Shown piece by piece: positions 1-64,000 of a stretch of 64,000 nt of DNA (positions are counted from its first letter, which is position 1; every line of letters starts with the position of its first letter). A program made the position numbers and the translations under genes. The DNA comes from a candidate division WOR-1 bacterium RIFOXYB2_FULL_46_45 (GTDB taxonomy: Bacteria; Margulisbacteria; WOR-1; XYC2-FULL-46-14). The stretch lies in contig MEUE01000001.1 in NCBI GenBank assembly GCA_001771585.1, positions 496,001 through 560,000 of the forward strand, written 5' to 3'. The notes beneath the pieces are model-generated. The model was not told the DNA's origin and searched no databases. It worked only from the letters and a program-made list of their open reading frames with translations.

Positions 1-1395
1 GTTGCTTACTTTGCCGTTGCTTACTTTAAAATAAGGAGTTTCAATAAAACCAAAATCATTGATCCTGCCGTAGGTGGCAAGCGAAGCGATCAAGCCGGCG
101 TTGGGACCTTCGGGGGTTTCAATCGGACAGACCCTGCCGTAGTGACTCGGATGAATGTCGCGGACCTCGAAACCGGCCCGCTCGCGGGTCAAACCGCCCG
201 GTCCCAAAGCCGAAAGACGGCGCTTGTGGGTCAATTCGGCCAAAGGATTAGTCTGATCCATAAACTGCGAAAGCTGTGAAGAGCCAAAAAATTCTTTGAT
301 CACCGCCGACATTGGACGGACGTTTATCAGCGCCTGGGGAGCAACCCCCGATCCGGCCTTGGTAAGCATCGCCTCTTTGATCAGCCGCTCAATCCTGGTC
401 AGCCCGATCCTAAATGTCCGGGTCAAAAGTTCCCCGACCGATCTGATCCGGCGGTTCCCCAAATGGTCAATATCATCGGTCAACCCTTCACCGTTATGCA
501 ATTTAATTAAATAATCGATAATCCCCAAAATATCTTCTTTGGTCAAAACCGCGCTCTCCATGTCAACTTTGATCTCCAGCTTGCGATTTAACTTATAACG
601 CCCAACCCTGCCCAGGTCATAACGCCGCTGGTTAAAGAAAAGGTTCGCCAGATATTGTTTGGCCCCTTCGTAGGTAGCCGGGTCTCCCGGACGCATCTTC
701 TTGTAAATTTCGATCAAGGCGTCTTCTCTTGAAACGATCGGGCTCTCTTTTAAGGTGCGCTTACGGAATTCCCCCTCTGAAAGGACCTGAAGGATCTCTT
801 TTTCGGTCGCCCCTATCGCGCAAAGAAAAGTGATAACTCCGATCTTTCTGGTTTTATTGATCCTGGCGTAAACGCACAGGTGGGCGTCGGTTTCGATTTC
901 AAGCCAAGCTCCGCGGTCGGGAATGACCGTGGCATAATAGAGGGTGCGGTCCAGCTTTTCAATCCGTTTACTTTCTTTAAAGTAAACTCCCGGAGAACGG
1001 GTCAGCTGGCTGACAATAACCCGCTCGGCGCCGTTTATAATAAAGGTGCCGCGCTCGGTCATCATCGGCAGGTCGCACAAGAAGACATCCTGCACTTTGA
1101 CCTCTTTGGACTGCTTGTTTACCAGCTTGATCTCGACGTTTAGAGGAGATGCAAAGGTCATTTCGCGGATCAAAGACTCCCGGACCGAATATTTCGGTTT
1201 GTCAAACTCAAATTTTCCGGTGAAATACAATTCGTATTTTCCGTCGTAACTTTTGATCGGCGAGGCCGCTTTGAGCTCGTCTCTTAAGCCGGTCTCTTTG
1301 AACCATTCAAAAGATTTAAGCTGCATCTCCAGAAAATCCGGAGCGGTAACCGCCCTCCTCTTCTCGTCCGCCAGAAGGCTTATCCTTTCTCTCAT
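1..1395 (-). CDS. rpoB: RNA polymerase beta subunit, N-terminal part (truncated by window edge)
   Basis: This is the beta subunit of RNA polymerase, which forms one side of the active-site cleft. The reverse strand reads open from ATG at 1395 to the window edge, giving about the first 465 residues. The rifampicin-binding region is clearly visible around 170-320 ([26 protein letters not shown], then [13 protein letters not shown]). The D, H and S positions altered in rifampicin-resistant mutants look wild type. The start lies two bases after the rplL stop, and its GGAG ribosome site sits inside the rplL 3' end, so translation is probably coupled. It is the last visible gene of the rpmG-rpoB operon; rpoC would be expected beyond the edge. 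Confidence 0.97.
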
Positions 1396-1397
1396 GC

Positions 1398-1769
1398 TTA
1401 TTTAATCTCCACCTTTGCCCCTTCGGCTTCGAGCTTCTGCTTCGCCTCCTGGGCTTTTTCCTTTTTAACTTTTTCAATCAGGGTCTTGGGGGCTCCGTCA
1501 ACCAGCTCTTTCGCCTCTTTGAGGCCCAAACCGGTCAGCTCCCTTACAACTTTCAATACCTGAATTTTTTTGTCTCCGGAAGAGGCCAAAACGACGTCAA
1601 ATTCGTCCTGCACTTCTTCCGCCGCCGCCGCACCCGCTCCGCCTGCCATGGCCATGACCGGTGCCGCCGCCGAAACGCCGAACTTTTCTTCGAATTTTTT
1701 TACCAAATCCGCCAGTTCCAAAACCGTCAAGCTTCCAACAGACGTAACAATTTCATCTAAATTTGCCAT
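1398..1769 (-). CDS. rplL: 50S ribosomal protein L7/L12
   Basis: Stalk protein of the large ribosomal subunit that recruits translation GTPases. It has 123 residues, the usual length. The N-terminal dimerisation helix ([15 protein letters not shown]) comes first, then an Ala-rich hinge around residues 40-52 ([13 protein letters not shown]), then the C-terminal domain with KxIxVxKxVRE and the [14 protein letters not shown] signature. A GGGAGGTG ribosome site precedes the ATG. It lies between rplJ and rpoB in the usual order, with only 2 nt before each neighbour. Confidence 0.98.
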
Positions 1770-1771
1770 CT

Positions 1772-2317
1772 CTATTCACCTCCCTTTGCTTCTTGTCCTT
1801 TTTTATCTTTAATCGCGTTCAAAGAATACAACAGTTTTTTCAGTGTTCCCGCCAGGACATTGACGATCCCCTGCTTCGGACTGTTCATCGACTGCAGCAG
1901 CCGAACGATCAGCTCCTGCCTTCCGGGCAGTTTTGAAAGTTTTACAATCGCGTCTTTGCTCAAAAATTCGTCATTTAAAATTCCGCCGATAATTTCCGGC
2001 TTTTCGTTCTCTTTGATAAAACCGACCAGCTCTTTGGCCGGCTCAACCGGGTCAGCCGCCGCGAAAAGAATCGCAACCGATCCGGTCAGTTTTTCAAGCA
2101 GTTCCTTGTTTTTTGGCAAAGCCAGGTTCGACATGGTATTCTTGACCACTTTGTAGCTTGCCCCGCTGGCCTTTAATGAACGGCGCAGGATCGTCATCTG
2201 CTTAACGCTCATCCCTTTATAATCGGTCAAGATGATGCTTCCGCTCTTGTCCGCGATCTCTTTTATCTTTGAAACAACCAGCTCTTTTTCTTTTCTGACT
2301 ACTGTTCTTCCCGGCAT
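1772..2317 (-). CDS. rplJ: 50S ribosomal protein L10
   Basis: L10 anchors the L7/L12 dimers to 23S rRNA. The product is 181 residues from the ATG at 2317 ([13 protein letters not shown]). An in-frame ATG 24 nt upstream lies inside rplA and is unlikely to be used, because GGTGGAG is placed correctly for 2317. Conserved L10 features are LTDYKGMSV near residue 40 and [11 protein letters not shown] near 65. The start is one base after the rplA stop. That leaves no space for the structured rplJ leader through which L10 represses its own operon in many bacteria. Confidence 0.96.
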
Positions 2318-2318
2318 A

Positions 2319-2996
2319 TTAAATCTCCACCAAAGAAGCATTTTCGAGACGGATTCCCGATCCCATCGAAGAAGAAATAAAAATGCTCTTTATGAATGCT
2401 CCTTTCACGCTCGACGGCTTGGCGGCCTGGACCGCGGCAACCGCCGTCTTTAAATTTTCAATGATCGCCTGGTCGGCGAAAGATTTCTTTCCTATTAATA
2501 TATGGACCACTCCGGTATCATCCATCTTGAATTCGGCTTTCCCTTTTTTAAAGGCCTGGACGGTTTCTTTGATGTCCAGGGTAACAGTTTGGCTTTTGGG
2601 ATTCGGCATCAAACCGCGTTTCCCTAAAACCTTTCCCAGCTTACCAACTTTACCCATCATGTCGGGAGTCGCAATCAGGATATCAAAATCTATAAAGCCC
2701 TTCTCAATTTTTTCTATTAGATCTTCCCCTCCAAAAACATCCGCCCCGGCGGTTTCGGCTTCGCCAACTTTGACTCCGCTTCCGATCACCGCTATTTTGA
2801 CTTTTTTACCGGTGCCGTGCGGAAGAGAAACAACGCCCCGAACCGGTGCGGTCCCCTTCTTTGGAGTGGTCCCCAGTTTGATTGAAAGGTCGACCCCTTC
2901 GTCAAACTTGGCCCAAGCGACTTCCTTTAATAATTTTATTGCCGCTTCCGGTTTATAAACCTTGTTGCGGTCAACTTTTTTCTTTTCTATTTTCAT
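2319..2996 (-). CDS. rplA: 50S ribosomal protein L1
   Basis: L1 forms the mobile stalk at the ribosomal E site and is a translational repressor in some bacteria. It has 225 residues, the family length. The signatures are [20 protein letters not shown] near residues 35-55 and [16 protein letters not shown] near 125-140. Its ATG overlaps the rplK TGA in an ATGA arrangement, which is typical of translational coupling. It belongs to the rplK-rplA-rplJ-rplL-rpoB run. Confidence 0.97.
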
Positions 2997-3433
2997 TCTA
3001 TCTCCACTCCCATACTGCGGGCGGTCCCGGCGACAATATTCATCGCCGCGGGGAGGTCGTTGGCGTTGATGTCGGGCATTTTTATTTTGGCAATTTCTTC
3101 GAGCTGTTTCTTGTTGATCTTGCCGACCTTGTTTTTGTTGGGCTGGCCGGAACCCTTTTCAATCTTGGCCGCTTTGCGGATCAGCGCGGCGGCGGGTGGA
3201 GTTTTCAGTATAAAATCGAAGGAGCGGTCTTTGTAGACGGAGATTTCAACCGGGACAATCATGTCCCCTTTTTCTCTGGTGGCTTCGTTGTAGGCCTTGC
3301 AGAATTCCATAATGTTGATCCCGTGCTGTCCAAGCGCGGGACCGATCGGAGGAGCCGGATTGGCTTTTCCCGCCGGAATCTGCAATTTGATTTTTGTCAG
3401 TAACTCTTTTTTCTTTTTCGGTTTAGCAGCCAT
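2993..3433 (-). CDS. rplK: 50S ribosomal protein L11
   Basis: L11 forms part of the GTPase-associated centre with L10 and L7/L12. It has 146 residues, with the N-terminal [22 protein letters not shown] signature split around residues 15-38 and [13 protein letters not shown] following. The C-terminal RNA-binding domain carries the KMPDINA segment. It lies 8 nt downstream of nusG and overlaps rplA by 4 nt. Confidence 0.97.
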
Positions 3434-3441
3434 AATTTCCT

Positions 3442-4101
3442 TTATATAATCTTCTCGGCATGCTCAAAATTAACTTCGACCGGCGTATCTCTTCCAAAAA
3501 TATTGATCAAGACCTTGAGTTTTTCCTTGTCGATATTGATCTCGTCAATTGTTCCGGTATAACCTCTAAATGGTCCGGAAATAACCCTGACGGTCTCGCC
3601 TTTTTTGAAAGCGATCTCAAGCTTTTCCTCTTTCGCGCCGATCTGCTTCAAGACCCTCTGCATCTCCCGGTCGGAGACCGGAGTCGGCTTAACCTTGGTC
3701 CCGATGAACCTTGCCACTCCCGGCGTCTGCCGGATGGCGTGCCAAGTTTCGTCTGTTAGGATCATCTCAAGAAAAACGTAGCCCGGAAACATCTTCCTCT
3801 TCTTTTCGATCCGCTTCTTCCCTTTTAGCTCAACGATCTCTTCTTCGGGAATCAGGATCTGGGCAACGATATTCTGCATATGCAGCATATCGATGGTCTG
3901 GAGGAGCGCTTCTTCTACCTTTTCTTCCTGTCCGGAATAGGTTTGTATCACCCACCAGCGCTTCTCACCCTTTACATCAGCGAAATTGACCGGCTCCGGT
4001 TCCGGTTTTTGTTCCGGCGCTTGCGGCTCTTCCGCCGCCGGAACTTCCGGAACTATCGGCTCACTCTGCTGGTTTTCAATTTGCTTATTTTCTTCTTCCA
4101 T
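3442..4101 (-). CDS. nusG: Transcription termination/antitermination protein NusG
   Basis: NusG binds RNA polymerase through its NGN domain and couples it to ribosomes or Rho through its KOW domain. From the ATG at 4101 it has 219 residues. About 45 acidic, Pro/Glu-rich residues precede the NGN domain, which starts at [16 protein letters not shown]; this tail is longer than in most NusG proteins. The NGN domain contains [10 protein letters not shown] and TPGVARFIG. The C-terminal KOW motif is [18 protein letters not shown]. An upstream in-frame start would lie inside secE and is rejected. The secE TAA and nusG ATG share one base (TAATG). Confidence 0.95.
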
Positions 4102-4298
4102 TAAAATACCTGGTTCAGCAACAAAATTAACTTGGCCAAGACCAAGTCGGTAAACATCACAAAAAAACCGATCGCGAAACTGACTACAATTATTATTATA
4201 GTAGCGGATACAACATACTGCCGGGTCGGCCACGCTACTTTCTTAACCTCTGCCTGGGTCTCTTTCAAATACTCTGTTATTTTATTCTTCATTTTCAC
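4101..4298 (-). CDS. secE: Preprotein translocase subunit SecE
   Basis: Small single-span subunit that clamps the SecY channel. It has 65 residues: an amphipathic N-terminal helix with EVKKVAWPTR, the SecE signature, then one transmembrane segment at about residues 30-55. It is the short, one-span form found outside gamma-proteobacteria. It lies directly after tRNA-Trp and overlaps nusG by one base, the conserved secE-nusG order. Confidence 0.95.
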   Translation of the reverse strand: MKMKNKITEYLKETQAEVKKVAWPTRQYVVSATIIIIVVSFAIGFFVMFTDLVLAKLILLLNQVF

Positions 4299-4301
4299 AA
4301 A

Positions 4302-4375
4302 CGGGCGAGAGAGGAATCGAACCCCTAACCCCCGGTTTTGGAGACCGGTGCTCTAGCCAGTTGAGCTACTCGCCC
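4302..4375 (-). tRNA. trnW: tRNA-Trp (anticodon CCA)
   Basis: The reverse complement folds into a cloverleaf with a seven-pair acceptor stem (GGGCGAG with CTCGCCC), an anticodon stem CCGGT/ACCGG enclosing loop CTCCAAA (anticodon CCA), and a T arm with GGTTCGATTCC. The discriminator base is G. The 3' CCA is not encoded, so it must be added enzymatically. The gene directly abuts the rpmG stop codon and precedes secE, an arrangement common in bacteria. Confidence 0.97.
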
Positions 4376-4525
4376 CTACTTTGTCTCCTTATGAGGCGTG
4401 TGCTTCCTGCACCGGCTACAGTACTTGGAACGCTCCAGACGCCCCTGCGTATTTTTCTTATTCTTGGTCGTCGCGTAATTCCTATTTTTGCACTCGGTGC
4501 ATTCTAATGTAATTATTTCCTGCAT
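4376..4525 (-). CDS. rpmG: 50S ribosomal protein L33
   Basis: A 49-residue protein starting [17 protein letters not shown] and ending [11 protein letters not shown]. Two CxxC pairs (CTEC near residue 10 and CSRC near 36) show that this is the zinc-binding form of L33. [14 protein letters not shown] is the family signature. It is the first gene of the rpmG-trnW-secE-nusG-rpl-rpoB operon, preceded by a leader of about 150 nt. The stop codon touches the tRNA 5' end. Confidence 0.95.
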
Positions 4526-4543
4526 ATTTATCTCGCGTTTTTC

Positions 4544-4665
4544 TATCCGCAAGCGCGGATAAAAAACAAAACCCCAAAAAACAACATTCCTCCCCCTTCT
4601 ACTCCTGTTTTTTGTAAAACCGGAAGAACGGAGAAGTCAACAATATTTCTTTTGGAAAAATATTG
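4544..4665 (-). promoter_or_regulatory. Structured 5' leader of the rpmG-rpoB operon
   Basis: The untranslated leader holds two perfect inverted repeats. An 8-bp pair (CAATATTT / AAATATTG) spans 4641-4665, and a 7-bp hairpin (TATCCGC / GCGGATA) spans 4544-4561, about 20 nt before the rpmG start. No T-run follows either hairpin, so they are not obvious terminators. A regulatory role is inference only. Confidence 0.45.
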
Positions 4666-4679
4666 AGATGTTACTAACT

Positions 4680-4709
4680 ATTATATAATGGGAGCACAAT
4701 TGTTGTCAA
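4680..4709 (-). promoter_or_regulatory. Sigma70-type promoter of the rpmG-rpoB operon
   Basis: On the reverse strand TTGACA (4704-4709) is followed after 18 nt by TATAAT (4680-4685). Both hexamers match the consensus perfectly, as expected for a ribosomal/RNA polymerase operon. Transcription would begin near 4673 and give a leader of about 150 nt before rpmG. Confidence 0.85.
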
Positions 4710-4738
4710 GGGGGGATTTTGGGATTAAAAAGAAAAGG

Positions 4739-4931
4739 CTCGAATTCTTATCACGAATCAATAATCCCGAATAAATGCGAATGAAATGGTCTCAAATGAG
4801 AGTCTCAAATCCTCAAATTTGATCTCGAAACTTGAAAGGGTTCGGAAATCGATTTGGGTATTCGAGTCATTAATTCGAGACCTTGCCCATTTGAATTGAT
4901 TCGAGAGGTTGATTCGTGATAAAAATTAGAG
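4739..4931. repeat. 193-bp imperfect palindromic element, copy 1
   Basis: The two halves are inverted repeats of each other along almost the whole length. The left end reads CTCGAATTCTTATCACGAAT, and the reverse complement of the right end reads CTCTAATTTTTATCACGAAT. Each arm is a series of CTCRAAT / CGAAT-type units spaced by a few bases. The arms align, nearly without gaps, with those of the element at 59216-59405. It begins just after the stop of the lipoprotein gene and ends just before the rpmG promoter, so it could act as a terminator or insulator. Confidence 0.8.
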
Positions 4932-4943
4932 ACTATTTTCCCC

Positions 4944-6284
4944 TCAATTCCCCTTCCAAGTATTGTAGTAATAATTCAAGAGCGGAAGAAATTCGGTAGT
5001 GGCTTTGGTGTTGCCGGCTGTGCTGGGGTGGCTGTCGCCGCCGGTATGATAAGGAGAATTTCCGCCATAACTTGCGGAATACGAATGAACAACACTCCCC
5101 GCTTCAACCGTATGATGGGAATCGGTTTCGGAAAGCGTGCAATAATAATCATACACCCCGACATTATTATGCGCATAGCCGGAAAGCCAGCCGCTGCTTG
5201 TATCCACCAGCCAATCATTCAGTTGTTTGGTTAATACATAAGAAGAAGTGGAGACCGGAGCCGGCGGAATTATTAAAATAAAAAGCTTGTCGGTATGCGC
5301 GGCAAAATAAGTTAGTAAACCGTTATAGATCGCCTGCTCGTCGGCAATACTTCCCCCGACTTCGCTGTTTGGATAACAGGACTTAAAGATTACCACTTCA
5401 TTGTCTCCGGAAGCCCGGGCGATTGAGTTTGAGTAAGAACTATCCCCATAATAGGCGACTGAAGTGTTCGCGTAAACATAAGGCATTTTTGCGTCAACAA
5501 ACCAGCTGGGCCAATTCACCGTATCGGTTCCATCCCCCAAGTTGTCTCCGGCCTGCGCATCCCATCCATAATCGGTATCGGTTACATAATAATTATTATT
5601 ATTTAGCGCTTGAGCCAATGCCCCCGGAAAATCCCCGGTTGCGGAGCTGGTCCTTAGCCAATTCCTGCCGGATGAATGATGGATAAAAACAAGATTTACG
5701 GTTGAACTTGGCTTGGTAGTATTTACCGATGAAGAAGCCGCTGCCCTGGTGACCGTTATCGTATAAGTTTTTGTGTTGCTCCCGTCGCTCACAATAATCG
5801 ATACCGCCTTTGCCACTCCCGCAGTTAAAGAAACTCCTCCCGATGCGACACCGGAAGCAACAGTATTTCCATCAACTGTAATTGTTACCGAAGAACCGGC
5901 AGAAGCGGTTGGAGTAAAAGCAACACTGGCAACCGAATTCGCAACGGCAACCGTATAATCCGTTGTTCCGCTGGAAAAAGATGGGCTTAATGTTCCCTCT
6001 GATATGCTTAGCGCAGAAAGATCCAGACTGACGGCCACCGGTTCCGGAGTTACAACTGGAGTCGGTTCAGGAGCTGGAGTTGGAGCGGTTGTTTCCGGCG
6101 TGGTAACCGGAGTAGTTTCCGGGGTAGTGACCGGCGCTGTAACCGGAGTAGTCGTCGGTGCGGAAGCCGGATTCTCCGCTACCGGAGCGGTAGTCGAAGA
6201 AGGATTATTGACCGTTGAACAGGCGGACAAAAAGAAGACCGCCAGAGAAAGGAGTATGGTAATTAGGATCAGAAGCTTTCTCAT
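4944..6284 (-). CDS. Lipoprotein with cadherin-like domain and SGNH-hydrolase-like C-terminus
   Basis: A 446-residue exported protein. The signal peptide ends in a lipobox-like LSACS near residue 22. A Thr/Pro-rich stalk with TTPVTT / TTPETT repeats follows to about residue 85. Next comes a cadherin-like beta-sandwich (LSALSISEGTLSPSF..., ending TYTITVTR) to about residue 185. The C-terminal 250 residues start LVFIHHSSGRNWL and end near DSHPSTAGN. The late D/S-H block and the early HHSSG segment suggest an SGNH/GDSL-like esterase fold, which is inference. TATAAT ends 6 nt before the ATG and no ribosome site is visible, so the mRNA is probably leaderless. Confidence 0.7.
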   Translation of the reverse strand: MRKLLILITILLSLAVFFLSACSTVNNPSSTTAPVAENPASAPTTTPVTAPVTTPETTPVTTPETTAPTPAPEPTPVVTPEPVAVSLDLSALSISEGTLSPSFSSGTTDYTVAVANSVASVAFTPTASAGSSVTITVDGNTVASGVASGGVSLTAGVAKAVSIIVSDGSNTKTYTITVTRAAASSSVNTTKPSSTVNLVFIHHSSGRNWLRTSSATGDFPGALAQALNNNNYYVTDTDYGWDAQAGDNLGDGTDTVNWPSWFVDAKMPYVYANTSVAYYGDSSYSNSIARASGDNEVVIFKSCYPNSEVGGSIADEQAIYNGLLTYFAAHTDKLFILIIPPAPVSTSSYVLTKQLNDWLVDTSSGWLSGYAHNNVGVYDYYCTLSETDSHHTVEAGSVVHSYSASYGGNSPYHTGGDSHPSTAGNTKATTEFLPLLNYYYNTWKGN

Positions 6285-6333
6285 ACATATATTATATCGC
6301 GAAAAGAGGGAGAGAACTTGCGCCGACCAATTA

Positions 6334-7107
6334 TCAAACTCCTAAAAAAGCTTCCAACATTTCTTGATAAGTTTGAAACCTCTGCTCTCTGTCTCTCATT
6401 GTCATCTTGTATAACATATCATAAAAAGGGTTATTGGCAGCTGCCTTTGCCTCCCTAATTTTTTCCGCATCTTTAAATCTTATCTTTTTTGTCAGAACAT
6501 CAATTATTTTCGTGTCATCAAACGCAATTTCTCCGGAAACCGCAAAGAAAAGTAAAAGCCCCAAAGAATATTGGTCGGACCTCCAGTCAAGTTCCAATCT
6601 TTTTATTTGCTCCGGAGAAACATATTCAGGACTACCTAAGACCCCTCCATCACTATTTTGAGCCAAGGCAATCCCAAAGTCAAAAACAACCGGACGATCA
6701 CTATCCTCTTTTCTTAAAAAGATATTTTCCGGTTTTAGGTCGCGGTGAACAATTCCCGCGTCCCAAACATTTTTCAGACCACTGATAAGCCCAAGGCCAA
6801 GCCGAGCCGCCTCTTTTTCCAAAATAGGCCCTTTTTCCCATATGATTGCACAAAGGTCTTTTCCTTCCAAATATTCCATAGTTAAAAACGGCAATTCCCC
6901 AAGTAGCGGACAAAAGTTAGCCGCCCCTTGAGAATACTCCTTAACAACATTTTCATGAGGAGCAATCCTCCGCATTGCCTCAAATTCCAGATCAACTCCC
7001 CTTCCCACCTTTAGCGCCACAGGATCAGCTCCCGGTCTTTTTAATTTATAAACCCAGGCCATCCCACCATTTCCAATTAATTCTAATTGCGCTCTGTTTA
7101 TCGTCAT
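6334..7107 (-). CDS. Ser/Thr protein kinase (Hanks-type, soluble)
   Basis: A 257-residue protein consisting only of a kinase domain. The Gly-rich loop is GNGGMAWV (residues 12-19), the ATP lysine is in ALK (33), the catalytic loop is HRDLKPEN (121-128), the Mg loop is DFG (143-145) and the activation/APE region is GSPEYVSPEQ. All key residues are present, so it should be active. There is no transmembrane or sensor domain, unlike most PknB-type kinases. A promoter of the TGAAATTT-N12-NNCGATA type lies 28-55 nt upstream, and a GGGAGAA ribosome site precedes the ATG. A PP2C phosphatase at 44937-45797 has the same promoter type and may oppose it (inference). Confidence 0.9.
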   Translation of the reverse strand: MTINRAQLELIGNGGMAWVYKLKRPGADPVALKVGRGVDLEFEAMRRIAPHENVVKEYSQGAANFCPLLGELPFLTMEYLEGKDLCAIIWEKGPILEKEAARLGLGLISGLKNVWDAGIVHRDLKPENIFLRKEDSDRPVVFDFGIALAQNSDGGVLGSPEYVSPEQIKRLELDWRSDQYSLGLLLFFAVSGEIAFDDTKIIDVLTKKIRFKDAEKIREAKAAANNPFYDMLYKMTMRDREQRFQTYQEMLEAFLGV

Positions 7108-7134
7108 AATTATTCTTATTCTCCCTATACTTAA

Positions 7135-7162
7135 ATATCGTAAAAATGGGACTAAAATTTCA
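7135..7162 (-). promoter_or_regulatory. Sigma28-like promoter of the kinase gene
   Basis: The reverse strand reads TGAAATTT (7155-7162), 12 nt, then TACGATAT (7135-7142). Both blocks and the exact 12-nt spacing recur before six other genes in the window (11753, 13852, 13986, 15643, 45797 and 53869). Confidence 0.65.
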
Positions 7163-7233
7163 CTATTTCAAAAAATAGGTTACAGGATGATATTCGATCG
7201 AATTGGATCGGTTTGTGTTATAATTGTCCTACC

Positions 7234-8319
7234 ATGGAAATAATTCTTGTCCTAATCTCGCTAATCACCCTGATCGCTTTAGGATTGGTTGTTTTCAAGC
7301 TCAACTCCCTCTCCCAAAAACCGAAAGAGGACAACTCGGCGCAATTAATTGAAGGACTGCGCAGTCAGTTTGTGACTCAATTGGGACAGATCACCGAGCA
7401 GGTAACCAAACTCTATTCCGAAAACCAGAATATTTTGCAAAAAGTAAACACGGACTTTACCCAAACCATGCAAAACGTGGACAAAAACGTGAACGCGCGG
7501 CTGGATAACGCGGCCAAAGCGATCAAAGAGGTTCACGTAAAACTAACAGAGGTCAATGAAGGCTCCAAACGAATGCAGGAGATCGGAAAAGACATTTCAT
7601 CTCTTCAGGAAATATTGCGGGCGCCAAAAATCCGCGGAGGGATGGGAGAACTGTTTTTATCGGACTTATTGAAGCAAGTCCTTCCCGCCTCACGCTACCA
7701 GCTGCAGTATTATTTCAAAAGCCGGGAAGCGGTTGATGCCGTAATCGTTTTGAAAGAAGGGATGGTTCCGGTCGATTCCAAGTTCCCGCTGGAAAATTTT
7801 AAAAAGATCATGGGATCAGAAGACGAAGTCCAAAAGATCGCCGCGAAAAAACAGTTTATCAAAGATGTTAAAAAACATATCGATGCGATCTGCAACAAAT
7901 ATATTCTTCCCGACGAAGGAACGTTTGATTTTGCCCTGATGTATATCCCGGCCGAAAACGTCTATTATGAGACCATCATAAAAGATGAAAATCTCGACGA
8001 CGGAAAAAGCCTTTTTCAGTACGCAATTGAAAAAAGGGTCCTCCCGGTCTCCCCCAACTCCTTTTACGCCTACCTGCAAACTATTTTACTCGGACTGCGG
8101 GGGATGAAGATCGAAGCGCAGGCGCAGGATATTTTGAGAAATTTAGGAAGGCTGGCGGGAGATTTCAACAAAGTGCTGGAAGATTTTGGAAAGATCGGGA
8201 CACATGTTAAAAATCTGAATGCCGCCTATGACAATGCCGACAAACGCATAAGCCGCTTTGGCGATAAGCTGGAATCGCTGGAAGAGAAAGAAACCACCCC
8301 CTTGACCCTTGACTCCTGA
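7234..8319 (+). CDS. rmuC: DNA recombination protein RmuC
   Basis: RmuC proteins limit inversions at short repeats and contain a PD-(D/E)XK-like nuclease core. The product has 361 residues from ATG 7234: an N-terminal transmembrane helix (about residues 3-22), a long coiled coil, and a core domain from about residue 130 (IRGGMGELFLSDLLKQVLP, AVIVLKEGMVPVDSKFPLENF, FALMYIPAENVYYE). A TATAAT box at 7219-7224 ends 9 nt before the ATG and no ribosome site is present, so the transcript is probably leaderless. An in-frame TTG at 7213 overlaps the -10 region and is rejected. Confidence 0.93.
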   Translation: MEIILVLISLITLIALGLVVFKLNSLSQKPKEDNSAQLIEGLRSQFVTQLGQITEQVTKLYSENQNILQKVNTDFTQTMQNVDKNVNARLDNAAKAIKEVHVKLTEVNEGSKRMQEIGKDISSLQEILRAPKIRGGMGELFLSDLLKQVLPASRYQLQYYFKSREAVDAVIVLKEGMVPVDSKFPLENFKKIMGSEDEVQKIAAKKQFIKDVKKHIDAICNKYILPDEGTFDFALMYIPAENVYYETIIKDENLDDGKSLFQYAIEKRVLPVSPNSFYAYLQTILLGLRGMKIEAQAQDILRNLGRLAGDFNKVLEDFGKIGTHVKNLNAAYDNADKRISRFGDKLESLEEKETTPLTLDS

Positions 8320-8330
8320 CCCGATATAAT
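8302..8330 (+). promoter_or_regulatory. Sigma70-type promoter for the EamA-like gene
   Basis: TTGACC (8302-8307), 17 nt, TATAAT (8325-8330), then ATG after 10 nt. The -35 lies inside the end of rmuC, so the downstream gene has its own promoter and almost no leader. Confidence 0.7.
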
Positions 8331-8340
8331 AATTCCTTCG

Positions 8341-8709
8341 ATGAAAACCTTAATCGCCTTGATTGGCGCCTATTCACTGATACTGGCTTCCAGCCAGGTT
8401 ATTTTAAAGCTGGGAATAAATCATCTTGGCGCTTTGCGCTTCAAGACGCTTGGCGATATTTTTCCAATCGTATTGAGATCCCTGCAAAGTTTTCCGATCA
8501 TGCTGGGGGTTTCCCTGATGGCGGTCTCTTTTCTGGTCTGGTTTTATATCCTTTCCCTGTTTAAGCTGAGCGTTGCTTTTCCGCTCTCTTCCATGACCTT
8601 TGTCGTCACCGTCTTTATGGCGGGAATCTGCCTGGGAGAACCGATCACAGTTTATAATGTCATCGGAACCGTCATCATCTGCCTGGGGATCTTTGTTCTA
8701 CTGCATTGA
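8341..8709 (+). CDS. Small multidrug-resistance/EamA-type membrane protein
   Basis: A 122-residue protein with four hydrophobic segments (about residues 3-22, 38-55, 58-82 and 98-121). It resembles a single EamA/DMT unit or an SMR transporter half; the final segment ends in ...VIGTVIICLGIFVLLH with an upstream GEPI/GEPIT motif typical of this superfamily. Such proteins work as dimers to export lipids, polyamines or drugs; the substrate cannot be read from the sequence. Its own promoter lies in the rmuC 3' end. The 3' end overlaps the convergent helicase gene by 12 nt. Confidence 0.75.
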   Translation: MKTLIALIGAYSLILASSQVILKLGINHLGALRFKTLGDIFPIVLRSLQSFPIMLGVSLMAVSFLVWFYILSLFKLSVAFPLSSMTFVVTVFMAGICLGEPITVYNVIGTVIICLGIFVLLH

Positions 8710-11577
8710 CTCCGGACAAACCTCACGATACGCGCAATACTGGCAGTTAAACGAAGAAGGCGCGGCCTTATAATTATCGGAATTGATCCCATCGGCAACT
8801 CTTGTAATCTTCTCCCACGTCTTGCCAAGATCTTTTGAATCTTTTTCAACCGACCCGATCAGTCCGGTATCCAAAAAATAAAGTTCAACCCGATGCGGCA
8901 GATTGGAAAACATATGCTGCCAGGCCAGGGCATAAATTGAAAGCTGTAAATTCTCTTTCGCCTTTTTGTCGGCCTTCTCCTGCGTCCTGACATCGGAGGA
9001 CTTAAAATCAATGATAAAAACTTTGCCATCCCTCTTATCCACCCGGTCAAACCGCCCCTTGACCCTGACCCCCTCCCTTACAATCGTGAACGGCTCTTCG
9101 ACAAAATGGGGGACAAAGCCGAGTTTCTCCTGGCTGTTATAAAATTTTTTCAGGGCCGTTTTCCCGGTCTCAAGCCGGAGCTCCTCGTGTTCGCGGGAGA
9201 TAAAACCCTCCGACGACCAGTTGTCCAAAAAGGCCCGTTCCAGCTCTTTGGCCGAAAACTTTTGGCCGTTCTTCTTGGCGATATGATAAACCTGCACCGC
9301 CTTGTGCAGAGCCGAGCCGTAGATGATCTGGTGGTTTGGAAGAAGCGGAATTTTTACGATATGGACATATTTATATTTTAGAGGACAGGTGAGATAATCA
9401 TCAATCTGGCGAAAACTTAAATTGAGGACCCCCTCTTTTTTATTTGTTTTTGAAACGACCTTTTCCCGCGGTGCAAAAAGCTCGATCTGCTCAACCGCTG
9501 AACGCTTCAATGTTTCGACATCGGCCCGCGGCTGGTCGAGCGCTTCCAAAACAAAAGGAGAAACCTTGCTGATCCTTTTTCCTCCGTAATCCAAAGATGA
9601 AGTCAGATACAATTCGGACTTCGCGCGGGTCATGGCGACATAAAAGAGCCGCCGCTCTTCCTGGATGTGAAAATCTCCCGAGGGCAGAATATCTTTGATC
9701 AGCTCCTCCGGCAATTCGATCGGATCTTTGCGGTTTCGGACCGGAAATTTTTCGTTGACACAGCAGGTGATAAAAACGACCGGAAATTCGAGCCCCTTGG
9801 CTTTGTGGACAGTCAAAATACTGACCGCCTCCTGATCAAAATCGGGCTGTGCCGAAGCGGGATCGTCACCGGCCTCTTTTAAGATATTGATATATTTGAC
9901 AAATTCCGCCACTCGGTCGACCTCCGCCACCTCCTGGAATTCACGCACCTTGCCAAAAAATTCGGCGATATTTTTCAGCTCCTGCTCCGATTTTTCATTA
10001 TGCTCACCGGTTAATTTCTTTAGATAACCGCTCTTTTTAAAAAACAGGTAGAGAACTTCGCCGGTTGAATGGTCTTTGGCGTAATCGATATATTCGGCAA
10101 TCGAAGCCATGATATTTTTGACTTTTTCCCTGGTATCCGCGCCGATGTCGGAGAGGACCTGATACTCGGCCTCCGGCGAATCAAGGTGGGTAAAGACATG
10201 GTGCAGGGTATAATTCCGGCGGTTGGCAAAAGTGTTCAGTTTTTGGAGGTCAAGAGCGTTTAATTCAAACAAGGGCGAACAAGCCAAATAATAGAGGCTG
10301 GGGCTGTCGGAGAGGTCGCCGATTACTCTCAAGAACGAGACCGCCATCTTGACCTCGGGGAGCGAATAGAGCCCTCCACCGCCGGCTGAAAGGTGCGAAA
10401 GTCCGAGCATGTTGAGCGACTGCTTAAACGGTTCGGCATTGGCGTTGGAGCGGGTTAATATGGCAAAGTCCGAAAGCTTATACTCTCCCGCTTCGACTTT
10501 TGTTTTGATCGTTTGAGCGATCCAATCGGCTTCGGAATAGACATTGTCGAAGTTTCTATGTTCCAAATGGGTCTTTTGCGGCGGATTTTCGGCCTGTAGC
10601 TTCTTATTGATTTTGCTTCTTATTTCCAACCTATCCGGATTGTTGTGTTGGATTAATTTATAAGCAGCGTCAAGAATAATTTGACTTGAACGATAATTGC
10701 GAATCAAAACAACTTTTTTGGTGTTTTTAAAGACCTTTTCAAAATTAAGGATATTTGAAATTGAGGCTCCGCGAAACTTGTAAATTGCCTGGTCATCGCA
10801 ACCTACGACGGTGATATTTTTATGTTTTTTTGCCAGAAGCTTGAGCAGTTCAAATTGGGCGTAGTTGGTATCCTGGAATTCGTCAACCAGGATATATTTA
10901 TATTTATTTTGATATTCTTTCAAAATCTTCGGGTGTTCGCGGAAGAGCTTGAGTGTCAAATTAACCTGGTCCCCAAAATCCAAAAAGTCCTTCTTATATT
11001 TCAGCTCCTGATACTTTTGATATACTTTTGCAATTTCTTTTTGTTTTTCCTTCTCCTCCGCCTTACCTGCGCCTGTGCCTGCGCCTACGCCTTTCTCCAG
11101 CCATTCCTCCGGAGTAACATCCTCATCTTTCGCACGCGAAATAACTCTAAGCAGTGCCTCGACATGCTTAATCGGGTCACCAAGGGAAATATAGTGCTTG
11201 AGCGGGAATTGGAAGATGTGGTCGCGGAAAAAGACCGCCTGCTCGGCAGAAGACAAGACCCGGTAATCGGGGCGCAAACCGAGATCGAGAGCGTGGTCGC
11301 GCAGGACCCGGTCGCCGAAAGCATGAAAGGTAGAAATTGAAACGTCGATATAGCCGTAGGGGACCAGTTGGTCAACGCGGGTCTCCATCTCGTCGGCCGC
11401 TTTGTCGGTAAAAGTGAGAGCCAGAATTTCTCCCGGCTTGGCTCTTTTGGAAGAGATGAGATAGGCGATTCTTCTGGTTATAACGGTTGTTTTTCCGGTT
11501 CCGGCACCGGCAATAATTAAAAGCGGCCCTTTATCGTGAACGACCGCCTCTTTTTGTTCGGGATCCAAATCGCGCAT
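8698..11577 (-). CDS. UvrD/PcrA-type helicase fused to a PD-(D/E)XK nuclease with Cys cluster
   Basis: A 959-residue SF1A DNA helicase and exonuclease in one chain. Walker A is AGAGTGKTT near residue 25, Walker B is LVDEFQDTN near 230, motif IV-VI elements include HKAKGLEFPVV and RRLFYVAMTRAK near 600-660. From about residue 720 follows a RecB/Cas4-like nuclease domain (YGSALHKAVQ, KGRFDRVDKRDGKVFIIDFKSS). It has a Cys in TCPLKY and a terminal CQYCAYREVC, together the four cysteines that hold an Fe-S cluster in AddB-like nucleases. A low-complexity GAGTGAGKAEEKEKQK insert lies near residue 175. The start at 11577 is chosen because TATAAT ends 6 nt upstream (leaderless); an ATG 18 nt earlier overlaps that box. 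Confidence 0.9.
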   Translation of the reverse strand: MRDLDPEQKEAVVHDKGPLLIIAGAGTGKTTVITRRIAYLISSKRAKPGEILALTFTDKAADEMETRVDQLVPYGYIDVSISTFHAFGDRVLRDHALDLGLRPDYRVLSSAEQAVFFRDHIFQFPLKHYISLGDPIKHVEALLRVISRAKDEDVTPEEWLEKGVGAGTGAGKAEEKEKQKEIAKVYQKYQELKYKKDFLDFGDQVNLTLKLFREHPKILKEYQNKYKYILVDEFQDTNYAQFELLKLLAKKHKNITVVGCDDQAIYKFRGASISNILNFEKVFKNTKKVVLIRNYRSSQIILDAAYKLIQHNNPDRLEIRSKINKKLQAENPPQKTHLEHRNFDNVYSEADWIAQTIKTKVEAGEYKLSDFAILTRSNANAEPFKQSLNMLGLSHLSAGGGGLYSLPEVKMAVSFLRVIGDLSDSPSLYYLACSPLFELNALDLQKLNTFANRRNYTLHHVFTHLDSPEAEYQVLSDIGADTREKVKNIMASIAEYIDYAKDHSTGEVLYLFFKKSGYLKKLTGEHNEKSEQELKNIAEFFGKVREFQEVAEVDRVAEFVKYINILKEAGDDPASAQPDFDQEAVSILTVHKAKGLEFPVVFITCCVNEKFPVRNRKDPIELPEELIKDILPSGDFHIQEERRLFYVAMTRAKSELYLTSSLDYGGKRISKVSPFVLEALDQPRADVETLKRSAVEQIELFAPREKVVSKTNKKEGVLNLSFRQIDDYLTCPLKYKYVHIVKIPLLPNHQIIYGSALHKAVQVYHIAKKNGQKFSAKELERAFLDNWSSEGFISREHEELRLETGKTALKKFYNSQEKLGFVPHFVEEPFTIVREGVRVKGRFDRVDKRDGKVFIIDFKSSDVRTQEKADKKAKENLQLSIYALAWQHMFSNLPHRVELYFLDTGLIGSVEKDSKDLGKTWEKITRVADGINSDNYKAAPSSFNCQYCAYREVCPESMQ

Positions 11578-11601
11578 GAAGCCATTATATTTCATTTAGA
11601 G

Positions 11602-11629
11602 TGAAATTTCGACCCGATTTTGACGATAT
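11602..11629 (+). promoter_or_regulatory. Sigma28-like promoter P1 upstream of the 11753 gene
   Basis: TGAAATTT (11602-11609), 12 nt, GACGATAT (11622-11629) on the plus strand. It is the distal of two such promoters before the same gene; the second lies at 11705-11732. Confidence 0.55.
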
Positions 11630-11642
11630 ACATATAGGAGGA

Positions 11643-11686
11643 GATCAGGATATCAGAATACCAGATTATCAGAGAATCAGAATATC
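11643..11686. repeat. Octamer tandem repeat (NNATCAGA)n, intergenic copy
   Basis: About five degenerate 8-bp units (ATATCAGA, ATACCAGA, TTATCAGA, GAATCAGA, ATATC) stand in tandem between the two promoters of the 11753 gene. The same octamer family occurs inside smpB near 62307-62345. The repeat lies in the putative leader of the P1 transcript. Confidence 0.75.
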
Positions 11687-11704
11687 CGGGATTCAAAAAA
11701 CGAC

Positions 11705-11732
11705 GCAAGTTTCGATGAGGATGAACCGATAA
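11705..11732 (+). promoter_or_regulatory. Sigma28-like promoter P2 of the 11753 gene
   Basis: GCAAGTTT (11705-11712), 12 nt, ACCGATAA (11725-11732), followed by a GGAGG ribosome site and the ATG at 11753. The sequence CGCAAGTTTC plus CGATAATATA is shared almost exactly with the promoter of the 13986 gene. Confidence 0.7.
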
Positions 11733-11752
11733 TATAAACGGAGGCGATTAAA

Positions 11753-12796
11753 ATGAGTGAAAAAATACCTGCTTTTGGAGATTTGCATCTAACTTCAAGA
11801 CAACCGTTAAGTAAAGACGCGAGTGGAATTATCCCCTATGAAAAGGGGCCCGCTCAACCCGCTCACATAGAAGACGCGCAAAGAACGATGGCCAGAGCTC
11901 AAGAACTGCTAAAATCCGATGATCTTTCTTTTGAAAAGAAGGAAAAACTTGAGGCAGCAATCGATGATCTTGATCTGGCCGTAAAATATGACGCCGACGA
12001 CGAATTTGAGGTGGGCAATAAAGCACGGGCAGTAAGAACTTTGATGAGGGCAATGTCCGGAGAAAAAGACCTTAAAGAAGCCAAGGCGGAAAAGGCCTCA
12101 AAAAGAACTCTGACTAAAGCCAAAAGGCTCGTTACCCGTTATGAAAAAGCCATTAAAAAAGACGACTCAAGCATCCCTTCCGATGTCCATATCAAAATGA
12201 CAGCATTAAAAACAGCCTTAAGGGAAGGGAAGGAAAACGAACTAAAAAGCGCTACTGCAAACTATGTTGATTCGGTAAAGCTTGCCAAGGCGTGGAGAGG
12301 CGTAAAATCAGGACCGGTTCTTGCCACAGCGCCAAAAACAAAAGGATCGAATACCGGGGAAATTGCCGATATTGGTTCGCTGGCAAGCCGGGTAAAATCA
12401 CCGGAAGAAGTGTCAACTGTTTTCAAAAAATCCGAAATATTTACTTCCTCCAAAAAAGAAATTCCCAAAGAAATTACACTTGGACAGGTAAAGATTCTTA
12501 TGCCTACTCCGCTGGAAGAGGCCGAAGCGCTTCCGGAAAAAATCCAGGAAGTATTGAATAATCTGGCCCCGAAATTAAGTTCAAAACTTGGGGATAAGGC
12601 CTACGGCAAAATAACCTTGCGAATCGATATTTCTAAAAGCGGTGAGGCGCGGGTTTCCGTGTCAAATGTTCAGGAAGCGGGCGGAACGGCAAGGGATATT
12701 ACCGCCGCGCTAATCGCAATAAATCTTGAGAAAAGCATTAAATTTGTTCCAAGAAAAGAACCTTCTATAATTGAATTTGACGTTGAATTAAGGTAG
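11753..12796 (+). CDS. Unrecognised protein of the sigma28-like regulon; helical N-terminus, possible TonB/AgmX-like C-terminus
   Basis: A 347-residue protein I do not recognise. There is no signal peptide. Residues 35-190 are strongly helical and charged (HIEDAQRTMARAQELLKSDD, KEKLEAAIDDLDLAVKYDAD), suggesting a coiled or tetratricopeptide-like region. Residues 190-250 look like a flexible linker. The last 70 residues start GKITLRIDISKSGEARVSV and end IIEFDVELR. This alternation of strands resembles a TonB C-terminal or AgmX-like domain, but that is a weak guess. A GGAGG site precedes the ATG. It has two sigma28-like promoters and is convergent with the CYY-family gene, overlapping it by 9 nt. 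Confidence 0.6.
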   Translation: MSEKIPAFGDLHLTSRQPLSKDASGIIPYEKGPAQPAHIEDAQRTMARAQELLKSDDLSFEKKEKLEAAIDDLDLAVKYDADDEFEVGNKARAVRTLMRAMSGEKDLKEAKAEKASKRTLTKAKRLVTRYEKAIKKDDSSIPSDVHIKMTALKTALREGKENELKSATANYVDSVKLAKAWRGVKSGPVLATAPKTKGSNTGEIADIGSLASRVKSPEEVSTVFKKSEIFTSSKKEIPKEITLGQVKILMPTPLEEAEALPEKIQEVLNNLAPKLSSKLGDKAYGKITLRIDISKSGEARVSVSNVQEAGGTARDITAALIAINLEKSIKFVPRKEPSIIEFDVELR

Positions 12797-13852
12797 CGGC
12801 TGGTAAGTATGGATAAGGATTCCCGGGGAGGGGATCCTTGACTGTTCCTGCTCTCTGCCTCTTGTGGCAAGATGGACAACCAGGTCTCCTTCCAAAAAAT
12901 CGGGCCCCAACCTAAGTATAAAATTACGGTCCTCCCAACCCAGCTCTTTTACCGTTTTATCAAACAGCATGGTTGGCAAATGGCGGTCTCCATCTAAAAT
13001 AACCACAAAAACCTTCGCGTCGGGATTAAAATACTTAATAAACGCGGGCAATCTGCCCCTATGCATATGGGCAGATCCGTGCTCCACAACCACTACGTTT
13101 CTTTTTTTGTCGTTTACCTTCTGTTGTATGCTCATCGCAGCATAAATTTCTCTCATCGTGTCAAAATAACCGTCCGGCAACCGACCGGCTTCGGCTTTTT
13201 CTTGTTCCGACATATTTGGCGCGATAACCCCATAACATTTTTTTCTCATAATAGGCGGTCGAAGGTTCATAAAATCTATTTCTTTTTGGGTGGTCAGCGT
13301 CGCGTCTTTCGACAACGAGTAGGCCGGCATGAAATTGTACCCCAATAAATAATAGTCCCATAACTCCTGGGCGCTAATCTCATCGTTGTTTTTGCTGTCG
13401 TCTTCAATCCCAAAGAGGGTCACTCCCTTTATTTTTTTTAAAATTTCGTTAACCAAAAAAACTTGTCCCGGCAACCCATGCCCAGTACCTATCAGGAGAA
13501 AAATGTCTTGATTTTTAGGGGTGGAATCAATTTCTCTTTGGATCGCGCCGACTATTCCTGAATTTCGGCGGGTTGCCCCGCGTTTAAGCCAGGTTATATT
13601 CGCGCTCGCCAGAAAATCCTTTAGCTCTGTCCCGTAAACCGGCAGCCTTTTGGAGTGAGGAGAAACTTTTTCTTGGACTTTTTTAAAAAACTCGTCAATT
13701 TCTTCTTTTTTGGTTAATGGTTTAGGGCGCTTCGGAGCGCAGGTTTCTTTCCCTTTACAATTTTTTTGCTCCTTCGGCCACATATAATAATCGACAGGAT
13801 ACCCTTGCGGCGGTTTCTGGCGGTAATAGCATTTTTCCATCCCTTCTCCCAT
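12788..13852 (-). CDS. Unrecognised CYY/CKGKxTC protein, paralogue A (possible ChaN/Tiki/EreA-like fold)
   Basis: A 354-residue cytoplasmic protein of no family I can name. The N-terminus has MGEGMEKCYYR and NCKGKETCAP, three cysteines that could bind metal. The core has AIQREIDS, then LIGTGHGLPGQVFLVNE near residue 135, SMREI/TMREI-type YFDTMREIYAAM near 230, and VVVVEHGSAHMHRGRLPAFI near 260, ending with DLVVHL. The two GxxH...GQ and HGxAHxxRGRLPxxI blocks recall ChaN/Tiki/TraB and erythromycin-esterase folds (inference). It is 25-35% identical by eye to the protein at 14612-15643. The sigma28-like -10 ends 6 nt before the ATG, so the mRNA is leaderless. Confidence 0.65.
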   Translation of the reverse strand: MGEGMEKCYYRQKPPQGYPVDYYMWPKEQKNCKGKETCAPKRPKPLTKKEEIDEFFKKVQEKVSPHSKRLPVYGTELKDFLASANITWLKRGATRRNSGIVGAIQREIDSTPKNQDIFLLIGTGHGLPGQVFLVNEILKKIKGVTLFGIEDDSKNNDEISAQELWDYYLLGYNFMPAYSLSKDATLTTQKEIDFMNLRPPIMRKKCYGVIAPNMSEQEKAEAGRLPDGYFDTMREIYAAMSIQQKVNDKKRNVVVVEHGSAHMHRGRLPAFIKYFNPDAKVFVVILDGDRHLPTMLFDKTVKELGWEDRNFILRLGPDFLEGDLVVHLATRGREQEQSRIPSPGILIHTYQPLP

Positions 13853-13858
13853 GTATTC

Positions 13859-13886
13859 TTATCCGCAATAAAAACAAAAAATTTCA
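13859..13886 (-). promoter_or_regulatory. Sigma28-like promoter of CYY paralogue A
   Basis: Reverse strand TGAAATTT (13879-13886), 12 nt, GCGGATAA (13859-13866), then ATG after 6 nt. The -35 block lies back to back with that of the divergent 13986 gene. Confidence 0.65.
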
Positions 13887-13887
13887 C

Positions 13888-13915
13888 GCAAGTTTCTGGT
13901 TAGATGATTCGATAA
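13888..13915 (+). promoter_or_regulatory. Sigma28-like promoter of the repeat-protein gene
   Basis: GCAAGTTT (13888-13895), 12 nt, TTCGATAA (13908-13915). The two -35 blocks of this divergent pair are separated by one base, so a single bound regulator could affect both genes. Confidence 0.65.
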
Positions 13916-13933
13916 TATAGATGGAAGACAAGA

Positions 13934-13954
13934 GCCCCTCGACAAGCTCGGGGC
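13934..13954. repeat. GC-rich imperfect palindrome in the leader of the 13986 gene
   Basis: GCCCCTCGA and GCTCGGGGC face each other across three bases, with 5 bp of perfect outer stem. It lies between the promoter and the AGAGGAGGAG ribosome site. Short GC-rich palindromes of this type are common dispersed repeats in bacteria; there is no T-run after it. Confidence 0.5.
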
Positions 13955-13985
13955 CAAAGACACTTCCGTAAGAGGAGGAGACAAC

Positions 13986-14573
13986 ATGTCTGACTGTTTT
14001 AAAATCGGTAGTTATTCATTGTGCGGATTAAACCCCTTCCGTGATTTATGGAGAAAAGAAGGGAACAAAAGCGTTAGAGTATCAGATGGCTTAACCACGG
14101 AACCATTAAAAGAAGCATCCCCTCAAAAATCAACAAAACCCAATGCAACAATCGAAGACTCTTCTGATTGGAAAGACTTAGGCGCAGGAAGAAAAGAACA
14201 CAAAACAATGGGATGGATAACCGAACCGTTGGGACCATACTCTGAACCATTAAAAGAATCCTCCCCCCAAAAATCAGCAAAACCCAATACAAAAGTCACT
14301 CCGCAAAAAGATGAATGGAGAACAGAAGGAAACAAACGCATAAGACTCTCTGACGGCTTGACCGTTGAGCCTCTGGAAGAAGAAGAAAAAACAAATACAT
14401 ATGATTTTAATTTTGAACCAGATGTGGTGGAATTATCTGAAAAATCAACAAAACCCAATGCAACAATCGAAGACTCTTCCGATTGGAAAGACTTAGGCCA
14501 AGGAAAAAAACAACATAAAACAATGGGATGGATAACCGAACCGCTGGGACCATACTCTGAACCATTAAAATAA
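13986..14573 (+). CDS. Unrecognised protein of internal repeats (WKDLG.../TEPL units)
   Basis: A 195-residue hydrophilic protein. After about 22 residues (SDCFKIGSYSLCGLNPFRD, two Cys) it consists of four alternating units. Type 1 is WRxEGNKxxRxSDGLTxEPL; type 2 is DWKDLGxGxKxHKTMGWITEP followed by LGPYSEPLK. The units are joined by SPQKSxKPN linkers. The encoded DNA repeat is 129 bp, nearly identical at 14128-14256 and 14442-14570. There is no signal peptide or membrane segment. It sits between, and divergent or convergent to, the two CYY paralogues, with a sigma28-like promoter and a strong AGGAGGAG ribosome site. Repeated short motifs in a disordered chain suggest a multivalent binding or phospho-acceptor protein, which is inference. 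Confidence 0.7.
   Translation: MSDCFKIGSYSLCGLNPFRDLWRKEGNKSVRVSDGLTTEPLKEASPQKSTKPNATIEDSSDWKDLGAGRKEHKTMGWITEPLGPYSEPLKESSPQKSAKPNTKVTPQKDEWRTEGNKRIRLSDGLTVEPLEEEEKTNTYDFNFEPDVVELSEKSTKPNATIEDSSDWKDLGQGKKQHKTMGWITEPLGPYSEPLK
14128..14256 (+). repeat. 129-bp intragenic direct repeat, first copy
   Basis: It encodes KSTKPNATIEDSSDWKDLG... to ...SEPLK in the 13986 gene and is almost identical to 14442-14570 (offset 314 bp). The few base differences suggest a recent duplication or ongoing homogenisation. Confidence 0.85.
14442..14570 (+). repeat. 129-bp intragenic direct repeat, second copy
   Basis: Second copy of the 14128-14256 repeat, ending exactly at the last codon of the 13986 gene. Confidence 0.85.
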
Positions 14574-14611
14574 GTTATAGAATTTCCACAGAACAAAACC
14601 CTGGAAAGTTA

Positions 14612-15643
14612 TTAATACGGATCGACAATATGTGATATGACAGGGTCTCCCTCTCTCGAAATCCCTTCCATTCTTACCCTGTCTCCGGTCGGCAGATGGA
14701 CAACATAATCAGCTTCCCTATATCCGGACAACTTTAATAAAAATAGATCATTAAGCTTCCCTTGGTCCTTTAGTGCCCGGTCAAAAGCGTACGCATCAAC
14801 ATAAGTCCCGCCGTTAAAAACAAACGCAACTACTTTTGCACGCGGATCTTTCTTCCTTATAAGATAAGGCAGTCGTTGTTTGTCCGCATGGGTCGCGCCC
14901 CAGCGCCAAAGCACCACATTCTTTCTATCCGAGAACATTCTTGCATAGGTGCTGTCAACCGCAAAAATTTCACGCATAGAATAGGAGTGCTTTTCCCCCA
15001 GATCCCTTTCAACCCGGTCCACCTTTGTCCTTTCAACATCAGAGAGGACAACATTGTAACAATTATTATGGGCCAATTTAAAAGTATTAAATTGTTCTTC
15101 ATATTCCCCTTTGGACTCATGCAAATAACTTTGCTTGTAGTTTTTATCGACAGAAAAAGGGAAATACCCGGTAATCAGGGCGTCGTCTATCAGCAACTGA
15201 AGGTCTACATTGTTCTCATCACTCCGTCCAAATTCAAGAGACAAATGAGTTGTTCCTGTTATTTTGCAACCATCTTTACCCTGTGAAATTAGTTCGTTAA
15301 AAAATGCGGTTTGTCCTTCAACCAAATGGGAAACACCAAAAATTATGTGGACATTTTGTTTTGATGATGAAGAATCTATCTCTCTTTGTATGGCGGCATA
15401 AACCACCCCTGCCCCCTCTTTTAAGTCCAACCTTCTCATCCATTGCGGTATGTTTTTTTCTTTCTTAGGGATTCTTTTAAAACTGCCTCTTCTGTTCGCC
15501 GTTTTGGAATTTAATTCGTCTTTGTTTTCTACTGTCTTAGGGATGTAGGGAGAGCAAGTCCCCTTCCCTTTGCACTCTTTTTGATGATTAGGCCAAAGTA
15601 GCCAGGGTTCCTTTCTGTAATAACACTGCGTTACTTCTCCCAT
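14612..15643 (-). CDS. Unrecognised CYY/CKGKxTC protein, paralogue B
   Basis: A 343-residue paralogue of the protein at 12788-13852. Shared landmarks in the same order are MGExxxCYYR, ECKGKGTCSP, YAAIQREIDS, FGVSHLVEGQTAFFNE, SYSMREIFAVDS, VVLWRWGATHADKQRLPYLI and DYVVHL. Conservation of GxxHxxxGQ and of H followed by R/QRLPxxI suggests catalytic or binding roles for these residues. There is no signal peptide. The promoter is the best match in the window (TGAAATTT-N12-GCCGATAA) and its -10 ends 6 nt before the ATG. The pair flanks the repeat protein gene at 13986, which points to joint function. Confidence 0.65.
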   Translation of the reverse strand: MGEVTQCYYRKEPWLLWPNHQKECKGKGTCSPYIPKTVENKDELNSKTANRRGSFKRIPKKEKNIPQWMRRLDLKEGAGVVYAAIQREIDSSSSKQNVHIIFGVSHLVEGQTAFFNELISQGKDGCKITGTTHLSLEFGRSDENNVDLQLLIDDALITGYFPFSVDKNYKQSYLHESKGEYEEQFNTFKLAHNNCYNVVLSDVERTKVDRVERDLGEKHSYSMREIFAVDSTYARMFSDRKNVVLWRWGATHADKQRLPYLIRKKDPRAKVVAFVFNGGTYVDAYAFDRALKDQGKLNDLFLLKLSGYREADYVVHLPTGDRVRMEGISREGDPVISHIVDPY

Positions 15644-15649
15644 GTATCT

Positions 15650-15677
15650 TTATCGGCGGGCTAGCGGGGAAATTTCA
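15650..15677 (-). promoter_or_regulatory. Sigma28-like promoter of CYY paralogue B
   Basis: Reverse strand TGAAATTT (15670-15677), 12 nt, GCCGATAA (15650-15657). The -10 block equals the FliA consensus. The -35 overlaps the pyrR stop codon. Confidence 0.7.
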
Positions 15678-16226
15678 CTCAATTATGACGCGGTCAACCC
15701 CGTCCATCTCGAGAACCTCAACTGAAACCCGCTCTTTTTTCGCGGTGGGGATATACTTTCCGGTAAAATCGGGGTGGATTGGGACTTCGCGGTGGCCGCG
15801 GTCAACCAGGGCGCAAAGCTGGACCTTGCTGGCCCGGCCGTAATCTTTCAGACCGTCCAAAGCGGCGCGGGCGGTGCGTCCGGCAAAAATAACATCGTCA
15901 ACCAAAACCACAATCTTTCCGTCAACTGAAAAAGGCATGTCGGATTTTTTGACCTCAACATATTCCCCTTTGATCGAAAGGTCGTCGCGATAAAGGGAGA
16001 CATCAATTGACCCGACCAGAACCGACGCCCCCTCGTTCTTTGAAATCTCCTTGGCAATTCGATTGGCGATCGGGAGGCCGCGATTCAAGATGCCAACCAG
16101 GACTATATCTTTGACTCCGCGGTTCTTTTCGACAATCTCATGCGCCAGGCGGCTGACCGCGCGCCGCATGTCGTTGTCGTGCATCACGACTTTCCCGGTG
16201 AATTTTTCTTTGGCTTTTGGAACCAT
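15675..16226 (-). CDS. pyrR: PyrR-type uracil phosphoribosyltransferase/regulator
   Basis: A 183-residue type I phosphoribosyltransferase of the PyrR family, which regulates pyrimidine genes by binding leader RNA and has weak UPRTase activity. The PRPP loop is IVVLVDDVIFAGRTARAAL near residues 105-122. VLVGILNRGLPIANRIAKEI near 42-60, IDVSLYRDDL near 75, and LVDRGHREVPIHPDFTGK near 140 are PyrR signatures. TATAAT (reverse of 16233-16238) ends 6 nt before the ATG, inside the 3' end of the phosphomutase gene, so the mRNA should be leaderless. No pyr biosynthetic genes are nearby. Confidence 0.9.
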   Translation of the reverse strand: MVPKAKEKFTGKVVMHDNDMRRAVSRLAHEIVEKNRGVKDIVLVGILNRGLPIANRIAKEISKNEGASVLVGSIDVSLYRDDLSIKGEYVEVKKSDMPFSVDGKIVVLVDDVIFAGRTARAALDGLKDYGRASKVQLCALVDRGHREVPIHPDFTGKYIPTAKKERVSVEVLEMDGVDRVIIE

Positions 16227-16233
16227 AATTTTA

Positions 16234-17667
16234 TTATACCAGACCTTTCACGTATTGGGCAATCTTATTTAGAATCCCCGGATCTTTGGATTCATAATAA
16301 ACCCGGATAATCGGTTCGGTACCGGACGGCCGGACCAAGAGCCAGCTTTTGTCTTCCAGAATTATTTTTACTCCGTCTGTCGTTTTAACTTCCGCAACCT
16401 TCATTCCCCCGATTTCAATCGGGGGGGATTTTTTTAATCCCTCCATCAGCGCAGATTTCTTCTCTTCGGTCGTCTCAATCTTCCCCCGTTTAAATTCATA
16501 TGTTCCGTATTTGGCAATTAAATCTTTCCACAATTCGGAGAGCGTCTTTTTACTCTTTGCAACCATCTCAACCACCAGAAGATCGGCCAGCAAACCGTCT
16601 TTTTCCGGAATGTGTCCGTCAATTGAAAGCCCCCCACTCTCTTCCCCGCCAATAATCACTTTTTCCCGCATCATAATTTCGGCGATATATTTGAAGCCGA
16701 CCTTGGTCTCATGAAGTTTAATGTTGTGCTCCGCCGCAATCGCATCGATCAGAGATGTAGTCGCAATTGACCTGACTACAGATCCTTTTTTCCCTTTTGA
16801 GACCAGATAGTTAAAGACCAGGGCGATTATTTTGTTCGCATCGAGAAAGTTGCCCTGTTCATCAACAACCCCAAAGCGGTCGGCATCGCCGTCATTGGCG
16901 AGGCCAAGATCAAATTTACCTTCGACAACTTTTCTTTTAAGTTCGGTTAATTCTTTGTCTCCCGGCTCCGGGTTCTGCCCGCCAAAGAGGACATCGCGGT
17001 AATTATGGATCTCTTCCGTCTTGCATCCGTACATTTGCAAAAGTTTGTCGAGATATCCCCTCCCCGATCCGTACATCGGATCATAGAGGACTTTCAATTT
17101 TGCTTTTCTGATCGCGTCAACATCAATGAATCTCTCAATATACTCAAAATAGTGTTCCCTGGGTTCAAAGTGTTCGATTTGGGCTTGGGATTTTGAAGAT
17201 TTATTTGTCATTTGGATTTTGTCATTTGTCATTTCGGACAGATTTCTTTCAATCTGCTTCGTTATTTCCTCATTCGCCGGTCCGGCATAGTCCGGTATGA
17301 ATTTGATCCCGCAGTATTCCGGCGGATTATGGGAGGCGGTCAGCATGATCGCCCCAAGCGCCCCCTTATCTTTAACCGACCAGGCAACAATCGGGGTCGG
17401 CGTATCGCGCTCGGTTATAAGCGAAGAGATCCCGTTCTCTTTCATCACTTTGGCAATTTCTATCGCGAACTTGTCAGCCAAGAATCTCGCGTCATAGCCG
17501 ATTATTATTTGATTTTTGGATTTAGAGTTTTGAGATTGTTTAGAGTTTAGGTTTTTGGATTTTAAATAAGTAGCGATAGCTTGTGCTACCTTCCTTACAT
17601 TTTCAAAGTTGAATTCTTCCGATATGATGGCGCGCCAGCCGTCGGTCCCGAATTTGATCACTTCCAT
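16234..17667 (-). CDS. Phosphoglucomutase/phosphomannomutase, with two in-frame repeat insertions
   Basis: An alpha-D-phosphohexomutase of 477 residues, interconverting hexose 1- and 6-phosphates. The start KFGTDGWRAII, the active-site phosphoserine loop LTASHNPPEY near residue 110, the Mg loop DGDADRFGV near 255, the sugar loop GGEESGG near 345 and the phosphate-binding RPSGTEPIIRVY near 450 are all intact. Two unusual low-complexity stretches, SKNLNSKQSQNSKSKNQ near residue 38 and NDKIQMTNKSSKSQAQ near 150, are encoded by dispersed repeat DNA. AAGGAG precedes the ATG. PyrR follows with its own promoter. Confidence 0.93.
   Translation of the reverse strand: MEVIKFGTDGWRAIISEEFNFENVRKVAQAIATYLKSKNLNSKQSQNSKSKNQIIIGYDARFLADKFAIEIAKVMKENGISSLITERDTPTPIVAWSVKDKGALGAIMLTASHNPPEYCGIKFIPDYAGPANEEITKQIERNLSEMTNDKIQMTNKSSKSQAQIEHFEPREHYFEYIERFIDVDAIRKAKLKVLYDPMYGSGRGYLDKLLQMYGCKTEEIHNYRDVLFGGQNPEPGDKELTELKRKVVEGKFDLGLANDGDADRFGVVDEQGNFLDANKIIALVFNYLVSKGKKGSVVRSIATTSLIDAIAAEHNIKLHETKVGFKYIAEIMMREKVIIGGEESGGLSIDGHIPEKDGLLADLLVVEMVAKSKKTLSELWKDLIAKYGTYEFKRGKIETTEEKKSALMEGLKKSPPIEIGGMKVAEVKTTDGVKIILEDKSWLLVRPSGTEPIIRVYYESKDPGILNKIAQYVKGLV
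17204..17234. repeat. Dispersed AAATGACAAATGACAAAATC repeat inside the phosphomutase gene
   Basis: A 25-bp core here is identical to one at 61416-61440 between ssrA and the 147-codon gene. Here it is translated in frame as NDKIQMTN. It belongs to a kind of short AT-rich repeat seen dispersed in many bacterial genomes. Confidence 0.8.
17508..17570. repeat. Low-complexity GATTTTTGGATTTAGAG-type insertion in the phosphomutase gene
   Basis: Approximate repeats of TTTAGAGTTTTGAG, TTTAGAGTTTAGG and TTTTTGGATTT encode the SKNLNSKQSQNSKSKNQ stretch. The rest of the gene has no such composition, so this looks like an inserted element kept in frame. Confidence 0.6.
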
Positions 17668-17883
17668 ACTCCTTATGTCCTATACGCTTATACATAGGCC
17701 GAACCTCCCTCTCCCTCTGGGAGAGGGATATGAGGGTGAGGGTATACAATTCTATCATAAGACGCTGGAATTAAACATTGCGCTATCGTTAAAGACGGCA
17801 GGATTCTATTGTTAGATTATTATCGCACCACAGTTTTAATTATCTTCAATTTGCGCAGCAAGCCTCTTTAAGGCCGAGCTTGA
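17668..17883. other. Intergenic region with a 9-bp GC-rich hairpin
   Basis: The hairpin CCCTCTCCC-TCT-GGGAGAGGG lies at 17707-17727, followed by ATATGAGGGTGAGGG. A similar CCCCTCTC...GAGAGGGG...GGGTGAG arrangement occurs at 49109-49175. The rest of the spacer between the phosphomutase start and the 17884 gene end has no ORF I can support. Confidence 0.6.
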
Positions 17884-18666
17884 TCACACATAAATCAAAA
17901 CTTCCTTCTGCAAATTGTAAGAGACAAACAAACCCGTAAAAAACTCCTTCAGTTGAGTTATTGATAAATCATCGTCGGGGTTTTCATCAAACTCAAAATA
18001 AAACTGTACCGCGCCGTCTTCACCTTTTCCCTGTTTAAGCCCTCCGCTAAAAAACAAAAAAACCGATACTCCGTCCGAATCTATTTTCTCCGCCCCAAAA
18101 ATAAAATCAAATATCTGATTTGAAGTAAGCATGAACTTTTTACCTTCAAGTTCTAGTTCCACCTTCAAGGGCTCGTCGGATTCAAAAAAAAGGCCGGGAT
18201 CTTTTCTCAACCGTTCGGCAAACTTCCCGTCAATTTTTTTGTTAAAAATAGAATTCATGGAAGCGGCATAAACCCCGCCCTTATTAATAGCTTCAATCGC
18301 AATGTCAATCAGCCATGATTCGGATTTTAACGACAAAGGAAGACGGATACTTTTGTAACAGCCGAAATCAAAACCGCAATTTGCCGGACATTCCTTGCAA
18401 TAGCCGGAAAATTTTTCTAAAATTTTGGCCTCTTCCAATAATTCAGATATTTTGGATTTTTTCTTTTCCTGGCACCCGTCGGCAGTCAATATCCCCGTCT
18501 CAACCTCATAGTTTAAAACTTCTTCCTCTTTTTTTCCTTCTTCTTTCGTTAAATGCTCTAACAAAAGCTTGGCGGTTTCGCCGTATTTGACCAAATAAAT
18601 TAAACGGGACAAAGACAGCTCTTGTTTAACCGGACAATCCAGGCCGATTACATATTCTATTCCCAT
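17884..18666 (-). CDS. Unrecognised protein with a cysteine cluster
   Basis: A 260-residue soluble protein of unknown function. It begins MGIEYVIGLDCPVKQ and has a cysteine-rich centre, CKECPANCGFDFGCYKSI, at about residues 90-107, with a further Cys at about 65. The CxxCxxxC...C spacing suggests a zinc or Fe-S site. The second half is alpha/beta with LFFESDEPLKVELELEGKKF and ends NLQKEVLIYV. The ATG follows TTGAGG, and TATAAT on the reverse strand (18703-18708) lies 37 nt upstream, so this gene has a real leader. It is divergent from tadA. Confidence 0.6.
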   Translation of the reverse strand: MGIEYVIGLDCPVKQELSLSRLIYLVKYGETAKLLLEHLTKEEGKKEEEVLNYEVETGILTADGCQEKKKSKISELLEEAKILEKFSGYCKECPANCGFDFGCYKSIRLPLSLKSESWLIDIAIEAINKGGVYAASMNSIFNKKIDGKFAERLRKDPGLFFESDEPLKVELELEGKKFMLTSNQIFDFIFGAEKIDSDGVSVFLFFSGGLKQGKGEDGAVQFYFEFDENPDDDLSITQLKEFFTGLFVSYNLQKEVLIYV

Positions 18667-18733
18667 AATAAAAACCTCAATTTTATCACACGGACATTTA
18701 CAATTATACCAAAAAAAGATAATATAATGTTAC

Positions 18734-19150
18734 ATGGATAAACTGATGAGGATAGCCCTTGCCGAAGCCAAAAAAGCCGAAAAGAAAGAAGAAGTCCCGA
18801 TCGGCTGTGTGATTGTAAAAGATGGAAAGATCATTGGGCGCGGGCACAACCTGCGAGAGTCAAAAAAAGACCCACTGGAGCACGCCGAACTTATCGCGAT
18901 ACGGAAAGCGGCCAAAAAGATCGGCGACTGGCGCTTAAACCAATGCGAACTTTATGTTACACTGGAACCGTGCCCGATGTGCGCCTGGGCGATCATTCAA
19001 TCACGAATCCCAAAAGTAACTTACGGCGCTTCTGATCCGAAATTAAAATCCAGCCGCATACTCAAAAAAAACAAAATCAAAGTAAAATCAGGTATAATGA
19101 AAGAAGAATGCAGGGAAATCCTGCAGGATTTTTTTAAGAATAGAAGGTGA
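18734..19150 (+). CDS. tadA: tRNA-specific adenosine deaminase
   Basis: TadA converts A34 to inosine in tRNA-Arg(ACG). The product has 138 residues, close to the family norm. The zinc site is HAEL (His and catalytic Glu, near residue 52) plus LEPCPMCAWAI near 82-92. SRIPKVTYGASDPK follows as in TadA proteins. TATAAT (18723-18728) ends 5 nt before the ATG and there is no ribosome site, so translation is probably leaderless. Confidence 0.93.
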   Translation: MDKLMRIALAEAKKAEKKEEVPIGCVIVKDGKIIGRGHNLRESKKDPLEHAELIAIRKAAKKIGDWRLNQCELYVTLEPCPMCAWAIIQSRIPKVTYGASDPKLKSSRILKKNKIKVKSGIMKEECREILQDFFKNRR

Positions 19151-19177
19151 AGGATAAGGATTAAGGGCGCTTCGCGC

Positions 19178-19262
19178 GGAGAGGTGGCAGAGTGGTTGAT
19201 CGCGCACGCTTGGAAAGCGTGTATACCGCAAGGTATCGTGGGTTCAAATCCCACCCTCTCCG
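19178..19262 (+). tRNA. tRNA-Ser (anticodon GGA)
   Basis: 85-nt cloverleaf with a long variable arm, as in class II tRNAs. The acceptor stem is GGAGAGG/CCTCTCC and the anticodon arm is CACGC-TTGGAAA-GCGTG (anticodon GGA). The variable arm is TATACCGCAAGGTATCG and the T loop GGTTCAAATCC. Discriminator G; CCA is not encoded. Confidence 0.96.
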
Positions 19263-19269
19263 TTTAAAC

Positions 19270-19313
19270 AAAAAAAGCCCTGAACCAAAACGCTCGCGCG
19301 TCTGGTTCAGGGC
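19270..19313 (-). terminator. Rho-independent terminator of the RRM gene
   Basis: An 11-bp perfect stem (GCCCTGAACCA / TGGTTCAGGGC, 19277-19287 and 19303-19313) with a 15-nt GC-rich loop. On the reverse strand it is followed by seven T residues. It lies 15 nt after the RRM stop codon. Confidence 0.9.
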
Positions 19314-19327
19314 ATAAACCATCCAAC

Positions 19328-19585
19328 CTATCTGGAACGGTCTTCTCTCGGCTTGGCTTCGTTACAGGTGATTTCGCGATCTCCCCATTTTGCTCCGCTC
19401 ATCGCTGAGATAGCTTTCTGGGCATCGGCGTCATCCATATCGACAAATCCGAAACCTTTTGACTTGCCGGTCATTTTATCGGTGATTACTCTGGCCGATA
19501 TAACCTGACCGAACTCGGAAAATTTTGCCTGCAGCTCTTCATTGTTGGCTGACCAGGGCAAATTACCTACAAATATGCTTTTCAT
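19328..19585 (-). CDS. RRM-domain RNA-binding protein
   Basis: An 85-residue protein that is a single RNA recognition motif, like the Rbp proteins of cyanobacteria. RNP2 is IFVGNLPW (residues 4-11) and RNP1 is KGFGFVDM (residues 44-51); the aromatic residues that stack on RNA are present. Such proteins are often cold-induced chaperones. A strong AGGAGGAAACAC ribosome site precedes the ATG. The gene has its own promoter, a 5' leader of about 125 nt and a strong terminator, so it forms a single-gene unit. Confidence 0.93.
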   Translation of the reverse strand: MKSIFVGNLPWSANNEELQAKFSEFGQVISARVITDKMTGKSKGFGFVDMDDADAQKAISAMSGAKWGDREITCNEAKPREDRSR

Positions 19586-19746
19586 AATGTGTTTCCTCCT
19601 TTATTGGATTTTTCTGCGATTAACGGAATGTAGAGGGCTAAATGAATAGGCTTCAACATGACTAATAGGCAGACTTCTTAGTTCTTAAACCATTAAGTTC
19701 GACTCTCATTCTTTATCATTATAGCACAACCCCGCATTTATTGCAA
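19586..19746 (-). promoter_or_regulatory. Promoter and long 5' leader of the RRM gene
   Basis: On the reverse strand TTGCAA (19741-19746), 17 nt, TATAAT (19718-19723). Transcription would start near 19711, leaving about 125 nt before the ATG. This is one of few long leaders in a window where most genes have none. Leader control, for example by temperature, is inference from related Rbp genes. Confidence 0.65.
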
Positions 19747-19794
19747 ATCAAAATCGGCTATGCTACCATTTATTTACCAAAAGGGGGTAGAAAT

Positions 19795-20343
19795 ATGAAA
19801 ATATTAAAGGTTCTTTTTTGGATCATTGTAGTACTCGTTGTCGCCGTCGCGGGCTTCTTATGGTACCTCGGTTTTTTTGGCGCGGTACAGGTTACGGAAG
19901 CGAAAAACGGGCCTTATGTTGTCGTCTATGAAGAATTTACCGGCCCCTACTCCCAGACCGGGCCGATTTTTGATAAATTGGGCAAGGCACTGAAAAATGA
20001 CGCCATAAAATCAACCAAAGGGCTGGGGATATATTACGACAATCCCGCAGTCGTGGCGCAGGAAAAATTGAGGAGCACGATCGGAATTGCAATTGAAACA
20101 AAGGACCTGCAGACGCTAAAGAAATTAAAGGGAAAATACAAGATTAAGTTTGTCAAAGAAGGCAATTATATCACCGCCGAATTTCCTCTGAAAAATATGA
20201 TATCGTACATTATCGGCCCCGGAAAAGTTTATCCGGAGATGATGAAACACATGCAGGCGAAGGGCTATAAGCCGGTGCCCGGAATCGAAGTCTATGATAT
20301 GACGGGCGGGAAGATCATTTATTTGATGGAGATAGTCAAATAG
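19795..20343 (+). CDS. Membrane-anchored GyrI-like domain protein (TEX264-like)
   Basis: A 182-residue protein with one N-terminal transmembrane helix (about residues 5-26), then a GyrI/SOUL-like small-molecule binding fold. PYVVVYEEFTGPYSQTGPIF near residue 40, LGIYYDNPAVV near 80 and LRSTIGIAIE near 95 match the family that includes TEX264. The ligand is unknown. GGGGGTAG precedes the ATG at 19795. A longer open frame to 19741 lacks support. Confidence 0.75.
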   Translation: MKILKVLFWIIVVLVVAVAGFLWYLGFFGAVQVTEAKNGPYVVVYEEFTGPYSQTGPIFDKLGKALKNDAIKSTKGLGIYYDNPAVVAQEKLRSTIGIAIETKDLQTLKKLKGKYKIKFVKEGNYITAEFPLKNMISYIIGPGKVYPEMMKHMQAKGYKPVPGIEVYDMTGGKIIYLMEIVK

Positions 20344-20353
20344 AAATCCCATC

Positions 20354-20518
20354 ATGCCCTATCGGATAAAAAAAGGTTCCGGAGCAAAGCCCTGGAAGAT
20401 CTACAACAAAGACACCGGTAAATTGGTGGGAAGCTCAACCTCAAAGAAAAAAGCCGAAGCGTCAGTGCGCGCGCGATTGGGCGGAGCGCACGGGTGGAAG
20501 GGGACCTGGAATCGTTAG
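20354..20518 (+). CDS. Small basic protein (54 aa)
   Basis: A short ORF starting MPYRIKKGSGAKPWKIYNKD and ending GGAHGWKGTWNR, 10 nt after the GyrI-like gene stop. The pattern (YRIxK...KPWxIYNKDTGKxVG...SKxKAEASVRAR) resembles small bacterial proteins of unknown function in which a short strand-turn-strand is followed by a helix. It is probably cotranscribed with the upstream gene. Confidence 0.6.
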   Translation: MPYRIKKGSGAKPWKIYNKDTGKLVGSSTSKKKAEASVRARLGGAHGWKGTWNR

Positions 20519-20594
20519 TTGTTATAATTTATCAGGACTTAAAGCTACTTGCTTAGCCGCCGTGATACTGTTCGCGGCAAAGGAAGGGATAACA

Positions 20595-21260
20595 ATGGAC
20601 GCAAACCCCAAAATAGTCTTGGTTGAGCACAATCCGTGGGCAATGGTGGTCGGCTCCGACTCCCCCTCTTTCGCCCTCTACGACAACGGCACGGTGATCT
20701 TCAGGAATAAAAAAGGAGAATTGCTTTCGGCCAAAATGGGACCAGATGAAATTAAAAAACTTACTCCGGATGAAGCGTTTTTTAAGCTCGAAAACCGCTA
20801 CGACGCCACCCGCTGGACCGACCAGCCGATGAATACCGTCTGGACCTGGCAAAACGGGCAGAAAAAGGGGGTCACGGTTTACGGCGATTTAAGGGAAGAC
20901 AAAGAAGCCCGGGCCGGCGCCCCAAAAGAATTCCTTGCTCTTTATGACCGGCTGATCGCGTACAATAATCCCGGGGGATCAAAATGGATGAGCGAAAAGA
21001 TCGAAGTAATGGTCTGGCCGTTTGAATATTCAAAAGACACCCCGATCCCCTGGCCCAAGGGCTGGCCGGATCTAAACGATCCGGCGGCAAGACACGGGGC
21101 GGACCTTCACGCGATTCCGCTTGATTCAAAACACTATAACGATCTGATTAATCTGATTAAAAAAATGAAACCGACCCAGGCGATCTTGATGGGCGGCAAA
21201 AAATGGGCAATCTCTTTTCGTATTCCCTTCCCAAAAGAAGCGTTGTGGATGAAAAATTAA
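20595..21260 (+). CDS. Hypothetical protein (221 aa)
   Basis: I do not recognise this protein. It starts MDANPKIVLVEHNPWAMVVG and has several Trp-rich stretches (WTDQPMNTVWTWQNG, PIPWPKGWPDLND). There is no signal peptide; it looks like a soluble alpha/beta protein. AAGGAAGGGA is placed as a ribosome site for the ATG at 20595; the GTG further upstream has none. It ends 2 nt before the convergent GH16 gene. Confidence 0.6.
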   Translation: MDANPKIVLVEHNPWAMVVGSDSPSFALYDNGTVIFRNKKGELLSAKMGPDEIKKLTPDEAFFKLENRYDATRWTDQPMNTVWTWQNGQKKGVTVYGDLREDKEARAGAPKEFLALYDRLIAYNNPGGSKWMSEKIEVMVWPFEYSKDTPIPWPKGWPDLNDPAARHGADLHAIPLDSKHYNDLINLIKKMKPTQAILMGGKKWAISFRIPFPKEALWMKN

Positions 21261-21261
21261 T

Positions 21262-22062
21262 TTAAGGAACAAACTCAAACTTATCTATTACAAATTCAAC
21301 TTCTTTTTTGTCCGAAGGGGGCGTCCCATTCATCAGCCAAAGGTTGATCCTGGTCTTTTCGTTCCCTGTGGGGGGAACATAAGCGCCGCTGTAGGTCCAG
21401 CTATCCATTGTCTTAGATGGGTTTTCTACACTCTGAAAGTAAACACTCCCGCTCTGCCACTTAAAACTGTGGGTTGAAGAATTTCCGGTCATTGTCCCAC
21501 CCGTTGAACGGACATTGCCGGCCACGCCATAAGGCTGGACGGTATAATTCAAGTTCGGCCAGGCCATATTCCCCCAGCGAGCGAATTCGATATCAATCTC
21601 GCGGTTGTAATAATCACCTGAAGTATCATCCCAGGTAAAGAGACCAACCACCACATTTTCATTTAAGTTGTCTATCCGGGTTGAAGTATTAAACCGATAA
21701 GTCCCGTAGCCGAAAGATTTTTTGGTGGCCAGTTCGGCACAATACCATTTTCCGTTTTTATTGGTTATTTTCAGATGAAGCTTGCCGCTCCCGTCCACCC
21801 AAACATTGTCAATACTACCGGAAAAATAGTTCGGACCAGGACCAACCTGATAATCGTACGATTTTACTTCCCAGGTGTAACCGGACCAGGTTATTTCGCC
21901 AGAAACGGCGCCGATCGCCTCCGAAGACGAAGGAGAAGGCGTTGGGGATGGAACCGGAGCGGGAGAAGAATTTGCCCCGCTGTTTTGTGACACATAATCG
22001 CTGTTTTGCGAACAGCCAAACAAGGCCAGCCCCAAAAACAAGATAACTATTAACTTCCTCAT
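21262..22062 (-). CDS. Glycoside hydrolase family 16 lipoprotein (beta-glucanase-like)
   Basis: A 266-residue exported enzyme. The signal peptide ends in ALFGCSQ, a lipobox, followed by a Ser/Pro linker. The catalytic domain covers about residues 60-266. The GH16 motif EIDIEFARWG (near residue 155) supplies the nucleophile and acid/base glutamates, with ELATKKSFGYGTY upstream and WTYSGAYVP downstream. Its likely substrates are beta-1,3/1,4-glucans. TATAAT on the reverse strand (22069-22074) ends 6 nt before the ATG, so the mRNA should be leaderless. It is divergent from tRNA-Ser(CGA). Confidence 0.88.
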   Translation of the reverse strand: MRKLIVILFLGLALFGCSQNSDYVSQNSGANSSPAPVPSPTPSPSSSEAIGAVSGEITWSGYTWEVKSYDYQVGPGPNYFSGSIDNVWVDGSGKLHLKITNKNGKWYCAELATKKSFGYGTYRFNTSTRIDNLNENVVVGLFTWDDTSGDYYNREIDIEFARWGNMAWPNLNYTVQPYGVAGNVRSTGGTMTGNSSTHSFKWQSGSVYFQSVENPSKTMDSWTYSGAYVPPTGNEKTRINLWLMNGTPPSDKKEVEFVIDKFEFVP

Positions 22063-22093
22063 ATATTCATTATATAATGAAATATTGATTAAT

Positions 22094-22178
22094 GGAGGAG
22101 TGGCCGAGTGGTTGAAGGCGCACGTCTCGAAAACGTGTATACCGCAAGGTATCGGGGGTTCGAATCCTCCCTCCTCCG
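22094..22178 (+). tRNA. tRNA-Ser (anticodon CGA)
   Basis: 85-nt class II tRNA. The acceptor stem is GGAGGAG/CTCCTCC, the anticodon arm CACGT-CTCGAAA-ACGTG (anticodon CGA), and the long variable arm TATACCGCAAGGTATCG is identical to that of the other tRNA-Ser. T loop GGTTCGAATCC, discriminator G, no encoded CCA. Confidence 0.96.
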
Positions 22179-22180
22179 GA

Positions 22181-22951
22181 TTATCTTGGTCTTCGCCTTA
22201 TCCCGGGCCGTCTTTTGGTCGGGGCCATAAGTCTTTCCATTTCCGCCCTGTCAAAAAGATATTGTTGCAAGTCTACCGCGGAAAAAATCCGCATTCCCAC
22301 TTTATCCAAAGCCCTTACGGAAGGGAGAGAAGCACGCAGATCATCGATCGGTTGTCCGGGACAAGGGCAGATAAAATATAAGAGCGCCCGTCGGCTTAAG
22401 CTTATTTTACCCGGTCTTTGAAACTCGCGCCCGCCCGCGGCAAGCAACAATTCCACTCCATCCAAACGGGGATCAGCAATTAGCCGGGCGATAACCTGTT
22501 CTATTTGCCGATGGACCGGCTCAAAATTTTCAAACCCTCCGGCCAAAAGTTGTTCACTGCCGGACAAAAAATCTTCCGCGGGACGCACGATGTTTTTGAG
22601 GCCCGGTTCAATTCCGGGATAACCGATATCCAAGACCGCATTATCTCCCAGCCAGATCGCCGCGTGTAAAAGCTCCCCCGGTATTGCCTTCCCTTGAAAA
22701 TTATCCCAAAGCTCCATCCGTCTATTTACGGTCCTTATTAAAATATCCCCTCTTTCAATTCCGATAAAAACACTTTGGTTAAAAACCAGATCAACCTTGC
22801 TGTCATCGTGTAAATTAGGAGAAAACCGCACTTCCGAATTTGCCAGCCTACCCTTATGATCAGTAATCTTGGCTTCATATGCGATCCTGCCCGCAACAAG
22901 CCCTCCAAATACCAAGCCGGAACAAACGGATCTTCTGCTTACCATAACCAT
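22181..22951 (-). CDS. Hypothetical protein with N-terminal hydrophobic segment
   Basis: A 256-residue protein I do not recognise. Residues 5-24 (SRRSVCSGLVFGGLVAGRIA) look like a short transmembrane or signal segment. The middle part is acidic with GDILIRTVNRRMELWDNF. There is one CPCPGQP motif near 195 and a basic tail TKRRPGIRRRPR. The stop codon lies 2 nt from the tRNA-Ser 3' end, on the opposite strand. A GGGGGAAAG ribosome site precedes the ATG, so unlike many neighbours it has a leader. Confidence 0.55.
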   Translation of the reverse strand: MVMVSRRSVCSGLVFGGLVAGRIAYEAKITDHKGRLANSEVRFSPNLHDDSKVDLVFNQSVFIGIERGDILIRTVNRRMELWDNFQGKAIPGELLHAAIWLGDNAVLDIGYPGIEPGLKNIVRPAEDFLSGSEQLLAGGFENFEPVHRQIEQVIARLIADPRLDGVELLLAAGGREFQRPGKISLSRRALLYFICPCPGQPIDDLRASLPSVRALDKVGMRIFSAVDLQQYLFDRAEMERLMAPTKRRPGIRRRPR

Positions 22952-23039
22952 CTTTGACTTTCCCCCTTATTTTTTATTCTATTCTTTCTTCTTTTAAATT
23001 TACAAAAAAATTCACGTTTTTTTGGGGTATAATATTCCC

Positions 23040-23666
23040 ATGCAAAAAAAGCAATTGGTTATCTTTGGAATCCTTGGCTCGATCGGAATGTTTTTTGGCA
23101 TCATTGCGGACCTGGCAACCGGATACTTGGCCTCTTTTAACCGGCCGTTAACCGGCGACATTTTAACCAATGTCTACATAATGATCTCCTATAAGCCGCT
23201 CTGGCAGATGGTTTTGGGACACTACCTTTCAATCTTCGGACTCTCACTGGGGCTGTTCGGCTTATGGCAGGTCTACCGGGCAGTCAGGCCGGCTTCGGAA
23301 AGACTGTCTTTTCTTGCCCTTATACTTGGGGTATTTGCTTATATTTGCGGCATAGTATTCCATACGCAATTTGCCTACTATACGGTTTCAAATCAGATCT
23401 TTATCCGGCCGGTAGCGGGCCTGTTTCTAATTTCGATGATGACGGTCATCGTTATAATTTTCTTTCTGATCGCCTCCGGTAAAACACTTTATCCTCGTTG
23501 GATTAATTGGTTCAATCCGCTTGTGACAATCCCGCTCTTCTGGCTGGCCGCGCTCTTAAGCCCTCCCAAACTGCAAATATTGCTCTTGTTTATAGTTTAT
23601 AATGCGGCGCTGTTTATCTTTTACGCGGCCGCAACATATAGTATAATTAAGACAGGAGGAAAATAA
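23040..23666 (+). CDS. Polytopic membrane protein (DUF6796-like)
   Basis: A 208-residue protein with six or seven transmembrane segments. The start QKKQLVIFGILGSIGMFFGI and the GHYLSIFGLSLGLFGLWQVY segment resemble uncharacterised proteins annotated DUF6796, but I cannot confirm this. TATAAT (23028-23033) ends 6 nt before the ATG at 23040; the open frame to 23022 starts at a TTG inside the promoter and is rejected. It is followed within 1 nt by a small exported protein. Confidence 0.65.
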   Translation: MQKKQLVIFGILGSIGMFFGIIADLATGYLASFNRPLTGDILTNVYIMISYKPLWQMVLGHYLSIFGLSLGLFGLWQVYRAVRPASERLSFLALILGVFAYICGIVFHTQFAYYTVSNQIFIRPVAGLFLISMMTVIVIIFFLIASGKTLYPRWINWFNPLVTIPLFWLAALLSPPKLQILLLFIVYNAALFIFYAAATYSIIKTGGK

Positions 23667-23667
23667 A

Positions 23668-24021
23668 ATGATCAAAAATATTTTGTTGGCGTTTTCACTG
23701 GTTTTTGTTTTGGCTTCTCTGGCAAGCGCCATGGCAGGACCGCCGCCCGAACGACCCGCTTCAAGACAGGAAGAATTGGAGCTGCAAAGACAGCAGAGGC
23801 AGCAAGCCCTGGATCAGCAGCGGCAAATGAGGACGGAAGAGAGAGAACAACGTACCCTGCAAAGAATTAATACCCGCAATGCTAACCAACAAAAAATGGC
23901 GGAGGAAAGGGAATTGATGGAGCGGCAAAGACAGCAGACCGAAGCGGAACATCAGAGAAAAATGGCGGAAGAAAGAGAATTCCTGGAAAGGCAAAGACAG
24001 CTGCAGACGCCAAAGCCGTAA
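23668..24021 (+). CDS. Small exported Gln/Arg/Glu-rich coiled-coil protein
   Basis: A 117-residue protein. Residues 1-22 form a signal peptide (LASLASAMA cleavage region). The rest is almost entirely charged helix with repeated RQRQQ, MAEERE(L/F)(M/L)ERQRQ units at about residues 75 and 97. It is probably periplasmic and forms a coiled coil. AGGAGG precedes the ATG, and only one base separates it from the membrane-protein stop, so the two are cotranscribed. Confidence 0.65.
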   Translation: MIKNILLAFSLVFVLASLASAMAGPPPERPASRQEELELQRQQRQQALDQQRQMRTEEREQRTLQRINTRNANQQKMAEERELMERQRQQTEAEHQRKMAEEREFLERQRQLQTPKP

Positions 24022-24027
24022 TACCGG

Positions 24028-25797
24028 CTATGCCTTGTAAACTACCACACTAAGCGGTTTTACATTAATCCTGTCGCCATCGGCAACAAAGCCGGCAAGA
24101 TCGTTGCCCGGTCCGGCCCATTTTTTTTCGGAAGAGTCCAGGATTTTTTTCCAGTTTCCGGGAGGAAGCTTCAGTCTGATACTCTTTTCTTTGATGTTAA
24201 AGCTCATCACACAAACCATCTTTCGGTAATTACAGACCAAAAGGTTCAGCCTTTGGAAATCCTCTATTGTCTTTGCGGCCTTCTCTTCTTCGTTCGGACG
24301 CAGGCCGATTAATTCGCGGTAAAAATTGAGCAGAATCTTATTTTTTCCCTCCCTTCTCTTTTCCCACTTCAGCTTGGATCGCAAAAAAGATTTGATGTCT
24401 TCGGGCAGAAGAAAAGAGGAATATTCTTCTATCCGCCCCCGCCGGACAGCTTCAAGCAACTTGGGATCGGAATGGCTGACAAAATAAAGGAAAGGAGACT
24501 CCTCCGCATATTCTTCCCCCATAAACAACAAAGGGATGTAGGGGGACAAAAGGACTGCCGCAGCGGACAATTTGAGGGCTTCAAAAGGAACAATTCCGGA
24601 CAACCGTCCTCCATCCGGACGATTGCCGACCTGGTCATGGTTCTGCGAAAAAACCACCAGCCGTTCCGGAGGGGTATCGGAACAAGAACTGCCGTAACGG
24701 TGCCGCCGAAAATTGGAATATTCCCATAAATAAACAAAACCCCGTTTAAATGCTTTTTTGAAATGCCGATAACTGCCAAAATCAATATAATAGCCGTTTT
24801 TTTCTTTTGTCAAAAGCGCATGTATGGCATGATGGAAATCATTGCACCATTGCGCATCAAAACCCAACCCCTCCGGCCTCGGCCTGGTCAACCGGGCGTC
24901 ATTTAATTTGCTCTCCGCCGTCAACAAAAATTTTTTGTTCTTCTTTTTAGACAATTGTGCGGTCTTTTCCGACAGCTCTTCTAAGAATGGTTTTGCCGAA
25001 ATGCCGTAGAGGACATCCGCGTCAAGCCGCAAAGCATCGATATGAAAAACATCAAACCAGTAAAGGGCATTTTGTATAAAAAAATTCCTGACCTCGTTTC
25101 CGAATGCCCCGTCAAAGTTAAAAGCGTTCCCGTGAGGGGTCTTGTTCCTGCCGTCAAAATAGGGGCCAAAATCGGAAAAATAGTTGCCCTCCGGACCGGC
25201 ATGGTCGTAGACCACATCCAGAATAACGGCAAATCCTCTTTTGTGGGCTTCATTAACCAACCGCTTAAACTCATCCGGTCGGCCGTACGAATTCTGCACC
25301 GCAAAAGGATATACCCCGTCATACCCCCAGTTCCTGTCGCCGGAGAACTGCCCTATCGGCATAATTTCTATCGCGTTGATCCCCAGATCTTTTAATTCGT
25401 CAAGGCGGTGGACAATCGAATCAAAGTCGCCCTTATCGCTAAAAGCCCCTACATGCAATTCGTAGATAACCATCTTTCCGGCAGGAACGCCTTCCCATCC
25501 GCCATCCTGCCAGCGGAATTTATTATGATCAATTATTTCCGAAGGGCCGTCCACGCCTTCCGGCTGGCAATTGGATGCGGGGTCGGGCCGCAGGACGGCG
25601 CCATTCAGGCGATAAAAATATTTTGTGCCGGGATAAACATTGTTGAGCCGCAGTTTCCAATAACCGCCTTGCCCCTTCTCCATGGGAATTATCTTATCTT
25701 CACCGCAAAGAATTTTTACGTCGATTAATTCCGGAAAAGGAGCAAAGAGGGAAAAAGAACATCTCCCACCCCCCCTATATTGAGCTCCAATTTTCAT
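24028..25797 (-). CDS. treZ: Malto-oligosyltrehalose trehalohydrolase
   Basis: TreZ (GH13) releases trehalose from maltooligosyl-trehalose made by TreY. The 589-residue length is normal. The N-terminal CBM48-like domain is followed by the barrel with YELHVGAFS near residue 115, DVVYDHAGPEGNYF near 195, the nucleophile Asp in DALRLDAD (about 259), the acid/base Glu in LLTAESKLN (about 295) and the third carboxylate in FSQNHDQVGNR (about 390). TreY is not in the window. It lies downstream of the split cfa gene and may be the last gene of the long minus-strand run; a CBM48-only protein heads that run. Confidence 0.93.
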   Translation of the reverse strand: MKIGAQYRGGGRCSFSLFAPFPELIDVKILCGEDKIIPMEKGQGGYWKLRLNNVYPGTKYFYRLNGAVLRPDPASNCQPEGVDGPSEIIDHNKFRWQDGGWEGVPAGKMVIYELHVGAFSDKGDFDSIVHRLDELKDLGINAIEIMPIGQFSGDRNWGYDGVYPFAVQNSYGRPDEFKRLVNEAHKRGFAVILDVVYDHAGPEGNYFSDFGPYFDGRNKTPHGNAFNFDGAFGNEVRNFFIQNALYWFDVFHIDALRLDADVLYGISAKPFLEELSEKTAQLSKKKNKKFLLTAESKLNDARLTRPRPEGLGFDAQWCNDFHHAIHALLTKEKNGYYIDFGSYRHFKKAFKRGFVYLWEYSNFRRHRYGSSCSDTPPERLVVFSQNHDQVGNRPDGGRLSGIVPFEALKLSAAAVLLSPYIPLLFMGEEYAEESPFLYFVSHSDPKLLEAVRRGRIEEYSSFLLPEDIKSFLRSKLKWEKRREGKNKILLNFYRELIGLRPNEEEKAAKTIEDFQRLNLLVCNYRKMVCVMSFNIKEKSIRLKLPPGNWKKILDSSEKKWAGPGNDLAGFVADGDRINVKPLSVVVYKA

Positions 25798-25894
25798 AAG
25801 ATCTCTTAATAATATTTCTTGGCCAGATTTTGATAATGGAGCCTGGCGCCAACCCCTCCGGCCAAAATTACCGCTTTTATTTTTTGTCCCTTAT

Positions 25895-26794
25895 TCAGTA
25901 TAAATCCGCCCTGGTTAATGGCTGACTGCTTAAGCCCGGTTCAAGCTGTTTTGAGGCTAAAACCTGATAGACATTGATATCTCCCCTCTCAAAAGCATGC
26001 CCGCAGCCGGCCATATAAATCCGCCACAAACGGTAAACCTTTTCTCCCGCAAGCATCAATGCTTCTTCTTTCTTTTCCTCCAGGTTCCGCACCCAATGCC
26101 TCAGGGTCTTAACGTAATGCGCGCGCATGGATTCCAAATCCAGTATCTCAAAACCGGCATAGCGCATCTCGCACAGGACATTTGCAATGTCGTCAAGTTC
26201 CCCGCCGGGAAAGACATAAGTATTTATAAAGCGGGTGGCCAAAGAACCTTTTTTTTCGTCTTCTTCGGAGACAATCCCGTGGTTCAAGAAAAACCCCTTT
26301 TCTTTTAGAAGCCTCCCGACGGCAGAAAAATATTCCGGATAATTCTTGATCCCCACATGTTCGAACATTCCGACACTCGCAATCTTGTCAAATAATCCTT
26401 CTCCATTGATTTCCCGGTAATCCTTTAATTCTACCCGGCACAAATGGACCACCTCTTCTTTTTCAATCCATTTTTGCGCCCATTTATGCTGGTTTTTGCT
26501 CAAAGTGACGCCGTAAGACTCAACTCCGAAATTTTTTGCGGCCCAAATAGCCAAAGCTCCCCATCCGCAGCCAATGTCCAAGAACTTTTCCCCCCGTTTG
26601 AGCCTTAATTTTCTGCAGATGTAGTCCAGTTTGTCTCTTTGCGCCGTGATAATATCGGATTCCGGGCAGCGGAAATACGCGCAGGAGTAAACCATCTCAT
26701 CTCCCAAAAAAAGCCGGTAAAATTCGTTCCCCACATCATAATGCGAGGCAATTTCCCGCTTGCTTTGGGCAATCGAACGGCTCACAAAGACCAC
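25895..26794 (-). pseudogene. cfa: Cyclopropane-fatty-acyl-phospholipid synthase, C-terminal (catalytic) part; gene split by a frameshift
   Basis: This 299-residue frame holds the SAM-dependent catalytic domain of CFA synthase, which adds methylene bridges to unsaturated lipid chains. Family signatures are REIASHYDVGNEFYRLF at the start, MVYSCAYF, FLDIGCGWGALAIWAA (SAM loop), SVGMFEHVG and RRVHWR-type RHWVRNLEEK. It begins at a GTG inside the end of the 26782-27099 frame, which holds the N-terminal domain in another frame. Joined by a -1 shift the two would make a normal ~400-residue CFA synthase. Either the gene is damaged, the consensus has an error, or two coupled polypeptides are made. 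Confidence 0.75.
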
Positions 26795-27099
26795 AGCTCC
26801 GTTAAGACCATAAATTTATCCTTCCAATTGAGCTTGATGGAAGAAAAGTGGTCCCAAAGCTTTACTGCCTCAAAAATATCCCCTTCAATATCGAGCTTCC
26901 CTTCCGCGTATGCGGCGGCGGCGACAAAAGGATCAAAACGAAAAAATATTTTTTTAAACTCCGCCTTGTTTTTGAAAACAATTGTAAACGCCGGGGAGCT
27001 GGTCCACTTGATAAAATAAAGGTTCCACAGGCGAATATTAAAATTGCGCCGATGGTTGAAAAATATCCTTCCCAGAATACCTCTTGCTTTTTGGTCCAT
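26782..27099 (-). pseudogene. cfa: Cyclopropane-fatty-acyl-phospholipid synthase, N-terminal part (frameshifted)
   Basis: A 105-residue frame with the N-terminal domain of CFA synthase: NFNIRLWN, FTIVFKNKAEFKKIFF, and AAYAEGKLDIEGDIFEAVKLWD, the characteristic E/DIEGD motif. It ends at a TGA that overlaps the start of the catalytic frame by 13 nt. No slippery heptamer is evident at the overlap. Confidence 0.75.
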
Positions 27100-27153
27100 A
27101 TACGTCCGATCCTAAAATACAAGATACAAAAAGAAGAAGGCCTCTGAAAATTG

Positions 27154-27891
27154 TTATATTCCGCTTTTAATTGACTTTTGTCTACTGTATTTGCTGCGGT
27201 AGGCGCCGGGGGTTGTCTTTTGATATTTGCAGAACATGCGTATAAAAGATTCGGGATTAAGATAACCAAGCTTGTCGGCAATCTGAACAACGGAAAGGCC
27301 GCCGGACAAGAGCAGTTCCTTTGCCCGATTAAGCTTTACTATAAACTTATACTGATTAAAACCGACCCCCTCTCTCTCTTTAAAAAGCCGGCTCAAATAT
27401 TTCGGGCTCAAAAAAACAATTGACGAAATGCTTTCAAGCGTGATCTTGCGGTCGTAATTTTTCTCTATTATCCTTTTGACCCGGGAGATTATGCCGTCGC
27501 TGTCCGCCAGATCAAAATCCCTGCCGCGGGTTTTCCGGGCCAGCATCTCCGCCATCGTTTTTTTGATCCGTTCCGGTTGAACCGGTTTTTCCAGATATTC
27601 GTCGACCTTCGCCCGCAGGGCGTCTATCGCGATCTCTTTGCTGCCATAGCCGGTCAGCAAAATGAATTCAAGCTCGGGATTTATTTTTTTAATCATCTTG
27701 ATCACTTCGGTCCCTTTGTGGTCGGGCAAGACCTGGTCAACTATCACCAGGTCGATCTCGTTGGGATGGCGCAGGATCGCTAGCGCCTGGCTGCCGTTTT
27801 CCGCGCAAACAACATTGTATTCGTCGAGGCATTCGCTGAGCTCACGCAAAAAATCCCGGTTATCGTCTATCAGCAAAATGGTATAGGACAT
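27154..27891 (-). CDS. Response regulator with AraC-type DNA-binding domain
   Basis: A 245-residue regulator. The receiver domain (residues 1-120) has the acidic pair D9/D10, phospho-acceptor D52 in VIVDQVLP, T in LLTGYG and K in YLEKPV. The C-terminal 100 residues form an AraC/XylS double helix-turn-helix (ITLESISSIVFLSPKYLSRLFK, QIADKLGYLNPESFIRMFCK). It is the only clear DNA-binding regulator in the signalling cluster and therefore the likely transcriptional output. It overlaps the next receiver gene by one base (TAATG). Confidence 0.93.
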   Translation of the reverse strand: MSYTILLIDDNRDFLRELSECLDEYNVVCAENGSQALAILRHPNEIDLVIVDQVLPDHKGTEVIKMIKKINPELEFILLTGYGSKEIAIDALRAKVDEYLEKPVQPERIKKTMAEMLARKTRGRDFDLADSDGIISRVKRIIEKNYDRKITLESISSIVFLSPKYLSRLFKEREGVGFNQYKFIVKLNRAKELLLSGGLSVVQIADKLGYLNPESFIRMFCKYQKTTPGAYRSKYSRQKSIKSGI

Positions 27892-28250
27892 TAAATCAAC
27901 TCCCGTATTCTTGACAGCAGCTGTTCAACAACAAAAGGCTTTTCAAAACAGCCGTCCGCCTGATCTAAAACAGGATCCTGCTTAAAATTTTCGACACGAC
28001 CGAGGCTGCCGGTTACAATAATAATTTTTTGGCGGGGGTTCTTGGATTTGATTGCCTTAAAAACTTCCCGGCCGTCGAGGACCGGCATTTTTATGTCAAG
28101 CAAAACAAGGTCGTAGGAGTTTTCCCTATACCGTTCCAAGGCCGAAAGCCCGTTAAAAGCAAAAAAAACCCCATATCCTTCCATCTCAAAAACAGAAACC
28201 AGTTCTTTTACCATTTCTTTGTCGTCATCAACAATCAACAGGTTTTTCAT
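27891..28250 (-). CDS. Stand-alone receiver-domain protein
   Basis: A 119-residue CheY-like protein with D7-D10 acidic cluster, phospho-acceptor D52 in LLDIKMP, T in VTGSL and K in FEKPF. It has no output domain. Placed between a large PAS kinase and the AraC-type regulator, it may act as a phosphorelay intermediate or regulate the kinase; that is inference from position. Confidence 0.9.
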   Translation of the reverse strand: MKNLLIVDDDKEMVKELVSVFEMEGYGVFFAFNGLSALERYRENSYDLVLLDIKMPVLDGREVFKAIKSKNPRQKIIIVTGSLGRVENFKQDPVLDQADGCFEKPFVVEQLLSRIRELI

Positions 28251-28285
28251 AAAAAAATATCCGCAATATTTTGAAAAAATTTCAG

Positions 28286-30484
28286 CTAAATTTTGCGGTC
28301 GGCATCAAGAAGAAAGCGCACCGTAACCGTTGTCCCCTTCCCCCGTTCGCTCTGCAGATATGTTTTTCCTCCGTGCTGATCGACAATCTGCCGACAAATA
28401 GAAAGCCCCAACCCCATACCTTCTTTCTTGGTGGAAAAAAACGGATCAAAAGCCTTTTCCAAATCTTTTTTATCCATCCCCTCCCCATTATCCTCAACCG
28501 ATAAGACAAGTTCATTTGCATCCCTGTCCGCATCAAGTTTTACCAGTATCCTGCCGCCTTTTTCCCTGCAGGCGTCAAAAGAATTGCCGACAAGGTTGCT
28601 TAGCAGCTCTACAAACTGGGTCCTGTCAACATAAATAAATGTCTCCGGCTTTAATTTGTCCAAAAAATCGATTATGACCTTTTCCTCGGCATATTTATTG
28701 GCATAAACGTCCAGCAAATTTTTTGTTTCCCTGGAAATATCAATGCGCACAAGCTCAAGCTCTTTTGGCTTGGCATAACCCAGCAGATTGCTTATGATCC
28801 GGTTGCTCTCGAATACTTTTTTTTCTATGTTCTGCAAATGGCCGATCAATTCGGGATTTGAATTTTTTACCTTTATGTTGTAGGTCGCCGTTGAAATGAC
28901 CCCGAGCGGGTTCCGAAGCTCGTGGGCAATCCCGGTCGCCAGCGTCCCCAGATCCGAAAGCCGTCTTGACAATGCCAGCTTTTTTTCCATTTCAAAAATT
29001 TTTTTCGCCTCTTTTTCAACCATTCTTTTAAACATTTCATTGTCGCGCTCCAATATCTCCTGCGCTTTTTTGTAAATAGAAATATCGCGGGTTACGGTCA
29101 AAAGAAGCTTTTCTTCCCTGTCTTCTATCGGGATCATTGATATCAGGGCCGGAAAAGCCTCCCCTGTTTTTTTGCGCATTTTTACTTCCGATGTGACGGA
29201 AACTTTTTTGGCGACCGCGGCACGCACCATCTTCGCGCGTTCGGAGGGGTCGACCCATATATTCAAATCAAAGATGGTGCGCCCCACTCCTTCGGCCCTT
29301 GTGAACCCGAACATTTCTTCCGCCGCCTTATTTGCGTTATAAAGAAATCCCTCCTTCTGGGAAGTAATCGTAATCGCTTCCGGGCTTAGATCAAATATTT
29401 TGGCCAGCTGCTCCCGTGAAGCACGCAGTTCTTTTTGTTGCTGTTTTTGTTCGGTGATGTCGCGCGCCGTTGATATGGCTCCCATAATCTCTCCTTTTTC
29501 GTCCCTTAAAGAACGGCACCACCAGGCCAGAAGGCGCCTTTTGCCGTCGGAGCGACGCTGCCAACTTTCCACGTAAACGGTATCTTCCCCGCCTTTGAAA
29601 ACCGAAGAGACCTTGTCATAAGTATCTTGTGTTTCCTCAAAATAATAAGAGGCCTCTTTCCCGATTACATCCTTCCCAAAAAAGGCATAGCCGGCATCGT
29701 TGGCCCAAACATAAAACTTGTTCTTGTCCACCCGCATCACTATGTCCGGAATTGCGGACAAAAGAGAAGAGAGCTCGCCTTGAGTCTCATATAACTTGTC
29801 TTCCACTTTTTTGAAAGAAAAAAATATTAAAATAACGGTAAAAAAAGCAAGCCCTACAAACGAAAGGGTGTGGAACAGGGCATGCAATTTGGGATCGGCA
29901 TTGCCGCCATAAGAGGCAAAAAAAATTATGTCTATAAATTCCGCCAGGAAAATAATCGACAGCGAAAAAGGGATCATCCATTTTGTGAAGACGGAGAACG
30001 GAGAAAAAGAACGAAGCCATAATTGAAAAAACGAGTTCTTCTCTTCAAGCAAGATTCCCGTCGAAATAAAAAGGAAAAACACGGCGGGGAAAAAAGAGAC
30101 AAAGGCGACGCCATAAACATAACTTATTAAAAAAAGGGACGAGAAAAACAAAACGAGGGACGAGAAGATCTGTCCCGGGAGCTTTTTGGCCAGTACAGAA
30201 ACGGAAAGCATGACAACCAACAACGCTTCAAGATAGGACAAATTGATCGCGCCAAAAAAAACATCGATGACAGCCAGCAATAAAACCGCCGAAATAAGAA
30301 CTCTTGCCCCAATTTTCGCCCCGAACCGAATATTTCCGAATTTTTCCAACAGCAGTCCCGCGGAGAATAAAGCAAACAATACGGCCGTCAAAGGAGCCAT
30401 CAACATAAGGCCGGGATTGACGCGGGACAGGAACAGATTTATCAGGCAAAAGAGGATCGTCGCGGTATTAATTAAAATGAACAT
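28286..30484 (-). CDS. Membrane PAS-PAS sensor histidine kinase
   Basis: A 732-residue kinase. About eight N-terminal transmembrane segments (residues 1-235) form a polytopic sensor region. Two PAS domains follow (IPDIVMRVDKNKFYVWAND near 250; LSPEAITITSQKEGF near 375), with PAC-type segments. The HisKA box is LGTLATGIAHELRNPLGV near 510 and the HATPase has LVGNSFDACREKGG, VEDNGEGMD and GMGLGLSICRQIVDQHGG. All kinase motifs are intact. The start overlaps the upstream gene by 13 nt, so translation is coupled. Confidence 0.92.
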   Translation of the reverse strand: MFILINTATILFCLINLFLSRVNPGLMLMAPLTAVLFALFSAGLLLEKFGNIRFGAKIGARVLISAVLLLAVIDVFFGAINLSYLEALLVVMLSVSVLAKKLPGQIFSSLVLFFSSLFLISYVYGVAFVSFFPAVFFLFISTGILLEEKNSFFQLWLRSFSPFSVFTKWMIPFSLSIIFLAEFIDIIFFASYGGNADPKLHALFHTLSFVGLAFFTVILIFFSFKKVEDKLYETQGELSSLLSAIPDIVMRVDKNKFYVWANDAGYAFFGKDVIGKEASYYFEETQDTYDKVSSVFKGGEDTVYVESWQRRSDGKRRLLAWWCRSLRDEKGEIMGAISTARDITEQKQQQKELRASREQLAKIFDLSPEAITITSQKEGFLYNANKAAEEMFGFTRAEGVGRTIFDLNIWVDPSERAKMVRAAVAKKVSVTSEVKMRKKTGEAFPALISMIPIEDREEKLLLTVTRDISIYKKAQEILERDNEMFKRMVEKEAKKIFEMEKKLALSRRLSDLGTLATGIAHELRNPLGVISTATYNIKVKNSNPELIGHLQNIEKKVFESNRIISNLLGYAKPKELELVRIDISRETKNLLDVYANKYAEEKVIIDFLDKLKPETFIYVDRTQFVELLSNLVGNSFDACREKGGRILVKLDADRDANELVLSVEDNGEGMDKKDLEKAFDPFFSTKKEGMGLGLSICRQIVDQHGGKTYLQSERGKGTTVTVRFLLDADRKI

Positions 30485-32007
30485 ATCTTTCTTCCCGCAA
30501 GATTGTTGGCCACCGCATCAAGTATCTTTTCGGGAGTAAAAGGCTTTTCGATCAGCCCGGTCAGCCGGTCGTTGGAGAGGCTCTCCATAATCTTGCCGGC
30601 CTCTCCCTTGCCAGAAATAAAGATAACCGGCAGATCGGGGTGTTTTTCCCTTATTTTTTTCAAAACCTCATAGCCGTCGATCTTTGGGATCAAAATATCA
30701 AGCAGGATCAGCCCGTAAACGTTCTCATTGATTTTCTCCAATGCTTCTTCTCCGTCCGCCGCAAAATCGGTCTCATAGCCTCCTCCGTTTTTTAGGATAA
30801 CTTCAATAGTCTTGCAGACCACATCTTCATCGTCCACAATCAGGATTTTCCTGAAGGCCAAAGAAGCGTATTCCCGGACAATTTCAGCGGTAACTTTGCC
30901 GCCATCCCGGTTGATCGTCTGCCTGGCCGCCCAGTCGCAGATCCGAAGGGCATCCCGGGCCTTTCCCCTGGAATATTCGCCGATCAAATCCAGGGCCGCG
31001 TCCGTAAAAACATCTTCCATCCTGCTGCAGGCGTCCTCAATATGTTTTTTTATAAACTCCCTTAATCCTTCCGTCCCCAAAGGCTTGTCCGGAATATACG
31101 TTTTTTTAAGGACATCTTCGGAAAAAGGGTATTTTTTGCAGTTAACTTTTTGGTACCATGACTGTTCTTTTTCCGGAAGGGTTTTGGGGATCTCCGGCAG
31201 GCCCTCCCCCTTCACTTTTGTCGCGTAAGAAATCCTATAGATTAAAAAAGAAAGCACGGCCAAAAAAAACAAAACCGCGACAAGACCAACCGCTATTAGG
31301 CGGTTATAGATTGTCTGCCTCCGGTCCTCTTCTTTAACCTGCATTTGGCTGTCCAGAAAATATTTTCCCGCTTCTTTGTTAGCCGGCTCCAGGTAAAGCG
31401 CAACCCGGAAATAAGGCACGGCTTCGGAGAATTTCCCCTCCGCAAACATTGCCTTGCCGCGAAGCAAATTGCGCTCCAATAGCGCCTTTTTTTCCTGCGG
31501 CTTCAGCGCTCCCGGCGGGAGCTCAAACTTCTCCACCACTTTTTGTTCCGGCTCTCCCGGCTTTGCCGGAGTTTCTACCGCTATCTTTTGGGCCAGCGAG
31601 ACCTCCCTCTCCGCCTCTCCCGTTTCTTTGCGGGTCAAACTGATAATCGCAATTTCTCCGATAGTAAAGGGATCGGTCTGTCCGCTAAAAACTTCTCCCA
31701 CAGTGTCAACCGCGTTAAGCTCTGCGGAATAGGATCCTTTTTTAAAATTAATGGGAACCTGCCAAAGACCGTGCCAAACATTCGACCCGCGCGCTTGAAC
31801 CAGGTCGATACTCTTTCCGTCGGGCATAACCGCGCTAAGCTGCACGGTGTCAAGGGGAGCCTGGACGGTAAGGTGGACAAAGTCTCCGGGAAGGTATTCG
31901 GTTAAAAGCGTCTGGGCGCGAGGGATCTGAAAATCTTGCTGCGATAAGGCTATGGGAGTGGCACAAAGCAAAAACAAGAACATTATTACGCAGATTTTTT
32001 CAATCAT
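30472..32007 (-). CDS. Periplasmic-TM protein with AAA-lid-like and receiver domains (unusual fusion)
   Basis: A 511-residue protein of uncommon build. A signal peptide/anchor (1-23) precedes a beta-rich periplasmic region (LPGDFVHLTVQAPLDTVQL...), then a TPR-like segment (GKAMFAEGKFSEAVPYFRVALYLEP near 185), one transmembrane helix at about 238-258, and a cytosolic helical part. In that part, DAALDLIGEYSRGKARDALRICD near 335 resembles the lid of ExeA/Cdc6-type AAA ATPases but has no Walker motifs. A receiver domain with DDED and LLDILIPK closes it. An ExeA-like ATPase is encoded two genes upstream, so the lid-like part may interact with it (inference). Confidence 0.75.
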   Translation of the reverse strand: MIEKICVIMFLFLLCATPIALSQQDFQIPRAQTLLTEYLPGDFVHLTVQAPLDTVQLSAVMPDGKSIDLVQARGSNVWHGLWQVPINFKKGSYSAELNAVDTVGEVFSGQTDPFTIGEIAIISLTRKETGEAEREVSLAQKIAVETPAKPGEPEQKVVEKFELPPGALKPQEKKALLERNLLRGKAMFAEGKFSEAVPYFRVALYLEPANKEAGKYFLDSQMQVKEEDRRQTIYNRLIAVGLVAVLFFLAVLSFLIYRISYATKVKGEGLPEIPKTLPEKEQSWYQKVNCKKYPFSEDVLKKTYIPDKPLGTEGLREFIKKHIEDACSRMEDVFTDAALDLIGEYSRGKARDALRICDWAARQTINRDGGKVTAEIVREYASLAFRKILIVDDEDVVCKTIEVILKNGGGYETDFAADGEEALEKINENVYGLILLDILIPKIDGYEVLKKIREKHPDLPVIFISGKGEAGKIMESLSNDRLTGLIEKPFTPEKILDAVANNLAGRKICSF

Positions 32008-32052
32008 GCCTATTCACTCCCCCTTGCATAGTGATTGATTTTTTGGCATATG

Positions 32053-32457
32053 TCAAACATTTTTTATGTTCCTATAAATATTCGCGAGATCAATAATTTT
32101 TTTATGCTTTAAATTGTCCGAACCGGGAACAAGTACCGCCACAACCAGTTCATTTAATTCTTTTTGGCTGTAATTGGCATCCGCAGCAAACTTAAGCGCA
32201 TTAACCATCACAGAAAAATCTTCCGTCACTTCATCAAGCAAGGGGTTTCCCAGCAATTTCTGTTCCACTATTTTTTTAACCGGAAGAGACAGCTTGGCGA
32301 TATTATCCACATGCTCCTTTATCTCATGGAAGATCCGCCCAAGCTCTTCCTTGTCAAGTTTTACTCCTGGACCTTGTTTTAAGTATTCGGAAATCCTCAC
32401 CCCTTCCTCTCTCTTTTCATCGTTGTTTTTGTTTAATATATCAACAATTCTGATCAT
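32053..32457 (-). CDS. Small helical protein of the signalling cluster
   Basis: A 134-residue soluble, mostly helical protein I do not recognise (MIRIVDILNKNNDEKREEG, IFHEIKEHVDNIAKL, KKIIDLANIYRNIKNV). The start at 32457 overlaps the ATPase stop in an ATGA arrangement; a start 18 nt earlier is less likely. Small size and position beside the ExeA-like ATPase suggest an accessory role. Confidence 0.6.
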   Translation of the reverse strand: MIRIVDILNKNNDEKREEGVRISEYLKQGPGVKLDKEELGRIFHEIKEHVDNIAKLSLPVKKIVEQKLLGNPLLDEVTEDFSVMVNALKFAADANYSQKELNELVVAVLVPGSDNLKHKKIIDLANIYRNIKNV

Positions 32458-33281
32458 GCTTTTTTCTCCTCCCACTCGCCCCTTTCAAGGTCCGCAACCA
32501 CTTTTTCCACCAGCCGGCGCTCTATATTCTTTAAGGCCTTCCCGCTGCCGATCAAAAGACACAAATCGCAAAGATTATTTATCATCCGGGGGATCCCCCT
32601 CGAATAGTTATAAATTTCTTCAACCGCTTCTTCCAAAAAAATCTCCGGATTGCCGCCGGCAGAGCTTATCCGATAGGAAAGATATTCTCTGGTTTCGGCC
32701 CTGCTTAACCCCTTCAAATGGAAACGCAACGCCAAACGCTGTTTTAACTGCGGCAGTTTTTCTATTTTTTCTTTTAGTTCCGGCTGGCCAAAAAGCAGGA
32801 TAGTGAGCAAAAAACCGTTGTCCAGTTGGAAATTAAGGAGCAGTCGGAACTCTTCAAAATTGGCGCTGCTCCTGATGGCCTGAGCTTCGTCTATAATAAT
32901 TACCGTTGATTTTCCCTTCTCCTTGATCTCAACCAGCAGCTGGTTTAACCGGTTAAACAATTCCGCTTTGGAAACGCTCAAACCGTCTTTTTCTCCAAGC
33001 TGATGCATAATCTCCCTGATCAGCTGTGTCGGCGAAAGCATCGGGTTAAGAACCAGCGCGGTCTGATAGCTGCCGGTAGCAAGCTCCCTTAATAGCATCC
33101 TGGTCAGCAGGGTTTTCCCCGCTCCGTATTCCCCGGTTATGACCGCCGCTCCTTTTTTCTGCCTGATGACATAAAGGACCCGGGAAAAGGCTTCTTCATG
33201 CTGCATAGAGAGATAAACATGCTCCGGATTGGGCGTGTTCTCAAAAGGCTTTTCCCGCAGGTTCCAATATTCCCTGTACAT
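32454..33281 (-). CDS. ExeA/GspA-like AAA ATPase
   Basis: A 275-residue ATPase of the ExeA family. The N-terminal YWNLREKPFENTPNPEHVYLS motif is typical. Walker A is GEYGAGKT near residue 50, Walker B VIIIDEAQ near 128, sensor-like FGQPEL near 160, and the lid has YNYSRGIPRMINNLCDLCLL near 228. ExeA proteins assemble secretin or pilus machinery, or act as transposition helpers. There is no peptidoglycan-binding domain here, and no transposase nearby, so a role in this surface/signalling cluster is more likely. Confidence 0.9.
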   Translation of the reverse strand: MYREYWNLREKPFENTPNPEHVYLSMQHEEAFSRVLYVIRQKKGAAVITGEYGAGKTLLTRMLLRELATGSYQTALVLNPMLSPTQLIREIMHQLGEKDGLSVSKAELFNRLNQLLVEIKEKGKSTVIIIDEAQAIRSSANFEEFRLLLNFQLDNGFLLTILLFGQPELKEKIEKLPQLKQRLALRFHLKGLSRAETREYLSYRISSAGGNPEIFLEEAVEEIYNYSRGIPRMINNLCDLCLLIGSGKALKNIERRLVEKVVADLERGEWEEKKA

Positions 33282-33299
33282 CTTTTCCCCCTCGCTTAA

Positions 33300-33971
33300 T
33301 TATTTTTCCGGCAGCCGGATACTGTACTTGTTTCCTTGTCCGGGGATGATTTCCAAACCGATTTTTCCCTTATGCTCTTTAACCATCAGCGAACAAAAAT
33401 AAAATCCGATCCCGGGCGGAACATCCGCGGCCATTTCCGGAAAATTGGATTTAAACAATGGATCAAAGATGTCTCCGGCGGCCGGAACCGGAATGTTTTT
33501 GGCGCAGTCAACTATTGAGAACAAAACTTCCCGGCCGTCCTTTTTGGCGGACAAGGAAATCCGGCATCTTTTTGTGGACTGTTTGATGCTATTTAAAAGA
33601 ATAATATTAAGCACCCGGTAGAGGACTTCCTGATCGGCAAAAACCTTTAATTTTTCGGGAAGTTCAACTGCCAGCTCCCGATCATGGAGTTCCGCATATT
33701 TTTTTAAAGGATCAAGCCTCCCACCTAATTCCGCGGCATAAAACTCCGATTTTTTTAAGGAAAAATTCTTGTCTTCCGATTTTACCGCCAACTGGATATC
33801 CATTATCAGGCCGGTCAAAACCTCGGCAGCAGTTTTGATGTTGGACAGGCAGTCCTTCTGTTCCATGCTTAAATTCTCATTGGGGAACTTTTCCAGCATC
33901 TCGATACCGGCATTAATGCTGAAAAGCGGACTTTTTAGGTCGTGAATTAAGATATCTTCTATTATTATCAT
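33300..33971 (-). CDS. Small soluble histidine-kinase-like protein
   Basis: A 223-residue protein made of a HisKA-like helix pair and a HATPase-like domain. The H-box is ILIHDLKSPLFSINAGIE at residues 7-24. The ATPase part has VLNIILLNSIKQS (N-box-like) but a degenerate G1 box (VDCAKNIPVP in place of DxGxG), and only GIGFYF in place of G2. ATP binding may be weak, so it could be a phosphotransfer or regulatory partner rather than an active kinase. It overlaps the PorV-like gene by 4 nt. Confidence 0.75.
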   Translation of the reverse strand: MIIIEDILIHDLKSPLFSINAGIEMLEKFPNENLSMEQKDCLSNIKTAAEVLTGLIMDIQLAVKSEDKNFSLKKSEFYAAELGGRLDPLKKYAELHDRELAVELPEKLKVFADQEVLYRVLNIILLNSIKQSTKRCRISLSAKKDGREVLFSIVDCAKNIPVPAAGDIFDPLFKSNFPEMAADVPPGIGFYFCSLMVKEHKGKIGLEIIPGQGNKYSIRLPEK

Positions 33972-34972
33972 TGCGCTTTACCTCTTAATGCCTGTGACGG
34001 TTCGCCGGCATAGCTAAAAGAAAAATAGTTATTGGCAAGGCTTGGATCGTTGTAAAAGGGATGATAGGCATAGTCAAATCGGAAATGGGCAAAGCCAAGT
34101 GAAATGCCATAAGCGGGATCCCAAGTTGTCTTAGAAGAAGACTGCGGATCAATGCTTTGGTCCAGCCCGCACCGCAAAGCCAGGGAATTAATAGGCTGCC
34201 ATTCGATCCCAATATGGGCAAGCGGGGGGCGGGTACTGCTAACCGGCAGGTCAATATCGGTCGCAATTAAAACTTTCCGGTTAAAAACGGTGGGCCTTGT
34301 TGCAGCTCCGATCTTGACCAACGAAGCCAGCGCCTCTTCGGCTCCTCCACTGTAATTTATGACTCCCCCCAAAGAGATCGGTAAGAAATTCTGAACGTTC
34401 AGGCCCAAATATAAAGACGGGTTAACCGCCAGCCTCATGCCAAAATCACCGCTATAGCCGGCCGCGGTCTGATTGACCCCGCCGGAAAATCCGCGGTCAA
34501 AATATTTTAAATTGAGGCCAAGAAAAAGCTCTCTTCCGTACAAAAAAAACCGGTTGGCGGGCGTTCCGTAACTGATCACAAAAAGATTGTCGTGGTAGTC
34601 GGTGTTTACAACCTAGCCGTTCACAATCGTCGGGATCCCGGTAACTCCAGTAGAGATAAAACCAGCCCCGACGGTGCCAAAAACCGCCGGCACAACGCCG
34701 GAATATTCCCGATAGTAGATCTCATCCAGTAAATTTGTATACATTGCCATCGCCGAAGGACCTTTAATTCCCGCGATTCCGGCCGGATTAATGAAGGGAG
34801 CATCGGCATCCTCAACAACCGCAACAAACGCCCTACCCATTCCTATCGGCCTGGCGCCGCCTCCAATGGTCATCGCATCATCGGTTATGCCAACCAAAGC
34901 GCCAAAGACAAAAGGAGAAGACAAAAACAAAAGACAGCCGGCAATACCGGACTTAAAAATAAATTTTTTCAT
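33968..34972 (-). pseudogene. PorV/UPF0164-like outer-membrane protein interrupted by one in-frame TAG
   Basis: Read through, this is a ~334-residue outer-membrane beta-barrel of the PorV/UPF0164 type. It has a signal peptide, then GGGARPIGMGRAFVAVVEDA and APFINPAGIAGIKG near residues 35-65, typical of the family, and a C-terminal run of amphipathic strands ending NNYFSFSYAGEP. One amber codon at 34613-34615 stops the frame after GIPTIVNG; the same frame continues at once with VVNTDYHDNLFVISYG. Frames on either side are intact and coupled to their neighbours, so this is a fresh nonsense mutation, a consensus error or a readthrough site. Confidence 0.8.
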
Positions 34973-36060
34973 TTGATTATCGCAATCTTGCTTCTTCCCA
35001 ATATTTTTGCCTGGCCGCCTTCTCTGGCAACCACATGCACAATATAAACTCCGATACTGACAAAAGATTTGAATCCGGTTATTCCGCTCCAGACAATCTC
35101 ATTTGTCCCGGCGCGTCCACCGTCTGAACCGGAAGGGGCGTCATACTGCCAAACCCGCTCCCCGCGAATGTTGTAGAGATAAACGGATATATTCGCGTCC
35201 CTGCTCAAACCATAGGTGATCGTCGTCACCCCTTCGGCCGGATTAAACGGGTTTTTAGCGCTGAGAACCGGCGCTGTCAGGAAAAGGTCGAGAGCCTCAA
35301 TCTTGAAAGCCTGCGAAAGTGTGCCGCTCTGGTTATCGTCATTAACCACCGTCAAATCCCATATTCCGGGAGTTTTTCCGGTAATATCGAAAATGCAGGT
35401 TATTTTTGAAGAAGATACGATCACCACGCTTGTTCCCGCCAAATCCCCCTCTCCGGTTTTTAATAATTTTACTCCCGCATTTGACCTGAAGGCGCTGCCG
35501 GAAACCTCAACATTAACCGGAGCATTGCTGAATCCATGGTCCGGAGAAACGGACGAGATTTGCGGCGCCGGATAAGTCACGGAAAAGGCGGAAGACAAAG
35601 AACCGGAACGGTTATCGGGATTAATTACGGTCACATTCCACAGCCCTCCGGCCGCTCCGGTCAAATCAAAAGTACAGGTGATCGTCCCGGAATTCACAAC
35701 GGAGACATTGGCAGCATTAATATCGGTTTCCCCGCTTTTGGTCAGTTTTACCGAAGCGCCGGCGACAAAATTTGCCCCGGCCAGGTTTGTAATATTTATT
35801 GCGGCGGTATTCTGCCCGCTACCGGGAGTGATCGAGGTTACAATGGGAGCAAGGGCGGAGACAGAAAAGTAGACGCTCCGCAAAAATCCTTCGCCAACAA
35901 CAAAATTCACGCCTGTTAAAACATTAAGCTGGCGGGCGCGCCCGATTAAATTTAATTTATAAGAGACGGAATTCATAAACTCCGCCTGGCTTTCAATCGC
36001 TTCCAACGCCATCGCGCTTACCCCCGTCAATATAATTAATAAACTTATAATCCATTTCAT
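34969..36060 (-). CDS. Exported protein with two IPT/TIG domains and FlgD-like C-terminal domain
   Basis: A 363-residue surface protein. A signal peptide (1-19) is followed by about 70 residues, then two IPT/TIG immunoglobulin-like domains (PIVTSITPGSGQNTAAINITN near 90; PQISSVSPDHGFSNAPVNVEV near 175). The final 85 residues (NPFNPAEGVTTITYGL, VYLYNIRGERVWQ, IGVYIVHVVAREGGQAK) form a FlgD-Ig/T9SS-CTD-like domain. Such domains mark secreted or cell-surface proteins. It overlaps the PorV-like gene by 4 nt, and PorV carries CTD proteins in type 9 secretion, so the two may work together (inference). Confidence 0.85.
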   Translation of the reverse strand: MKWIISLLIILTGVSAMALEAIESQAEFMNSVSYKLNLIGRARQLNVLTGVNFVVGEGFLRSVYFSVSALAPIVTSITPGSGQNTAAINITNLAGANFVAGASVKLTKSGETDINAANVSVVNSGTITCTFDLTGAAGGLWNVTVINPDNRSGSLSSAFSVTYPAPQISSVSPDHGFSNAPVNVEVSGSAFRSNAGVKLLKTGEGDLAGTSVVIVSSSKITCIFDITGKTPGIWDLTVVNDDNQSGTLSQAFKIEALDLFLTAPVLSAKNPFNPAEGVTTITYGLSRDANISVYLYNIRGERVWQYDAPSGSDGGRAGTNEIVWSGITGFKSFVSIGVYIVHVVAREGGQAKILGRSKIAIIK

Positions 36061-36072
36061 TTTCTCGTTTGG

Positions 36073-37896
36073 CTAAATTTTTGAAATCGTTATATAGCCT
36101 CCAAATATTCGATCACCGCTCCCCGTATTGACAAAGACCGAGACATAATTTGTCGCGGTCGAATCCGTAGCCGTTATACTTATTTCCGTGCCGACAACTC
36201 CGGTACCCAAACTTGTAGCAGTAGTCTGATCGCTTATATCGTTTGCCCGAACCGTGATCGCATTGTTGGTGTCCGATCCATAAACTAAAACATGAGTGGC
36301 CTGATATCCTGTTGGTATTGCCTTAAAAGCAACTCCCTGGCCAGTGCCTGAAGCCTGGACATATCTTCCGGATTGGTCCGCAAACAGATTGTCGTCTGTA
36401 TCATCCGTAATAAAATCATTCGGCAACAATTTTATTCTTGTCACCGAACCGTGCCAGCCGGAAAGCTCCGACAATTTAATTGCGATAGTATTTGTCGAAT
36501 CGACAAAAAGCATATCATTACCGCTTGTATCAACATATTTGGCGGCATCGTCCACTTCAACTCTTGTCATCCTGCCAATCGCCGGCGCAGTCTGGCCAAT
36601 TGTGGAATTATTAATCGTTTTACTCGTCAACGCCTGTACGTCGGAAGTTCCTACCACAGCGCCGGTCACTCCATGGACTTCCGTTGAAGCGCCAATATGC
36701 GTATCAATCTGCGGGTGAGTATTGGTGCCAATATTTGTCAAATTTGTATGCGAAATCTGCCCTCCCGAGGCGGTGCCGCTATGAGCATGGTTGGCATTAG
36801 TAAAATCGGCGATCGTCGGAATTATCAATGTCTTGTTCGTCAGTGTCTGTAAATCACTGGTCCCAACCAGGTCTCCCGTTACCCCGTGCGTGGCGGTCGC
36901 GGTAGCATGGGCATTCAGCGCGGAAGCGGAAAGAACTCCGGAAAGATTGGAGCCATCCCCGTAATATGCCGCCGCCGTTACTGTACCGGTAGTGTTGATC
37001 CCGGTGCTTCCGGAAATAAGCCCGGAGGTGATGGTCTTGTTCGTCAGTGTCTGTAAATCACTGGTCCCAACCAGGTCTCCCGTTACCCCGTGCGTGGCGG
37101 TCGCGGTAGCATGGGCATTCAGCGCGGAGGCGGAAAGAACTCCGGAAAGATTGGAGCCATCCCCGTAATATGCCGCCGCCGTGGCAACTCCAGTCGTATT
37201 GATCGCTGTTGTACCGATAATTATTCCGCCGGAAAAAATTTTGTTTGTTAATGTCTGCGAGCCGGAAATAGTAGCAACGGTGGAATCAATTGAAACTATC
37301 CCGGTTGCCGTTATCGGGCCTCCGATTAACCCCTGTCCCGTATCTATCTGTGTAACGCTTCCTCCACCTGTCCCGGTAGCAGTCAAAGTTACCTGCCCCA
37401 CTCCAGTCCCCTCATCTCCGGAAACAGAAACTCCGGAACCGGCAATGATCTTTTTTACAAACTGCCCGGAAGCAACTTTGGCATTTGTAATAGACCCATC
37501 AACAACCGTATCGGCTACCGCCGATTTCATGGAATAACCAACTGAAACAAGCTGCGATCTGGGGCTTAAGGCTTCGCTTCCGACAGATACCTGCAAATAG
37601 CGGTCTGCAGACTGAAAAACCGTACTTGTGATAGCAGTTGTGCCGCCAAGCAGGACACTAAAAACTCCCTGACTGTCCGGTGTTATCGAATGAGACTCCG
37701 GCCCCCAGACACTGCTGCCGCCGGAAACAGCGTCAAAAATCTCAAAAACCACGGTCCGCTGGCTGGTTATCGGATTACCGCCGGAATCGGTCAGCCTTCC
37801 TTCATAAGAAAGCCTGCTGGGAATCGCACCAAAAGCTATCTCGGCACAAACGATAAAAAAAACAAATAAAAAGAACCGTATTTTTTTTGTGACCAT
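36073..37896 (-). CDS. Exported fibre-like repeat protein
   Basis: A 607-residue exported protein. The signal peptide ends around residue 23 (AEIAFG), followed by a conserved head (IPSRLSYEGRLTDSGGNPI, FEIFDAVSGG) seen in surface fibre proteins. Residues 200-400 are Gly/Thr/Ala/Ser-rich tandem repeats with NTTGxxTAAAYYGDGSNLSG and THGVTGDLVGTSDLQTLTNK units. These are reminiscent of phage tail-fibre and trimeric coiled surface proteins. The C-terminal 150 residues form a distinct domain. It is likely a cell-surface fibre. It lies 6 nt after a receiver gene and 12 nt before the TIG protein gene. Confidence 0.75.
   Translation of the reverse strand: MVTKKIRFFLFVFFIVCAEIAFGAIPSRLSYEGRLTDSGGNPITSQRTVVFEIFDAVSGGSSVWGPESHSITPDSQGVFSVLLGGTTAITSTVFQSADRYLQVSVGSEALSPRSQLVSVGYSMKSAVADTVVDGSITNAKVASGQFVKKIIAGSGVSVSGDEGTGVGQVTLTATGTGGGSVTQIDTGQGLIGGPITATGIVSIDSTVATISGSQTLTNKIFSGGIIIGTTAINTTGVATAAAYYGDGSNLSGVLSASALNAHATATATHGVTGDLVGTSDLQTLTNKTITSGLISGSTGINTTGTVTAAAYYGDGSNLSGVLSASALNAHATATATHGVTGDLVGTSDLQTLTNKTLIIPTIADFTNANHAHSGTASGGQISHTNLTNIGTNTHPQIDTHIGASTEVHGVTGAVVGTSDVQALTSKTINNSTIGQTAPAIGRMTRVEVDDAAKYVDTSGNDMLFVDSTNTIAIKLSELSGWHGSVTRIKLLPNDFITDDTDDNLFADQSGRYVQASGTGQGVAFKAIPTGYQATHVLVYGSDTNNAITVRANDISDQTTATSLGTGVVGTEISITATDSTATNYVSVFVNTGSGDRIFGGYITISKI
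36831..36978 (-). repeat. 148-bp intragenic repeat of the fibre gene, copy A
   Basis: It is nearly identical to 37035-37182, with an offset of 204 bp (68 codons). It encodes the AAAYYGDGSNLSG...HGVTGDLVG...LQTLTNK unit. Confidence 0.85.
37035..37182 (-). repeat. 148-bp intragenic repeat of the fibre gene, copy B
   Basis: Second copy of the 36831-36978 unit, with one visible base difference. Such near-identity allows copy-number change by recombination or slippage. Confidence 0.85.
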
Positions 37897-37902
37897 GAAT
37901 TT

Positions 37903-38292
37903 CTACTGCTTATTGTCCAAATGATACACTACGAGTTCAAAGAGTTTTTCCGGATCAAACGGTTTTTTGAGATAAATATTGGCCCCGGATTCATAGCCGG
38001 CGCGCCCATCTTTTGCGCCGGTACGGGCCGTCAGCATAATTATCGAAGTCGCTCTTTTGCCTGTCGATTGCTCGCTTTCCCTTATCCTTTTTGCCACACT
38101 GTACCCGTCAAGTTTTGGAATCATGACATCCAGTATTACCAGATCCGGATTTTCCTGATTATACTTTTCTATCGCTTCATCCCCGTCACCGGCGCCAATA
38201 ACTTCATAACCGCCGGCGGCAAAGCGCCCCGCAATAAGGCTTAAAACATGTTCTTCGTCTTCAACAACTAAAATCTTTCTTATAACGTTCAT
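37903..38292 (-). CDS. Stand-alone receiver-domain protein
   Basis: A 129-residue CheY-like protein: acidic residues E11/D12, phospho-acceptor D55 in LVILDVMIPKLDGY, T in MLTARTG, K in YLKKPFDP. No output domain. It overlaps the preceding receiver gene by 4 nt and directly precedes the fibre gene. Confidence 0.92.
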   Translation of the reverse strand: MNVIRKILVVEDEEHVLSLIAGRFAAGGYEVIGAGDGDEAIEKYNQENPDLVILDVMIPKLDGYSVAKRIRESEQSTGKRATSIIMLTARTGAKDGRAGYESGANIYLKKPFDPEKLFELVVYHLDNKQ

Positions 38293-38663
38293 TTTGCCTC
38301 CTGTTTTTTTAATACGTTTTCAATCTTATTTATTAATAAGTCCAGTTTGATAGGTTTTAAGATAAAATCCGCCGCTCCCAGGCCAAAGAATTTTTTTCCC
38401 CCATCCCGGCTGGGCATTGCGGTCAAAACAATAATTGGAATATCTTTTGTCGATTCATTCCGCTTTAATTCGATCATGGCCTGCGATCCATCCATCACCG
38501 GCAGGATAAAATCCAACAGGATAAGATCGGGTCTCTGCAGTGCTTTATCCAGGCATTCTTCCCCGTCATTCGCCGTAATCACTTCCAAACCGGATTTTTT
38601 AAGCCGATCCTCGAGTATTTTAACCACAAACGGTTCATCGTCAACAACCAAAATTTTTGTCAT
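38289..38663 (-). CDS. Stand-alone receiver-domain protein
   Basis: A 124-residue CheY-like protein with D8/D9, phospho-acceptor D51 in LLLDFILPVMDG, T in VLTAMPS and K in FILKPIK. No output domain. It is linked by 4-nt overlaps to the kinase before it and the receiver after it. Confidence 0.92.
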   Translation of the reverse strand: MTKILVVDDEPFVVKILEDRLKKSGLEVITANDGEECLDKALQRPDLILLDFILPVMDGSQAMIELKRNESTKDIPIIVLTAMPSRDGGKKFFGLGAADFILKPIKLDLLINKIENVLKKQEAK

Positions 38664-39382
38664 GTTCTACCTCCCTCGGAATTTTTTAAAAGGGGGATCG
38701 CAATAGAGGCTTTTGTCCCTTCCCCTTTTTTGCTTTCTATTTTAATTTCCCCGCCATTGAGCTCTACAAGCGCCTTGGCAATAGATAATCCAAGTCCTAT
38801 GCCCTGCCGGCCGGGACCGATTATTCTGGTCAATTGCTCAAATTTTTTAAAAATACGGGGAAGCATTTTTGGATCGATACCGCAGCCATAATCTTCTACG
38901 CTTATGGTTATACGATCGGCAGCTGCCGCGGAAACCCTTATTTCTTTTCCCGTGCAGCTGAATTTGATCGCGTTATCCAGCAGTTTGATTAAGGCATCGG
39001 AAATGCTTTGCTGATCGATATAGGCATAAGGAAGATAGGTCGAAGCTCTTTTAACCACGGTTATCCGCTTAAGCTCCAAATCCCCTTTCATCATAAGGAT
39101 ACAATCGTTAATAAGCCTTAAGATATCCGTCTTTTCTTTTTTTAAGTTGATCTTGGCCGACTGAATCCTGTAAATATCGATTAAATCGTCGATAATAACT
39201 CCCAGACGCCGACTGTCTTTTTCCGCCATTTTAAGATAATCCCGCTGCAAGGGAGAAATCTCTCCGGTAAAACCGCCAAGAAAATATTCGAGAGTCCACT
39301 GGATCGTGGTCAATGGGGTACGCATCTCGTGGGAAATCAAGTCTATAAAATCTTCTTTCAGTTTTTCCTCTTTAATGCTCAT
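38660..39382 (-). CDS. Soluble histidine kinase
   Basis: A 240-residue kinase with no sensor domain. The H-box FIDLISHEMRTPLTTIQW is at residues 12-29. The HATPase has LIKLLDNAIKFS (N-box), VEDYGCGIDPKMLPRIFKKFEQ (G1/F-box) and GIGLGLSIAKALVELNGG (G2). All catalytic motifs look intact. It overlaps the hybrid kinase before it and the receiver after it by 4 nt each, so its input must come from partner proteins. Confidence 0.92.
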   Translation of the reverse strand: MSIKEEKLKEDFIDLISHEMRTPLTTIQWTLEYFLGGFTGEISPLQRDYLKMAEKDSRRLGVIIDDLIDIYRIQSAKINLKKEKTDILRLINDCILMMKGDLELKRITVVKRASTYLPYAYIDQQSISDALIKLLDNAIKFSCTGKEIRVSAAAADRITISVEDYGCGIDPKMLPRIFKKFEQLTRIIGPGRQGIGLGLSIAKALVELNGGEIKIESKKGEGTKASIAIPLLKNSEGGRT

Positions 39383-41319
39383 TCCTGTTTTTCCTGTTTG
39401 CTTTTATTGCGGATATCAACCGGAAATTCGATTGTAAAAGTGGTTCCAAGCCCTTCTTCCGAATCAACCCAGATATTGCCCGAAAGTGCCCCCACCATCT
39501 CTTTTACAAGAGACAAACCCAACCCTGTCCCCCGCTCCTTCTCCGCAAAAATACGCACAAACTTGTCAAAGATACGGCTGCACTCTTCTTTGGTAAGAAA
39601 AGTACCCTGGTTCATGATCTCGATGCGAAAAGAACCGTTTTGCCCGTAAGCCCGAACCTCTATGCCGTTTCCCGACGGTGTATATTTAACGGCATTGTCG
39701 ACCAGGTTCATCAAAATTCTAATCAGCATGTCTTCGTCGCTGAAGATTTGTTTTGACGGCCTTTCCGCCGCTATCCGCAAAACAATCTTCTTTTTTTCAA
39801 GCGACAGTTTAAACGCCTCTTTGACGTTTTCAAATATGGACGCCAGGTTGATTTCCTTCACTTTTATCGGCAATTGCCCCGATTCTATTTTTGAAATATC
39901 CAGCATGTTTTCGGTAAAGTTTAACAGCCGGTCTATTTGCTGGGAAATAACCCTTAAACTTTCTTTTTGCTCCTGGCTGGCATTCTCCTCAAACGACTGA
40001 AGCCGTGAAGACAATATCCCCTGCACCATCCAAAGAGGATTGATGATTTCATGTGCCACATAATCCATGAATTCCGATTTAAGCGCATCAAACCGCCTCA
40101 ATTTTTTGTTGGCTTCTTTGAGTCCCGCAAGGGTCTTTTTTATTTCCCAGGTCTTTTCTTCGATCGCCGATTCGAGTTTTTGCGCGGATCTGCGCAACTC
40201 GTCCTCCAACAAACGCTTTTCTCCGATATCCGAAATAATTACAACCTTGCCGGATATTTTTCCCGAACAATCCCTTAAGGGAAAAAGAGAAAAATGGGCA
40301 GCAAAAGCCGATCCGTCCCTGCGTTTTGCCATATATTCTTCGCTGGAGCGTTCCCCTTGCAAGACAAGGTTCGGACTAAGTTCGGAGACAAGAAAAGAAA
40401 GATTCTTTCCCAAAAGATCTTCCTCTTTATATCCGTACATCCTGACTGCCGCCTCGTTAAAGTAGCGGATAATATTCTCCGTGTCTGTAATGATCACTCC
40501 TTCCAACATATCTTTTACCACGCAGGAGAGCATCTCGTTCCTCTCTTCTCTTAGTTTTCTCTCGGTAATATCGATCATAATCCCGGTAATGGTAATTTCT
40601 TTCCCGTCGCCGCCGCGCAAGGAAATCCCCACATCTTTAATCCATTTTATGGTCTCTTTGTCTTTGTGGAGCATCCGATATTCGCACTCAAATTTTCCCT
40701 GTTTCTTTATCTGCTCAAACTTATCAATGGCTTTGTCCTTATCTGCCGGATAAACCTGCCGGAACCACAAACTGCCGTCGGCAAGCCATTCCGACTGTTT
40801 AAATCCGAATAATTCTTCCACCTTTTCATTGACATACAATGTATTATTATCGGTATTATTATCGACAACAGAGGTTTCATAAACTACGGCAGGGATCAGG
40901 GACAAAAGGCGTCGGTATTTGCTTTCGCTGTACCGTAAAATCGTATTCTGTTCTTCTTTTTCTTTTAGAAGCAGATTGATGCGTTCGCCGATAAACTCGA
41001 TTGAAGCCGGCTTCAAGATGTAATCGTCTATCTTTTCCTTGAAAGCATTAATGGAAGAATCCAAACTGGCGTAAGCGGTCATGACAATAAAACTTGTGTT
41101 TTTGCTTTCCTTTTTGGCTTCCGAGATAAAATCCTGGCCGTCGACATCCGGAAGTTTTTTGTCTATCAGGGCAACATCGGGATGGCGCTTGCTTATAATC
41201 TTCCTTGCCGTCTCTCCATCCTGTGCGGTTAAAATCTCATAACCATTCAAAGAAAGAGCTTCCTTCGTTTCTTCTAAAAACGCCTTATCGTCATCCACAA
41301 GAAGGACGGAATGGCTCAT
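39379..41319 (-). CDS. Receiver-PAS-PAS histidine kinase
   Basis: A 646-residue soluble kinase. The receiver domain (residues 1-125, phospho-acceptor D53 in LIDKKLPD) comes first, then a PAS/PAC (SKYRRLLSLIPAVVYETS to GIMIDITERK) and a second PAS (MLEGVIITDTENIIRYFN to VVIISDIGEKR). A coiled coil leads to the H-box DYVAHEIINPLWMVQ and a HATPase domain with LMNLVDNAVKYTPSG and GTGLGLSLVKEMVGALSG. A receiver at the N-terminus makes it a likely second step in a phosphorelay. Confidence 0.93.
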   Translation of the reverse strand: MSHSVLLVDDDKAFLEETKEALSLNGYEILTAQDGETARKIISKRHPDVALIDKKLPDVDGQDFISEAKKESKNTSFIVMTAYASLDSSINAFKEKIDDYILKPASIEFIGERINLLLKEKEEQNTILRYSESKYRRLLSLIPAVVYETSVVDNNTDNNTLYVNEKVEELFGFKQSEWLADGSLWFRQVYPADKDKAIDKFEQIKKQGKFECEYRMLHKDKETIKWIKDVGISLRGGDGKEITITGIMIDITERKLREERNEMLSCVVKDMLEGVIITDTENIIRYFNEAAVRMYGYKEEDLLGKNLSFLVSELSPNLVLQGERSSEEYMAKRRDGSAFAAHFSLFPLRDCSGKISGKVVIISDIGEKRLLEDELRRSAQKLESAIEEKTWEIKKTLAGLKEANKKLRRFDALKSEFMDYVAHEIINPLWMVQGILSSRLQSFEENASQEQKESLRVISQQIDRLLNFTENMLDISKIESGQLPIKVKEINLASIFENVKEAFKLSLEKKKIVLRIAAERPSKQIFSDEDMLIRILMNLVDNAVKYTPSGNGIEVRAYGQNGSFRIEIMNQGTFLTKEECSRIFDKFVRIFAEKERGTGLGLSLVKEMVGALSGNIWVDSEEGLGTTFTIEFPVDIRNKSKQEKQE

Positions 41320-41582
41320 AACAAACGTTTAACCGCTTTTCCCGCCAGCTCGCGGTAACACATTATAATATTGCGCCACAACCCCCTCCAAATTCCTGCC
41401 CCCTCCCACTGCGAAGCCAAAAGATGGGATTCATTCTTCCATTGATTAAAATCCCCCATAACCGAGACCTGTTGGGCATTGTGATCCCACACCGCAAAAT
41501 GAAACCCTTCTATCCAGCCAATCGACATATTATATTGACCTCTGCCGGCCAGTTTGTTATTCTTTAAAAGCGCTTTTTTCAT
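41316..41582 (-). CDS. Orphan CBM48-like (branching-enzyme N-domain) protein
   Basis: An 88-residue protein. Residues 20-70 (IGWIEGFHFAVWDHNAQQVS, VMGDFNQWKNESHLL, GAGIWRGLW) match the CBM48/E-set domain of glycogen-branching enzymes, but no GH13 catalytic part follows in any frame. It may be a glucan-sensing module like the AMPK beta subunit, or a decayed glgB fragment. It is the first gene of the signalling operon and overlaps the hybrid kinase gene by 4 nt, which favours a kept function. A good promoter lies directly upstream. Confidence 0.7.
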   Translation of the reverse strand: MKKALLKNNKLAGRGQYNMSIGWIEGFHFAVWDHNAQQVSVMGDFNQWKNESHLLASQWEGAGIWRGLWRNIIMCYRELAGKAVKRLL

Positions 41583-41589
41583 TGCAACA

Positions 41590-41618
41590 ATTAAAGGTTA
41601 AAACAAAAAACAATCCAA
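41590..41618 (-). promoter_or_regulatory. Promoter of the signalling/surface operon
   Basis: Reverse strand TTGGAT (41613-41618), 17 nt, TTTAAT (41590-41595), then ATG after 7 nt. It is the only clear promoter upstream of the coupled genes running from 41582 down to 27154. The first gene would be leaderless. Confidence 0.6.
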
Positions 41619-41726
41619 TTGCCAAATTCAACTTTTGATTGACTTCTTTCTACTTTGGATTTTTATCTATTAGAAGAGGATAGCCATGATGAGGATCGAC
41701 AGGACAAGAAGATATCGCGGTTGGAA

Positions 41727-41906
41727 TTAGCCCTGTAATTTTCCTTCAATCGCCCAGTCGGCTTTGTCGACGTCTTCAAAAATGATATGAGTGGCTCCGG
41801 GAGGACAGCCGCAGTTTTTTTGGATCACCTGTTCAATTTCGGACGCGACCTGTTCTTTTTGTTCGCGGGTCCTGCCCTTCCACCACGAAACTCGTATTAC
41901 TGGCAT
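41727..41906 (-). CDS. 4-oxalocrotonate tautomerase-like protein
   Basis: A 59-residue tautomerase-superfamily protein. The start at 41906 puts the catalytic proline second in the gene (MPVIRVSWWKGRTREQK), hence Pro1 after Met removal. Arg near residue 11 is present. The C-terminal half (GATHIIFEDVDKADWAIEG) fits the family. The substrate is unknown. The longer frame to 41927 would overlap the rarA start. TATAAT on the reverse strand (41916-41921) lies 9 nt before the ATG, so the mRNA is nearly or fully leaderless. It is divergent from rarA with 19 nt between start codons. Confidence 0.85.
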   Translation of the reverse strand: MPVIRVSWWKGRTREQKEQVASEIEQVIQKNCGCPPGATHIIFEDVDKADWAIEGKLQG

Positions 41907-41925
41907 TGTGGTAGAATTATACCAC
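41907..41925. promoter_or_regulatory. 19-bp palindromic bidirectional promoter (tautomerase / rarA)
   Basis: The whole spacer between the two start codons is near-palindromic: TGTGGTAGAATTATACCAC. TAGAAT (41912-41917) faces rarA and TATAAT (reverse of 41916-41921) faces the tautomerase; the boxes overlap by two bases. Both mRNAs would start at or next to the ATG. Confidence 0.75.
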
Positions 41926-43230
41926 ATGGACCTCTTCGATCAAAATCTTAAAAAAGATAATCCTTTGGCGTATCGGATGGCCCCGAGGACGCTTGACGAG
42001 GTCGTCGGACAGGAACATATTATCGGAAAAGGAAAGCTGCTGCGGCGGCTGATTGAAACCGACAAAGTATCGTCGATCATCTTCTTCGGTCCGCCCGGAA
42101 CCGGAAAAACCGCCCTTGCCCGCGTGATCGCGAACACCACCAAAGGATATTTTGAATGGCTAAACGCCGCGACGGCCAAAGTTGACGATATCCGCAAAGT
42201 AAGTTTGGAAGCAAAAAACCGTAAGAAAATGTACCGGCAAAAAACCATTTTGTTCCTTGACGAAATTCACCGCTTCAATAAACTACAACAAGATGTCCTG
42301 CTCCCCGATGTCGAAGAGGGTCTGTTTATCTTAATCGGCGCAACGACCGAGAATCCGTTTTTCTACGTCAATGCGGCGCTGGTTTCCCGTTCACAACTCT
42401 TTGAACTGAAGCCGCTTTCAACCGATAACTTAAAACAGATAACAAATAACGCTATAAACGACAAAGAAAGAGGATTGGGAAAATTAAATCTAAAAGTGAC
42501 TGACGAAGCGTTGCACCATTGGGCAAAAATAGCGGACGGGGACGCGCGCAAGGCGCTGTCTGCCCTCGAGCTTGCCGCTCTCTCTACCACTCCGGATAAT
42601 AAAGGAAATATAAATATTGACCTAAAAACCGCCGAGGAGTCCATTCAGAGAAAGTCGGTCGTCTACGATAAACACGGCGACCAGCACTATGATACGATCT
42701 CTGCCTTTATCAAATCGATGCGCGGCTCCGACCCCGATGCGGCGCTCTATTACCTGGCAAAGATGATCTATGCGGGAGAGGACCCAAGATTTATAGCAAG
42801 GAGAATCTGTATCTGCGCGGCAGAAGATGTCGGCAACGCCGATCCCCTGGCTTTGGTAATTTCAAACGCCGCGCGAGAAATAGCCGAGTTTGTCGGCATG
42901 CCGGAAGCAAGGATTCCGCTGGCGCAAGCGACCACTTATGTTGCCACCGCGCCAAAGAGCAACGCCGCTTATGTCGGAATTGACGCCGCGCTCAAAGATG
43001 TAAAAGAAAACCCCACACTTCCTGTCCCCAACCATCTTAAGAATGCAAACTACAAAGGGGAGAAGGGGATGGGAAAAGGCAAAGGTTACAAATACGCCCA
43101 TGATTATGAGGGCGGAATTGTTAGCCAGGAACATCTAATCGAAAAAAGAAAATATTATGAGCCCAAAGATATTGGGTTTGAGAAAAAAATCCGCAGCCGC
43201 ATGCAAGAAAATAATCAAGAAAAAACATAA
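41926..43230 (+). CDS. rarA: Replication-associated recombination protein A
   Basis: RarA (MgsA) is a clamp-loader-like AAA+ ATPase acting at stalled forks. From ATG 41926 it has 434 residues. [20 protein letters not shown] near residue 15, Walker A GPPGTGKT near 53, Walker [16 protein letters not shown] near 108, sensor 1 GATTENPFF near 137 and the C-terminal [20 protein letters not shown] / [21 protein letters not shown] region are all present. A longer frame to 41791 lies within the tautomerase gene and is rejected. The 3' end overlaps the convergent methyltransferase by 16 nt. Confidence 0.95.
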
Positions 43231-44012
43231 ATAGATTCTTCGCCGATTAATTGGGGCAACATATCATAGCGATAAACCTCTTCAATTTGAAACCCGGCTT
43301 TTTGAAAAATGGTTGTCACTTCTTCTCTTGAAGAATAATATTGCGGCACTTTTCCGACAGAGCTCCCGGAATCCATAATCAATCCTAACCCATTTTCTTG
43401 GAAATTATTTTTACGATCGAAAAGTTCGAAGGTCTCCCAACCATCCGGAAGCGCTTCTACGGGAAAAGGCAAACCAAGGCTACTAAGAAACAATCGCCCT
43501 CCCGTTTTCAACATTGAACGGCAAACATTTGCAAATGCGATTTGATCCGGCTCCGACAAAATACCGTCATAAGCCCCCCTCATACAAAGGGCATTATCAA
43601 ATTTCCTTCCGGAAATAATTGCAGGAAATGTGCTTATATCAGTAAAATCTGCGATAAAAATACGTTGTCTATCATCAGACCCGAAACATTCCAACAAACT
43701 CCCTGGTTCCAAATTACTACAGGAACATCGCCTCAAGCTCTCTTGTGCCAGATCGACTGCTTCAGGGCAAACATCGATTCCAACCAAGTCCTGTTGCAGG
43801 CCAGTTAAAACAGGGAAAAGCCTCCCGGCTCCGCACCCTAAATCAAGACAACTCCCCGGTCTTTTAAGCTCTTGATTTAATACCACCATCTCTTGCGGGC
43901 TCACCTGCTCCTCTTTTACTATCCAACCGGCATTAGGCAGCAGATTATATTGGGAAGAAAACGTTCTATACATAGATTTTAATTGCGACAAAGTACAACT
44001 TAGATTGCTCAA
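43215..44012 (-). CDS. SAM-dependent methyltransferase
   Basis: A 265-residue class I methyltransferase. The SAM loop is SCLDLGCGAGRLFPVLTGL near residues 56-74, with the acidic residue in LVGIDVCPEAVDLA. A later FLSSLGLPFPVEALPDGWE segment follows. The substrate is unknown. The start is a TTG with a strong AAGGAGGAG ribosome site 7 nt upstream. Cysteines are unusually frequent near residues 94-103 (LRRCSCSNLEPGSLLEC). Confidence 0.85.
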   Translation of the reverse strand: MSNLSCTLSQLKSMYRTFSSQYNLLPNAGWIVKEEQVSPQEMVVLNQELKRPGSCLDLGCGAGRLFPVLTGLQQDLVGIDVCPEAVDLAQESLRRCSCSNLEPGSLLECFGSDDRQRIFIADFTDISTFPAIISGRKFDNALCMRGAYDGILSEPDQIAFANVCRSMLKTGGRLFLSSLGLPFPVEALPDGWETFELFDRKNNFQENGLGLIMDSGSSVGKVPQYYSSREEVTTIFQKAGFQIEEVYRYDMLPQLIGEESIYVFS

Positions 44013-44092
44013 AAAAACTCCTCCTTCTCATGCATTTTTTTCATTTTATTATCATTGAAATTTCACACTATTCTTGATAATCTAATTATAAC

Positions 44093-44947
44093 ATGAAAAA
44101 GATTCTACTTGGCGCCCACATGTCAATCGCCGGCGGGGTGGACAAAGCGATTGATCGCGGTGAATCAATCGGCTGCAAAACCATTCAGATCTTTGTCAAA
44201 AACAATAACCAATGGTTTGGAAAACCATTGCCTGAAGACGAGATTGAAAGATTTAAAAAGCTACAAAAAGAGACCGGTATCTTGGTCTTTGCCCATACCG
44301 GCTATTTAGTAAATCTAGCTTCTCCCAAAGAAAATGTTTACGAAAATTCGATAAAATCAATGCTTGATGAATTGGAACGGGCAGAAAAACTGGGAATTCC
44401 ATTTATTGTCCTCCATCCCGGTTCATCTCTTGATACTCCCAAAGAAGAAGGGATCAAAAAGATCGCAAGGACTATCAACGGATTATTTGAACGGATAAAC
44501 GGATATAAAACAAAAATCGCGCTGGAGACGACCGCAGGGCAGGGATCGAGTGTTGGCAGCAAATTTTCGGAGATTGAAGAGATAATAAGACTGGTTGACG
44601 ATAAGAAAAGAATCGGCGTCTGTTTTGACACCTGCCACTCTTTTGCCGCCGGATACGACATTAAGACCAAAGAGGGTTATAAAAATACCTGGAAAGAGTT
44701 TGACCGCGAAATCGGAATAGATAAGCTGCTAGCCTTTCATATTAACGACAGTAAAAAGGGCTTGAATTCGCATCTTGACCGCCACGAGCATATCGGAAAG
44801 GGAGAACTTGGTTTAGAACCATTCAGGATGATCTTAAATGACAAGAGATTCGATAATATCCCAATGTGCCTGGAAACACCCAAGGGGCCGGAGCTGGAAG
44901 AAGATATAATCAATCTTAAAATACTTGAATCACTGATTAAACCGTAA
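44093..44947 (+). CDS. nfo: Endonuclease IV
   Basis: Nfo cleaves DNA at abasic sites with a three-zinc centre. The 284-residue length is standard. Zinc ligands lie in the typical segments: GAHMSIAGG (residues 8-16), FAHTGYLVNLASP near 67, VLHPGSSL near 110, LETTAGQGSSVG near 145, CFDTCHSFAAGYD near 182, FHINDSKKGLNSHLDRHEHI near 222 and LETPKGPEL near 262. A GATAAT box at 44076-44081 lies 11 nt before the ATG. It overlaps the convergent PP2C gene by 11 nt. Confidence 0.97.
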   Translation: MKKILLGAHMSIAGGVDKAIDRGESIGCKTIQIFVKNNNQWFGKPLPEDEIERFKKLQKETGILVFAHTGYLVNLASPKENVYENSIKSMLDELERAEKLGIPFIVLHPGSSLDTPKEEGIKKIARTINGLFERINGYKTKIALETTAGQGSSVGSKFSEIEEIIRLVDDKKRIGVCFDTCHSFAAGYDIKTKEGYKNTWKEFDREIGIDKLLAFHINDSKKGLNSHLDRHEHIGKGELGLEPFRMILNDKRFDNIPMCLETPKGPELEEDIINLKILESLIKP

Positions 44948-45797
44948 CCAAAACAGCGGTCGCGTTATCCGCCCCAAACTTAACAACCGACTCATCGATT
45001 AAAGTGTCTACTTTTTGCTCGCCATTCATGGAACTATCGGATAGTATTTCTCTAATCCTGCCAGGCGGAAGTGCTATCCCGTCCGAACAGACCAAGAATC
45101 CGTCTCCGGGCCTGGTGTCAATTTCAAAAACGGACAGATTGAAATCTTCTCCTTTTAAACAGCTTGTAACGGCTCCCGCGAATCTTCCCATTCCCTTTGA
45201 CCGCCTAATTCCGGCTTGCAAATTAAAAAGGTCTAACAGCATCGCAAAATCATACGGGGCTCGGGCATCTTCCAACCCCCGAACTTCTTCGCCAAGATTT
45301 CCTCCGCAAGCATTAACCATTGAAAACCAAGGAGAAAAATCTCTCATAAATGTAATGTGCGGGGAAGCCAATAAAGACAACTCACCTTCCCTTTGCAGAT
45401 ACACGGGGCTGTCCCCCGCGTGAAAAACTCTGGCGGTTCCTTTTTCAATCGAAAGGACTGAAATGGTTGTCGCGGCGTTTTGCAAAATGTTATCAGGATC
45501 GTCACCTTTAAACAGCTTATGGTTTTTTAGCGCCCAGTTCGCAACTTTTATCGCGTCATCCACTCCGATTAACCACTCTCTTTGTTGGCAATATTTGTCA
45601 ACAACCAAAGAAGAAGCTTTTTCTCCGTGGAAATGTCCCCCCATTCCGTCAGCAACAACAACCTCCCGCCCGCCTCTTAAGACGGCGAAACTATCCTGTT
45701 GACAATCCCTTCCGCCAATATGGCTCATGCCATATGTACCTCTATAGCCTCTTATTTTCCCGCTATTAGGAGCCAACACTTTTGTGTATGCAACCAT
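44937..45797 (-). CDS. PP2C-family Ser/Thr protein phosphatase
   Basis: A 286-residue phosphatase (PPM/PP2C). Metal-binding motifs are RDCQQDSFAV near residue 31, VVADGMGGHFHGEKAS near 50, VFHAGDSPVYL near 120, FLVCSDGIALPPGRI near 232 and DNATAVLVTV at the end. There is no membrane domain. It carries the TGAAATTT-N12-NNCGATAA promoter, with the -10 ending 7 nt before the ATG (leaderless). The same promoter type precedes the Ser/Thr kinase at 6334-7107, so the two probably form an opposing pair (inference). Confidence 0.92.
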   Translation of the reverse strand: MVAYTKVLAPNSGKIRGYRGTYGMSHIGGRDCQQDSFAVLRGGREVVVADGMGGHFHGEKASSLVVDKYCQQREWLIGVDDAIKVANWALKNHKLFKGDDPDNILQNAATTISVLSIEKGTARVFHAGDSPVYLQREGELSLLASPHITFMRDFSPWFSMVNACGGNLGEEVRGLEDARAPYDFAMLLDLFNLQAGIRRSKGMGRFAGAVTSCLKGEDFNLSVFEIDTRPGDGFLVCSDGIALPPGRIREILSDSSMNGEQKVDTLIDESVVKFGADNATAVLVTV

Positions 45798-45803
45798 GTT
45801 TTT

Positions 45804-45831
45804 TTATCGAAGTAAAATAAAGAAAATTTCA
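45804..45831 (-). promoter_or_regulatory. Sigma28-like promoter of the PP2C gene
   Basis: Reverse strand TGAAATTT (45824-45831), 12 nt, TTCGATAA (45804-45811), then ATG after 6-7 nt. It faces away from the sigma70-type TATAAT (45845-45850) of larB. Confidence 0.7.
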
Positions 45832-45856
45832 CACAAAAGAATAGTATAATTAAAAG

Positions 45857-46525
45857 ATGAAAAACCACTACGAAGAGCTCGGCTTTGCCAAAATCGACCA
45901 CCACCGCATAAAACGTAAAGGATTTCCGGAAGTGATCTTTGGGCAGGGAAAAACACCGGAACAGGTCGTAAAGATCGCAAAAAGCATTTGGAATAAGGGC
46001 CAAAATGTCTTAATCACCAGAACCGATGAAAAGACCTTTAAAGCAGTTAAAAAAATCCTCAAAAAAGCCAAGTATCATAAAGAAGCCAGAATTATTAGCG
46101 TAAAGAGAGGGGCGCAAAATTTTGCGCCCGTACAAAAGCCGATCGCAATCATAACCGCCGGCACCGCCGACATCCCCGTTGCCGAAGAAGCGGCGGTCAC
46201 CGCCGAATTCCTGGGGATAAAAACCGAAAGATTATATGATGTCGGAGTCGCCGGAATTCATCGATTAACCAAAAATCTGCATAAGCTCACAAAAGCTAAA
46301 GTGATTATTGTTGTTGCCGGAATGGAAGGAGCGCTTCCTTCGGTGGTTGGCGGATTGGTTTCCGCTCCGGTAATCGCGGTCCCAACCTCGGTCGGCTACG
46401 GGGCAAACTTTAAAGGCCTATCGGCCCTTTTGACGATGATGAATTCCTGCGCTCCCGGAGTGGCGGTCGTTAATATCGACAACGGCTTCGGAGCGGCGGT
46501 GATGGCATATGCTATTATACGTTGA
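45857..46525 (+). CDS. larB: LarB: nickel-pincer nucleotide biosynthesis, carboxylase
   Basis: LarB carboxylates and hydrolyses nicotinic acid adenine dinucleotide, the first step to the nickel-pincer nucleotide. The product has 222 residues. The purE-like C-terminal domain is characteristic: [21 protein letters not shown] near residue 97, [11 protein letters not shown] near 128, [15 protein letters not shown] near 153, and [20 protein letters not shown] near 178. TATAAT ends 6 nt before the ATG (leaderless). It overlaps larC by 17 nt. Confidence 0.95.
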
Positions 46526-47648
46526 CTGCTCCTCCGGCATTGCCGGCAATATGATTCTTGGGGCCCTCCTTGATCTGGGAGTCCCCGAAAACTACCTGCG
46601 CAAAGAGCTGAAAAAGATCCCTCTCCCGCCCTATCGTCTCATAATCAAACCCGTCGACCGGAACGGTCTGAAGGCCAAGTATGTGGATGTAAGGACAGGT
46701 CGCGACCTGTCCGATCACGGCACGACCCTCTCCTCCATCATCAACCTCATCTCAAAAAGCACTCTCGATAAAGACATCAAAAATAAAGCCATCCAAATCT
46801 ACAAGAAACTAATTGCCGCAGAGGCAAAGGTACACGGAAGAACAATGGATACAGTCCATCTTCATGAGGTCGGCGCAACCGACGCGATAATCGATATCGT
46901 CGGAACTTTGATCTGCCTTAAGAAACTGGGAATATCTGAAATCTATTCCTCCCCGATCAACGTCGGATCAGGAACAATCAAACATTCCCATGGAATCTTG
47001 CCCGTTCCCGCTCCCGCAACCGCAGAATTACTTAAAGGAATCCCCTTTTACGGCAGTGAAACGGGCAAAGAGATGGCGACCCCAACCGGAGTGGTTTTAA
47101 TAACATCGCTGGCAAAAAGCCCTGCCTCGCCGGCGCAGCAAGGCGGGTTTGGCGAAATCCCGCGCATGCTATTAGAAAAGGTCGGAATCGGCGCCGGAGG
47201 GCACCTGCTTCCCAATCTGCCGAATGCTCTGCGCGTTTATCTTGGAAAAAAAGAACTGCAGACCGTACCCGACGCGGTTTTGCAGATTGAAGCGAATATT
47301 GACGATATGAATCCGAAACTATATAACAAAGCGATTAAAGCAATAATGAAAGCCGGGGCGCTGGATGCCTGGATTGAGCCAATTTTGATGAAGAAAAAGA
47401 GGCAGGCCGTCAAACTTACGGCACTTTGTGAAATAATTCACAAACAAACGGTTTTAGAAAAAATATTTAAAGAAACTACGACTCTGGGAGTGCGGGTATT
47501 TCTGGTTAAGCGCGAAGTTCTAAATAGAAAATTTAAAACGATCAAAACCAGTTACGGAAAAGTAAAGGTTAAGCTGGGAATTTTAGACGGACAAGTTATA
47601 ACCGCCGCGCCGGAATATGAGGATTTAAAAAAGATCGGCCTGGGCTAA
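46509..47648 (+). CDS. larC: LarC: nickel insertion protein for the nickel-pincer nucleotide
   Basis: LarC inserts nickel into the pincer nucleotide in a CTP-dependent reaction. It has 379 residues in one uninterrupted frame; in some lactobacilli larC needs a programmed frameshift, here it does not. [20 protein letters not shown] starts the protein, [16 protein letters not shown] lies near residue 118 and [13 protein letters not shown] near 258. An insertion of about 10 residues ([11 protein letters not shown]) near 203 is encoded by GC-rich DNA resembling a dispersed palindrome. LarE and LarA are not in the window. It overlaps the convergent rmlC by 24 nt. Confidence 0.94.
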
Positions 47649-48185
47649 GGCGGGATGGACTTTATCCTTATCGGAAAGGTTCGGTTCTCCGTCAATCAAA
47701 TCAAGCGGCCATTTGATGCCGACGGCCGGATCGTTCCAGATTAAAGCCCGCTCGTCGTCTTTGGCATACAAACCGGTGCATTTGTAATAGACATAAGTAT
47801 CGTCCGCCAAACATAAAAAGCCGTGCGCGATGCCGGGCGGAAAATAAATCATCTTCATGTTTTGGTCGTCCAGAATCTCACCGTACCATTTTCCCAAAGT
47901 CAGCGACCCTTTGCGGACATCAACCCCGACATCAAAAATTTTACCCTTGATACAACGGACCAGTTTTCCCATCGGATTCGGATTAATCTGATAGTGCAGT
48001 CCCCGCACCACCCCTTTTGACGATTTGCTCAAGTTATCCTGGATAAAGGTTTCTTTAAACTTGATTTGATCAAAATTGCCTTTGTTATAGGTTTCGGTGA
48101 AAAAACCGCGCTCGTCGTGGAATGCCTTTGAATCTATTACAATAACTCCGGGAATATTCGTCTCTTTAAAATTAAAAACACCCAT
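47625..48185 (-). CDS. rfbC: dTDP-4-dehydrorhamnose 3,5-epimerase
   Basis: RmlC/RfbC epimerises the sugar intermediate of dTDP-L-rhamnose synthesis. From ATG 48185 it has 186 residues with the cupin core: FHDERGFFTETYN near residue 22, NLSKSSKGVVRGLHYQ near 52 (catalytic His), DVGVDVRKGSLTLGKW near 84 and YFPPGIAHGFLCL near 111 (catalytic Tyr/His region). TATAAT on the reverse strand (48193-48198) ends 7 nt before this ATG; earlier in-frame starts fall in the promoter. No other rml gene is nearby. Confidence 0.93.
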   Translation of the reverse strand: MGVFNFKETNIPGVIVIDSKAFHDERGFFTETYNKGNFDQIKFKETFIQDNLSKSSKGVVRGLHYQINPNPMGKLVRCIKGKIFDVGVDVRKGSLTLGKWYGEILDDQNMKMIYFPPGIAHGFLCLADDTYVYYKCTGLYAKDDERALIWNDPAVGIKWPLDLIDGEPNLSDKDKVHPALAQADLF

Positions 48186-48192
48186 ATGCCAC

Positions 48193-48200
48193 ATTATAAT
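48193..48200. promoter_or_regulatory. Overlapping divergent -10 boxes (rfbC / hisG)
   Basis: ATTATAAT contains TATAAT on both strands (48193-48198 reversed, 48195-48200 forward). It serves rfbC with no leader, and could serve hisG with a leader of about 30 nt and a GGGGGA ribosome site. Confidence 0.55.
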
Positions 48201-48235
48201 ATATATGGTAAAATAAATCACGGGGGAATAATATA

Positions 48236-49108
48236 ATGAAAAAACTAAAATTGGGAATTCCGAAAGGCAGTTTACAAGAGAGTACGATCGGCCTGCTAAA
48301 AAAGGCCGGTTTCAACGTGAAAACCAGCTCAAGGTCGTACTATCCGACAATCGATGACGATGAGATCGAATGTATGTTAATCCGCGCGCAGGAGATGCCG
48401 CGCTATGTAGAATCAAAGGTATTAGATTGCGGAATAACCGGAATTGACTGGATGATGGAGTCCGGCCGCAAAGTCGTTAAGCTGGCCGATTTAATTTACG
48501 CGAAACAGGGACTGCGCAAGGTAAAGATCGTCCTGGCGGTGCCGGCCAATTCAAAGATCAAGAGCATAAAAGACCTGCAAGGAAAAAGGATCGCCACCGA
48601 ATTTGTCGAGCTGACCAAAAGATATTTAAAGAAAAACGGGGTGAAAGCGAGTGTTGAGTTCTCCTGGGGAGCCACCGAAGCCAAGCCGCCGCAATTGGCC
48701 GACGCGATTGTCGAGCTGACCGAAACCGGCTCTTCGCTTAGAGCCAATAATTTAAACATTCTCGACACGATTTTGGAATCGAACACCGTTATCATCTCAA
48801 ACAAAGAGGCATTGAAAGATCCTTTCAAAAAACAAAAGATGGATAACCTGATCCTGCTCCTCTCCGGCGCCTTGGCGGCTGAGACCAAAGTCGGGCTGAA
48901 GATGAACGTCAAATGCGCTGATTTGAAGAAAATTCTAAGCTTACTGCCGGCGCTCCAAACTCCCACTGTTGCTCCCCTCTCAAACCAGAAGTGGGTGGAT
49001 GTGGATACAATTCTGGAAGAATCGGTAGTGCGTGATCTGATCCCCCGCCTCAAACGAGCCGGCGCGGAAGGGATCGTCGAATACCCGCTGAATAAAGTAA
49101 TTTATTGA
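48236..49108 (+). CDS. hisG: ATP phosphoribosyltransferase, long form
   Basis: HisG catalyses the first step of histidine synthesis. Its 290 residues make it the long form with a C-terminal ACT-like regulatory domain (residues 215-290, [20 protein letters not shown]-type segment and ...[12 protein letters not shown]). The catalytic part has [13 protein letters not shown] at the start, [13 protein letters not shown] near 65, and [17 protein letters not shown] near 120 followed by [18 protein letters not shown] near 160. GGGGGA precedes the ATG. No other his genes are present. Confidence 0.95.
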
Positions 49109-49179
49109 ACTCACCCTAAATCCATCTCCGCTTCTTTTCCCCCTCTCTAGAATAGAGAGGGGGCCAGGGGGTGAGTAAG
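49109..49179. repeat. Inverted-repeat spacer between convergent genes (possible bidirectional terminator)
   Basis: A perfect 11-bp hairpin CCCCCTCTCTA-GAA-TAGAGAGGGGG (49139-49163) sits within an outer pair ACTCACCC / GGGTGAGT. It separates the convergent hisG and Yip1 genes. There is no clear T-run, so termination is likely but not shown. The composition resembles the hairpin at 17707-17727. Confidence 0.6.
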
Positions 49180-49779
49180 TCAGTACGTCAGCAAGTCCGA
49201 ATAGATCGGTCCGTAGACAAACTGCCCGACCACCGCATTTAGCAATATCCCCAGGACCAGGGAAGAGATTACCACCGCGATAATAAAGGGCATCGTCTTA
49301 TCTTCGGGGACCTTTAACAAGATTGGGATCCCGACAAAGAGGAGATAAACCGAATAAAGCCCAAGGATCGAAAGGAACCCCAGCGACGGAATAATCCCAA
49401 AGATCCCTGATATCCAATAGGCAGTCGAAGAATAGACCGCCAGCTTCATCGCCGGCTTGATTCCCCCTTCCGCCGAAAAATACTGGGAGAGAAAATTAAT
49501 GATATAACCGCCGGCTAAAACCCCCGCCAAACTCAAAATATAAGATAAGATGCCCGAAAAAAGGGCGCTCATGATCGGCATGCGATAATAGGTCGGACCC
49601 AAACGGAGGCCGACAATCCCGAATCCGATTATCATTGAAACCGCCGGGATCAAGGCCAGATAGGCGGCATACTTTATAAACATATCCTGGATGGACAGTT
49701 CTTCGGCCGCGATCGCTCGCCACTCTTCATGCGGGGACAAAAGAAGCTTCTTTACCTTTTCAAACAATATCTTTATCAT
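49180..49779 (-). CDS. Yip1-family membrane protein
   Basis: A 199-residue protein with five transmembrane segments, starting MIKILFEKVKKLLLSPHEEW, the typical Yip1 N-terminus (lipid-facing helix with SPxEEW). Function in bacteria is unknown. AAGGAGG lies 6 nt before the ATG at 49779; an upstream in-frame ATG is not supported. It is divergent from the outer-membrane protein gene at 49865. Confidence 0.8.
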   Translation of the reverse strand: MIKILFEKVKKLLLSPHEEWRAIAAEELSIQDMFIKYAAYLALIPAVSMIIGFGIVGLRLGPTYYRMPIMSALFSGILSYILSLAGVLAGGYIINFLSQYFSAEGGIKPAMKLAVYSSTAYWISGIFGIIPSLGFLSILGLYSVYLLFVGIPILLKVPEDKTMPFIIAVVISSLVLGILLNAVVGQFVYGPIYSDLLTY

Positions 49780-49825
49780 GATGCCCTCCTTATCCAACTT
49801 CCCGGCCATTCTAGCATCTTGGCAA

Positions 49826-49855
49826 TTGACTAGGCAAGAGGTTATTTGCTAGAAT
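49826..49855 (+). promoter_or_regulatory. Sigma70-type promoter of the 49865 operon
   Basis: TTGACT (49826-49831), 18 nt, TAGAAT (49850-49855), then ATG after 9 nt with no ribosome site. It would drive the outer-membrane protein and the overlapping metallo-beta-lactamase gene. Confidence 0.75.
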
Positions 49856-49864
49856 CAGTCCACC

Positions 49865-51061
49865 ATGAAAAATAAACTTTTTGCCCGGGTTATCGTCTTT
49901 TTTCTGCTCCTAAGTTTCCAGTCCGCCTACGCCTTCTACACCGCCCGCCCGCTGGCAATGGGAGGCGCCTTTACCGCCGTTGCCGACGACGCCAACGCGG
50001 TTTACTACAATCCGGCCGGCTTCGCCCGCAATCCGGGAATTGATATTTTGGGATCGACCGTCCTCGCCAACCGCAACAACGAAATCGGCGATAACCAGGC
50101 CTCGTTGAAGGTCTGTTTTGAAGCGGAGATGAATCCCTTTGCCTGGGTCCTGGGAATCGGAGCGGCTACGGCCATGGCGCTTGAAGGGGCAAAATATCTC
50201 CACGACCAGGGAGTAGTTGATAAGGGGTGGGGACAGCCGAATACCTATAAACCGGGAGAAAGCATGTCGGAAGACGTAAAAAAACAGGGATCGGAAAAGA
50301 AGGTTGATGTGCACCAACAAGCGAAGGAAAAGGCCAAAGAGGTCGGCAAAGACGCGGCCGGTAAAGCGGCCGAATTCGGCAAGCAATCCCTTGAAGCGGC
50401 TAAGGCCGGCTTTTTGTGGAGCTTGAAAAACCCCTGGTTCTATTACGGCGGTCCGTACCATTCATACTATTATGACCGCGGTTATTCTCCACAAGGAAAA
50501 GCACAGTTCGCCCTCGGCTTAAGCTGGATGTTCGACAAAAATCCGGCGCTTAACCAGAACACCAATTGGTACACTTTGACACTCGCTTCCGGTTATGAAG
50601 AGAGAATTGCTTTTGGCGGCAACATCAATGTCTACGATCTTTTGATCCCCTCAACCAACTTGAAAGGATTGGGGGGCGGTTTTGACGTCGGTATGCTCCT
50701 CCGCCCGCTCGATCAAATTTCTTTCGGCTTGAGCGTCGCAAATTTATTGGTCGCTCCGATCCGTTTTGACAACGGATCCGTCACCAACTACGAAATGGAC
50801 ATAAAAGGCGGGATCTCGATTGCCCCGATCCAAAACGTGATGCTGGCGGTTGATGTCCATAATTTTATGAAAAAAACCGCGACGATGCACTACGGAGTTG
50901 AGCTGTTCCCCATTCCCGGAGTAGCTCTTCGCGCCGGGTTAAACGACAACAGCAAGAGCGCCGGCATCGGCATCGCTTTGAACCAGCTTATTCTCGACTA
51001 CGCCTATCTTGGAGGCTCTTACAATCGCACCCAGGTCGTCGGCGTGACATGGAAGATTTAA
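49865..51061 (+). CDS. PorV/UPF0164-like outer-membrane protein with helical LEA-like insert
   Basis: A 398-residue exported protein. The signal peptide ends near residue 23 (SAYA). ARPLAMGGAFTAVADDANAV and YYNPAGFARN near residues 27-55 are the family signature for PorV/UPF0164 barrels. Residues 120-175 are an unusual hydrophilic helix rich in K/E/A (HQQAKEKAKEVGKDAAGKAA) like LEA 11-mer repeats. The rest forms amphipathic strands ending LDYAYLGGSYNRTQVVGVTW. It overlaps the next gene by 13 nt. Confidence 0.8.
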   Translation: MKNKLFARVIVFFLLLSFQSAYAFYTARPLAMGGAFTAVADDANAVYYNPAGFARNPGIDILGSTVLANRNNEIGDNQASLKVCFEAEMNPFAWVLGIGAATAMALEGAKYLHDQGVVDKGWGQPNTYKPGESMSEDVKKQGSEKKVDVHQQAKEKAKEVGKDAAGKAAEFGKQSLEAAKAGFLWSLKNPWFYYGGPYHSYYYDRGYSPQGKAQFALGLSWMFDKNPALNQNTNWYTLTLASGYEERIAFGGNINVYDLLIPSTNLKGLGGGFDVGMLLRPLDQISFGLSVANLLVAPIRFDNGSVTNYEMDIKGGISIAPIQNVMLAVDVHNFMKKTATMHYGVELFPIPGVALRAGLNDNSKSAGIGIALNQLILDYAYLGGSYNRTQVVGVTWKI

Positions 51062-52416
51062 AGGCCTGGCATAAGGTCGGCTTTGCCCACATAAACGAGA
51101 ACCGCTATAAAGAAGCGGAACAGGTTTATGACCAAATGTTCCATCATATGCGTTCGCACCACGGCGACTACGGGACCGCCGCCTACTACCGCGGGATCGC
51201 CAAATTTTTGCAGGGACGGCACAAAGAGGCCTATGAGGATTTCAAGATCGCCCATCAGCTTGACCTGCACATGAAAAGATACGAGGCCCCCTCCTTCTCC
51301 GCCCTGCGCTATATGGAAAAGACCCTATTTCCGACCAAAGAGATCATCAAGAAAAACCAGGAGAAGCTGATCCATAATCTTAATTCTCCGCGGAACCTGG
51401 AATACAAGATGGGAGCGAATGTCTTGCGCACGATTCATAAATGGAACTCCGCCAGCCCCCTCTACTCCCCCGGCCCCTCGCAGGGAGGGGGCTACTTTTT
51501 GACCTTGAGGAATAAAAACGGAGGAGTGAAGGGGATCGCGATCGATCCCGGCTACGATTTTTTTACGATCTTCCGCGAACTCGGCCTTGGCATTTCCGAT
51601 ATCGACGCAATCCTGATCACCCACGACCACGACGACCACACCGAATCGGTAGAAGGGATCCTTTCGCTACTGGCAAAATTCAACGACCACAATCATGAAA
51701 AAAAGAGTAAGGTGCTCGATATATTCGGCTCTGCCGGAGTGCTCTTGAAGTTTCACGGGCTCCTCTCCGCCACCGACCTTGTCGGCAACCGCGAGATCAA
51801 TTTTAAACTGCTGATTCCGGGAAACACCGTCAGCGAGATTGAAGGACAAAATTTACTTGATAAATACGGATTCATAATCAAGGTCTTCCCCGCCTATCAC
51901 ACCGAGCGCTGGACCAACCAGGAATCGTCGGTGGGGCTGCTGCTTGAAACCGGCCTGGCGTTAAAAAACGGAGAGCATTTAAAAATCGGGATCACCGGCG
52001 ACAGCCGTTATGTGGAGGGGATGGGAAAACACTTCAAAGAAGCCCAGGTCCTTTTGATCAACATCGGTTCCGTTGAGAAGGAGGAAGGGAAACTTTTGGG
52101 ACAGCATCTTGGCATCTGTGGCTGTATCAATCTTTTAAAGGAGGCCCGTTTGGGAAAACCGCTCCTGGCAATTTTGACCGAATTTGGGGAAGAGTTTGAA
52201 GGGAAGCGGGAAGTTATTTCGGAGATTATCGAAAACTGGGCTCAGCCGATGGAAGACAACCGCCATCGCGTCTTAAGGCTCATCCCCGCTGATCTCAATC
52301 TTGAAGTCCGCCTGTCCGACTTAACCATCCGCGAAACCGACACCAATATTTTCTTCCCCTATGACACGATTAAGATTGAGGAAGGGGAGATTTTGAAATA
52401 CAAGTTTAATGGGTAG
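51049..52416 (+). CDS. TPR-metallo-beta-lactamase-fold hydrolase
   Basis: A 455-residue cytoplasmic protein. Residues 1-85 form two TPR-like repeats (AHINENRYKEAEQVYDQM, YRGIAKFLQGRHKEAYEDF). From residue 145 comes a metallo-beta-lactamase fold: GGGYFLTLRN, IAIDPGYDFF, the metal motif ITHDHDDHTES near 188, PAYHTERW near 285 and ITGDSRYVEG near 315. The substrate is unknown. Residues 136-148 (SASPLYSPGPSQ) are encoded by a GC-rich palindrome. The last 12 codons are duplicated 1.28 kb downstream at 53663-53698, beyond the convergent AAA gene. Confidence 0.8.
   Translation: MEDLKAWHKVGFAHINENRYKEAEQVYDQMFHHMRSHHGDYGTAAYYRGIAKFLQGRHKEAYEDFKIAHQLDLHMKRYEAPSFSALRYMEKTLFPTKEIIKKNQEKLIHNLNSPRNLEYKMGANVLRTIHKWNSASPLYSPGPSQGGGYFLTLRNKNGGVKGIAIDPGYDFFTIFRELGLGISDIDAILITHDHDDHTESVEGILSLLAKFNDHNHEKKSKVLDIFGSAGVLLKFHGLLSATDLVGNREINFKLLIPGNTVSEIEGQNLLDKYGFIIKVFPAYHTERWTNQESSVGLLLETGLALKNGEHLKIGITGDSRYVEGMGKHFKEAQVLLINIGSVEKEEGKLLGQHLGICGCINLLKEARLGKPLLAILTEFGEEFEGKREVISEIIENWAQPMEDNRHRVLRLIPADLNLEVRLSDLTIRETDTNIFFPYDTIKIEEGEILKYKFNG
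51454..51493. repeat. GC-rich palindrome inside the metallo-beta-lactamase gene
   Basis: AGCCCCCTC and GAGGGGGCT form a 9-bp stem around a 22-nt C/G-rich loop, read in frame as SPLYSPGPSQGG. The composition resembles the intergenic hairpins at 17707 and 49139. Confidence 0.55.
52381..52416. repeat. Direct repeat left of the AAA_14 gene (3' end of the hydrolase gene)
   Basis: It encodes EGEILKYKFNG and the stop. It matches 53663-53698 at 31 of 36 positions, counted by eye. Confidence 0.75.
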
Positions 52417-53551
52417 GGTTTAATTGGCGCAAAAAACCCTCACAGGGCTCTATTGATATGCCGTTACGCAACAGCTTCTCCTGTCCTCTGTAAAGCAATA
52501 TTTTTTTTGCTTCCGGATATTCTTCCCCAAAAGACTGGAGTCCGCTTAAATCTTTTGGATGGATATTCGTGCTGTTTTTTACTTCTATCGCCCAAAAAAT
52601 ATCCCCGCCGTATATGACAAAATCCACTTCGTTCCCTGAGCTGGTGCGCCAAAAATACAATTTACACTCTTTGTTTCTATAATCTATCCATGCTCGTAAA
52701 TGCTGGGCTACCAATCCTTCCAATGCCAATCCGGAGGTCTCTTCTTTCCGATCAATCGGACCGGAAGGGCGCAGCATCCTGTAAATGCCTGCGTCAAAAT
52801 AATAAAATTTTGGATGACTGCTCAATGCCCTTTTTGCTCTTTTTGAAAAAACCGGAAGCCGGAAAGCCAGTAAAATATCTTCTAAAATATTTATGTACCC
52901 TTCAACGACTTTTCTTTCTATTTGGCATTCCCTGGCAATGTTACTGACATTCAAAACCGATCCGTGTGAAAAACTTATTGTCTCCAGAAACCTGGAAAAG
53001 TTGCCAATATTCCTGGTTAGCCCTTCTATCTGAACCTCTTCCCTGATATAAAGTTCAATGTACGCTTTCAAAGTTTCTTCCGGATTGCCGCTTGCAACAA
53101 TCAAAGGAATTAGTCCCGTTTTCAAAGCCGCGTCCAAAACAAATTTGTTCCCTAATTCGGACGCCAAAAAGGGGTGCAAATGCTTGACCAGCGCCCTGCC
53201 GGCCAATAAATTTACTCCGGTCTTTTTTAGTTTTCTGGCGCTGGAACCGGTTAGAACAAATTGCCAGCCCTTTTTTTCCTCTATCAAACTATGCACCACC
53301 GGCAATAATTCAGTCGCCTTTTGGATCTCGTCCAGAACAAAAGTTTTTTTGCCGCTGTTGGCATAAACCAGCTCCCGCAACCGCTCGGGTTTGGCAAGGT
53401 ACGCCCGCAAAACATCGGGCAAAAGAAGGTCAACATAAACAGCCTCTTTATACAAATTCTTGATTAAAGTGGATTTGCCTGTTCCGCGCGGACCCAACAG
53501 GAAAAAACTCTGCTCGCCAACTATTTCCAACAAACGCTGTATTGTTTCCAT
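52406..53551 (-). CDS. AAA_14/DUF4143 ATPase
   Basis: A 381-residue ATPase of the archaeal/bacterial AAA_14-DUF4143 family, common in mobile and toxin-antitoxin-like contexts but of unknown role. Walker A is GPRGTGKSTL near residue 22, Walker B TFVLDEIQKA near 72, sensor VLTGSSARKLKKTGVNLLAGR near 97. The C-terminal DUF4143 domain has YFWRTSSGNEVDFVI and AIEVKNSTNI, a PD-(D/E)XK-like arrangement. The stop overlaps the convergent hydrolase by 11 nt. The gene is flanked by a 36-bp direct duplication of the hydrolase 3' end, which suggests it was inserted. A paralogue lies at 62614-63843. Confidence 0.9.
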   Translation of the reverse strand: METIQRLLEIVGEQSFFLLGPRGTGKSTLIKNLYKEAVYVDLLLPDVLRAYLAKPERLRELVYANSGKKTFVLDEIQKATELLPVVHSLIEEKKGWQFVLTGSSARKLKKTGVNLLAGRALVKHLHPFLASELGNKFVLDAALKTGLIPLIVASGNPEETLKAYIELYIREEVQIEGLTRNIGNFSRFLETISFSHGSVLNVSNIARECQIERKVVEGYINILEDILLAFRLPVFSKRAKRALSSHPKFYYFDAGIYRMLRPSGPIDRKEETSGLALEGLVAQHLRAWIDYRNKECKLYFWRTSSGNEVDFVIYGGDIFWAIEVKNSTNIHPKDLSGLQSFGEEYPEAKKILLYRGQEKLLRNGISIEPCEGFLRQLNPTH

Positions 53552-53662
53552 TTTTAGTCCATTTTTGGAATTACCAACTCCATTTTTACATGCTTACACA
53601 AAAAAGTCAAGAATAATCCTTTGTTTTAAATCGAAGAAGAAGAAATCGAAGAAGAAGAAGAA

Positions 53663-53698
53663 GAAGGGGAAGTTTTGAAATACAAGTTTAACGGCTAA
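53663..53698. repeat. Direct repeat right of the AAA_14 gene
   Basis: Second copy of the hydrolase 3' end (52381-52416), preceded by a GAA-rich stretch encoding a run of glutamates. It could be the displaced original end of the hydrolase gene. Confidence 0.7.
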
Positions 53699-53817
53699 AA
53701 AGGCCCGTAAAGGCCCATAAAGAGAAAAAAGGCATAGGGCAAAAAGGGCTTCCTTTTTTGCCTGCGCCCTTTCCCGCCTTTCCTCCCTTTTCGGCATTAC
53801 GGGCCTTTATGGGCCCC
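53698..53817. repeat. Long imperfect palindrome, possible bidirectional terminator
   Basis: The left arm GGCCCGTAAAGGCCCATAAA faces the right arm TTACGGGCCTTTATGGGCC. A central 10-bp stem GGCAAAAAGG / CCTTTTTTGCC surrounds GCTT. It separates the hydrolase/ATPase pair from the next plus-strand genes. Confidence 0.6.
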
Positions 53818-53833
53818 TCCCTTTTATCTCTCC

Positions 53834-53861
53834 GCAAGTTTTCCGCCCCCAAACCCGATAG
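53834..53861 (+). promoter_or_regulatory. Sigma28-like promoter of the 53869 gene
   Basis: GCAAGTTT (53834-53841), 12 nt, CCCGATAG (53854-53861), then ATG after 7 nt. The -35 block is identical to those at 11705 and 13888. Confidence 0.6.
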
Positions 53862-53868
53862 TATCAGT

Positions 53869-54087
53869 ATGACAGAGCTTGATATCCAAACAACCATCGT
53901 CCGTCTCCACGGCCACAATCCCAAACCGGTGCTTGAGAAAATCCTTCAGCAGCCCGAACCGTATAAGGGTGTTGAGGTCCAAAGGGCGATCAGCTATCTT
54001 CTGCAATTCGGGAATTTTGATCCGGAGATAAAAAACCTGGCTCTCCAAGCGGCCGGGATCATAAACCTGTCAACCGAAGCCGCCTGA
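53869..54087 (+). CDS. Small helical protein (72 aa) with sigma28-like promoter
   Basis: A 72-residue soluble protein I do not recognise (MTELDIQTTIVRLHGHNPKP, VQRAISYLLQFGNFDPEIKN). It looks like three or four helices. The ATG at 53869 is 7 nt after a sigma28-like -10, so the mRNA should be leaderless; the longer frame to 53758 runs through the palindrome and promoter and is rejected. It is followed 21 nt later by the epimerase gene, which has its own -10. Confidence 0.6.
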   Translation: MTELDIQTTIVRLHGHNPKPVLEKILQQPEPYKGVEVQRAISYLLQFGNFDPEIKNLALQAAGIINLSTEAA

Positions 54088-54108
54088 ATATGTTAGAATA
54101 TCCCTATC

Positions 54109-55029
54109 ATGAAAATTCTTGTGACCGGCGGGGCCGGGTTTATCGGATCAAATATCGCCGACAGCTACATTGAAGCCGAACACGAAGTCGTAATCGTCGA
54201 CAACTTGAGCTCCGGGAAAGAAAAAAACATCAATCCGAAAGCCAAATTCTATCAAGCCGACATACAGGATAAAGAAGCGCTCGAAAAAATTTTTGAAAGC
54301 GAGAAGCCGGAGATCATAAACCACCATGCCGCCCAGATTGATGTCCGAAAATCGGTCACCGACCCGGTTTTTAACGCCAAAGTGAATGAGATTGGGACAT
54401 TGAACCTGCTTGAACTGGCGGTAAAACATAAAACCAAAAAATTCATCCTCGCTTCAACCGGCGGAGCGCTCTTTGGAGAAATAAAAGAAAAACGGGGAGC
54501 AAAAGAAGACCACGCGCTCGAACCGATCTCTCCCTATGCCATTACCAAAAGAGCGGCGGAGCTCTATCTGGCCGCCTATCATGCAAACTACGGTTTAAAT
54601 TATACGGTTCTAAGGTACGGCAACGTCTTTGGCCCCCGCCAGGACCCCCACGGCGAGGCCGGCGTGATCGCAATCTTCATCGGAAAATTAAATGCCAACG
54701 AATCTCCTTTTATTTACGGAAACGGCAGACAACTGCGCGATTATGTTTATGTGAAAGATGTCTGCGCGGCAAATTTGCTCGCGCTCAAGAAAGGGAACAA
54801 TAAAATTTACAATGTCGGGACCGGCATCGGGACCTCGGTCAACCAATTGTTCGCCGAATTAAAGGATATTATCGGCTTTTCGGGCAAAGCGATTTATAAG
54901 CCCCCCAGAGCCGGGGAGCTCTTCCGTTCGGTCCTCAACGCCGATAAGATCAAAAAAGAACTCAAGTGGAAACCGCAGACATTTGTCCGCAATGGGCTTG
55001 AAAAGACCGTCGAATACTTTAAAAGATGA
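54109..55029 (+). CDS. NAD-dependent sugar-nucleotide epimerase (UDP-glucose 4-epimerase-like)
   Basis: A 306-residue extended SDR enzyme. The NAD motif is TGGAGFIGSNIAD at residues 6-18, the active site is S/T-x-YAITK (SPYAITKRAAEL near 143), and RYGNVFGPRQDPHGEAGVIA near 170 is typical of GalE/WbpP-type epimerases. NGRQLRDYVYVKDVC lies near 205. The exact sugar cannot be fixed from the sequence. TAGAAT lies 9 nt before the ATG (leaderless). It overlaps the glycosyltransferase gene by 4 nt, suggesting a glycolipid pathway. Confidence 0.88.
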   Translation: MKILVTGGAGFIGSNIADSYIEAEHEVVIVDNLSSGKEKNINPKAKFYQADIQDKEALEKIFESEKPEIINHHAAQIDVRKSVTDPVFNAKVNEIGTLNLLELAVKHKTKKFILASTGGALFGEIKEKRGAKEDHALEPISPYAITKRAAELYLAAYHANYGLNYTVLRYGNVFGPRQDPHGEAGVIAIFIGKLNANESPFIYGNGRQLRDYVYVKDVCAANLLALKKGNNKIYNVGTGIGTSVNQLFAELKDIIGFSGKAIYKPPRAGELFRSVLNADKIKKELKWKPQTFVRNGLEKTVEYFKR

Positions 55030-56120
55030 AAAAGATACTTTATTTGTTTTCGGATACGGGCGGCGGGCATAGGGCTTCGGCCAATGCCCTGATTGCGGCG
55101 GTGGCAAAGATCGATCCAAAAGTCAAACAGGAGATGATCGACGTCTTTGCCGAATGCTCTTCTTTTCTCAATATTTTCGCCAAACTCTACGCTCCGGTCA
55201 TCAGGTATTCTCCCAAACTGTGGGGAAACCTTTATCATTTCTGGGACGACCCGAAAAAACTGGAGCTTTTGGAAAAAGTGGCGACTCCGTTTATCCAAAA
55301 AGAGCTGATCGAGCGGATCAACCTGATTAAACCGAACCTGATTGTTTCGGTCCATCCGATGGTAAACCATCTGGTCGCCAACGGGCTCCCCGGGCTTCCG
55401 ATTATAACCGTAGCCACCGACCCGATCGCGATCCACAAGGCCTGGGTCTACCCCAAGGTTGATCTTCTGGTGGTGGCAACCGAAGAGGCGAAAAAACTGG
55501 CAATCGAATACGGAATGCCGGAAGAGAAGATCAAAGTTCTGGGGCTTCCGATCAACCCCCGCTTCATCGAAAAAAAGAAGAAGAGAGAAGTACGTAAAAT
55601 GCTTGGGCTCCTTGAAAAGGTCCCGACCATCCTTTTTATGGGCGGAGGAGAAGGGAGCGGCGGAATGGGAAAACTGGTAACGACTGTCGATGAGAAGGTA
55701 AAAAATATCCAGATGATCGTGATCTGCGGCAGGAACAATCTCTTGCTTAACAAGCTTTCAAAAGCCCGTTTTCAGCATCCGGCCAAAGTTGTCGGTTTTA
55801 CCGACCAGGTCCCCATGCTGATGGATGCCGCCGATATAATCGTTACCAAAGGGGGTCCGGGCTCAATCGCCGAAGCGATGGCCAAAGACCTGCCGATGAT
55901 CATCACCTCCTGGCTCCCGGGACAGGAAGAGGCAAACGTCAAGTTTGTTGAAGAGGCCGGAATCGGCTTTGTGGAAACCGCTCCCGATCGAGTGGCCGAC
56001 AAAGTCAACATTCTTTTAAAAACCAAAGAGGCGGATAAGATCCGCCAGAACATTAAAAAGGTCTCCCGCCCCCACGCGAGCATAGATATTGCCAAATGCA
56101 TATTAAGCTACTTAAAGTAA
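55026..56120 (+). CDS. MurG/MGDG-synthase-like glycosyltransferase
   Basis: A 364-residue GT28-type glycosyltransferase of the monogalactosyl-diacylglycerol synthase/UgtP group. The N-terminal LYLFSDTGGGHRASANAL loop, VSVHPMVNHLV near 112, LFMGGGEGSGGMGKLV near 205 and the sugar-nucleotide motif VTKGGPGSIAEAMAKDLPMI near 275 with PGQEEAN following are characteristic. It probably adds hexose to diacylglycerol, using the sugar nucleotide made by the upstream epimerase (inference). It overlaps the SLH protein gene by 25 nt. Confidence 0.88.
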   Translation: MKKILYLFSDTGGGHRASANALIAAVAKIDPKVKQEMIDVFAECSSFLNIFAKLYAPVIRYSPKLWGNLYHFWDDPKKLELLEKVATPFIQKELIERINLIKPNLIVSVHPMVNHLVANGLPGLPIITVATDPIAIHKAWVYPKVDLLVVATEEAKKLAIEYGMPEEKIKVLGLPINPRFIEKKKKREVRKMLGLLEKVPTILFMGGGEGSGGMGKLVTTVDEKVKNIQMIVICGRNNLLLNKLSKARFQHPAKVVGFTDQVPMLMDAADIIVTKGGPGSIAEAMAKDLPMIITSWLPGQEEANVKFVEEAGIGFVETAPDRVADKVNILLKTKEADKIRQNIKKVSRPHASIDIAKCILSYLK

Positions 56121-57409
56121 TTTTAATCGCCGCTCTTCTGGCCGCCGGAGCTTATTCCTCCTCCGCCGATGACCGGCTCTTTCGCGACATGCAGGAAAAG
56201 CACTGGGCCGAAGAGCAGGTTTATTCCCTGGTAAAATTGGGCTTGACCAACGGCTTTCCCGACGGGACCTTCCGCGGAGAAGAAAAGGTCACCCGTTATG
56301 AACTGGCCGGCTTTCTTTCTAAAATCTACTACAAATTCGGACTAAGCAAAGACGACGCCAAATTGGCGGCGGAGCTTAAGAACGAATTCAACATCGAACT
56401 GTACCGGCAAAAATATCCCGACCATCCCAAACTTGAAGGAAAAATCAGCGCCGACCTCCTCTACGCTTCCGGATTGGCCCTTGACCCCAGGATCGTCTTA
56501 TTGCTAAAAAAACAGTTTGAACAGGGAAGTTTCATAAACCTCAATTTTGACAGCATCGACGCTTTTTCAAGCGAGACCGCCCGCAATATTATTCCGGACC
56601 TCTTTGATTTTGAGGCGGGGATAAAAAACCTCTATTTCAGTTTCGGCAGCGGCGATCTCCTGCGCGGAAATTCTTCCGTCAATTCTCTCTGGCCGGGAGA
56701 AGTTTACCGGAAGCTTAGGCCCGATTTTGGGATGAGGGTCAAGAATGGAAAGATGAATTTTTTGGCGGGATATTCAATCCCGCAAATCTCAAGCGAGGGG
56801 ACCGCCCTATTAAACTCCTTCTACGCCGGAGCCGACTATACACTGGGAAAAACGGATACAAAGTTAACCGTAAATTATGTTTCAAAAGATTCAAACGACG
56901 TTCTTTGGAAATTTAAGGCCGATTCCGATATCTCCGAAAAATTAAAGGCCGGACTGGAGCTCTCGGGCTCAAAAAACGGACGTTATCTTGGGGCAACGCT
57001 TCAAATCATAAATTTGAAGCTCTCCGCCTATAAAGTCGGGAGCGGCTTTGGTCCCGCTTTCGCCAAATACCCCTTTCTTCCGCTCAACACTTTTAATAAA
57101 TATATAATGGACGGGACCTGCGACCTGGGGCTCGAATATTTTCAGCCCTTCGGGAACAAAAACATCAGCGTAAAAATCCTGGCCGACCTGGTCCTCTCCG
57201 GAGATTATAAGTACGGAAAAGATTATCCGGGGACTTCTTTGACTTCCGAATTCAACTTTTTGATTTCCGCCGGTAAAAACACCGTGCTCAAATTGTTTTA
57301 TCAGGGCTTTTTTGTCCCCTCCGGCCTGAATTACGCCGACCCCACCCTGGCGGTCTCTGTACCGACCAAAACAAATGTGGTAGGATTGGGAGTGCTGGTG
57401 AACCTATGA
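56096..57409 (+). CDS. SLH-domain outer-membrane protein (OmpM-like)
   Basis: A 437-residue exported protein. The signal peptide (about 1-24) is followed by one S-layer homology domain (FRDMQEKHWAEEQVYSLVKL, GFPDGTFRGEEKVTRYELAG), which binds peptidoglycan-linked polymer. A long beta-strand-rich region (residues 115-437) with alternating hydrophobic patterns follows, consistent with a barrel. One SLH domain plus barrel is the plan of OmpM-type outer-membrane tethers in diderm Terrabacteria. The short coiled coil between SLH and barrel is minimal here. Confidence 0.85.
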   Translation: MHIKLLKVILIAALLAAGAYSSSADDRLFRDMQEKHWAEEQVYSLVKLGLTNGFPDGTFRGEEKVTRYELAGFLSKIYYKFGLSKDDAKLAAELKNEFNIELYRQKYPDHPKLEGKISADLLYASGLALDPRIVLLLKKQFEQGSFINLNFDSIDAFSSETARNIIPDLFDFEAGIKNLYFSFGSGDLLRGNSSVNSLWPGEVYRKLRPDFGMRVKNGKMNFLAGYSIPQISSEGTALLNSFYAGADYTLGKTDTKLTVNYVSKDSNDVLWKFKADSDISEKLKAGLELSGSKNGRYLGATLQIINLKLSAYKVGSGFGPAFAKYPFLPLNTFNKYIMDGTCDLGLEYFQPFGNKNISVKILADLVLSGDYKYGKDYPGTSLTSEFNFLISAGKNTVLKLFYQGFFVPSGLNYADPTLAVSVPTKTNVVGLGVLVNL

Positions 57410-59208
57410 ATATCCTCTTGATACTGATACTGACTTTGGTCTTCTTCTGGCTCGCTTATCGATTTTACGGAAGCTATATTAGCCGCGCGATCGGCATAGA
57501 CGAAAAGAAGGCGACTCCGGCGCATACCATGCGCGACAACCATGACTATATTCCGGCTCATCCCTATGTTTTGCTGGGACATCATTTTGCCGCCATCGCC
57601 GGAGCGGGACCGATCGTCGGTCCAACGATCGCCCTTTTTTACGGCTATATCCCGGTCTGGCTTTGGATTCTGATTGGGACAATTTTTTTTGGGGCGGTCC
57701 ACGACTACACCTCCCTTTTTGTTTCGGTAAGAGAAGGAGGCCGCTCGATGGCGGAGGTCGCCAGCCGGACGATGGGAAAATCTGGCTTCATCCTTTTTAT
57801 TTTATTCACGATCGTTATGATCGTTCTGGTAACATCCGCCTTTCTCGGGCTGACCGCCAAAGCGCTGACTTCTCTCGCTCCCCTTTCGATGCTGAAGCTG
57901 GGAGCGGATCAGGTCTGGCTTGCAACAGAAATGCAGGACGGGATTTTGAAAGCGAAGATCGGCGGGATCGCCTCGACCTCTGTCATCCTGATGACCATGG
58001 CGGCGCCGTTGATCGGCTTTTTACTTTATAAAAGAAAAACCAGCATTTGGATTATGACCGCGCTGGCAGTTTTTATCGCTACCTTTTCGATCATCTTCGG
58101 ATTTAATTTTCCGCTTTCGGTTGATGTTAATATCTGGATGCTGATTCTTTCGATCTATGTCCTCTTTGCCGCCGGAGTTCCGGTTTGGCTTCTTTTACAG
58201 CCCCGGGATTTTATCAACGTCCATATCCTCTATGCCGGGTTGGCGGCACTTGGAGCGGCAATCGTCTCTTCCGGCCTGCAGGGATTGACACTCAAGGCCC
58301 CCGCTTTTAATATTGCCGAAGCATCGGGACACTTTTCGTTGGGGAGTATTTTTCCGGTCCTTTTTATAACTATCGCCTGCGGGGCGATCTCCGGGTTCCA
58401 TGCTTTGGTTGCGGGAGGAACCTCGTCAAAACAATTGGGGAGCGAAAAAGAGGCTCGCCCGATCGCCTATGGGGCGATGCTGATCGAGGGGGTTTTGGCG
58501 GTCTGTGTTTTTATCGCGGTCGGCGCCGGACTGCAATTTGCCGACTATCGCGCACTGGTCTTTCCTATGGAGGCGGCCGCCAGCAACCCGATCCTCGCTT
58601 TCGCGATCGCGGTTGGAAATATACTTTACATGGGGCTCCACATTCATCCCGCTTTCGGGACAATTCTTGGCATACTTTTGGTAGAAGGTTTTGTGATAAC
58701 TTCGCTCGACGCGGCGGTCCGCCTGAACCGCTATCTGTTTGAAGAATTATGGCGGGCGCTTTTTAAAAATCCCCCCGCTTTTTTGAAGTCATATATTTTT
58801 AATTCGGGGATCTCGGTTATTCTGATGCTGGGGCTGGGGGCCTCAAACGCCTATATCACGATCTGGCCGATCTTTGGGACCGCCAACCAGCTTTTGGCGG
58901 CGCTGACTTTAACCTGTATTTCCGCCTGGCTTCTGATCAGGAGAAAGCCGGTCTGGTTCACGGTGATCCCCGCCCTCTTTATGATCGCGTCTACTTTCAC
59001 GTCGCTTATTATGCTCCTCTTTCAGAAATACCTGCCGACTAAAAATTATCCGCTGGTCATCGCCGATCTTTTTCTGCTTCTGCTCTCGTTTGCCCTAATC
59101 GCCAAAGCGGCCGATCTTTTTACCCGCCATTTCAGGGAAAAGAGAGGGGAAACTTTGGAGCATGAGGAAGAAGAAGAGCATCTGGCGGATGAGATACATT
59201 TGGGATGA
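57406..59208 (+). CDS. cstA: Carbon starvation protein CstA (peptide/pyruvate transporter)
   Basis: A 600-residue membrane protein with about 16-18 transmembrane segments, belonging to the CstA family of peptide or pyruvate transporters. Family hallmarks are TPAHTMRDNHDYIPAHPYVL with GHHFAAIAGAGPIVGP near residues 35-75, AVHDYTSLFVSVREGGRSMAEV near 100, ISGFHALVAGGTSSKQL near 330 and WPIFGTANQLLAALTL near 490. It overlaps the SLH gene by 4 nt and ends just before the 190-bp palindromic element. An acidic tail (EHEEEEEHLADE) is present. Confidence 0.95.
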   Translation: MNILLILILTLVFFWLAYRFYGSYISRAIGIDEKKATPAHTMRDNHDYIPAHPYVLLGHHFAAIAGAGPIVGPTIALFYGYIPVWLWILIGTIFFGAVHDYTSLFVSVREGGRSMAEVASRTMGKSGFILFILFTIVMIVLVTSAFLGLTAKALTSLAPLSMLKLGADQVWLATEMQDGILKAKIGGIASTSVILMTMAAPLIGFLLYKRKTSIWIMTALAVFIATFSIIFGFNFPLSVDVNIWMLILSIYVLFAAGVPVWLLLQPRDFINVHILYAGLAALGAAIVSSGLQGLTLKAPAFNIAEASGHFSLGSIFPVLFITIACGAISGFHALVAGGTSSKQLGSEKEARPIAYGAMLIEGVLAVCVFIAVGAGLQFADYRALVFPMEAAASNPILAFAIAVGNILYMGLHIHPAFGTILGILLVEGFVITSLDAAVRLNRYLFEELWRALFKNPPAFLKSYIFNSGISVILMLGLGASNAYITIWPIFGTANQLLAALTLTCISAWLLIRRKPVWFTVIPALFMIASTFTSLIMLLFQKYLPTKNYPLVIADLFLLLLSFALIAKAADLFTRHFREKRGETLEHEEEEEHLADEIHLG

Positions 59209-59215
59209 ATTCTAT

Positions 59216-59405
59216 GTCCCAAATTTTTATCTCAAATCAACTTCTCGAATCAATCCGAATGGGATGGTCTCAAATTAAAGTCACGAATGCTCAAATATAT
59301 TCTCGAAGGCCTTCGAGATAATATTCGAGTATTTGAGACTTTTTATTCGGGATCCGCTTATTCGAGTTTATTTGAGATTATTGATTCGCGATAAAAATTC
59401 GAGTC
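59216..59405. repeat. 190-bp imperfect palindromic element, copy 2
   Basis: The element is symmetrical about the perfect 16-bp palindrome CTCGAAGGCCTTCGAG (59303-59318, centre 59310.5). Its ends pair as AAATTTTTATCTCAAATCAA and TTGATTCGCGATAAAAATT. Arms consist of CTCRAAT-type units as in copy 1 (4739-4931), and align with it with at most one gap. It fills the whole spacer between the convergent cstA and metW genes and overlaps the metW stop codon. Confidence 0.85.
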
Positions 59406-59997
59406 ATTTTTTAATCAAAAACACCGCTTCGGCCGCCAGCAGATTCGCCAGGAAGGGATGAACCGATTCAAAATGTTCGCCAAAGTAGCGCTGTTTTAAA
59501 ACCGTGATCCCCTGATCTTTACAAAGAAGCTGAAAATCTTTGACGGTCATAAAATGGATATTGGGAGTGTCGTACCACATATGCGGCATCGCCTTTGACA
59601 TCGGCATCCTGCCCTGAAAAAAAAGATAAAAACGCGGGGTCAAGTGCGCAAAATTGGGAAACCCGACAATGACTTTTTTGGAAAGCCGCAGCATCGAAAG
59701 CAAAACCTCCAGCGGCCGGTGCAGGGCCTGGAGAGTGTCGTTTAAAATCGCGTAATCGAAGGTCTTGTCGGGAAAATCTTTCAATCCCTCCCCTTGATCG
59801 ACGTTTGACTGGATCACCGACAGCCCTTTGGTGATGCAAAGGTCCAAACTTTTCGCATCGTTGTCGACCCCCACCCCGTGGACATTTTTTTCTTTGATCA
59901 ACCGGTCAAGCAAAAGGCCCTCCCCGCAGCCGACGTCCAGCACCCGGCTCCCCGGCTCCACCCATTTGACAATCTGGTCGTAATCGGGCTTAAACAT
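59404..59997 (-). CDS. metW: MetW: methionine biosynthesis methyltransferase-like protein
   Basis: MetW works with MetX in methionine biosynthesis. From ATG 59997 it has 197 residues: [21 protein letters not shown] near residue 14, [20 protein letters not shown] near 40, [20 protein letters not shown] near 64, [17 protein letters not shown] near 85 and the MetW signature [24 protein letters not shown] split around 107-130. A GGAGG in the metX end precedes the ATG, and the genes overlap by 8 nt. The 3' end touches the palindromic element. Confidence 0.94.
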
Positions 59998-60958
59998 TTG
60001 ACAAAAAACCTCCGATAATTGTTTTAAGCTGGGGATCATCAAGTAAAAAAGCGTCGTGGCCGGCGGTTGATCCGATATTGCGGTAGGAGACATTGATCGA
60101 GTTGGTCTTCAGCGCCTTAACGATCTCCCACGACTGGTAGGCCGGGAAGAGCCAATCCGAGGTAAAAGAGACGACCATGAATTTGATCTCTTTTGAACCG
60201 GCAAACGCCTCCGCCAATCCGTTATAGTTTTCGGCAAGATCAAACCGGTCGATCGCTTTGGTGATGCTGACGTAGGAATTGGCATCAAAGCGCTTGGTAA
60301 AGCTTGATCCCTGATGCTTCAGGTAGCTTTCAACTTCAAATTCAACCCCCCCCTCTTTCTGCCGCCGGCCGAATTTTTTATGCATCGCTTCATCCGATAG
60401 ATAGGTGATATGTCCGATCATCCTTGCCACCGCCAGGCCGTCTTTGGGATTTAGCATAATGGCGTGGCGGCCGACTTCGTTGAAAGCGATCCCCTGGGCC
60501 GAAAGCTTTGTTGTGGTAGCTATGGGGATGACCGATTTTACCATTTGAGGATAGGCGACCGACCACTGCAGTCCCTGCATCCCCCCCATTGAACCGCCGA
60601 TGACCGAAAGGAGCCTTGAAATACCCAAGTGATCAATTAATTTTTTCTGGGCGTTGACCATGTCGCTAATGGTGATCGATGGAAAGGGCTGGACCGTCGC
60701 CGGGCCGGTTGAACCATAACAGCCGCCGATGACATTGGAACAGATGACAAAATATTTTTTTGTATCGATCGGCTTCCCCTCTCCCACCATTTTCCCCCAC
60801 CATTCCACGACATTTGAATCGCCGGACAAAGCGTGGCAAATCAAAATGGCGTTGCTTTTCTCTTTGTTTAGAGTGCCGAAAGTTTGGTAGGCGATCGTGA
60901 CCGGAGCCAAGGTCTCTCCCGATTTGAGTTTGAGCTCGTTGAACTTAAAATCCAACAT
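59990..60958 (-). CDS. metX: Homoserine O-acetyltransferase
   Basis: MetX activates homoserine for methionine synthesis. From ATG 60958 it has 322 residues. It is an alpha/beta hydrolase with nucleophile Ser in [13 protein letters not shown] near residue 118, catalytic Asp in [13 protein letters not shown] near 270 and His in AGHDAFLLD near 305. CHALSGDS near 46 and GGCYGSTGP near 80 are family motifs. TATAAT on the reverse strand (60968-60973) lies 9 nt upstream, inside the spacer to ssrA. Whether acetyl or succinyl is transferred cannot be fixed by eye; acetyl is usual for the MetX-MetW pair. Confidence 0.94.
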
Positions 60959-60980
60959 ACGGGATATATTATAACACAAG

Positions 60981-61369
60981 TGGAGCAGAGGGGAGTCGAA
61001 CCCCTGTCCGAAATGAACGATGCGGAAGCGTCTACGAGCGTAGTTCCTGTTTTTTATCTCGCCTTGAGGTTGACCCGAAACGAGGTCTTCTCAAAGCCAG
61101 TCCGCGTTTTAGTTTCTCCGGTTCTCCCGCGGGCGGAAGGCCGAATAGCCGGTATAATTACACTCTTATCCAATCCTGCCGGCAGAACTGGCGAGTGTGG
61201 ACGCTAAGCTGTTAAGCCGCGGCCATTGCCAACTGAGGCGCAGGGCCGAAAACAGCCGCTACGGCATCAGCTAACTTTGCAAAAATGTTTTTTGCGTTTG
61301 TTTTTGCCACCAAGTTTTACGAGATTAGATGACATGCTCGGCTCGCTGCCGCCGCCCCGAAATCACCCC
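60981..61369 (-). ncRNA. ssrA: tmRNA
   Basis: The reverse strand begins GGGGTGATTTCGG and ends with a T arm GGGGTTCGACTCCCC and CTGCTCC, the alanine-tRNA-like part of tmRNA, with GC/GU pairs between the ends. CTCGTAAAA...GGTGGC precedes the resume codon. Translating from GCA at 61307 gives a tag that starts AKTNAKNIF and ends QLAMAAA before TAA at 61212, about 31 residues. This is much longer than the usual 8-15 residues but keeps the hydrophobic Ala-rich end recognised by proteases. It is one-piece, not permuted. SmpB is encoded 0.7 kb upstream on the same strand. Confidence 0.93.
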
Positions 61370-61371
61370 GT

Positions 61372-61415
61372 CAATACCCTTACTGCCCCGTACCCCGACT
61401 ACGTCGGGGAATTTC
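61372..61415 (-). other. Hairpin between the 147-aa gene and ssrA
   Basis: CCCCGAC-GTA-GTCGGGG (7-bp stem) at about 61395-61411 lies between the upstream gene and the tmRNA 5' end. No T-run follows, so it may be a processing or weak termination site. Confidence 0.4.
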
Positions 61416-61440
61416 AAATGACAAATGACAAAATCCAAAT
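61416..61440. repeat. Dispersed AAATGACAAATGACAAAATC repeat, intergenic copy
   Basis: Its 25 bp are identical to a stretch within the phosphomutase gene (17204-17234, reverse orientation). Here it lies directly after the stop of the 147-residue protein gene. Confidence 0.8.
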
Positions 61441-61883
61441 TATTGCAATTCGTTATTGATTAGGCCAAAGAATTCTTTGAGCTGTTCTTCGGTCATTTGG
61501 GATTCCAAAAGCTTGCCAAATTCTTCCCACCCTTCCGCTTCTTCCATCAGATCCTTGTTTTTCTTGATCTCCTCAATCGTCTCCTCAATCTCTTTTTGTA
61601 TCCGGCGGTTCGCCTCTTCCATCGCCGCCTGGGGATTGGTCATCCCGGTCTCGTCAACTACTCTCCTTATGATCTCTTCAAAAGAGAGCTCTTTTTCTTT
61701 TGCCTCTTTCGCCGCGACCGAAAGGGCTACCGCAATGGCATGGGAATCGAGCTCCGGCCCGCGTCCGGTCCCCTGTGTTTGCTGCCCTTTTCCGGTTCTG
61801 GCATCCGTACCCTCTACCTTACTTCTATCTTTGCCGTGTGGTGCCGGGATGGGATTCGGAACCTGCCCGTGGACTCTAAACAT
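61440..61883 (-). CDS. Hypothetical acidic helical protein (147 aa)
   Basis: I do not recognise this protein. Residues 1-45 are Pro/Gly-rich and probably disordered (VPNPIPAPHGKDRSKVEG). The rest is strongly helical and acidic (AKEAKEKELSFEEIIRRVVD, RIQKEIEETIEEIKKNKDLM). It overlaps the 62-residue protein gene by 8 nt, which in turn overlaps smpB by 4 nt, so all three are cotranslated. It may be a trans-translation or stress accessory, but that is from context only. Confidence 0.6.
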   Translation of the reverse strand: MFRVHGQVPNPIPAPHGKDRSKVEGTDARTGKGQQTQGTGRGPELDSHAIAVALSVAAKEAKEKELSFEEIIRRVVDETGMTNPQAAMEEANRRIQKEIEETIEEIKKNKDLMEEAEGWEEFGKLLESQMTEEQLKEFFGLINNELQ

Positions 61884-62064
61884 GTTTTTGCTCCTTAAGG
61901 ACCGCGCCGGCCAGAACCGTCGATAGTTTTCTGGCTATGGCCTCTACTTTAGAATTTTTGTCGCCCAAGAGCGCGCGCAGTTCCTTTTTGACCATCAACT
62001 GTGCCATCCGCCGCACATCCGCCCCGGAATAACTTTTATGGTTATTATTAATATTATTGATCAT
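61876..62064 (-). CDS. Small helical protein (62 aa) in the smpB operon
   Basis: A 62-residue protein (MINNINNNHKSYSGADVRRM, AIARKLSTVLAGAVLKEQ). The N-terminus is Asn-rich, the rest is helical and basic. Its start overlaps the smpB stop by 4 nt (ATGA). I know no matching family. Confidence 0.6.
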   Translation of the reverse strand: MINNINNNHKSYSGADVRRMAQLMVKKELRALLGDKNSKVEAIARKLSTVLAGAVLKEQKHV

Positions 62065-62534
62065 CTGCTTCCCTTCTTCAGAGCGTTCTCTATTTCGCGA
62101 ACGTTCATTTTTTTCTTTAGTGTTTCTCTCTTTTCGAATAATTTTTTAGCCTTTCCAAGGCCTATTTCAACCTTTATCCAATCGCCCTCTATGAAGAGCT
62201 TCAACGGAACCGCCGTCATCCCCCGTTCATTTATCCTGCTACTGATCTTTAAAATTTCACCCTTTTTTAAGAGCAGCTTCCTCTTCCGATCCGGCCTCCC
62301 ATCCCCCTGATCCTCTGATGTTCTGATATTCTGATATTCTGATACATGCATATTATATAGCCAAAGTTCTTCTTTATCAACTCGAACAAAAGAATCTTTA
62401 AAATTCACCCTCCCTAGGCGGATCGATTTTACCTCGGCACCCGACAAGACCAGTCCGGCTTTCCAGGTCTCGGTGATGTTGAAATCATGGAACGCGCGGC
62501 GGTTTGAGATGATTGGTTTGTAGTAGTTGGCCAT
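62061..62534 (-). CDS. smpB: SsrA-binding protein SmpB, with octamer-repeat insertion
   Basis: SmpB binds the tRNA-like part of tmRNA and is essential for trans-translation. The product has 157 residues. PIISNRRAFHDFNITETWKA, GLVLSGAEVKSIRLGRVNFKDSFV, KRKLLLKKGEI and TAVPLKLFIEGDWIKVEIGLGKAKK are the family motifs. Between NMHVS and RKRKLLL, where most SmpB have about 12 residues with DPxRxRKLL, this protein has EYQNIRTSEDQGDGRPD encoded by the (NNATCAGA)n repeat. TATAAT on the reverse strand lies 8 nt before the ATG, so the mRNA is probably leaderless. Confidence 0.95.
   Translation of the reverse strand: MANYYKPIISNRRAFHDFNITETWKAGLVLSGAEVKSIRLGRVNFKDSFVRVDKEELWLYNMHVSEYQNIRTSEDQGDGRPDRKRKLLLKKGEILKISSRINERGMTAVPLKLFIEGDWIKVEIGLGKAKKLFEKRETLKKKMNVREIENALKKGSR
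62307..62345. repeat. Octamer tandem repeat (NNATCAGA)n inside smpB
   Basis: Five units on the reverse strand, GTATCAGA, ATATCAGA, ATATCAGA, ACATCAGA, GGATCAGG. They encode SEYQNIRTSEDQ, a period of 8 residues per three units. The same family lies at 11643-11686. Confidence 0.8.
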
Positions 62535-62548
62535 GATTATTGATTATA

Positions 62549-62599
62549 CAATAAAAAGGGGGCAACCGGCTCGCCTCGCTGAGCTTGGCGAAGCGGGCC
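62549..62599 (-). terminator. Probable terminator of the 62614 gene; contains a 22-bp repeat
   Basis: On the reverse strand GGCCCGCTTCGC and GCGAGGCGAGCC form a hairpin with two mismatched or wobble pairs, followed by GGTTGCCCCC and TTTTT. The segment 62549-62570 is identical over 22 bp to 63880-63901, the 3' arm of the terminator at the end of the window. Confidence 0.55.
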
Positions 62600-62613
62600 T
62601 GTCCTTAGACAAA

Positions 62614-63843
62614 TTACAAACAATGCCAGGGCAACGCGATGATGTTTTCGGCTAAAACCTCTTTTTTGCCGCCCATGGTAATCACATAGCCCTTGTCCGC
62701 AAGATCACCATAATCTTTTAAGAAACTTTTTAGCCCCAGCAATTCCGATTGGGCGATGTTGTTTGACGCTTTTATTTCTATAGGTATAATCTTATCCTCC
62801 AAATCTATGACGCAATCGACCTCCGCCCCTCCGGAAGTCCTCCAATAATAAACCTTGTAAGCTTTGCCAAGAGAACGGATCCTTCTGATAATTTCCAGCA
62901 TTACCGCGTGTTCAAAAAGACGGCCCTTTTGGGCATTGACCAGTTTTTGGCTTAAAGGAAGGCGAGATAAAGCATTCCTGACGCCAAGGTCAAAGAAATA
63001 ATATCTTGATGAAGATAAAATCCTTTTCCGCGCATTTTTCAAATAAGGATCAACTCTTTCAACAACAAGGGTATCTTCCAAAATACGATAAAACTCTTTA
63101 ATTGCCGGCTGGCTCACTCCGGATTCGTTGGATAATTTTGTAAAGTTAGGGTTTGTCCCAGATTCGTTGGCGGCCAATTCCAAAAAGCGGGAAAAGGCCC
63201 CGATTTTCCGGCTTAAAGCTTCCGCCCGGATCTCTTCTTCCAGGTATATACTGGTATAACTCTTTAAAAAATCTTCTTTGTCTTTAGCCGGAAGCATGAC
63301 AATGCCGGGAAGCGAACCATAAACCAGGCTCTCTTCAAAGGATGACCAGCCGGATTTATTGATATTTTTAATGGCAAGCGGCTTGATCGTATTCTCTTTG
63401 ATTAAACCCAATTCGCCCCAGGATAAGGGATCGAGGTGAAAGTACTTTACCCTGCCGGGGAGCAGGTTGGCGGAACTTTTTCTGATCTTCCTGGCCGAAG
63501 ATCCGGTTAAAATACAGGAAGCGGTTTTTTCGTCGATTAACATCTGTACTGCGTCAAAAATCTCCGGTATTTTCTGGGCTTCATCGATAAAAACATAGGG
63601 CTTGGGCGGCAAGGCCTTAACCTGTCCGATAATTTTTGACGGATTGGACTCCAGCTCAATCCTTAACTTGGGATTCTGCAGGGCATATTCCACCGTGTTT
63701 TTATGCCCTTTTAAAACTTCTTTTACAAGGGTCGTTTTTCCGGTTTGTCGTGGACCCAGTATTAACGCGGAGTAGCTATCCTTTATTAATTGGCTTATGT
63801 CCGCTTCCAGATAACGATGCAGATGCTTATTTTTACCTTGCAT
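62614..63843 (-). CDS. AAA_14/DUF4143 ATPase, second copy
   Basis: A 409-residue paralogue of the ATPase at 52406-53551. Walker A GPRQTGKTTLVKE near residue 27, Walker B YVFIDEAQKIPE near 82, sensor ILTGSSARKIRKSSANLLPGR near 107, and a C-terminal DUF4143 domain with YYWRTSGGAEVDCVID and IIPIEIKASNNI. The start at 63843 is chosen because a TATACT box ends 6 nt upstream; the longer frame runs into the terminator of the next gene. It stands alone between terminators. Its biological role is unknown. Confidence 0.9.
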   Translation of the reverse strand: MQGKNKHLHRYLEADISQLIKDSYSALILGPRQTGKTTLVKEVLKGHKNTVEYALQNPKLRIELESNPSKIIGQVKALPPKPYVFIDEAQKIPEIFDAVQMLIDEKTASCILTGSSARKIRKSSANLLPGRVKYFHLDPLSWGELGLIKENTIKPLAIKNINKSGWSSFEESLVYGSLPGIVMLPAKDKEDFLKSYTSIYLEEEIRAEALSRKIGAFSRFLELAANESGTNPNFTKLSNESGVSQPAIKEFYRILEDTLVVERVDPYLKNARKRILSSSRYYFFDLGVRNALSRLPLSQKLVNAQKGRLFEHAVMLEIIRRIRSLGKAYKVYYWRTSGGAEVDCVIDLEDKIIPIEIKASNNIAQSELLGLKSFLKDYGDLADKGYVITMGGKKEVLAENIIALPWHCL

Positions 63844-63879
63844 ATCTAAAGTATATGTTATTTTTGTCCGACTGTCAAG

Positions 63880-63921
63880 CAATAAAAAGGGGGCAACCGG
63901 CCTGTTTTCGGCTGCCCCCAT
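63880..63921 (-). terminator. Rho-independent terminator of the gene at the window end
   Basis: On the reverse strand GGGGGCAGCCG, an 8-nt loop region and CGGTTGCCCCC form a strong hairpin followed by TTTTT. It begins 7 nt after the stop codon of the partial gene. Confidence 0.85.
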
Positions 63922-63927
63922 GAAAAG

Positions 63928-64000
63928 TTACGCGACTAATCGGACCAGCTTTTCAATTATTTCAACATACTTCTGAGGCTCTTTTTTGTAGTCAGTTGTT
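63928..64000 (-). CDS. C-terminal end of an unidentified gene (truncated by window edge)
   Basis: The reverse strand reads ...TTDYKKEPQKYVEIIEKLVR, LVA and TAA at 63928. Only about 23 residues are visible, forming a charged helix. A strong terminator follows directly, which supports a real gene end. Nothing can be said of its function. Confidence 0.55.
   Translation of the reverse strand, partial: TTDYKKEPQKYVEIIEKLVRLVA

What the first reader, a model, noticed from the sequence alone, without database searches (positions are those of the whole stretch)
11753..15643. Four-gene island of unknown proteins: possible new signalling or defence system
Two paralogues (12788-13852 and 14612-15643) flank a gene for a repeat protein (13986-14573), next to a protein with a possible TonB/AgmX-like end (11753-12796). 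All four share the sigma28-like promoter and all are unrecognised. The paralogues keep CYYR, CKGKxTC, AIQREIDS, GxxHxxxGQ and H...RLPxxI. These resemble the histidine blocks of ChaN/Tiki/EreA-like folds but in a new combination. Genes with matched promoters elsewhere encode a Ser/Thr kinase and a PP2C phosphatase, so the repeat protein could be a phosphorylated scaffold.
Basis: partly seen in the sequence, partly recalled or inferred. Interest (0 to 1): 0.8.

Follow-up and report, generated by a model that had tools for sequence, protein, structure and literature searches.

The report
TIKI-fold proteins in FliA export regulon
Two related unknown genes encode proteins with the TIKI (erythromycin-esterase/ChaN) fold, and they belong to a group of about 70 genes with a flagellar-type promoter in a bacterium that keeps the flagellar export machine but has lost the flagellum, so they are probably exported effector enzymes rather than a defence system.

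Summary
The four genes are real. The two paralogues (P2, P4; 35% identical) are a new family of the TIKI/EreA-ChaN superfamily. They keep GxxH, Glu, Arg and a second GxxH, and in six of eight members the Arg-His spacing is exactly the 28 residues of the esterase EreC. AlphaFold models of both put this superfamily first (P2: BcR136 Z 15.1, EreC 13.5, ChaN 12.9; P4: type III effector HopBA1 Z 9.6), above unrelated folds. A helper Glu is missing. All four genes carry a sigma28-like promoter, conserved upstream of most homologues. That motif occurs 76 times in the genome against 1 for the control, before many unknown proteins with Ser/Gly/Pro/Thr/Asn/Arg-rich N-termini. The FliA-like sigma gene lies inside a flagellar basal-body operon. 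In the organism's class (31 genomes) the FlhA export gate is nearly universal (30/31), while flagellin, the FliG torque domain and MotB are absent (0/31 each). Best reading: the island encodes accessory substrates of a filament-less, flagellum-derived type III export system, two of them TIKI hydrolases. Fold, promoter and loss of the flagellum are shown; export, target and catalysis are inferred. Defence and phospho-scaffold ideas are not supported.

The parts
11604..11629 (+). upstream sigma28-like site of P1 (AAATTTCGACCCGATTTTGACGATAT)
11707..11732 (+). proximal sigma28-like site of P1 (AAGTTTCGATGAGGATGAACCGATAA)
11753..12796 (+). P1, 347 aa, unknown protein, no family; homologue (35%) convergent with a CYYR gene in G073
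12788..13852 (-). P2, CYYR paralogue, 354 aa; predicted TIKI/EreA-ChaN fold; H125, E150, R234, H262
13856..13887 (-). sigma28-like site of P2 (GTGAAATTTTTTGTTTTTATTGCGGATAAGAA)
13890..13915 (+). sigma28-like site of P3 (AAGTTTCTGGTTAGATGATTCGATAA)
13986..14573 (+). P3, 195 aa repeat protein, found only in this genome among nine of its order
14612..15643 (-). P4, CYYR paralogue, 343 aa; predicted TIKI/EreA-ChaN fold; H106, E137, R224, H252
15650..15675 (-). sigma28-like site of P4 (AAATTTCCCCGCTAGCCCGCCGATAA)
6334..7107 (-). Ser/Thr kinase gene with the same promoter type (site at 7160-7135)
44937..45797 (-). PP2C phosphatase gene with the same promoter type (site at 45829-45804)

Best explanation
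P2 and P4 are divergent TIKI/EreA-ChaN-superfamily proteins, probably metal-independent hydrolases (peptidase or esterase) that activate a water molecule with a His/Glu/His set and stabilise the intermediate with a conserved Arg. Together with P1 and P3 they are accessory members of a large regulon read by a FliA-type sigma factor. In this bacterium the products of that regulon are not flagellin but dozens of diverse soluble proteins, and the machine that would receive them is a flagellum-derived type III export apparatus without filament or motor. The proteins are therefore most likely exported, into a neighbouring cell or the medium, where the TIKI domains act as effectors. Shown: genes, paralogy, predicted fold, active-site pattern, promoter, number of promoter sites, sigma gene within the basal-body operon, class-wide absence of flagellin, FliG C-terminal domain and MotB. 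Inferred: that this sigma reads these promoters, that the proteins are exported, that they are catalytically active, and what they act on.
For: Fold: P2 model pLDDT 73, pTM 0.79; its 12 best solved structures all belong to the superfamily (BcR136 Z 15.1, BcR135 14.8, EreC 13.5, ChaN 12.9, RRSP 10.8, PMT 9.6), then a drop to 7.1. P4 model pLDDT 63, pTM 0.73: HopBA1 Z 9.6, EreC 9.5, BcR135 9.4, ChaN 7.6, then 6.6. Active site: G103, H106, E137, G249, H252 invariant in 8 homologues, R224 in 7 with Lys in 1; Arg-to-His spacing 28 in six members, as R261-H289 in EreC (PMC7979712) and close to R4001-H4030 (29) in RRSP (PMC6254334). Promoter: 76 sites against 1 control in the genome; 45/76 followed by RBS-ATG-ORF against 8.5% of random positions; present upstream of homologues in 6 other genomes, weakly in G052 and G070. 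Regulon proteins (64) have N-termini enriched in S/G/P/T/N/R against background (p 8e-7 for the larger promoter group) and against their own bodies (p 7e-7). The sigma gene lies between flgJ-like and flgB-like genes in a basal-body operon. Own class: FHIPEP 30/31, flagellin 0/31, FliG_C 0/31, MotB_plug 0/31.
Against: No direct evidence of export; P2 and P4 themselves do not have an S/G/P/T/N/R-rich N-terminus (0.30 and 0.33 against 0.33 for the rest). The auxiliary Glu of EreC (E47) and RRSP (E3900) is missing in the family, so catalysis could be lost. The regulon also contains regulators, kinase, phosphatase, lipoproteins and metabolic-type enzymes, so membership does not by itself mean export. 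The sigma scores below the FliA model's cut-off (143 against 189.6 bits) and no FlgM was found. Foldseek alone gave no hit at E below 1e-3 for either model in the PDB. The family is patchy (7/31 of the class).
Confidence: 0.5

Rival explanations
1. P2 and P4 are intracellular TIKI-fold hydrolases or ligand-binding proteins (like ChaN, TraB-type or Ere-type enzymes) in a FliA-type regulon that controls a cell state; nothing is exported.
For: The regulon contains a kinase, PP2C, FHA-domain protein, response regulators and metabolic-type enzymes; P2 and P4 lack a distinctive N-terminal composition.
Against: The sigma gene is inside the basal-body operon; many regulon proteins share an unusual N-terminal composition; the class keeps the export gate without flagellin or motor, so a substrate set is expected.
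Confidence: 0.3
2. Inactive TIKI-fold pseudo-enzymes used as binding proteins or as structural parts of the filament-less apparatus.
For: Helper Glu missing; the Pasteurella toxin PMT has the fold without the 2His/2Glu set (PMC6254334).
Against: Both His, the Glu and the Arg are kept in all or nearly all members with conserved spacing.
Confidence: 0.15
3. A new defence or signalling island with a TIKI-type enzyme and a phosphorylated scaffold.
For: Unknown genes in a small AT-rich island; its GC is in the lowest 0.3% of 3.9 kb stretches of the window.
Against: No PADLOC match; the four genes are not kept together elsewhere; promoter type shared with about 70 unrelated genes.
Confidence: 0.04

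Closest known systems
HopBA1 (Pseudomonas syringae type III effector, PDB 5T09)
   Same: Same fold in its small version; best match of the P4 model (Z 9.6); a protein delivered by a type III system
   Different: 15% identity over the aligned part; delivered by an injectisome; no sequence link found here
Ere family and relatives: EreC, BcR135, BcR136
   Same: Best match of the P2 model (Z 13-15); His, Glu, Arg, His with Arg-His spacing of 28
   Different: Helper Glu missing; 8-15% identity; their minor lobe (four-helix bundle) was not compared
RRSP (Ras/Rap1-specific endopeptidase domain)
   Same: Fold (Z 10.8); H-E spacing 28 against 24-32 here, Arg-His spacing 29 against 28; also second and third, though not significant, in the sequence-profile search (E 0.3)
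   Different: Part of a large toxin with other domains; helper Glu missing here; substrate here unknown
ChaN (haem-binding lipoprotein)
   Same: Fold (Z 12.9 for P2)
   Different: No lipoprotein signal; different genomic context
Non-flagellar type III systems of Myxococcales and the basal bodies of Buchnera (PMC3459982)
   Same: Flagellum-derived machines that lack parts needed for motility and are proposed to export proteins
   Different: Here L-ring and rod genes and a FliA-type sigma with a large set of promoter sites are kept; a whole class is involved

Membership tests
TIKI/EreA-ChaN superfamily | Parallel beta-sheet core with alpha helices of the TIKI fold | tested here: met
   AlphaFold models of P2 and P4; best solved structures are all superfamily members, clearly above others
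TIKI/EreA-ChaN superfamily | First GxxH, Glu after the next strand, second GxxH | tested here: met
   G103, H106, E137, G249, H252 of P4 invariant in 8 homologues
TIKI/EreA-ChaN superfamily | Conserved Arg before the second His motif | tested here: met
   R224 of P4; Arg in 7 of 8, Lys in 1; spacing 28 in six
TIKI/EreA-ChaN superfamily | Second Glu of the 2His/2Glu set, next to the first His (catalytic members only; PMT lacks the whole set) | tested here: not met
   The position two before H106 holds V, T, F or L; only L016 has a Glu, directly before the His; PMT:
TIKI/EreA-ChaN superfamily | Hydrolase activity (catalytic members) | not testable with these tools
   needs an assay
Substrates of a flagellar-type III export system | Controlled with late genes by a FliA-type sigma | tested here: inconclusive
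   Promoter motif upstream of all four and of homologues, sigma gene in the basal-body operon; that this sigma reads the motif is inference
Substrates of a flagellar-type III export system | Disordered N-terminal export signal | tested here: inconclusive
   Composition enriched over the regulon, first 40 residues of both models at low confidence, but P2 and P4 not distinctive in composition
Substrates of a flagellar-type III export system | Measured export | not testable with these tools
   needs a secretion assay
Flagellum used for motility (own class) | Flagellin, FliG C-terminal domain, MotB | tested here: not met
   0/31 for each in own class, found in flagellated relatives and control genomes
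Known anti-phage defence systems | Match to a PADLOC family | tested here: not met
   Only one chance-level hit, P3 to a Cas11 model at E 0.007

The most novel reading that the evidence does not exclude
A whole class of Margulisbacteria has turned the flagellum into a filament-less secretion machine. The late FliA regulon that normally makes flagellin now encodes dozens of effectors, including TIKI-fold hydrolases such as P2 and P4 and apparently metabolic enzymes with added N-terminal export extensions. This would be an origin of type III effector delivery separate from the known injectisomes.
Probability: 0.4. Interest if true: 0.9.

Novelty: new variant of a known kind. Interest (0 to 1): 0.72.

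Why it matters
If true, it gives another, independent case of a flagellum turned into a protein-delivery machine, kept across a whole class, and it names the probable substrates through a readable promoter motif. That makes the evolution of type III secretion from flagella directly testable, and it adds a TIKI-fold family to type III effectors with this fold (HopBA1). It also gives a handle on how these uncultured relatives of Cyanobacteria may interact with other cells.

Tried and rejected
Family libraries (Pfam, NCBIfam, PADLOC) gave nothing for the four proteins. The viral collection holds no relative; the genome collection only relatives already known from the same phylum. Foldseek alone did not find the fold in the PDB at E below 1e-3. 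A Foldseek search of viral proteins gave one nameless hit at E 6e-4 and, lower down, a viral protein named TraB family, not followed. A match of a regulon protein to the translocon family SseC (E 1.2e-5) was dropped, because it is below the family's cut-off and disappears when the full 1,525-residue protein is used. The thought that an L013 neighbour is an injectisome gatekeeper found no Pfam support. The P1 profile has no meaningful match in solved structures. No paper found in the library discusses type III or flagellar export in Margulisbacteria or Saganbacteria; the library does not hold most subscription papers, so this is no proof of novelty.

Full report
What is there. The window is part of a 1.70 Mb, 4-contig genome, 99.5% complete, from the phylum whose named relatives are Margulisiibacteriota and Saganbacteria. 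The four ORFs are at the stated coordinates. P1 and P2 converge and overlap by 9 bases; P2 and P3 are divergent; P4 lies next to a pyrR-type gene. P2 and P4 are the only two members of their family in the genome. The island is AT-rich compared with the window (42.7% against 46.3% GC; lowest 0.3% of stretches of that size).

Relatives. With the two paralogues as a profile, 7 of 74 genomes of the phylum have members, all in the same class (7/31 against 0/43, Fisher p 0.0015). In five of these genomes, the window's included, the gene lies next to the same UvrD-type helicase or pyrR-type and phosphomannomutase-type genes. P1 occurs only in the nearest relative G073, again convergent with a CYYR gene. 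P3 was found in no other genome of the order. So this is not a fixed four-gene system but a recurrent site with a CYYR gene and changing neighbours. In G046 one member is broken by a frameshift, next to a second, longer paralogue.

What the CYYR family is. Across eight members the invariant residues of P4 are G103, H106, E137, G249, H252, P259, G278, G295, F301 and L305. R224 is Arg in seven and Lys in one. The three N-terminal cysteines are lost in several members. AlphaFold models were made for P4 (pTM 0.73) and P2 (pTM 0.79) from alignments of seven sequences. In the second-look comparison with solved structures the top rows are EreA/ChaN/TIKI proteins: for P2, BcR136 Z 15.1, BcR135 14.8, EreC 13.5, ChaN 12.9, RRSP 10.8, PMT 9.6, the next fold 7.1; for P4, HopBA1 9.6, EreC 9.5, BcR135 9.4, ChaN 7.6, the next 6.6. 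A profile search against PDB sequences puts RRSP second and third, though at E 0.3 and so without significance alone. In EreC the working residues are H50, E78, R261 and H289, with E47 as helper (PMC7979712); in RRSP they are H3902, E3930, H4030, with E3900 and R4001 (PMC6254334). P4 has H106, E137, R224 and H252. The Arg-His distance is 28 in six members (101 in the two members with an insertion), 28 in EreC and 29 in RRSP. The helper Glu is missing. I conclude that the family belongs to the superfamily by fold and core active site, and that hydrolysis is likely but not certain.

The promoter and regulon. The pattern AARTTT-N14-CGATAW is found 76 times in the genome and once for the reversed control. 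Of these sites 45 are followed within 220 bases by an ATG with a ribosome-binding site and an ORF of 100 codons or more, against 8.5% of random positions. Two kinds of -35 exist, TGAAATTT and GCAAGTTT. Scored with a matrix built without the window's sites, the four genes and most homologues have a site in the upstream 130 bases (fraction of windows as good: 0.003 to 0.024, with G052 and G070 among the weakest; the broken G046 member has none). In the class every genome has 13 to 171 sites against 0 to 7 in the control; flagellated relatives G028 and G029 have 3 to 4. The downstream proteins are mostly unknown. The 64 with ATG starts have N-termini enriched in Ser, Gly, Pro, Thr, Asn and Arg: against 53 background proteins p is 8e-7 for the TGAAATTT group and 0.005 for the GCAAGTTT group, and against their own remaining sequence p is 7e-7. 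Several resemble enzymes with an added N-terminus (adenylosuccinate synthetase, 4-alpha-glucanotransferase, PEP-utilising enzyme).

The machine. FlhA-type FHIPEP occurs in 66 of 74 genomes of the phylum and 30 of 31 of the class. Flagellin is found only in eight genomes of other classes, all of which carry two or more FHIPEP matches. In the own class flagellin, FliG_C and MotB_plug are all 0/31. The genome's FliG is 172 aa with N and middle domains only. Its export cluster carries FliM/FliN-, FliO-R-, FlhB-, FlhA- and hook-type genes, the FlhA by family search, the others read from their sequences. The FliA-like sigma lies in an operon with FlgH, FliF and FliG and with genes that read as FlgI, FlgJ, FlgB, FlgC, FliE and FliH. 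No FlgM was found. In a normal flagellum the FliA regulon encodes late products, chiefly flagellin (established knowledge). Here it has no flagellin but dozens of unknown proteins. The simplest reading is that the organ is a secretion machine and the regulon encodes its cargo.

How it most likely works. Step 1 (inferred): the sigma transcribes the island. Step 2 (inferred): the products pass through the FlhA gate. Step 3 (inferred): P2 and P4 hydrolyse an ester or peptide bond of an unknown target outside the cell. Shown are predicted fold, residues, promoter and the state of the apparatus.

Limits. P2 and P4 do not themselves have the typical N-terminal composition. The regulon also has regulators and lipoproteins, so some members are not cargo. 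The organisms are uncultured, and absence from an incomplete genome is weak taken singly, but 0/31 with 18 good-quality genomes is strong. Some other Margulisbacteria lack flagellin but keep FliG_C and MotB-type proteins, so the losses differ between classes. Whether this has been published cannot be settled with the library at hand.

Noticed in passing
G000 genome, 76 sites; class-wide counts: A very large FliA-type promoter set in a bacterium without flagellin; every genome of the class has 13-171 sites.
   Followed up: partly
L103 (G000:C3:12000-19000): Basal-body operon with an embedded FliA-like sigma and a FliG cut to its N and middle domains.
   Followed up: partly
G028-G035: The only flagellin-bearing genomes of the phylum all carry two or more FHIPEP matches, as if a true flagellum and a second, filament-less system coexist.
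   Followed up: no
G003-G020, G023-G027: Genomes without flagellin hits of which most still have FliG_C and MotB_plug matches; their machine differs from that of the window's class.
   Followed up: no
L064:2669-4147 (+), L073:658-2475 (-), L032:1533-3026 (+): Regulon members that look like adenylosuccinate synthetase, 4-alpha-glucanotransferase and PEP-utilising enzyme with extra N-terminal residues; possible exported metabolic-type enzymes.
   Followed up: partly
L102:12964-17538 (-): 1,525-aa protein with a GCAAGTTT promoter in a cluster of small unknown genes; the first 497 residues match SseC weakly, the whole protein does not.
   Followed up: partly
window 13986-14573: P3 repeats contain EPLGPYSEPLK twice, a Tyr between Glu-Pro units, loosely like tyrosine-phosphorylated effector repeats; no test made.
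   Followed up: no
L017:661-1802 (-): A CYYR gene of G046 is split by a frameshift next to a longer intact paralogue.
   Followed up: no
L045 and L099: Two response regulators with this promoter type are 62% identical paralogues; possible regulators of the regulon.
   Followed up: no
A0A481YWY5, A0A1B1ISB2: Predicted viral proteins resemble the P2 model weakly, one named TraB family; TIKI-fold proteins may occur in giant viruses.
   Followed up: no
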